DNA of 20,589 nt from a virus, in the IMG/VR virus record IMGVR_UViG_3300034121_000831, positions 1 to 20,589 of that record; one strand, 5' to 3'. The translations under genes and the position numbers were made by a program. Shown here piece by piece: positions 1-20,589 of this stretch (the first letter of the stretch is position 1; every line of letters begins with the position of its first letter). A model generated the notes under the pieces. That model did not search any database and was not told the origin of the DNA. It saw only the letters and a program-made list of their open reading frames with translations.

Positions 1-30
1 ATCACAAGCGTAGACGAGGCTCCGATATGA
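1..30 (+). CDS. C-terminal end of an upstream phage gene (possibly portal), partial
   Basis: Frame 1 is open from the first base (ITSVDEAPI) and stops at TGA 28-30. This overlaps the ATG at 27 in an ATGA arrangement, the coupling style used repeatedly in this window. In HK97-type phages the portal gene usually precedes the prohead protease, so a portal C-terminus is the positional guess. Only nine codons are visible, so neither the coding status nor the identity can be proved. Confidence 0.4.
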   Translation: MTSVDEAPI

Positions 31-830
31 GCGCACGACCGAAGCCGCAGGTCTATTTCCAGTCCGACGCGCACGTCCAGATGCGGGCGGACGCGACGTT
101 GCCGGACGGCGTGGCGGGTCGCGTGTCCGGCGTGGCGCTGACGTACGAGACGGTTGACAGTTACGGGACGCTGTTTGCGCGCGGGTGCGCGAAGATGACG
201 ATCGCGGGCAAGGTGGCGGCGCGGAAGGTGCCGCTGTTGATGGATCACGAACGGCGCACGGGTGCGCACGTCGGCGTCGTGTCGATGATGCAGGAGATGG
301 GCGACAGTCTGATGATGACGGCCGATCTGTTCGACACGCCGGAAGGTCGGGCCGCGTTGGACTACGTCAAGACGGTGATCGCGGCCGGCGCGTCGACGGG
401 GTTCTCAATCGGGTTCGTGCCGCGGAAGGCCGAGACGGTCACGATCGACGGGCGGGTCGCGGAGCGGTTCTTAGAAATCGAGCTGCGCGAAGTCTCAATT
501 ACGCCAATGCCAGCAGTTCCTGGCGCGGACGTGACGTCGGCGCGGGCCGAGGCGGTCCCGGCGCTCGAGCGGAGCGACGTGGAGCTGCTAACGATGGCGG
601 CGGCGGCGGCGCTGGACGCGTTGCCGGCCGAGACGCGGGCGGGATTGTTGGTGCGGTACGTAGGGAGTAGGACCGATGACGGGGACGGGGCTACGGTGCT
701 CAATGCGAACGCGAACGGGCCGACGACGCCCGCGACCGCGACGGATTCGAGCGCGCCGGACGCGAACGACTCACGGCATCTTTCACACGCGCAGCGGGTC
801 TCCGCGGTGCGATCCAGTTTCAATTACTAA
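27..830 (+). CDS. HK97-family prohead protease
   Basis: Serine protease expected to cleave the scaffold (delta) domain of the capsid protein during head maturation. The 267-residue protein carries the family signature: a histidine motif LLMDHERRTGAHVG (His74), the nucleophile region AGASTGFSIGF (Ser127 is the likely catalytic serine) and the strand ELREVSITPMPA (about 152-163), which corresponds to the usual E-V-S-x-x-x-x-P-A motif. Residues beyond about 200 are Thr/Ala/Asn/Asp-rich and look disordered, as is common for C-termini that are removed by autocleavage. The ATG at 27 overlaps the preceding stop. The major capsid gene follows 12 bases downstream, the canonical order. Family assignment is confident; the exact catalytic triad is by analogy with HK97 gp4. 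Confidence 0.93.
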   Translation: MSARPKPQVYFQSDAHVQMRADATLPDGVAGRVSGVALTYETVDSYGTLFARGCAKMTIAGKVAARKVPLLMDHERRTGAHVGVVSMMQEMGDSLMMTADLFDTPEGRAALDYVKTVIAAGASTGFSIGFVPRKAETVTIDGRVAERFLEIELREVSITPMPAVPGADVTSARAEAVPALERSDVELLTMAAAAALDALPAETRAGLLVRYVGSRTDDGDGATVLNANANGPTTPATATDSSAPDANDSRHLSHAQRVSAVRSSFNY

Positions 831-842
831 CACGGGGTTCGT

Positions 843-2198
843 ATGAAGGCGCCATTGGTGTCGAAGAACCGCGCGGCGGCTGAGCTGCGCGAGAAGGCCC
901 ACAAGATCCGGCACGATCTGGTCGACGCGACCAATTCGTACACGGCCGAGGAAGTGGAGAAGATGACGGGCGACATCCGCTCGCTCGAGATGCGGGCGCA
1001 GGCGGCCGCCGAGTTCACGCCTGATGCCGAAGTCGCGCGTCAGGGCGGCGACGAAGGGCTGGTGCGTGTCGATGCCGGCGGCGAGCGCACGGAGTTCGCC
1101 AACATGGGCGACGCCATGCAGGAAGTGCGGTCGACGATCGTGAACGCCTTTTCCAACGTGGGAAGCTACATCCGGGCGGCGACGCGCGGGCCGGCTAACG
1201 CGGCGGAAGCGGCGGCGCTGAAGCAGGTAGATCAGTTCACGCGTACGATCACGGGCTCAACGAACGGCGGCGAGTACCTGCTCCCGTTGACGCAGGTGCC
1301 GGAAATCTTCTCGGTGAGCAACCAGCAGCCGGGTTTGTTCCAGTACGCGCGGCGCTACAACGTGCCGGGCCGTTCGCTCCGCATCCCGTACTTGGTGCAG
1401 GACGAAGGCACGACGACGCTCAACCGTCCGATGGCGGGTAAGATCGCCAACGTGTCGATCGTCGGCGAAGGCGCCACGAAGCCGGTACGCGAGCCCACCT
1501 TTGGCCAGCGTCTGCTGACGATGTACAAGTATGCCGCGATCACGCAGTTCGGCGACGAATTGCTCGGCGACGACTTCACCGGCGAGCTGCCGAGCGAAGT
1601 GACGACGGCGGTTGGCGGTCAGATCGTGAACAAGATCAACGAAGATATCACGATCGACGGGTCGGGCTCGAGCGAGCCGCTCGGCGCGCTGAACGCCAAT
1701 AACGGTTCGCTGATCGCGGTGAACCGCGCCACGGCGAGCACGTTCACGGCGGCCGACGCGTTCTCGATGTACGAGAAGCACACGCACGGGGCGAACTCGG
1801 CGTGGATGATCTCGCGGCGCGTGCTGAACAAGCTGTTCGCGCTCCAGACGACCAATAACACGATGGTCACCTGGCTGGCGAACCTGCGTGACAAGCCGCA
1901 GATGCTGTTGCTCGGTCTGCCGGTGATCGTGACGGACCTGCTCCCGACGCTCGGCACCAAGGGCGACGTGGCGCTGGTGAACGGCGACTTTTACGCGATG
2001 GGCTTGCGTCAGGCGTTGACCGTTGAGTCGTCCATTCACGTCGCGTTCATCCAGGACGTGACCACCTACCGTTTCGTGGCGCGCGGCGGCGGTATCCCGC
2101 TCCCGACGTCGACGTACGCGTACAAGGTGGACGGCAGCGGCAACAAGGTGGACGCGCACTCGCCGTTCGTCGTGCTCGATGTCCCTGCTTCGTCCTGA
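843..2198 (+). CDS. Major capsid protein, HK97 fold, with N-terminal scaffold domain
   Basis: Structural protein of the icosahedral head. The first ~115 residues are charged and helical (for example KNRAAAELREKAHKI and TAEEVEKMTGDIRSLEMRAQ), the expected delta/scaffold domain removed by the upstream protease. Residues ~135-451 match the gp5-like core: GSTNGGEYLLPLTQVPEIF leads into the E-loop and P-domain, followed by the typical EPLGALNANNGS stretch, the WLANLRDKPQMLLLGLPVIVTD spine, and a C-terminal strand containing FIQDVTTYRFVARGGG. The length of 451 is normal for an uncleaved precursor. Weak GGGG lies upstream of the ATG. The next gene overlaps by 20 bases. I cannot tell whether HK97-style Lys-Asn crosslinking occurs. 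Confidence 0.95.
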   Translation: MKAPLVSKNRAAAELREKAHKIRHDLVDATNSYTAEEVEKMTGDIRSLEMRAQAAAEFTPDAEVARQGGDEGLVRVDAGGERTEFANMGDAMQEVRSTIVNAFSNVGSYIRAATRGPANAAEAAALKQVDQFTRTITGSTNGGEYLLPLTQVPEIFSVSNQQPGLFQYARRYNVPGRSLRIPYLVQDEGTTTLNRPMAGKIANVSIVGEGATKPVREPTFGQRLLTMYKYAAITQFGDELLGDDFTGELPSEVTTAVGGQIVNKINEDITIDGSGSSEPLGALNANNGSLIAVNRATASTFTAADAFSMYEKHTHGANSAWMISRRVLNKLFALQTTNNTMVTWLANLRDKPQMLLLGLPVIVTDLLPTLGTKGDVALVNGDFYAMGLRQALTVESSIHVAFIQDVTTYRFVARGGGIPLPTSTYAYKVDGSGNKVDAHSPFVVLDVPASS

Positions 2199-3516
2199 TC
2201 TGACGGGGCTGGATACGGTGTCCGGTGGGGTCGCGACGCTCGCGGCTCCACCGGAGGCCGGGCCGTTGACGCCAGTAATGGCGCTGACGGAGTGCATTAT
2301 CGGCGACACGCGGCGGATGGTGGGCGAGTGGTTTACCGTGCCGCGGTCGCGCGTGGTGGATCTGGTGGCGTTCGGGTTCGTGATCCCGGACGCGTATTTC
2401 GAGGCGATGCAGCCGAAAGCGGCGGCGCATTGGCGCACGGCGCAGCGGGAAGGGCTGACGGGTCAGTCGCTGGTGTGCGATGAGGCAACGGCGGCGAGGC
2501 TCTGGAACGACGCCGGCGGACGGGTGCTGACGCCGGACGGGTGGCACACAACAACATATGAGGCGGCGCCGGTCACCACGAACGCGGTGCGGGTGCTGCA
2601 ACTCACGCAATACGATCCCGGCTCAAGCGTGTATCGGTACCACAGCGCGGCCAATACGGTCGAGGGCGTGGTGTCGGCGATGGTGCGGTGGGGCGATAGC
2701 AACCCGCACTGTTCGTTGCGCCAATGGGACGGGCTGCTGCACAATCGCACGGTCGAGCTGCTGGCGATGACGGCCGACGTGATCCATTGTCATATGGATT
2801 GGCGGGCCCTGCATCACGATCTCCGGTACGCGCTCAAAGAAGGGCAGCGCGCGGCGATCACCTACCACGGGTCGGTCATGCCGGGCGACGAGGGGCGCGT
2901 CTTGGTGGATCACCTCAGCGACGAACGCATGGGCGCGATCCAGTTCGGGGCGCGTCCGTATCACGCTCGCTACGGCGTGCCGCGGTATCTGCCGATCCCG
3001 GTGCCGGTGGCGGACTATCAGGCGGCGGCGCGTGGTCGCGCGCGGGGGGACGTGCTGCGGATCGCGCACAGTCCGACGAAACGCGCGATCAAGGGGACGA
3101 CGGTGCTGCTTGACGCGGTTGAGTGGCTGCGCGAGTCCGAAGGGGTGCGGGCCGAGGTCGTGCTGATTGAGGATCTGCCGCACGGGGACGCGTTGCGGCT
3201 CAAGGCGAGCTGCGACGTCACGTTCGATTCGTTCTGGTTGGGGATGCAGGGCAGCGGCATCGAGGGCGCGGCGATGGGGCAGGCGGTGATCGCGGGCGAT
3301 TCGCAGGCGGCCGCGGAAGCGGCGGTCTTGAACGGGGGCGCGGTGCCGTGGACGTTTGCTAATGAACGGTACGGACTGATCGACGTCATCCGCCGGCTGG
3401 CGACGGACGCGACGTACTACGCGACGGAAGCGGCGCGGGTGCATGACTACGTCGCGCGGGTACATGATTATCGGGCGGTCGGCGCGCGGTATCGGACTTA
3501 TCTCGGGGAGTGCTAA
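2179..3516 (+). CDS. GT-B glycosyltransferase-like protein with an extra N-terminal domain
   Basis: Two parts are visible. Residues ~136-445 look like a GT4-type GT-B glycosyltransferase: the opening strand AVRVLQLTQYDPGSSVYRYH, the inter-strand motif ADVIHCHMDW (199-208), AITYHGS, then the C-terminal Rossmann half with RIAHSPTKRAIKGT (nucleotide-sugar region) and SGIEGAAMGQAVIAGD (359-374), where Glu363 sits at the usual donor-binding position. Residues ~34-130 precede the normal start of such enzymes and contain a compact segment (IIGDTRRMVGEWFTVP then LVAFGFVIPDA) resembling small beta-domains seen near phage head genes; I cannot name it. The start at 2179 overlaps the capsid gene by 20 bases; an internal ATG at 2278 is an alternative, and neither has a good ribosome site. 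Sugar donor and acceptor are unknown; its position suggests a head or virion substrate. Confidence 0.78.
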   Translation: MSLLRPDLTGLDTVSGGVATLAAPPEAGPLTPVMALTECIIGDTRRMVGEWFTVPRSRVVDLVAFGFVIPDAYFEAMQPKAAAHWRTAQREGLTGQSLVCDEATAARLWNDAGGRVLTPDGWHTTTYEAAPVTTNAVRVLQLTQYDPGSSVYRYHSAANTVEGVVSAMVRWGDSNPHCSLRQWDGLLHNRTVELLAMTADVIHCHMDWRALHHDLRYALKEGQRAAITYHGSVMPGDEGRVLVDHLSDERMGAIQFGARPYHARYGVPRYLPIPVPVADYQAAARGRARGDVLRIAHSPTKRAIKGTTVLLDAVEWLRESEGVRAEVVLIEDLPHGDALRLKASCDVTFDSFWLGMQGSGIEGAAMGQAVIAGDSQAAAEAAVLNGGAVPWTFANERYGLIDVIRRLATDATYYATEAARVHDYVARVHDYRAVGARYRTYLGEC

Positions 3517-4077
3517 ATGGCGCTGGCGACGGTGGCGGATCTCAAAAGTTATTTACGCATCGAGTCGGTCGCGGAGGACGCGCTCCTGGCGCTGATTATG
3601 GCGCGCGCGAAGTCGATGCTGGAGATGTGGACCGACACGCCGATCACGGCGACTAGCCAGACGGCGGTCGATCGGGCCGAGTCGGTTGACATCTTGGTTA
3701 AGTCGCTGGTCTTTCCGCGGCGACCGGCGCAGGTGACGGCGGTCGTGGACGCGGACGGCGCGACGGTCCCGGCGGGCGATTACACGGTCGATAATCGGTC
3801 GGGGATGGTGTACGCCAAGTACGGGATTGCGTTCCCGTCCGGTCCGTACACGTTGACGGCGACCGTCGGTTTGTCGCTGCGTGGCGATTACGCGGCGCTT
3901 GAGCCGATGCTGAACGAGGCCATCCTTGACCTTGCGGCGGATCTGTACCAGCGGCGCACGCCAGGCGCGGCGTCCGAGAACGCGGGCGGTACAACGATCC
4001 AATGGGACGCGAGCCGGGAGACGGTGGCGCGCGTCATGAAAACGATTCGACAGCTGAAGCTGGGGGTCGCGCAGTGA
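3517..4077 (+). CDS. Head-tail adaptor protein, HK97 gp6-like
   Basis: Likely forms the ring that docks beneath the portal (adaptor type 1, as in HK97 gp6 and SPP1 gp15). The N-terminus has the family pattern ATVADLKSYLRIESVAEDALLALIMARAKSMLEMWTD divided into short helices, a beta-rich middle (VDADGATVPAGDYTVD, typical of the gp6-like insertion), and helix LEPMLNEAILDLAADLYQRRTPG near residues 128-150, matching the usual A-x-x-x-L-x-x-x-x-Y-x-x-R helix. Length 186 fits the family. GGGGAG lies just upstream of the ATG, which starts right after the preceding TAA. The stop overlaps the GTG start of the stopper gene (GTGA). Confidence 0.85.
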   Translation: MALATVADLKSYLRIESVAEDALLALIMARAKSMLEMWTDTPITATSQTAVDRAESVDILVKSLVFPRRPAQVTAVVDADGATVPAGDYTVDNRSGMVYAKYGIAFPSGPYTLTATVGLSLRGDYAALEPMLNEAILDLAADLYQRRTPGAASENAGGTTIQWDASRETVARVMKTIRQLKLGVAQ

Positions 4078-4490
4078 CGGTGGCGCCGGGTCTGCTCGAT
4101 CGGCGGCTGGTGCTGTACGCGCGGCAGGACAGCGGCGCGGACGGGTTCCAGCGGCCGACGTACGTGCTCACGGGTGAGTGGTGGGGCCGGCTGGACGATA
4201 CGAGCGCGGCGCAGGAGATCCCGCTCGCGCCGCAAGCGCATATGGAGCTGCGCGCCGACGCGGTCGCGACGGTGATGGACTACGTGCCGGTACCTGTCAA
4301 CGGCATCATCCGAGACGGGTCGGGTCCGCTGTATTTTGTCCGAGGGGTGTATACGCAGCGCGCGTTGCGACAACAGCGGGTTACGCTCGAGCGGATCGAC
4401 CCGACGGCGTACGCGTCGTTCGCGCTGTTCGACGAAAACGCGGTCGAGGACGGGGTGCATTTGGTGACGTCGCCGGTCGTGGTGCCGTGA
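4074..4490 (+). CDS. Head closure / stopper protein (head-tail joining family)
   Basis: Probable 138-residue head-closure protein of the SPP1 gp16 / Phage_H_T_join group, which plugs the connector after DNA packaging. The sequence begins with LLDRRLVLYARQDSGADGFQRPTYVLTGEWWGRLDD, the characteristic opening where a bipartite strand is followed by a W-x-x-x-E/D segment, then AHMELRADAV and a strand set around residues 70-120 with the expected YFVRGVYTQR. I chose GTG 4074 (overlapping stop TGA 4075-4077) because a longer reading from 4002 runs antiparallel to the adaptor's coding in another frame and would add a nonsense-like Gly/Arg-rich extension. Position directly after the adaptor supports the call. 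Confidence 0.8.
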   Translation: MTVAPGLLDRRLVLYARQDSGADGFQRPTYVLTGEWWGRLDDTSAAQEIPLAPQAHMELRADAVATVMDYVPVPVNGIIRDGSGPLYFVRGVYTQRALRQQRVTLERIDPTAYASFALFDENAVEDGVHLVTSPVVVP

Positions 4491-4774
4491 TGGAGACGGC
4501 GGGTGGAGATCCGCGGCGGATGTGGTCGCCGGCGGACCGGGCGCGGGCGGACGGATTGGCGTCCCAATGGGGCGGGATCGTGTCCTACGCGGTGGGCGGG
4601 GACGGGGTGCGCGTGGAGTGGCTCGACCCGCGCGGGTATCGGGTGACGGTGGCGGGCGTGGACGTGGGCGAGTTGCTGGGGATGCTGTCGACAATGCTGC
4701 GCGAACGGTACGCGGAGTCGAGAAACGAGGCGGGTCACATTCATTCTGAGGGGTTGCGAGATGGCGACGTTTAA
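4490..4774 (+). CDS. Small hypothetical protein (94 aa)
   Basis: The ATG at 4490 overlaps the stopper stop codon (TGATG), and the reading frame runs to TAA 4772-4774, overlapping the next gene by 14 bases. The translation is METAGGDPRRMWSPADRARA, followed by a short beta-like stretch (GDGVRVEWLDPRGYRVTVAGVD split over residues ~39-58) and a C-terminal helix (VGELLGMLSTMLRERYAE). I do not recognise the family. The tight translational coupling on both sides and codon use like its neighbours argue that it is real. It is the first gene of the block separating the stopper from the gp10-like protein. Confidence 0.6.
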   Translation: METAGGDPRRMWSPADRARADGLASQWGGIVSYAVGGDGVRVEWLDPRGYRVTVAGVDVGELLGMLSTMLRERYAESRNEAGHIHSEGLRDGDV

Positions 4775-5183
4775 TAAGTTCTTCCCGTTTGTCGAGGCCG
4801 TGGCGGAAAAGGTCCACAACCTCGCGACCGATTCGCTCAAGGTGATGTTGTCAAATACGGCGCCTGCGCAAACCGACGCGGTCAAGACGGACATCACGGA
4901 GATCACGGCTGGGCACGGGTACACGGCGGGCGGCAACGTGGCGACGCAGACGACGTCTTCGCAGACGGGCGGCGTGTACAAGCTGGTGCTGGCCGATCCG
5001 GCGACGTGGACGGCAACGAGCGGATCGTTCGCGCCGTTCCAGTACGCGGTCCTCTACAACGACACGGCGGCGAGCAAGAACCTGATCGGCTGGTGGGATT
5101 ACGGGTCGACGGTGACGTTGTTGAATAACGATTCGTTCACGGTCGACTTCGATCCGACGACCGGCGTGCTCACGATCGAGTGA
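4761..5183 (+). CDS. Probable phage virion-associated protein (140 aa)
   Basis: The N-terminus MATFNKFFPFVEAVAEKVHN followed by LATDSLKVMLSNTAPAQTD is a pattern I recall from conserved but uncharacterised proteins in many phage structural blocks. The rest alternates short beta strands and Thr/Gly-rich loops (for example YKLVLADPATW, FQYAVLYNDTAAS, LIGWWDYG, NDSFTVDFDPTTGVLTIE), consistent with a small beta-sandwich such as a decoration or head-fibre protein. A GAGGGG ribosome site sits about ten bases upstream of the ATG. A strong hairpin follows its stop. The structural role is inferred from location and beta-richness, not from a recognised domain. Confidence 0.72.
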   Translation: MATFNKFFPFVEAVAEKVHNLATDSLKVMLSNTAPAQTDAVKTDITEITAGHGYTAGGNVATQTTSSQTGGVYKLVLADPATWTATSGSFAPFQYAVLYNDTAASKNLIGWWDYGSTVTLLNNDSFTVDFDPTTGVLTIE

Positions 5184-5194
5184 TCGTGTGTCGC

Positions 5195-5230
5195 GGTGTA
5201 GTGGTCCGCCAACTGGCGGGCCTCTACATC
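5195..5230 (+). terminator. Strong hairpin, possible terminator or RNA processing signal
   Basis: Bases 5195-5201 pair with 5224-5230 (7 pairs, one G-U), then a single T-T mismatch, then 5203-5210 pair with 5215-5222 (8 pairs, one G-U) closing on the tetraloop AACT. A run of five T lies at 5238-5242, seven bases past the stem. The gap before the T-run is longer than in a standard intrinsic terminator, so it may be a weak terminator, an attenuator or an mRNA 3'-end protector. Confidence 0.5.
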
Positions 5231-5261
5231 TGCGCAGTTTTTCCCTCTGACTCTCCCTTCT

Positions 5262-5510
5262 ATGTCTTTAATTACGATCAGCACTGCGGTCATAAACTAC
5301 GCCGCGGGTTCGACGGACTGTCAGTGCGTTGTCACGGCGGACGTTCCGACGATTGGCCTCACCTATTTTCCGAAACAGGTGTCGTTGTCATCCCTTGCGC
5401 TTGGCCCTGATTGGACGGACGCGGACCTCTGTGCTGCGGTCGCGGTTGCGTTGGACATTCCCGAGTCAGACGTGTCGGTTGCCGTGTTTACGCCGGTTGT
5501 GATCGAATAA
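5262..5510 (+). CDS. Small hypothetical protein (82 aa)
   Basis: Translation MSLITISTAVINYAAGSTDC continues through a hydrophobic/beta stretch (PTIGLTYFPKQVSLSSLALG) to an acidic segment with DWTDADLCAAVAVALDIPESD, and ends in VVIE. I do not recognise it. No Shine-Dalgarno is present: the leader just before the ATG is pyrimidine-rich. A competing frame (5180-5410) reads as Arg/Cys/Trp-rich low-plausibility protein, so this frame is preferred. It lies between two small beta-rich genes of the accessory block. Confidence 0.55.
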   Translation: MSLITISTAVINYAAGSTDCQCVVTADVPTIGLTYFPKQVSLSSLALGPDWTDADLCAAVAVALDIPESDVSVAVFTPVVIE

Positions 5511-5535
5511 CGCCATCCCTCTTTATCCAAAGATC

Positions 5536-5994
5536 ATGCCACGCTATACGATTACCACGCAAACGAACGTCTCGCTTACGGCCAGTACCGCAAAGACGAT
5601 CGCGGCGGTGAGTACTCCAGCCACGCGCCGTTCGCAGCTTGTCGGCGTGTCGGTCAGCTTTGACTCGGTCACCGCGACGGACGGTAGTGTCCTGGTCGAG
5701 ATTGTGCGGTCGGATGGCACGACGGCGGGCACGGCTACTTCTCGCACGCCGGTCGCTATCGACTCGGCAGAGACGGCGGCGCTGTGCAGCGGGTTTATCA
5801 ACTATACGGCTGAGCCGACGACGTATGTCGTGATCGACGAAAAGCGCATTACGCCGGTCGGCGGCACGCTCATCGAGCCATTCGACTTCGCCAGTCAGCC
5901 GATGGCGGGCGCCACAAACAAGCTGCTTGGGGTGCGACTGACAAGCCAACAGAACCTCACCAATGTACGCTGCACGCTCACGTACGAGGAATGA
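5536..5994 (+). CDS. Hypothetical beta-rich protein (152 aa), possible virion component
   Basis: The sequence is a series of predicted beta strands: RYTITTQTNVSLTASTAKTI, LVGVSVSFDSV, SVLVEIVRSDGTTAGTATSR, TYVVIDEKRITPVGG, ending KLLGVRLTSQQNLTNVRC and TLTYEE. The layout is that of a single compact beta-sandwich, of the kind used for capsid decoration or tail ornament proteins. No catalytic motif or known domain is visible. The leader lacks a Shine-Dalgarno and is pyrimidine-rich like that of the gene before it. Two hairpins follow its stop codon. Function unknown. Confidence 0.65.
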   Translation: MPRYTITTQTNVSLTASTAKTIAAVSTPATRRSQLVGVSVSFDSVTATDGSVLVEIVRSDGTTAGTATSRTPVAIDSAETAALCSGFINYTAEPTTYVVIDEKRITPVGGTLIEPFDFASQPMAGATNKLLGVRLTSQQNLTNVRCTLTYEE

Positions 5995-5996
5995 GG

Positions 5997-6023
5997 CATA
6001 CGCTGAGCAGCGCTTGGCGTATG
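5997..6023 (+). other. RNA hairpin directly after the 5536-5994 gene
   Basis: Bases 5997-6008 pair with 6012-6023 around the three-base loop AGC: 12 consecutive pairs including two G-U. It starts two bases after the stop codon. No T-run follows, so it is not a standard terminator; an mRNA-stabilising or processing hairpin is possible. Confidence 0.45.
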
Positions 6024-6058
6024 GCACGCATAGGTGACCACGGGGGCACGTTGCGTGC
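6024..6058 (+). other. Second inverted repeat in the 5995-6112 gap
   Basis: GCACGCA at 6024-6030 is matched by TGCGTGC at 6052-6058, a perfect 7-base stem with a 21-base loop, immediately adjoining the hairpin that ends at 6023. No reading frame of interest covers this stretch. Role unknown; the tandem arrangement of two stems is the notable point. Confidence 0.35.
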
Positions 6059-6112
6059 TATCTGTGGCGCGTCGTCCGATGTTTACACGCCTTTCGTGAT
6101 CGGTGGCATGTA

Positions 6113-6817
6113 ATGGCCGCGCCGCAACTCGCCAATTTTGTCACCACGGACTCCGGCACAGCGGTTACCACGCACTCGCTGAATTTCCCGGCGTGTAGTG
6201 CGGGCGACTTGGTGCTGTTCCATGCCTCGATCTCGCAAGCGGTGACGATCACGCTGACGGGCACGGGTCCGAACGGCGAAACGGCGGTGATGGTCGCGCA
6301 AGCGCGGGCGGCGGGCGCGACTGACGGATCAGGCGGCGTGTTCTATTTTATTGCCACGGCGTCGGCGGCAGCAGGCACGCTGGGCATTACGATTTCGGCG
6401 GCGTCTGGCGTCCGGTGTACGACCGGCCGCGTACCAAGCGGAGATTTTAACGCAAGCGCGCCGATTGACGCATCGCAGGCGCTGTCTCGGGCGTCGTCCA
6501 CTACGCACGACTCGTTTGCGCTGACGGCAGGCGCTGCCGACGGGCGCGTAATCAACCTGATGGCGACCGACACCACGTCAGGCGGCGTCACGCCGCCCTC
6601 AGGGTGGACATTGCAGTCTAGCATTAGTGCAACAGGATCGAGCGTTGAGGTGTTCCGGCGCGACGCCGTGACGACGGCGACAGAAAGCGTCCCAGCGTAC
6701 ACGTTCACGCTAAACACGGCGCGTCGCGTGACGACCATCACGTACATTATTGCGCCGTCCGTGGCTGGTGACGTGCCCGCCTTTGGGCGCTATCGCATTG
6801 CAGGGGCGCGTCGATAA
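6113..6817 (+). CDS. Hypothetical beta-rich virion-like protein (234 aa)
   Basis: The protein is rich in Ala, Thr, Ser and Gly and reads as two beta-sandwich-like halves. The opening (SLNFPACSAGDLVLFHASIS, then TITLTGTGPNGETAVMVAQ) resembles small jelly-roll modules often seen in phage tail and fibre proteins. The second half contains VINLMATDTTSGGVTPPSGW and SSVEVFRRDAV, ending in a strand TITYIIAPS. It has only two cysteines, no transmembrane segment and no enzymatic motif. Ribosome site is weak (GGTGG). Location in the accessory block between other beta-rich genes suggests a virion surface role, but this is inference. Confidence 0.65.
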   Translation: MAAPQLANFVTTDSGTAVTTHSLNFPACSAGDLVLFHASISQAVTITLTGTGPNGETAVMVAQARAAGATDGSGGVFYFIATASAAAGTLGITISAASGVRCTTGRVPSGDFNASAPIDASQALSRASSTTHDSFALTAGAADGRVINLMATDTTSGGVTPPSGWTLQSSISATGSSVEVFRRDAVTTATESVPAYTFTLNTARRVTTITYIIAPSVAGDVPAFGRYRIAGARR

Positions 6818-6861
6818 ATGCGACGGCTGACGTGTCTCACCTCTGACTACATGCACACGAT

Positions 6862-8076
6862 ATGATCGTCGCTCGCGGCGTTATCAAACCGGTGTATGTG
6901 CCACCGGGGCCGCCTGAGAAACGCAGTGCGGTGCAGATCATCCGTACCGCGTTCCGTGCCGCGCCAATCGCCTATGCGATGTCGGCGGCGGTGGGCGCGT
7001 TCACGCTGGCCGGACAGCCGGCGACGTTATTGCGGGCGCAAGTCATGTCTGCGGACGCAGGTGCGTTTGCGGTCGATGGACAACCGGCGACGCTGTTTCG
7101 CAGTGTGCGGATGTCCGCGGACGCGGGCGCCTTTGTGCTCGATGGGCAGCCGGCCGATATGTATATCGGCGACCATCTCAACGTGCTGCCGGGCGCGTTT
7201 ACGCTCGAGGGGCAGGACGCGGGGCTGGTCGTTGCACGCCGGATGCTGTCAGGTGCGGGCGCGTTCACGCTGGACGGAAAGGCGGCTGGTCTTGCTTTTG
7301 CGCGGCGACTGTCGTCTGAGCCGGGCGCGTTCACGCTCGATGGGCAATCCGCGGATCTCCGCCGGTTCAAGGGGCTGTCGGCCGAGCCCGGCGCGTTTAC
7401 GCTCGACGGGCAGGCGGCCGCGCTCACGATCGCGCGCCAGATGGCGGCGGGCGCCGGGGCGTTCACGCTGGATGGACAAGCCGCTGGGCTCTCGGTTGCG
7501 CGGCGGATGTCGGGCGAGCCCGGCGCGTTTGTGCTCGACGGGCAAGCCGCGGAGCTCCGAAAGTTTAACGGCATCGTCGGCGCCGCCGGTGCGTTCGCGC
7601 TCGATGGGCAGGACGCTGGCCTTACCCTCGCGCGGCGACTCGCGGCGGATGTCGGCGCGTTCGTGCTCGATGGGCAGGACGCGACGCTGCGGAAAGGCGT
7701 CCGACGGCAGAGCGACGCGGGCGCGTTTACGCTCGACGGGCAGGCGGCGACGTTCCGGCGCGCGGTCCGGATGGCGGCCGGTGCGGGCGCGTTTGTGGTG
7801 GACGGGCAGAACGCCGACCTGTATATCAACGATCACCTCAACGCGTTGCCGGGCGCGTTTGTGGTGGCGGGTCAAGCCGCGCAATTGCGACGGGGTCGCG
7901 TGTTGGTCGCGGGCGCCGGCGCGTTTGTGCTGGACGGGCAGGACGCGCAGCTGGTGGTCGCAACCGTGTCGATTACGAGACTACGCGGTCGAGATCTGAG
8001 CGGGCCGGCGTACCTTAGCGTTGATCAGAGCGGGGCGGTGATGCTGAGCCGCGACACTTCAGAAAGTTACTGGTAA
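6862..8076 (+). CDS. Tandem 22-residue repeat protein (404 aa), probable fibre or surface protein
   Basis: Residues 45-374 consist of fifteen consecutive repeats, each 22 residues long with no insertions. The first half of each follows GAF-[TVA]-[LV]-x-G-Q-x-A, and the second half is L-x-x-x-R-x-[ML]-x-x-x followed by A or P. Each unit would give two short beta strands separated by turns, so a beta-solenoid or beta-hairpin stack is plausible. The N-terminal 44 residues (with PVYVPPGPPEK) and the last ~30 residues (with GPAYLSVDQSGAVMLSRD) are non-repetitive caps. I recall similar repeats in phage-related and alphaproteobacterial proteins of unknown function. No enzyme motif is visible. The gene is followed nine bases later by the next ORF. 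Confidence 0.85.
   Translation: MIVARGVIKPVYVPPGPPEKRSAVQIIRTAFRAAPIAYAMSAAVGAFTLAGQPATLLRAQVMSADAGAFAVDGQPATLFRSVRMSADAGAFVLDGQPADMYIGDHLNVLPGAFTLEGQDAGLVVARRMLSGAGAFTLDGKAAGLAFARRLSSEPGAFTLDGQSADLRRFKGLSAEPGAFTLDGQAAALTIARQMAAGAGAFTLDGQAAGLSVARRMSGEPGAFVLDGQAAELRKFNGIVGAAGAFALDGQDAGLTLARRLAADVGAFVLDGQDATLRKGVRRQSDAGAFTLDGQAATFRRAVRMAAGAGAFVVDGQNADLYINDHLNALPGAFVVAGQAAQLRRGRVLVAGAGAFVLDGQDAQLVVATVSITRLRGRDLSGPAYLSVDQSGAVMLSRDTSESYW
6994..7983 (+). repeat. Fifteen in-frame 66-bp coding repeats
   Basis: The repeat region of the 6862-8076 gene. Units begin at the GGC/GGT codon of each GAF motif every 66 bases from 6994. Sequence between units has diverged at third positions but the period is exact. 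Units 4-6 and 7-9 form a larger 198-bp period, and units 2-3 resemble units 12-13 at a 660-bp offset. Confidence 0.9.
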
Positions 8077-8085
8077 GGGGGCGAG

Positions 8086-8439
8086 ATGACGGTGGTCACG
8101 ACGAAGCCGATCTATCCGGCAAACGCACATCTGACGCGCCAGGTAGTCGAGATCTACAATGCGGCGACGAACGCGTACGATCCGTACACGGCCGGCAACT
8201 TGGCGGTGTCGTTTGCCGCCGCCGCGGACGGCACGTCGCCGATTGCCGGGCTGACGAATCTGCCGCTAAGTGCGTCCGGCGTGTCGGGGACGTACTATTG
8301 CGTAATTACGTCGGCGCAACTGGCGCCGCTGGCGGCGTTGTCCGGGACGGTGGTGTACCAGATCGTGAGCGGTGGCACGGATGCGGCGTATCGGGTGGTG
8401 ACGCCGATGCGGGTGTCGGTGCCGAGGTGGGCGCAGTGA
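8086..8439 (+). CDS. Hypothetical beta-sandwich protein (117 aa)
   Basis: The sequence begins VTTKPIYPANAHLTRQVVEI and continues with strand-like segments LAVSFAAAADG, SASGVSGTYYCVITSAQLAP, SGTVVYQIVSGG and VVTPMRVSVPRWAQ. The GTYYCVI and TVVYQIV strands give an Ig-like/Ig-sandwich appearance, similar to small domains attached to phage structural proteins. A strong GGGGGGCGAG stretch sits directly before the ATG. Its stop overlaps the GTG start of the gp10-like gene (GTGA), so it is translationally coupled to tail completion. Specific function not recognised. Confidence 0.65.
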   Translation: MTVVTTKPIYPANAHLTRQVVEIYNAATNAYDPYTAGNLAVSFAAAADGTSPIAGLTNLPLSASGVSGTYYCVITSAQLAPLAALSGTVVYQIVSGGTDAAYRVVTPMRVSVPRWAQ

Positions 8440-8825
8440 GCGTCACGGTCGTCGATCGGTCCGGCGCGGCGATCCGTCGATATGACGAGGCGTCGCGGCT
8501 CGGGCTCGACGCGGCGGCCAATCATCTCCGAGTGGAGATCGTGAAGGCGTTCGGGTCGTCCTACTATAAAGGGGGGCGGTTCCGGTCGACGTTGCAGGTC
8601 AAGCAGTCAATACGAAAACTGATGCCGTCGCGGTCGGGTACGGGATGGGAGACGTCGGTGGGCACGAAGTTCATTGAGGCGCTGTACTGGGAGCTCGGGC
8701 ACCGGAACGCGTTCACGCGGAAGTACGAGCGGGTGCAGCTGTGGGTGCCGACGGCGGTCGAGAACGTGGCGCGGATGCAGAAAACCTTTAGCGTGATCGT
8801 GGCGCGGATTATGGGGGCGGCGTAA
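8436..8825 (+). CDS. HK97 gp10-like tail completion / neck protein
   Basis: A 129-residue protein with the shape of the HK97 gp10 family, which connects the head-completion ring to the tail. It has an N-terminal helix (DAAANHLRVEIVKAFGSSYYKGG), a central strand region with TGWETSVGTKFIEALYWELGHRNAF (the family's conserved E-x-G-H/T segment before an aromatic/basic patch), and a C-terminal helix containing VPTAVENVARMQKTFSVIVAR, equivalent to the usual P-x-x-x-x-x-x-x-x-x-[FI] ending. GTG 8436 is chosen because it overlaps the previous stop; the longer frame upstream is a shadow of the preceding gene. The next gene starts in TAATG. Confidence 0.75.
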   Translation: MSVTVVDRSGAAIRRYDEASRLGLDAAANHLRVEIVKAFGSSYYKGGRFRSTLQVKQSIRKLMPSRSGTGWETSVGTKFIEALYWELGHRNAFTRKYERVQLWVPTAVENVARMQKTFSVIVARIMGAA

Positions 8826-9328
8826 TGAGCGACGTGTTACCGCGGTACGTGGTGCCGGGGACGACGCTGACGCCGTCCACATCGAGCACGGTGCAGATCT
8901 ACGCGACGATCCGGGCGTCGCTGCTGGCCTACGTCGATCCGGCCGGCGAGACGATGGGGACGGTGCTCGGTCGAGATCCGGGCATCTGGGTCCGATCGCA
9001 ACCCGATCCGCCGATCTTCCCGTACTTGACGCTGCTGCTCAATCGCACGTCGGACGCGGCCTACAACGGCTACCGCGAGACGGCGCTGCTGGAAGTGCAG
9101 GCGATTGGCAAGCCGGAATCGCAGCTGCCGCTGGTCGAGTCGCTCATGGATCTGGTTGACCAGTGCTTGACGGGGCTCACGGACGCGCGGTCCGGGCTGA
9201 TGGTGGGGCGCTCGCGGACGCGCGCGACGGTGCCGATGTTCTCGACGCCGGCCGAGTCGGCGACGGTGGGCGTGGTTGGCACGTACCAGTTGTATCTGTG
9301 GCCGCGCGTGTTGACAGATAGGGCGTAA
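8825..9328 (+). CDS. Tail terminator / tail completion protein
   Basis: A 167-residue protein placed between the gp10-like protein and the tail tube, where siphophages encode the terminator (lambda gpU, HK97 gp11, DUF3168-like). It shows the usual plan: an N-terminal helix (IYATIRASLLAYVDP), a strand segment (PPIFPYLTLLLNR), then ETALLEVQAIGKPESQLPLV leading into helix VESLMDLVDQCLTGL and terminal strands GTYQLYLWPRV. The helix after a 'Q-x-x-G/A-x-P' bend matches the family topology. The ATG overlaps the previous stop (TAATG). The assignment rests on topology and gene order rather than a diagnostic residue. Confidence 0.75.
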   Translation: MSDVLPRYVVPGTTLTPSTSSTVQIYATIRASLLAYVDPAGETMGTVLGRDPGIWVRSQPDPPIFPYLTLLLNRTSDAAYNGYRETALLEVQAIGKPESQLPLVESLMDLVDQCLTGLTDARSGLMVGRSRTRATVPMFSTPAESATVGVVGTYQLYLWPRVLTDRA

Positions 9329-9329
9329 G

Positions 9330-9357
9330 GGCCGTGAACGCGTGGGCGTTGACGGCT
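9330..9357 (+). other. Hairpin upstream of the tail tube gene
   Basis: Bases 9331-9335 pair with 9352-9356 and 9337-9341 pair with 9346-9350, interrupted only by a G-G mismatch, with loop GTGG; an extra G-U pair at 9330/9357 extends it. The hairpin begins two bases after the terminator-protein stop. The nearest T-rich stretch (9374-9377) is too distant for a normal terminator. It could stabilise or segment the mRNA so the tube gene is expressed at a higher level. Confidence 0.45.
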
Positions 9358-9391
9358 ATATTCTGCATGAACCTTTTCTACGGATGACGCG

Positions 9392-9955
9392 ATGACTGCA
9401 CCATTGACGGGCTTTACCTCGACGTTCCCGACCGACGTGCTGGTGGATTCCGGCGTGCTGCATGTCGGCGCGACCGTGTTCGGCGCGTTTCAGGGCGGCC
9501 TCAAGTTCGATCCTGGCGTCGAGTATCTCAACACGATGTTCGACGGCAAGCGGTCGCCGGTCCGGCTGCTCGATCGCAAGTCCGCGATGGCGCCGAAGAT
9601 CACGGGCACCGTGATCCAGCTGTCGACGACGAACGTGACGCAGATTGAGCCGGGCGCGACGGTGTCGGCGACGGGCGCGTGGACGGGCTCGACCAGCTAT
9701 CTGCCGAAGCGCGCGGCCTCCTATCTGGTGGCCGGCGACTATCTGACGGACGTTCGGTGTATATGGCTCCGCGGCGGCGGCAACTTCGTGCAGATCCGGT
9801 TCCCGTCGGCGCTGTTGCTTAAGTATGACGCGACGTCGCAGGACGGGCAGGAAGTGGCGATCTCGCTCGAGATCGAAGCGCGGCTGGATATGTCGGTGTC
9901 GGGCGCAAACGTCGGCGACGCGCCGTACCGGATTGAGTATATCGCCAGCGTCTAA
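9392..9955 (+). CDS. Major tail tube protein
   Basis: Expected to polymerise as the tail tube. The 187-residue protein follows the terminator and precedes the chaperone pair, the fixed siphophage order. It begins with TFPTDVLVDSGVLHVGATV and FGAFQGGLKFDPGVEYLN, typical of tube proteins whose first strands include a 'D/G-V-L-x-x-x' region, then has KRSPVRLLDRKSAMAPKITGTV, and ends with a paired set of strands (VAISLEIEARLDMS, YRIEYIASV). No Ig-like C-terminal add-on is present. The ribosome site is weak, but the gap holds the hairpin described above. Confidence 0.82.
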   Translation: MTAPLTGFTSTFPTDVLVDSGVLHVGATVFGAFQGGLKFDPGVEYLNTMFDGKRSPVRLLDRKSAMAPKITGTVIQLSTTNVTQIEPGATVSATGAWTGSTSYLPKRAASYLVAGDYLTDVRCIWLRGGGNFVQIRFPSALLLKYDATSQDGQEVAISLEIEARLDMSVSGANVGDAPYRIEYIASV

Positions 9956-9999
9956 CGGCGCTGATCGTGTAGGCACACCGTCAAACAGGACCAGATCCT

Positions 10000-10314
10000 A
10001 TGTCGACGATTGATCTCGATGCGCTGGTGAACACGGCGCGACTCCCGAAGGTGCAGCTTTGCGGCCGTGAGATGACCGTGCATCCGCTGACGGGCGCCGC
10101 GGCGCACCGGCTGGCCATCGTGCAGGACGGCGACCCGACGGGCGCGGGGATGCTGGGCGCGCTGCTCGACGTCATCGCGGTGCTACTCCCGGCGCTGACG
10201 GCTGAGGAACGCGCCGGGTTGACGGTCGACCAGATCGGCGCGATCGTGCAGCTCTCGCGCGGTCAGGTGGCCGAGGTCGAGCAGCAGATCGCGGAGATGG
10301 CGGCAAAAAACTAA
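10000..10314 (+). CDS. Tail assembly chaperone (lambda gpG-like, unshifted product)
   Basis: Short form of the tail assembly chaperone, 104 residues: MSTIDLDALVNTARLPKVQL, a strand CGREMTVHPLTGAAAHRLA, then hydrophobic helices with DVIAVLLPALTAEERAGL and a helical, Glu/Gln-rich end VAEVEQQIAEMAAKN. It sits between the tail tube and the tape measure genes as gpG does, and terminates at TAA 10312-10314 directly after an A AAA AAC slippery heptamer. AGGA precedes the ATG. Chaperones of this type bind the tape measure protein and recruit tube subunits. The family is highly variable, so identification rests on position, length and the frameshift. Confidence 0.85.
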   Translation: MSTIDLDALVNTARLPKVQLCGREMTVHPLTGAAAHRLAIVQDGDPTGAGMLGALLDVIAVLLPALTAEERAGLTVDQIGAIVQLSRGQVAEVEQQIAEMAAKN

Positions 10315-10739
10315 CGCCGGCCAGTGGATCGGACGCGACGCCGGCGGGCGGCGATGCGGTCACGATTCGCTGGTCGATCGCGGAATACATACAACGCGTA
10401 ATCATCGAGACCGCCACGGCGACCGGACAATCGGTGCGCGCTGTGGCGGCTGAGTCGTTTGCGCTGACGTTGTGGACGTGGGCGAGCGTACGCCAGGCGG
10501 CGCAAGAGGCGGCGGTCGAGCGGTTAGGGGAACGGACGGATCTCGCGGGGCTGGTCGCGTTCGCGTTCCACGACCCGTCGAAATTGCAGCAGGCCGAGAT
10601 GCGGTACTTGAGCGCGGCGGGCCGGCTGTCGTCGATGCTGGACGCGACGCGGTCGCGGTTGACCGGGTTGTCGGAACGAATGCAGGCGGCGCAAGCGATC
10701 CACGAACATCAGCGAGCGGCCGAGCCGCGGGAGGGGTAA
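10000..10739 (+). CDS. Tail assembly chaperone, frameshifted long form (lambda gpGT-like)
   Basis: Joined product of the 10000 frame up to AAC 10309-10311 and the -1 frame from 10311 to 10739. It would be 246 residues: 104 shared with the short form plus 142 from the extension. The extension starts LTPASGSDATPAGGDAVTIR, has a helical centre (ESFALTLWTWASVRQAAQEA, LAGLVAFAFHDPSKLQQAEM) and a Gln/Arg/Glu-rich end. The -1 frame has no stop between 10311 and 10739, and a separate start in it (GTG 10434) would have no role in the usual gpG/gpGT scheme. In lambda, the ratio of the two forms is needed for tail assembly. Confidence 0.82.
10305..10311 (+). promoter_or_regulatory. Programmed -1 frameshift slippery site (A AAA AAC)
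   Basis: In the zero frame the codons are GCA AAA AAC TAA (10303-10314), so A10305-C10311 is a textbook X XXY YYZ heptamer in the correct phase. After a -1 slip, translation resumes at CTA 10311-10313 and remains open to 10739. This is the arrangement of lambda G/GT-type chaperones. Confidence 0.85.
10311..10739 (+). CDS. T-domain reading frame of the chaperone pair
   Basis: This is the -1 frame portion listed separately because it would otherwise be annotated as a free-standing ORF from GTG 10434 (101 residues). It lacks a good ribosome site at 10434 (upstream GACCGGACAATCG). In lambda-type phages the T domain contacts the tail tube protein. Its TAA (10737-10739) is followed three bases later by the tape measure ATG. 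Confidence 0.7.
   Translation, partial: LTPASGSDATPAGGDAVTIRWSIAEYIQRVIIETATATGQSVRAVAAESFALTLWTWASVRQAAQEAAVERLGERTDLAGLVAFAFHDPSKLQQAEMRYLSAAGRLSSMLDATRSRLTGLSERMQAAQAIHEHQRAAEPREG
10315..10346 (+). promoter_or_regulatory. GC hairpin 3' of the slippery site (possible frameshift stimulator)
   Basis: CGCCGGC at 10315-10321 pairs perfectly with GCCGGCG at 10340-10346, seven G/C pairs with an 18-base loop, beginning three bases after the slippery heptamer. A hairpin just downstream of a slip site commonly stimulates -1 frameshifting, although the spacer is shorter than the usual 5-8 bases. Confidence 0.5.
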
Positions 10740-10742
10740 CGA

Positions 10743-12686
10743 ATGGACGTCTTTGCGTTAACGATGCGGCTAAAGGAGGACGGCGCCGGCGCGGTGAAGG
10801 CGTCCGTCGACAAGCTGCGCGACTCCATGAACACGGCGACGACTGGCGCGAACAAACTCGACGCTGGGATTAGTGGATTATCGTCGGTCATGACCAAACT
10901 AGGAAGCGCGCTCGCAATCGGGGCGACGTTTAAAAAGTTCATCGACGCGACGTCTGAGGCGCAATTTGCGCAGGCGCAGTTGCAAAGCGCGCTGAAGTCG
11001 ACGGGGTTTGCGGCCGGCCAGAGCATGACGGCGTTGAACGATCACGCGGTCGCGTTGCAGCGGATGACGGCGTTCGGTGACGATGCCGTGAGCGGGGCGC
11101 AGGCGCTGTTGCTCACGTTTACCAAGATCCGCGGCGACGTGTTCCCGAAGGCGACGACGGCCGTGCTCGACATGGCGCAGGCAATGGGGACGGACCTTAA
11201 GTCGGCGGCGTTGCAGGTCGGGAAGGCGTTAAACGATCCCGTGCTCGGGGTCGGCGCGCTCGCTCGGGCGGGTGTCCAGTTCAGCGAGCAGCAGAAGGAG
11301 ATGATTAAGTCGCTGGTCGAGACGGGCAACGTCGCGAAGGCGCAGGCAATCATACTGAAAGAGCTTGAAACGCAGTTTGGTGGGTCAGCGGAAGCGGCGC
11401 GCAAGACGTTGGGCGGCGCGTTGGCGGCGCTGAAGGAGTCGTTTGGCGATCTGTTTGAGGTGTCGGATACCGGGACAAAGGACGTCGTGATCGGCATTAA
11501 CGCAATTATTGACGTGCTGACGCGACTGAAGTCGTGGATGGACCGCAATAACGTGTTCGGCGTTTTGGTGCGCGAGGTCGGGCTTGTCGCGCAGGCAATT
11601 GGCGACACGGTTAAATGGTTCCAGATGCTCGGGCAGCAGTCGGATGCGACGGGCAGGTTTATTGACGGCATGGCGGAAGTCATGCGCGGCGTTAATACGC
11701 TGAGCAAGGAAACGATCGCGAACGGTCGAGCAATGATGGCAGCGGCGCGCGAGGAATATTCCGCAATTCAGCAGCGCATGGGCGCTCTTATTACGGAATC
11801 AAAAAGCCGAGAAACGGCAACGCGCGCGATGTCAAATTACAAGAGCGTACTGGACGGCGTGCTCGGGTCTGTCACGTCTGATTACAACAAGCTCGGTCAA
11901 CAGGCGTCGGCGTTGAACGCGGTAGCGGATGCGACCAAGAAGGTGACGGTTGCTGAATCGGCGGCGCATCTGGCAAAGATGGCGCAATTCAGTCAACAGA
12001 AACTGCTCGATAAAAGCGGGTTCTCAGTTGCAGCCGTGTCGAGCGCAAGTGTTAAGATGCCGCGGTTCGACGCCGCGTCTATAACGACGCCTCTTGATAC
12101 CATAAAAGCGGAGTCACTGGCGCGTTTTGAAGAATTTAACGCGTCACTTGGTACGCAATTACGAGAAGGGCTTATCAACACGTTTGCGGATTCATTTGGT
12201 GCTGGGTTTGAAGCGTGGGCCAAAACAGGAAAAATCAGCGAAGGGTTTAAGGCGTTCGGGAGCGCGATGCTGTCCGGTTTAGGTGGGATGCTGCAATCGT
12301 TTGGAAAGCAGGCGCTGTTAGCGTCGACGTTGATGGCCAAGCTGATGGAGTCGTTCGGGTCGTTGAACCCGTACGTAGCGGTCGCTGCTTCGATCGCGCT
12401 GATCGCGCTCGGCGGCGCGCTGAAGGGTGCGGCGTCGTCGGCGTTTGGTGGTGGTGGGCAAAGCGCGAACGTGTCGACGATGGGCGGCGGGTACGGCGGC
12501 GGGTCGATGCGCTCGAGCGCGCAGACGTTGCCGACGATCACGTACGGGCCGACGTCCGCGGCGTCCGGGTCCGCGATCCGGCCGGCGTCGGCGATGAACG
12601 TCACGATTATCGGGCCGAACGATCCGAGCGCGCAGCGAGCAATGCAGGAGCTGATCATGAAGGCGGACCGCCGGGGGAACGTATAA
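10743..12686 (+). CDS. Tail tape measure protein
   Basis: Sets tail length and occupies the tube lumen until ejection. The 647-residue protein opens with a helical segment MDVFALTMRLKEDGAGAVKA and carries a recognisable prophage tail tape-measure segment at ~69-240 (SEAQFAQAQLQSALKSTGF, then GAQALLLTFTKIRGDVFPKA and VQFSEQQKEMIKSL). A hydrophobic helix lies at ~542-560 (NPYVAVAASIALIALGGAL), typical of tape measure proteins. The C-terminus is Gly/Ser-rich. At about 0.15 nm per residue the tail would be near 100 nm. A GGAGGGG ribosome site precedes the ATG. The stretch ~11750-12260 has lower GC and different codon use than the rest. Confidence 0.93.
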   Translation: MDVFALTMRLKEDGAGAVKASVDKLRDSMNTATTGANKLDAGISGLSSVMTKLGSALAIGATFKKFIDATSEAQFAQAQLQSALKSTGFAAGQSMTALNDHAVALQRMTAFGDDAVSGAQALLLTFTKIRGDVFPKATTAVLDMAQAMGTDLKSAALQVGKALNDPVLGVGALARAGVQFSEQQKEMIKSLVETGNVAKAQAIILKELETQFGGSAEAARKTLGGALAALKESFGDLFEVSDTGTKDVVIGINAIIDVLTRLKSWMDRNNVFGVLVREVGLVAQAIGDTVKWFQMLGQQSDATGRFIDGMAEVMRGVNTLSKETIANGRAMMAAAREEYSAIQQRMGALITESKSRETATRAMSNYKSVLDGVLGSVTSDYNKLGQQASALNAVADATKKVTVAESAAHLAKMAQFSQQKLLDKSGFSVAAVSSASVKMPRFDAASITTPLDTIKAESLARFEEFNASLGTQLREGLINTFADSFGAGFEAWAKTGKISEGFKAFGSAMLSGLGGMLQSFGKQALLASTLMAKLMESFGSLNPYVAVAASIALIALGGALKGAASSAFGGGGQSANVSTMGGGYGGGSMRSSAQTLPTITYGPTSAASGSAIRPASAMNVTIIGPNDPSAQRAMQELIMKADRRGNV

Positions 12687-13127
12687 ATGGCGTCGATCAC
12701 ATTTACAGATGGGACGGGGACGGCGACGCTCGACAACGGGCTGACGGCGTCGGCCGGCGGGGTCGGGTCGCGGTTCGCGGAGTGGGTGCCGTTCACGCGG
12801 CGCGTGGGGGAACGGGCGACGGCGTTAGGGACGGGCGCGAGCTACGCGTTCACGTTCCGGATCGATTATGGCGCGTCGTTCGTGATGCGGGATCTGCCGA
12901 ACACGGCGCAATCGGTGGCGTTGCGGCTCATCCGGCACCTTGAAGGCGGCGGCGTCTGTACGGTGACGACGGACGACGCGGCGGCGCGGACGTATGCGAA
13001 CTGCTCGATTGATCCGGAAGGCGGGTCGCCGTCCCTGGCGTTTCAGGACGCGCAATACCTGACGTACAGTCTCTCGGTGACGCTGATCAATTTGAGCGGC
13101 GCCGATATGTTGTGCCAATACAGCTAA
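12687..13127 (+). CDS. Probable distal tail-like protein (146 aa)
   Basis: Starts immediately after the tape measure stop (TAA then ATG at 12687) with GGGGGA upstream. The translation has beta-rich segments: ITFTDGTGTATLDNGLTASA, RFAEWVPFTRRVGERATALG, ASYAFTFRIDYGASFVMRDL, VALRLIRHLEGGGVCTVTTD and QYLTYSLSVTLINLSG. In siphophages the gene after the tape measure often encodes the distal tail protein (Dit) or its equivalent, and the size would fit a Dit N-terminal ring domain. I could not see a diagnostic Dit motif, so the name is positional. It contains three cysteines. Confidence 0.6.
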   Translation: MASITFTDGTGTATLDNGLTASAGGVGSRFAEWVPFTRRVGERATALGTGASYAFTFRIDYGASFVMRDLPNTAQSVALRLIRHLEGGGVCTVTTDDAAARTYANCSIDPEGGSPSLAFQDAQYLTYSLSVTLINLSGADMLCQYS

Positions 13128-13142
13128 CGGAGACGCGCGACG

Positions 13143-16100
13143 ATGCCAGCAAGTACGATTGAGTACCGGCTCCGAATCCGGAACGCGTCGACGGTTGCTA
13201 ATCCGGACGGGACGACTGACGTCGTGTCGGTGTCGTCGACGCCAGGGGGAACCAACCCCTATATCGCGAGCGAGCCAAGCGGGGACGGTCAGGAAGTCGA
13301 CCCGCTGACGGGCGCGGTGCGCACCGGATCGTACACGGTCGAGATCGTGGACGCGAACACGGGGACGGACGCGACGGGCACGATCCGGTATCTAACGGCG
13401 CTATTGGAGGACGCGGGCGCGCGTCAGCAGCTGTTGAGCCGGCGGGCGTATGTTGAGATCTCGACAAACGGCGGCGCGTTCTCGACGCTGGTCGCTGGCT
13501 ACGTGACGTCGATTCGACTGGTCAGCCCGATGCGGTACGCGGTGCAGATCGGGGACACGCGGCGCGTGGATCAGACGCAGACGATCTTTCAGGGCGGCAG
13601 TTTGCCGCCGTACACGACGCGCGGGACGCTAACCGGCGGACCGCTGACGGGCAACTGGGGGCCAGTGCAGGCGCGCGGCGGCTGGGCGTATCGCGTCACG
13701 AACGCTGGCGGCGGCAACGTGTCGCTGTCGTTTCTGTCGGGTTATATCTCCGGTCGAAACGGTCCTATCGTCACGGATTGGACAAAGGTTGAGCGTCCGG
13801 AAATTGCGGACGTGCTGACAAGTTACGAGCGGCCAAACCCGTTTGCGTTGTCTGGTGGCGGTTCTCCCTACGCGACGGCATACACGGGCACAACGTTCGA
13901 TCCGACGACAGGATCGTGGGACATCGACAGCGGCGTGGTGGCGTGGATTGGGACGGCGACGACGGCGCCAGTGCAGGTAAAAGCGCTGGTCTGTTCGTAT
14001 CCGGCAAATCCGCCGGACAACATTAGTATCGGTGTCAGCGATATTTATCTGTATTGGCCGTCGTGTCCGTACTCGACAGGGCAAACTGTCTACTGCTCAT
14101 TGTCTACATTTGAGGTGACGGAAAAAACGCCTCTGTATTTGGACGTGCATCCAGTTGACCTGACGTTAGCCATTTGGACGAACGCGCGGATTCAATACAA
14201 CGCGTCAGGCGCGTGGATCAATACCATTCGATCGCTCATTGGTGACTCGGTACTGTTGGCGTGTCGGTTTACCAGCGCGCCAATTATTGCCGACTTCCTA
14301 GAGTCGGCGGTATTTGGGCCATTTGGCATTTCGTCGCGGACGAATAGCCTCGGTGAACAGGAACTGTTTTCAACGCGCATTCGGACGTCGGCGACGCCAA
14401 CGTTGACACTTGGCGTCGCGGATATGCGATCAGCCGAGGACGTAGTCTTTGAGCTGGACGAGCGGACGGCGGTGTCACAGATCACGATGACGCAGCAGTT
14501 TATGCGGCCGGCCATACCAAACACGGGTTCAGGGCCAAGGAAGGCAGTTCCTCGGGACATTACATCGTTCCCGTTAGATGGTGTGCTGGTGTCGCCGATT
14601 ACGCAGACGGCACAATACGACGACATCAACCTCACCGTGTTTACGGGGCGCGCTGTGGACTACGCCGTCCCTGGCATGATTCATACACAGACGACGTGGG
14701 AACCGGCTGTTAGTGAACAACTGAAGGCGATTGCCGTTGGCGTGTTTGATCGGTACGGACGCGGGGCGGTGGGTGCGGACGTGCAGGTGCTCGCGGGCTC
14801 GAGCGCGTCGGCGGCGCAGATCGGGGATGAGATCTATTTCGAGGCGGCGCACTTCCCAAACAAGGGCTACCGGATCGGCGAGTCGTCGGTCGGGGCGCGC
14901 ATTATGCAAGTAGTTCGCCGGACGGAGTCGCCAAGCGGGCCAATTCTCAGGCTGTTGGATTCGGGGCTTGACGCGCAGCCGGCGACGTTGCCGTCGCTGG
15001 CTTTAGCAAAATCGGCGGGCGCGCCGACGACGACGGCGTTGTACACCATTAGCAACGCGGCAGCGCTAAACGCAAGCGGCGTGATTTCGGTACGCGTGCA
15101 ATGGGTGGCGCAATTTACGACGCCCACGGGCGCCGGCGCCGATCACGCGGTCTATGCGCCTGGGCAGATCCCGACGACGGCGGTGGCGCTGCCGGGTCAA
15201 ACAGTCGCGGGTCGACTTATTTGGGCGCGCGCGCGCTCCGAGCAGGCAGGACGGCGGCCGTCGAATTGGACGGCGTGGGGGGCCATCCCGCTCGATAATT
15301 TGCCGAGCGTAACCGGGCTGGCGGCCTCAAATATTAAGCAGACCGCAGCCACGATCGCGTGGACGAATACCAGCACGGCGTACCCGCTGATCGTGTACGC
15401 GTACCAAGGCGCGAGCGCGCCGGCGGACTGGTCGGCGTATCAGGTGGCGACGTTGCCAGCGGGGTCGACGTCCACGGCGGTCCGATCGCTGACGGGGCCG
15501 AGCATTGCGTGGCGGCTTGGCGTCGCGTACGACGGTCCCGGCGCGGTCGGGCCGGTTGTGTCGGTGGCGGTGACGACGAACAGCACGACGGACGCATCGA
15601 CGCGGCCGGCGGGTCTCGCGGTGATCCCTGGCGTCGACGACGTCACGCTTGAGCAGGGCGTGGCGCTGGCCATGTGGGCAAGCGACCAGACGCTCGACTT
15701 GGTGATCGAGCGGAGCACGACGAGCGGGTCGGGGTTTGCGCAGATCGCGCGCGTCGCGGGGTCGACGCCGACGTATGCGGATGCGCTGCCGCGGAACGGG
15801 ATAACGTATTACTACCGGATCGCGCACGCGTTGGGCGGGTTCGCGCTGTCGACGTACAGCCAAGAGGTGAGCGCGATCGCGCGCGGCGTGCCGCGGGATA
15901 TGGTGCGGCCGGACGCGGTCACGCCGGTCGTTCAGGTGACGACGGCCGAGGCGTCGGGGACGGCAACGGTGACGCTCGCGGTGACCGATCCGCAGGGGCG
16001 GGTGGCCGAGGTCCGGTTCCGGCATCGGACGGGGGGCGGGGCGTACTCGGCGTGGACGGTAGATACAAGCGTGCCGTACGCGTATAGCGCGGCCATCCCG

Positions 16101-18626
16101 GCGACGGGGTTCGTCGATATCCAATACGAGGTGAACGGGTACACGGCGGCGGGCGAATACGGGCTGCTCGCGGGCGGGACGGAATCGTTTGACCAAGGCA
16201 CGTCGAGCGATATGGTGTCGGTGGTCGGTACGTTCAGCGCGGCCGGCGTGTTTACGCTGGCAATCAGTGCGGACTCCGACACGGCGTCGCTGCGGTTCGC
16301 CACGTCCACGTCCTCGCAGCCGACGCTGGCGACGACGCAGGCCGCGACAGCGCAGAACACGCGGAACTACACGACGACGCTTGCGGGTCCGTTCGCGGCG
16401 GGGACGACAGTGTTCGTGTCGGTACTCGGGTACACGGCGGTGAGCGGCGGCGGTGCGGAGTCGGTGCTGTTCCAGTATTCGTTTATTCGGGACGGCGGGA
16501 TTTTGTACACGCAGTGTATTGCCACGGCAGGCACGTCGAGCGCGACGCAGATCGTGGTCACGGTCACGGCCACGGCGCCAACGGGAACGCCGACGGTGCA
16601 GCTGGTTGCGGTCACGGGCTCTGCTGTTCTTCCCGTTGGTGGCGGGGCGGCTATCGGGGTGCCGGTCGCGTCGGGATCAAGCTGGACGTTTAACCGCGGC
16701 GACGCACTGGGTCAGCCAGGTGGCGCACAATTTCGCGCAGTTTTGGGGGCGGCGCAGTCGGACGACGACTTTATCGAGATCCCAGAGAAGGGCCGGGATA
16801 CGACGTATCTCGCGAGCCGCGCGCGCGTCTTAAGTACCAGCAACACGGAAGTCGTGGTGCGGTACGCGGTGCTTGACAAGTACTCGCAGCTCACGTCCAC
16901 GATTACGTATACCGCCATGGGCGTCGGGGCGATCACGCCGTTATCGTGGCCAACCGTGCTGGCGGCCGTCGGGGACAGTTTTACCGTGCCGGAATCACTC
17001 AGCACCTACATCGACTTCACGATCCAGCGGCCGGCGTTTCAGGCGGGCGCGGGTCGGGTGATCTTTATGGCCGCGGCGACCGGCCGCGTGAGTGACACGG
17101 ACTCCGTCGACGTGCCGGCGGTTGAGCAGGACACGCGGTTCGCGCAGTGCCTAGCGGTGATGGCGACCTCGACGGCGTCCACGGTGACCGTCACGGTGAC
17201 GGGGTCGGCGGTCGGCGGTACTCCGACGGTGCAGCTGGTCGCGGTGACGGGGTCGGCGGTAAAAAATCCAAGTTCGCCAAACGTCGGTGTACCGCAACCG
17301 TCTGGCACACAGTGGACCTTTACGCGAGGCGCGGCGCTCGGTCAGCCTGGCGGCGCGCAGTTCCGCGCCGTGCTTGCTGGCACGCAATCTGACGACGACT
17401 TCATCGAGGTGCCGGAGCAGGGCCGGGATACAACGTATCTGGCCAGCCGCGCGCGGGTGACGGGGACGACGGACACGACGGTGACCGTGCGATATGCGGT
17501 CGCAGATCCGTACCCGCAGGGGAGTAACTCGGTTACCGTCAGTTATCAATCGTTAGGGGTAACCAGTGTGTTGCCAGCGAGCGGCGGCACATTGACGCCG
17601 GTGGCGACGCTGACGGAAGCGTTTGGCACTTACATCGACTACACCATTGGTCGGCCGGCGTTTGGTGCGGGCACGGGGCGAGTGACATACACCGCGACGG
17701 CATCCGGCCGCGTGTCGGATTCGGACGCGGTTGACGTGCCGGCGCAGGAGCGGGACACCATTAATCTGCTGAGTCGCGCGCGGATCTTTTCGCAGAACGC
17801 GACGCAGATGGTCATCCGGTATGCCGTCGCGACGCCGGTGGCGCTCTCGCCGAACACGGCCACGATTACCTATATCACGGAAGGGCTGTCAGGGATTTTG
17901 CCAGGCTCGCCGCAAACCGTGACGCCGGAAACCAATACCGTGATTACGGAGTCGGGCGTGAGTTATGTGGATTTCACGGTGCCGCGACCGATCCCAACGG
18001 CCACGCCGGGGCGCATCACGTTTCAGGCGACGGCGACGGGTCGGACCGCGAGCAGCGACGCGGTCGACGTGTCCGCGCAGGATATTGTCGGGCCGAGTCT
18101 TTCCGTCGTGACGACGCCAAGCGCGTCGGTGTACACGATGCTGGTCACCTATATCGGGACGATTAGCTATTCGCTGGACGGGGTAGCGCAGTCGACGGCG
18201 GGGTGGGCGTCGCCGTATGGCTTGGTCGTGAGCCGGAACGAGTTCCTTGGGGCGACGCAGATCGTCGCGTTGTCGGCAACCCGGAGCGGGTCCACGGTCT
18301 CCGAAACGGTGAACGTGCCGCCCAAAGACAACGCGGGCGCCACGATTACGATCGGCACGCAGTCGGCCGACCAACCTAGCAACCTTTATACGTTTACGTG
18401 GTCCACGTCTGGGATGCCAACCGGGACGACGTACGATTTAACGTATACGACGACGACGACAGCCGGGGACGTTGAACAGGGGACGTTGAATAATCAGACG
18501 TCGCCGGTCAACGTCTACTCAGGGTATTCGATTGGGTCGAGCCCGCGGTACCAGATGACAGTCACGGCGATTAAATCGGGCACGCTGGTTCTAGTGAAAA
18601 GTCGGTCAGGCACGTTCTTTACCTAA
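13143..18626 (+). CDS. Large tail tip / central fibre protein (1827 aa) with FN3-like and tandem repeat domains
   Basis: Largest gene in the window, placed where Tal/gpJ-type hub and host-recognition proteins lie. Residues ~1-650 look like a hub: a strand-rich N-terminus (SYTVEIVDANTG, YVEISTNGGAFSTLVAGYVT), and a later part resembling hub domains (AVSEQLKAIAVGVFDRYGRG, IGDEIYFEAAHFPNKGYRIG). Then come two FN3-like domains (~719-815 and ~821-918), two further Ig-like domains (~920-1120), and tandem repeats: X (~1122-1219), Y (~1220-1330), X (~1332-1429), Y (~1430-1538), Y (~1539-1647). The last ~180 residues are again Ig-like, Ser/Thr-rich and lack a recognisable receptor-binding or enzyme domain. 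GGAGA precedes the ATG. Codon use shifts along the gene. Confidence 0.8.
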   Translation: MPASTIEYRLRIRNASTVANPDGTTDVVSVSSTPGGTNPYIASEPSGDGQEVDPLTGAVRTGSYTVEIVDANTGTDATGTIRYLTALLEDAGARQQLLSRRAYVEISTNGGAFSTLVAGYVTSIRLVSPMRYAVQIGDTRRVDQTQTIFQGGSLPPYTTRGTLTGGPLTGNWGPVQARGGWAYRVTNAGGGNVSLSFLSGYISGRNGPIVTDWTKVERPEIADVLTSYERPNPFALSGGGSPYATAYTGTTFDPTTGSWDIDSGVVAWIGTATTAPVQVKALVCSYPANPPDNISIGVSDIYLYWPSCPYSTGQTVYCSLSTFEVTEKTPLYLDVHPVDLTLAIWTNARIQYNASGAWINTIRSLIGDSVLLACRFTSAPIIADFLESAVFGPFGISSRTNSLGEQELFSTRIRTSATPTLTLGVADMRSAEDVVFELDERTAVSQITMTQQFMRPAIPNTGSGPRKAVPRDITSFPLDGVLVSPITQTAQYDDINLTVFTGRAVDYAVPGMIHTQTTWEPAVSEQLKAIAVGVFDRYGRGAVGADVQVLAGSSASAAQIGDEIYFEAAHFPNKGYRIGESSVGARIMQVVRRTESPSGPILRLLDSGLDAQPATLPSLALAKSAGAPTTTALYTISNAAALNASGVISVRVQWVAQFTTPTGAGADHAVYAPGQIPTTAVALPGQTVAGRLIWARARSEQAGRRPSNWTAWGAIPLDNLPSVTGLAASNIKQTAATIAWTNTSTAYPLIVYAYQGASAPADWSAYQVATLPAGSTSTAVRSLTGPSIAWRLGVAYDGPGAVGPVVSVAVTTNSTTDASTRPAGLAVIPGVDDVTLEQGVALAMWASDQTLDLVIERSTTSGSGFAQIARVAGSTPTYADALPRNGITYYYRIAHALGGFALSTYSQEVSAIARGVPRDMVRPDAVTPVVQVTTAEASGTATVTLAVTDPQGRVAEVRFRHRTGGGAYSAWTVDTSVPYAYSAAIPATGFVDIQYEVNGYTAAGEYGLLAGGTESFDQGTSSDMVSVVGTFSAAGVFTLAISADSDTASLRFATSTSSQPTLATTQAATAQNTRNYTTTLAGPFAAGTTVFVSVLGYTAVSGGGAESVLFQYSFIRDGGILYTQCIATAGTSSATQIVVTVTATAPTGTPTVQLVAVTGSAVLPVGGGAAIGVPVASGSSWTFNRGDALGQPGGAQFRAVLGAAQSDDDFIEIPEKGRDTTYLASRARVLSTSNTEVVVRYAVLDKYSQLTSTITYTAMGVGAITPLSWPTVLAAVGDSFTVPESLSTYIDFTIQRPAFQAGAGRVIFMAAATGRVSDTDSVDVPAVEQDTRFAQCLAVMATSTASTVTVTVTGSAVGGTPTVQLVAVTGSAVKNPSSPNVGVPQPSGTQWTFTRGAALGQPGGAQFRAVLAGTQSDDDFIEVPEQGRDTTYLASRARVTGTTDTTVTVRYAVADPYPQGSNSVTVSYQSLGVTSVLPASGGTLTPVATLTEAFGTYIDYTIGRPAFGAGTGRVTYTATASGRVSDSDAVDVPAQERDTINLLSRARIFSQNATQMVIRYAVATPVALSPNTATITYITEGLSGILPGSPQTVTPETNTVITESGVSYVDFTVPRPIPTATPGRITFQATATGRTASSDAVDVSAQDIVGPSLSVVTTPSASVYTMLVTYIGTISYSLDGVAQSTAGWASPYGLVVSRNEFLGATQIVALSATRSGSTVSETVNVPPKDNAGATITIGTQSADQPSNLYTFTWSTSGMPTGTTYDLTYTTTTTAGDVEQGTLNNQTSPVNVYSGYSIGSSPRYQMTVTAIKSGTLVLVKSRSGTFFT
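16503..18083 (+). repeat. Tandem domain repeats in the tail tip protein (X-Y-X-Y-Y)
   Basis: X units begin near 16503 and 17133, a 630-bp offset, and share TPTVQLVAVTGSAV, then ALGQPGGAQFRAVL and QSDDDFIE. Y units begin near 16800, 17430 and 17757; they share SRAR, VRYAV, and the strand YIDFT/YIDYT followed by RPAF (Y3 diverges to YVDFTVPRP), and end in D-[AS]-VDV-[PS]-A. DNA similarity between the two X units is easily seen by eye, for example at 16590-16620 against 17220-17250. Confidence 0.85.
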
Positions 18627-18659
18627 GCGGGCTCACCTTTGATGCAGGAGGCGCACCGG

Positions 18660-19778
18660 ATGCGGCTTCATGTACTTGGCATACCTCACACGGTCACGGA
18701 CGCGGCGTGGTCGCATTGCGCCTTCACGCAGAAGGTTCGGCGGCTGGCGCCGATGTTGCGCGCGTTCGGGCATCACGTCACGCATTACGGCGTGGGCGGC
18801 TCGAGCGCGGGCGCGGACGTCGACGTGGTGCTTATGGATCAGGACGAGCACCAGCGGCTGCTCGGGCATCCGTACGAGCACGGCACGGCGTTCTACGGCG
18901 CGGACGCGGTCGACGGGAACGACTGCTACCGGCAGTGGAACCATTACGCGCGCGAGGAGCTGCGCGAGCGGGTGCAGCCGGGCGACTTGATCTTGTGTCC
19001 GTTCGGGCACGCGCACGGCGCCGCGGTCCGGGGGCTCCCGGTGCTGGCGGCCGGGGCGGGCGCGATCGAGTCGGGGATCGGGTATTTCGAGACGATGCTC
19101 CCTTGGCGGGTCTACGAATCGTACGCGGTCCGGCACGCGGTGATGGCAAAAGAGGGCCGGTACGGGGTCACGGTAGAGTCGAACCGGCTCGAGTTCGTGG
19201 CGCCCAATTACTACGAGCCGACGGAATGGCCGGCGGGCGAGTGGATGGACCGATCGGGCGCGCCGGTCGTCTTCCTCGGGCGGCTGACGGAGGGCAAGGG
19301 GGTGCCGATCGTGCTCGATGTGGCGCGGCGGCGGACGGACGTGTTGTTTGTCCTGGCGGGTCAGGGCGACATCGACGCGTTCGGCGAGCTGCCGTCAAAC
19401 GTCACGTACCTTGGCGCGATCGGGCAGGAGCGCGCGGCGCTGTTGGGGTCGGCGCGGGCGATCATTGCACCGTCGCGGTATTGCGAGCCGTTCGGGGGCG
19501 CGGTCGTTGAGGCGGCGATGTGCGGCACGCCGGCGATTACGTCTGACTTCGGCGCGTTCGCGGAGACGGTGCAACACGGGATTACGGGCATCCGCGCGCA
19601 GACGCTCAACCAGTTCGCGTCGGCCGTCGACAAGGTGCTCGAGCTCGATCGCGGGTATATCCGAGCGCGAGCGATTCGGTTGTATTCGATCCCGAAGGTG
19701 GGCCGGATCTATGACGATCTGTTGACGGTCTGCGCGGAGCGGCTGGAGTCGGGGACGTTCCCGGCGGCCGGATGGTAA
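18660..19778 (+). CDS. Glycosyltransferase, GT4-like
   Basis: A 372-residue GT-B glycosyltransferase that would transfer a sugar from a nucleotide donor. It opens MRLHVLGIPHTVTDAAWSHC then AFTQKVRRLAPMLRAFGHHV, the acceptor-side Rossmann start, and has the C-terminal donor domain with VVFLGRLTEGKGVPIVLDVA, LFVLAGQGDI and the E-x7-E motif region SRYCEPFGGAVVEAAMCGTP (Glu at EPFGG and VVEA), followed by TSDFGAFAETVQHG. I chose ATG 18660 because AGGAGG at 18646-18651 is placed ideally; a TTG at 18639 and ATG at 18642 would add seven or fewer residues and lack a site. Homologues of this opening are common in environmental phage contigs, as I recall. Located between tail fibre and lysis genes, its substrate may be a tail or capsid protein. 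Confidence 0.88.
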   Translation: MRLHVLGIPHTVTDAAWSHCAFTQKVRRLAPMLRAFGHHVTHYGVGGSSAGADVDVVLMDQDEHQRLLGHPYEHGTAFYGADAVDGNDCYRQWNHYAREELRERVQPGDLILCPFGHAHGAAVRGLPVLAAGAGAIESGIGYFETMLPWRVYESYAVRHAVMAKEGRYGVTVESNRLEFVAPNYYEPTEWPAGEWMDRSGAPVVFLGRLTEGKGVPIVLDVARRRTDVLFVLAGQGDIDAFGELPSNVTYLGAIGQERAALLGSARAIIAPSRYCEPFGGAVVEAAMCGTPAITSDFGAFAETVQHGITGIRAQTLNQFASAVDKVLELDRGYIRARAIRLYSIPKVGRIYDDLLTVCAERLESGTFPAAGW

Positions 19779-20152
19779 CGCGCGGCCAGCTGTCAATGCA
19801 GCCGTTGGCTCCGGTCGAGATCGGTAGCAGATTTCGGCGCACGGGGTCGGGACATTCACCATTGACGACGACGCGCATGGCATTTCACGTGGAACAGACA
19901 GTGCCGGCGCTGGTCGCCGCGATCGCGGGCACGGGCACGTACGGGTTGCAGGCGGCGAATACGGCCGCCAATCCGATCCCGTATTTGACGCTCGGCATGA
20001 CGGTGGTGTCGGTGATCGTCGCCGGCGCGGTGGCATGGGGTGTCCAGAAAGCGGACAGCCGGCGCACGCGGGCCGATGTGGAAAAGTTATCGGCGCTGAT
20101 GTTGGAGACGGTGCAAAGATTGTCTCGGATCGAGGCCAAGCTCGAGCGATGA
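19772..20152 (+). CDS. Candidate holin: small membrane protein with cytoplasmic coiled coil
   Basis: The visible features are a moderately hydrophobic segment (TVPALVAAIAGTGTYGLQA), a clear transmembrane helix (IPYLTLGMTVVSVIVAGAVAW) and a charged heptad C-terminus (ADVEKLSALMLETVQRLSRI). Size, one-to-two helices and position directly before the endolysin fit a holin. The outermost ATG at 19772 overlaps the glycosyltransferase stop and gives 126 residues, but the first ~35 are Arg/Thr/Ser-rich and unconvincing; ATG 19877 (MAFHVEQTVP, 91 residues) is a strong alternative. Neither has a good ribosome site. The stop overlaps the endolysin ATG (ATGA). A spanin-like or other membrane protein cannot be excluded. 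Confidence 0.6.
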   Translation: MVTRGQLSMQPLAPVEIGSRFRRTGSGHSPLTTTRMAFHVEQTVPALVAAIAGTGTYGLQAANTAANPIPYLTLGMTVVSVIVAGAVAWGVQKADSRRTRADVEKLSALMLETVQRLSRIEAKLER

Positions 20153-20589
20153 CGCGGCGCGGTACAGTGCCGGCGGAGGTGCGGCCGGTGCGGGATCTCG
20201 CGGTGCTGGCGCCGAAGTTCCGGTCGGCTCTGGAGCGGGTGCTTGCGACGATGCGCGGGCTCGGGTTCGCGCCGGTCGTCATCGAGACGCTGCGAAGCGG
20301 CGAGCGGCAGCGGTACTTGCACGGCTTCGGGCGCGCGTACGACGACGGCCGCGGCGTGGTGACGCACAGCGCGGACTGGGATGAGACGTGGCACGGGTAC
20401 GGGCTCGCGGCCGACGTGGTATGCGGCAACGCGTTCTGGGCGGCTACGCCGGAGTTCTGGTCAGCGTTGGGTCGGGCGTGCGCGCGCGAGCGGTTACGGT
20501 GGGGCGGCGATTGGGACGGCGACGGCGACAGCCGCGACGAGCGGTTCCTTGATCGGCCGCACGTCCAGTGGGGGCCGCCAATGCGGCGG
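20149..20589 (+). CDS. Endolysin, peptidase M15 (D-Ala-D-Ala carboxypeptidase / Ala-Glu endopeptidase type), partial
   Basis: Starts at ATG 20149 (ATGA overlap) and is open to the window end (147 codons). The translation carries the M15 zinc-peptidase signature: a conserved Arg/Ser-Gly-Glu-Arg-Gln segment (TLRSGERQRYLHGFGRAY), the zinc-ligand motif HGYGLAADVV (His and Asp ligands), then RLRWGGDW and RPHVQW, providing the third ligand His. It should cut peptidoglycan peptide stems for host lysis. Between WGGDW and RPHVQW lies an acidic loop DGDGDSRDE that could bind Ca2+, as in the T5 endolysin, which is calcium regulated. Only the far C-terminus may be missing. No signal peptide, so release would need the holin. 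Confidence 0.88.
   Translation, partial: MTRRGTVPAEVRPVRDLAVLAPKFRSALERVLATMRGLGFAPVVIETLRSGERQRYLHGFGRAYDDGRGVVTHSADWDETWHGYGLAADVVCGNAFWAATPEFWSALGRACARERLRWGGDWDGDGDSRDERFLDRPHVQWGPPMRR

Follow-up and report, generated by a model that had tools for sequence, protein, structure and literature searches.

The tail chaperone genes of phage lambda are expressed through a -1 frameshift that yields G and GT, and homologous genes in other long-tailed phages do the same (Levin 1993; Xu 2004; reviewed in PMC5009743). In lambda, G binds the tape measure and T binds the major tail protein, and both are absent from virions (PMC5009743). Work on lambda G/GT and on further tail chaperones has already described this mechanism, the slippery heptamer, and how the heptamer adjoins the stop codon. 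For two tail-chaperone genes, shifting of 6-7% was reported (PMC3711429). An AAAAAAC site in tail chaperone genes was published for gp12/gp13 of Acinetobacter phage vB_AbaS_Loki, with IME_AB3 included in the same paper (PMC5313236). Tail-chaperone frameshifting is also found in the haloarchaeal viruses HCTV-1, -2, and -5, with an AAAAAAC site in HCTV-2 (PMC5009743).

The DNA analyzed here (the window) is an entire IMG/VR viral record, 20,589 bases long with 65% G+C and possibly itself a fragment. It almost certainly carries tail assembly chaperone genes of the lambda type that are expressed through programmed -1 ribosomal frameshifting. As in lambda, a short G lies between the major tail protein and the tape measure, an in-phase heptamer is near the G stop, and T adjoins the tape measure gene. 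Unlike lambda, the locus has a strong predicted hairpin 6 nt after the heptamer, and our searches found no sequence-level protein family in common with lambda. Loki gp12/gp13 and IME_AB3 come from different phages, and what they share with the window is the tail-chaperone frameshift. HCTV-1, -2, and -5 differ in having archaeal hosts, and their likeness to the window is in the frameshift signal.

Layout of the locus

The two open reading frames sit between genes matching major tail protein and tape measure families, the arrangement of lambda-type G/GT loci (Table 1). The end of G (10303-10314) reads GCA AAA AAC TAA in the zero frame, bearing out the first-pass annotation, which had placed A AAA AAC in exact X XXY YYZ phase before the G stop. 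The first codon after a -1 slip is CTA at 10311, and the T peptide starts L T P A S. Products of 104 and 246 residues had been proposed, and the lengths agree (104 + 142 = 246 aa). The -1 frame is open as claimed, though the 143 codons given for it include the stop and the sense codons number 142. Nor does the frame reach the base before the tape measure gene: the T stop is the TAA at 10737-10739, and three bases separate it from the ATG of the tape measure gene (10743).

Table 1. Features of the G/T locus and its flanking genes in the window.
Feature	Position	Strand	Remarks
G, tail assembly chaperone ORF, upstream member	10000..10314	+	ATG 10000; 104 aa zero-frame product; phrog_893 E 2.8e-5; possible fold resemblance to viral tail assembly chaperones
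Slippery heptamer A AAA AAC	10305..10311	+	X XXY YYZ phase; AAAAAAC or GGGAAAN at or near the equivalent place in 67/67 junction-covering relatives
TAA stop of G	10312..10314	+	directly 3' of heptamer
T, -1-frame extension	10311..10739	+	142 codons + stop; GT fusion 246 aa; homologous T in 68 viral loci; 39 invariant columns
Predicted RNA hairpin, probable frameshift stimulator	10318..10376	+	6 nt 3' of heptamer; RNA folding, synonymous-codon shuffles, counterparts in most relatives
CGGAG, weak Shine-Dalgarno-like stretch	10292..10296	+	about 8 nt upstream of heptamer; possible minor stimulator, tentative; also encodes conserved residues
Major tail protein gene (context)	9392..9955	+	phrog_885 E 1.9e-10
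Tape measure protein gene (context)	10743..12686	+	phrog_27166 E 5.6e-38; strong Shine-Dalgarno GGGAGGGG within last T codons

Several other features of the window were recorded. The Shine-Dalgarno of the tape measure gene (10723-10742) is very strong, with a duplex energy of -10.8 kcal/mol. A 404-aa ORF (6862-8076, + strand) between the head-tail and tail genes is built from some 14 copies of a unit around 'GAFTLDGQAA', with a period of 66 nt and its multiples; it has no PHROG match and is overlapped by a 367-aa ORF in another frame (6896-7999). Downstream of the tail genes, 18639-19778 (+) encodes a glycosyltransferase (phrog_3408, E 5.4e-47). A 445-aa ORF between the capsid and head-tail adaptor genes (2179-3516, +) looks glycosyltransferase-like by eye and has no PHROG match.

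The slippery heptamer and the translation of T

As a bare string AAAAAAC is unremarkable, with two occurrences in the window against 0.79 expected. Among the 19 ORFs of the window taken as genes there are four in-phase X XXY YYZ heptamers with Y being A or T. Only that at 10305-10311 is at a stop codon, and only it is followed by a long -1 frame (142 codons, against 34, 36, and 41 at the other three). A point against the frameshift reading is that in E. coli, which may not be the host, the ribosome shifts far less readily on A_AAA_AAC than on A_AAA_AAG (PMC5009743).

Relatives of T were collected from IMG/VR: 38 loci in a search with T itself and 68 in a search with the T alignment. The junction is covered in 67 of the 68, L099 being cut off and left out, and these 67 represent 45 distinct sequences besides the window, or 46 with it. 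In all 67, T is in the -1 frame relative to G and a slippery heptamer lies in phase; none of them has lost it, such a loss in close relatives being one of the outcomes that the first-pass annotation had named as contradicting the frameshift. Because the in-phase heptamer is conserved throughout, chance is excluded as its explanation. The heptamer is at the G stop or shortly before it, the largest distance being 24 nt (L070). Of the 46 distinct sequences, 34 have AAAAAAC, eight GGGAAAC, three GGGAAAA, and one GGGAAAG; the first-pass annotation was unaware that GGGAAAN replaces AAAAAAC within the same family. Three distinct relatives (L103, L110, and L113) have a TGA that closes the -1 frame 6 nt upstream of where T begins. 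This TGA overlaps the start of the A run and leaves two codons (AAA AAA) before T, so in these three a shift from G to T is possible only on the heptamer.

The heptamer types also bear on whether RNA polymerase, rather than the ribosome, slips on the A run, producing mRNAs with altered A counts in which G and T are joined in the transcript. The window has six A's and many relatives have seven, as such slippage might favor, but six is short for polymerase slippage. Moreover, GGGAAAC, GGGAAAA, or GGGAAAG takes the same place in 12 of the 46 distinct sequences, in the same X XXY YYZ phase and without a long homopolymer. That A-rich and G-rich heptamers replace each other within a protein family agrees with tandem tRNA slippage but not with polymerase slippage on an A tract. 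The exact phase and the downstream RNA fold are likewise expected for ribosomal slippage, whereas slippage of the polymerase would not need them. We therefore disfavor transcriptional slippage and rate it highly improbable.

Homopolymers are also prone to sequencing error, and the frame break could in principle reflect such an error, or gene decay, in a single assembly. The identical break is present in many independent metagenome assemblies, including those with G/A heptamers, and in two cultured phages. These are Synechococcus phage S-CBS3 and Dinoroseobacter phage R4C, which are among the best tape-measure matches. In S-CBS3 (L129, 1792-2501), gp12 ends in AAAAAAC TGA and a -1 frame of 111 codons is open to the tape-measure start. 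In R4C (L128, 1985-2478), gp011 ends in GGGAAAC TGA and is followed by a -1 frame of 49 codons up to the tape measure. S-CBS3 gp12-gp13 and R4C gp011 thus resemble the window in having a related tape measure, a heptamer and TGA ending G, and an open -1 frame. They are unlike it in giving no tblastn match to its G or T, as was the case for all 50,697 phage records searched, and in R4C the extension is just 49 aa long. A fusion is annotated in neither record. An error or a decayed gene is refuted by the relatives, and we reject it as having next to no probability.

The ribosomal frameshift must also be weighed against T being a separate gene, translated from its own start, such as GTG 10434 or 10443, after termination of G, with the heptamer incidental. 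A gene caller would list GTG 10434. Its anti-Shine-Dalgarno duplex energy is -3.2 kcal/mol against a background mean of -3.3, however, and no independent start signal of the kind the first-pass annotation had asked about was found there. The T frame of the window has no ATG, GTG, or TTG from -105 to +123 nt around the first T codon, and the first one in the -1 frame comes only at T codon 42. Conservation begins well before that. In the T alignment the conserved residues start at residue 17, with V17, R29, V30, and A35 invariant. Over T codons 17-41, which are upstream of 10434, dN/dS is 0.10 against L009, 0.33 against L010, and 0.26 against L013, and there are no amino-acid changes against L007. 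Since these codons are under purifying selection and encode invariant residues, they appear to be translated although they lack a usual upstream start. The in-phase heptamer kept in 67 of 67 relatives also speaks against a separate gene. Judged from these sequences, independent initiation does not explain T; we reject it and consider it very improbable.

RNA signals around the heptamer

RNA folding predicts a long imperfect stem starting six bases 3' of the heptamer, which the first-pass annotation had missed. Among 65-nt windows across the GT region, the one holding this hairpin (10318-10376) is the most stable. It is more stable than synonymous-codon shuffles that preserve the T protein (z -2.83, p 0.005), and hairpins are found at the equivalent place in most relatives.

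We compared the fold in 23 representatives, which share less than 85% identity over the junction. The mean folding energy of 45-nt windows was lowest just 3' of the heptamer, at -22.5 and -23.4 kcal/mol for offsets 0 and 6, compared to -9.5 to -17.7 kcal/mol elsewhere in the region. In 10 of the 23 the most stable 45-nt window starts -3 to +12 from the heptamer end. The combined synonymous-shuffle test gave a Stouffer z of -8.5, to be read as an indication and not as an exact probability as the representatives are related. In the same test the hairpin was not significant in four representatives (L067, L089, L102, and L124). Column-by-column covariation is sparse, with only a few compensatory pairs, because the stems occupy different registers in different subgroups. 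The hairpin is probably a frameshift stimulator. T residues 1-15, which the hairpin region encodes, are predicted to be disordered (pLDDT below 50), and such disorder would leave space for an RNA signal.

A possible second stimulator is the CGGAG upstream of the heptamer, with a duplex energy of -6.6 kcal/mol. We give it little weight, as it also encodes conserved residues, and any minor stimulating role is tentative.

Taken together, this uncultured phage family likely uses a two-part signal, made up of a heptamer alternating between AAAAAAC and GGGAAAN and a hairpin that follows it within a few nucleotides. The hairpin would lie in a sequence-variable, probably disordered linker of T, and function would maintain it even though sub-lineages differ in its sequence and register.

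Probable chaperone identity and proposed mechanism

G matches phrog_893, a family of unknown function, and so does each of the 19 sequences in the G alignment. Matches to the Pfam family Phage_TAC_7 are weak and confined to relatives (best E 0.0095). T has no PHROG below E 0.01 and no significant Pfam match, and no relative of T was found in the bacterial genomes searched. Searches of the PDB by sequence gave nothing credible for G or T.

The structure model of G, a confident one (pLDDT 86.8), has as its best BFVD match a protein annotated 'Tail assembly chaperone' (E 4.1e-3, TM 0.62/0.55). Many further BFVD matches of the model carry the same name, and neither they nor the best match reach E 0.001. 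The G model had no match at E <= 0.001 in a fold search of the PDB, and the T model gave nothing significant in BFVD. The tail chaperone identity proposed in the first-pass annotation thus fits by position, between phrog_885 and phrog_27166, and by the best fold match. Position, frameshift, and fold taken together are the grounds for labeling G a chaperone, and from them we infer a chaperone function for G/GT.

That annotation had also proposed a lambda G/GT-type frameshift, and this interpretation is supported by the frames, by the phase of the heptamer and its conservation in all 67 relatives covering the junction, by the selection acting on the -1-frame protein ahead of any usual start codon, and by the position-specific predicted RNA fold. 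Most ribosomes would terminate G at the TAA at 10312. A minority would pause on A AAA AAC owing to the hairpin six nucleotides downstream, move back by one base together with the two tRNAs, and continue through T to give the 246-aa GT. If lambda is a guide, the tape measure may be coated by G along with the G portion of GT, and the major tail protein may be recruited by the T portion. We infer the slippage itself, its efficiency, and the stimulating role of the hairpin.

The mechanism is a textbook one, ordinary for tailed phages and found here in a new virus. To it this analysis adds many conserved junctions, the exchange of heptamers, and the hairpin. Two seemingly separate ORFs become a single gene that gives two products, and the phage family concerned has no curated annotation for T. 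The 46 distinct junctions, with their natural heptamer swaps and recurrent hairpin, are material for studying how tail-chaperone frameshifting is tuned.
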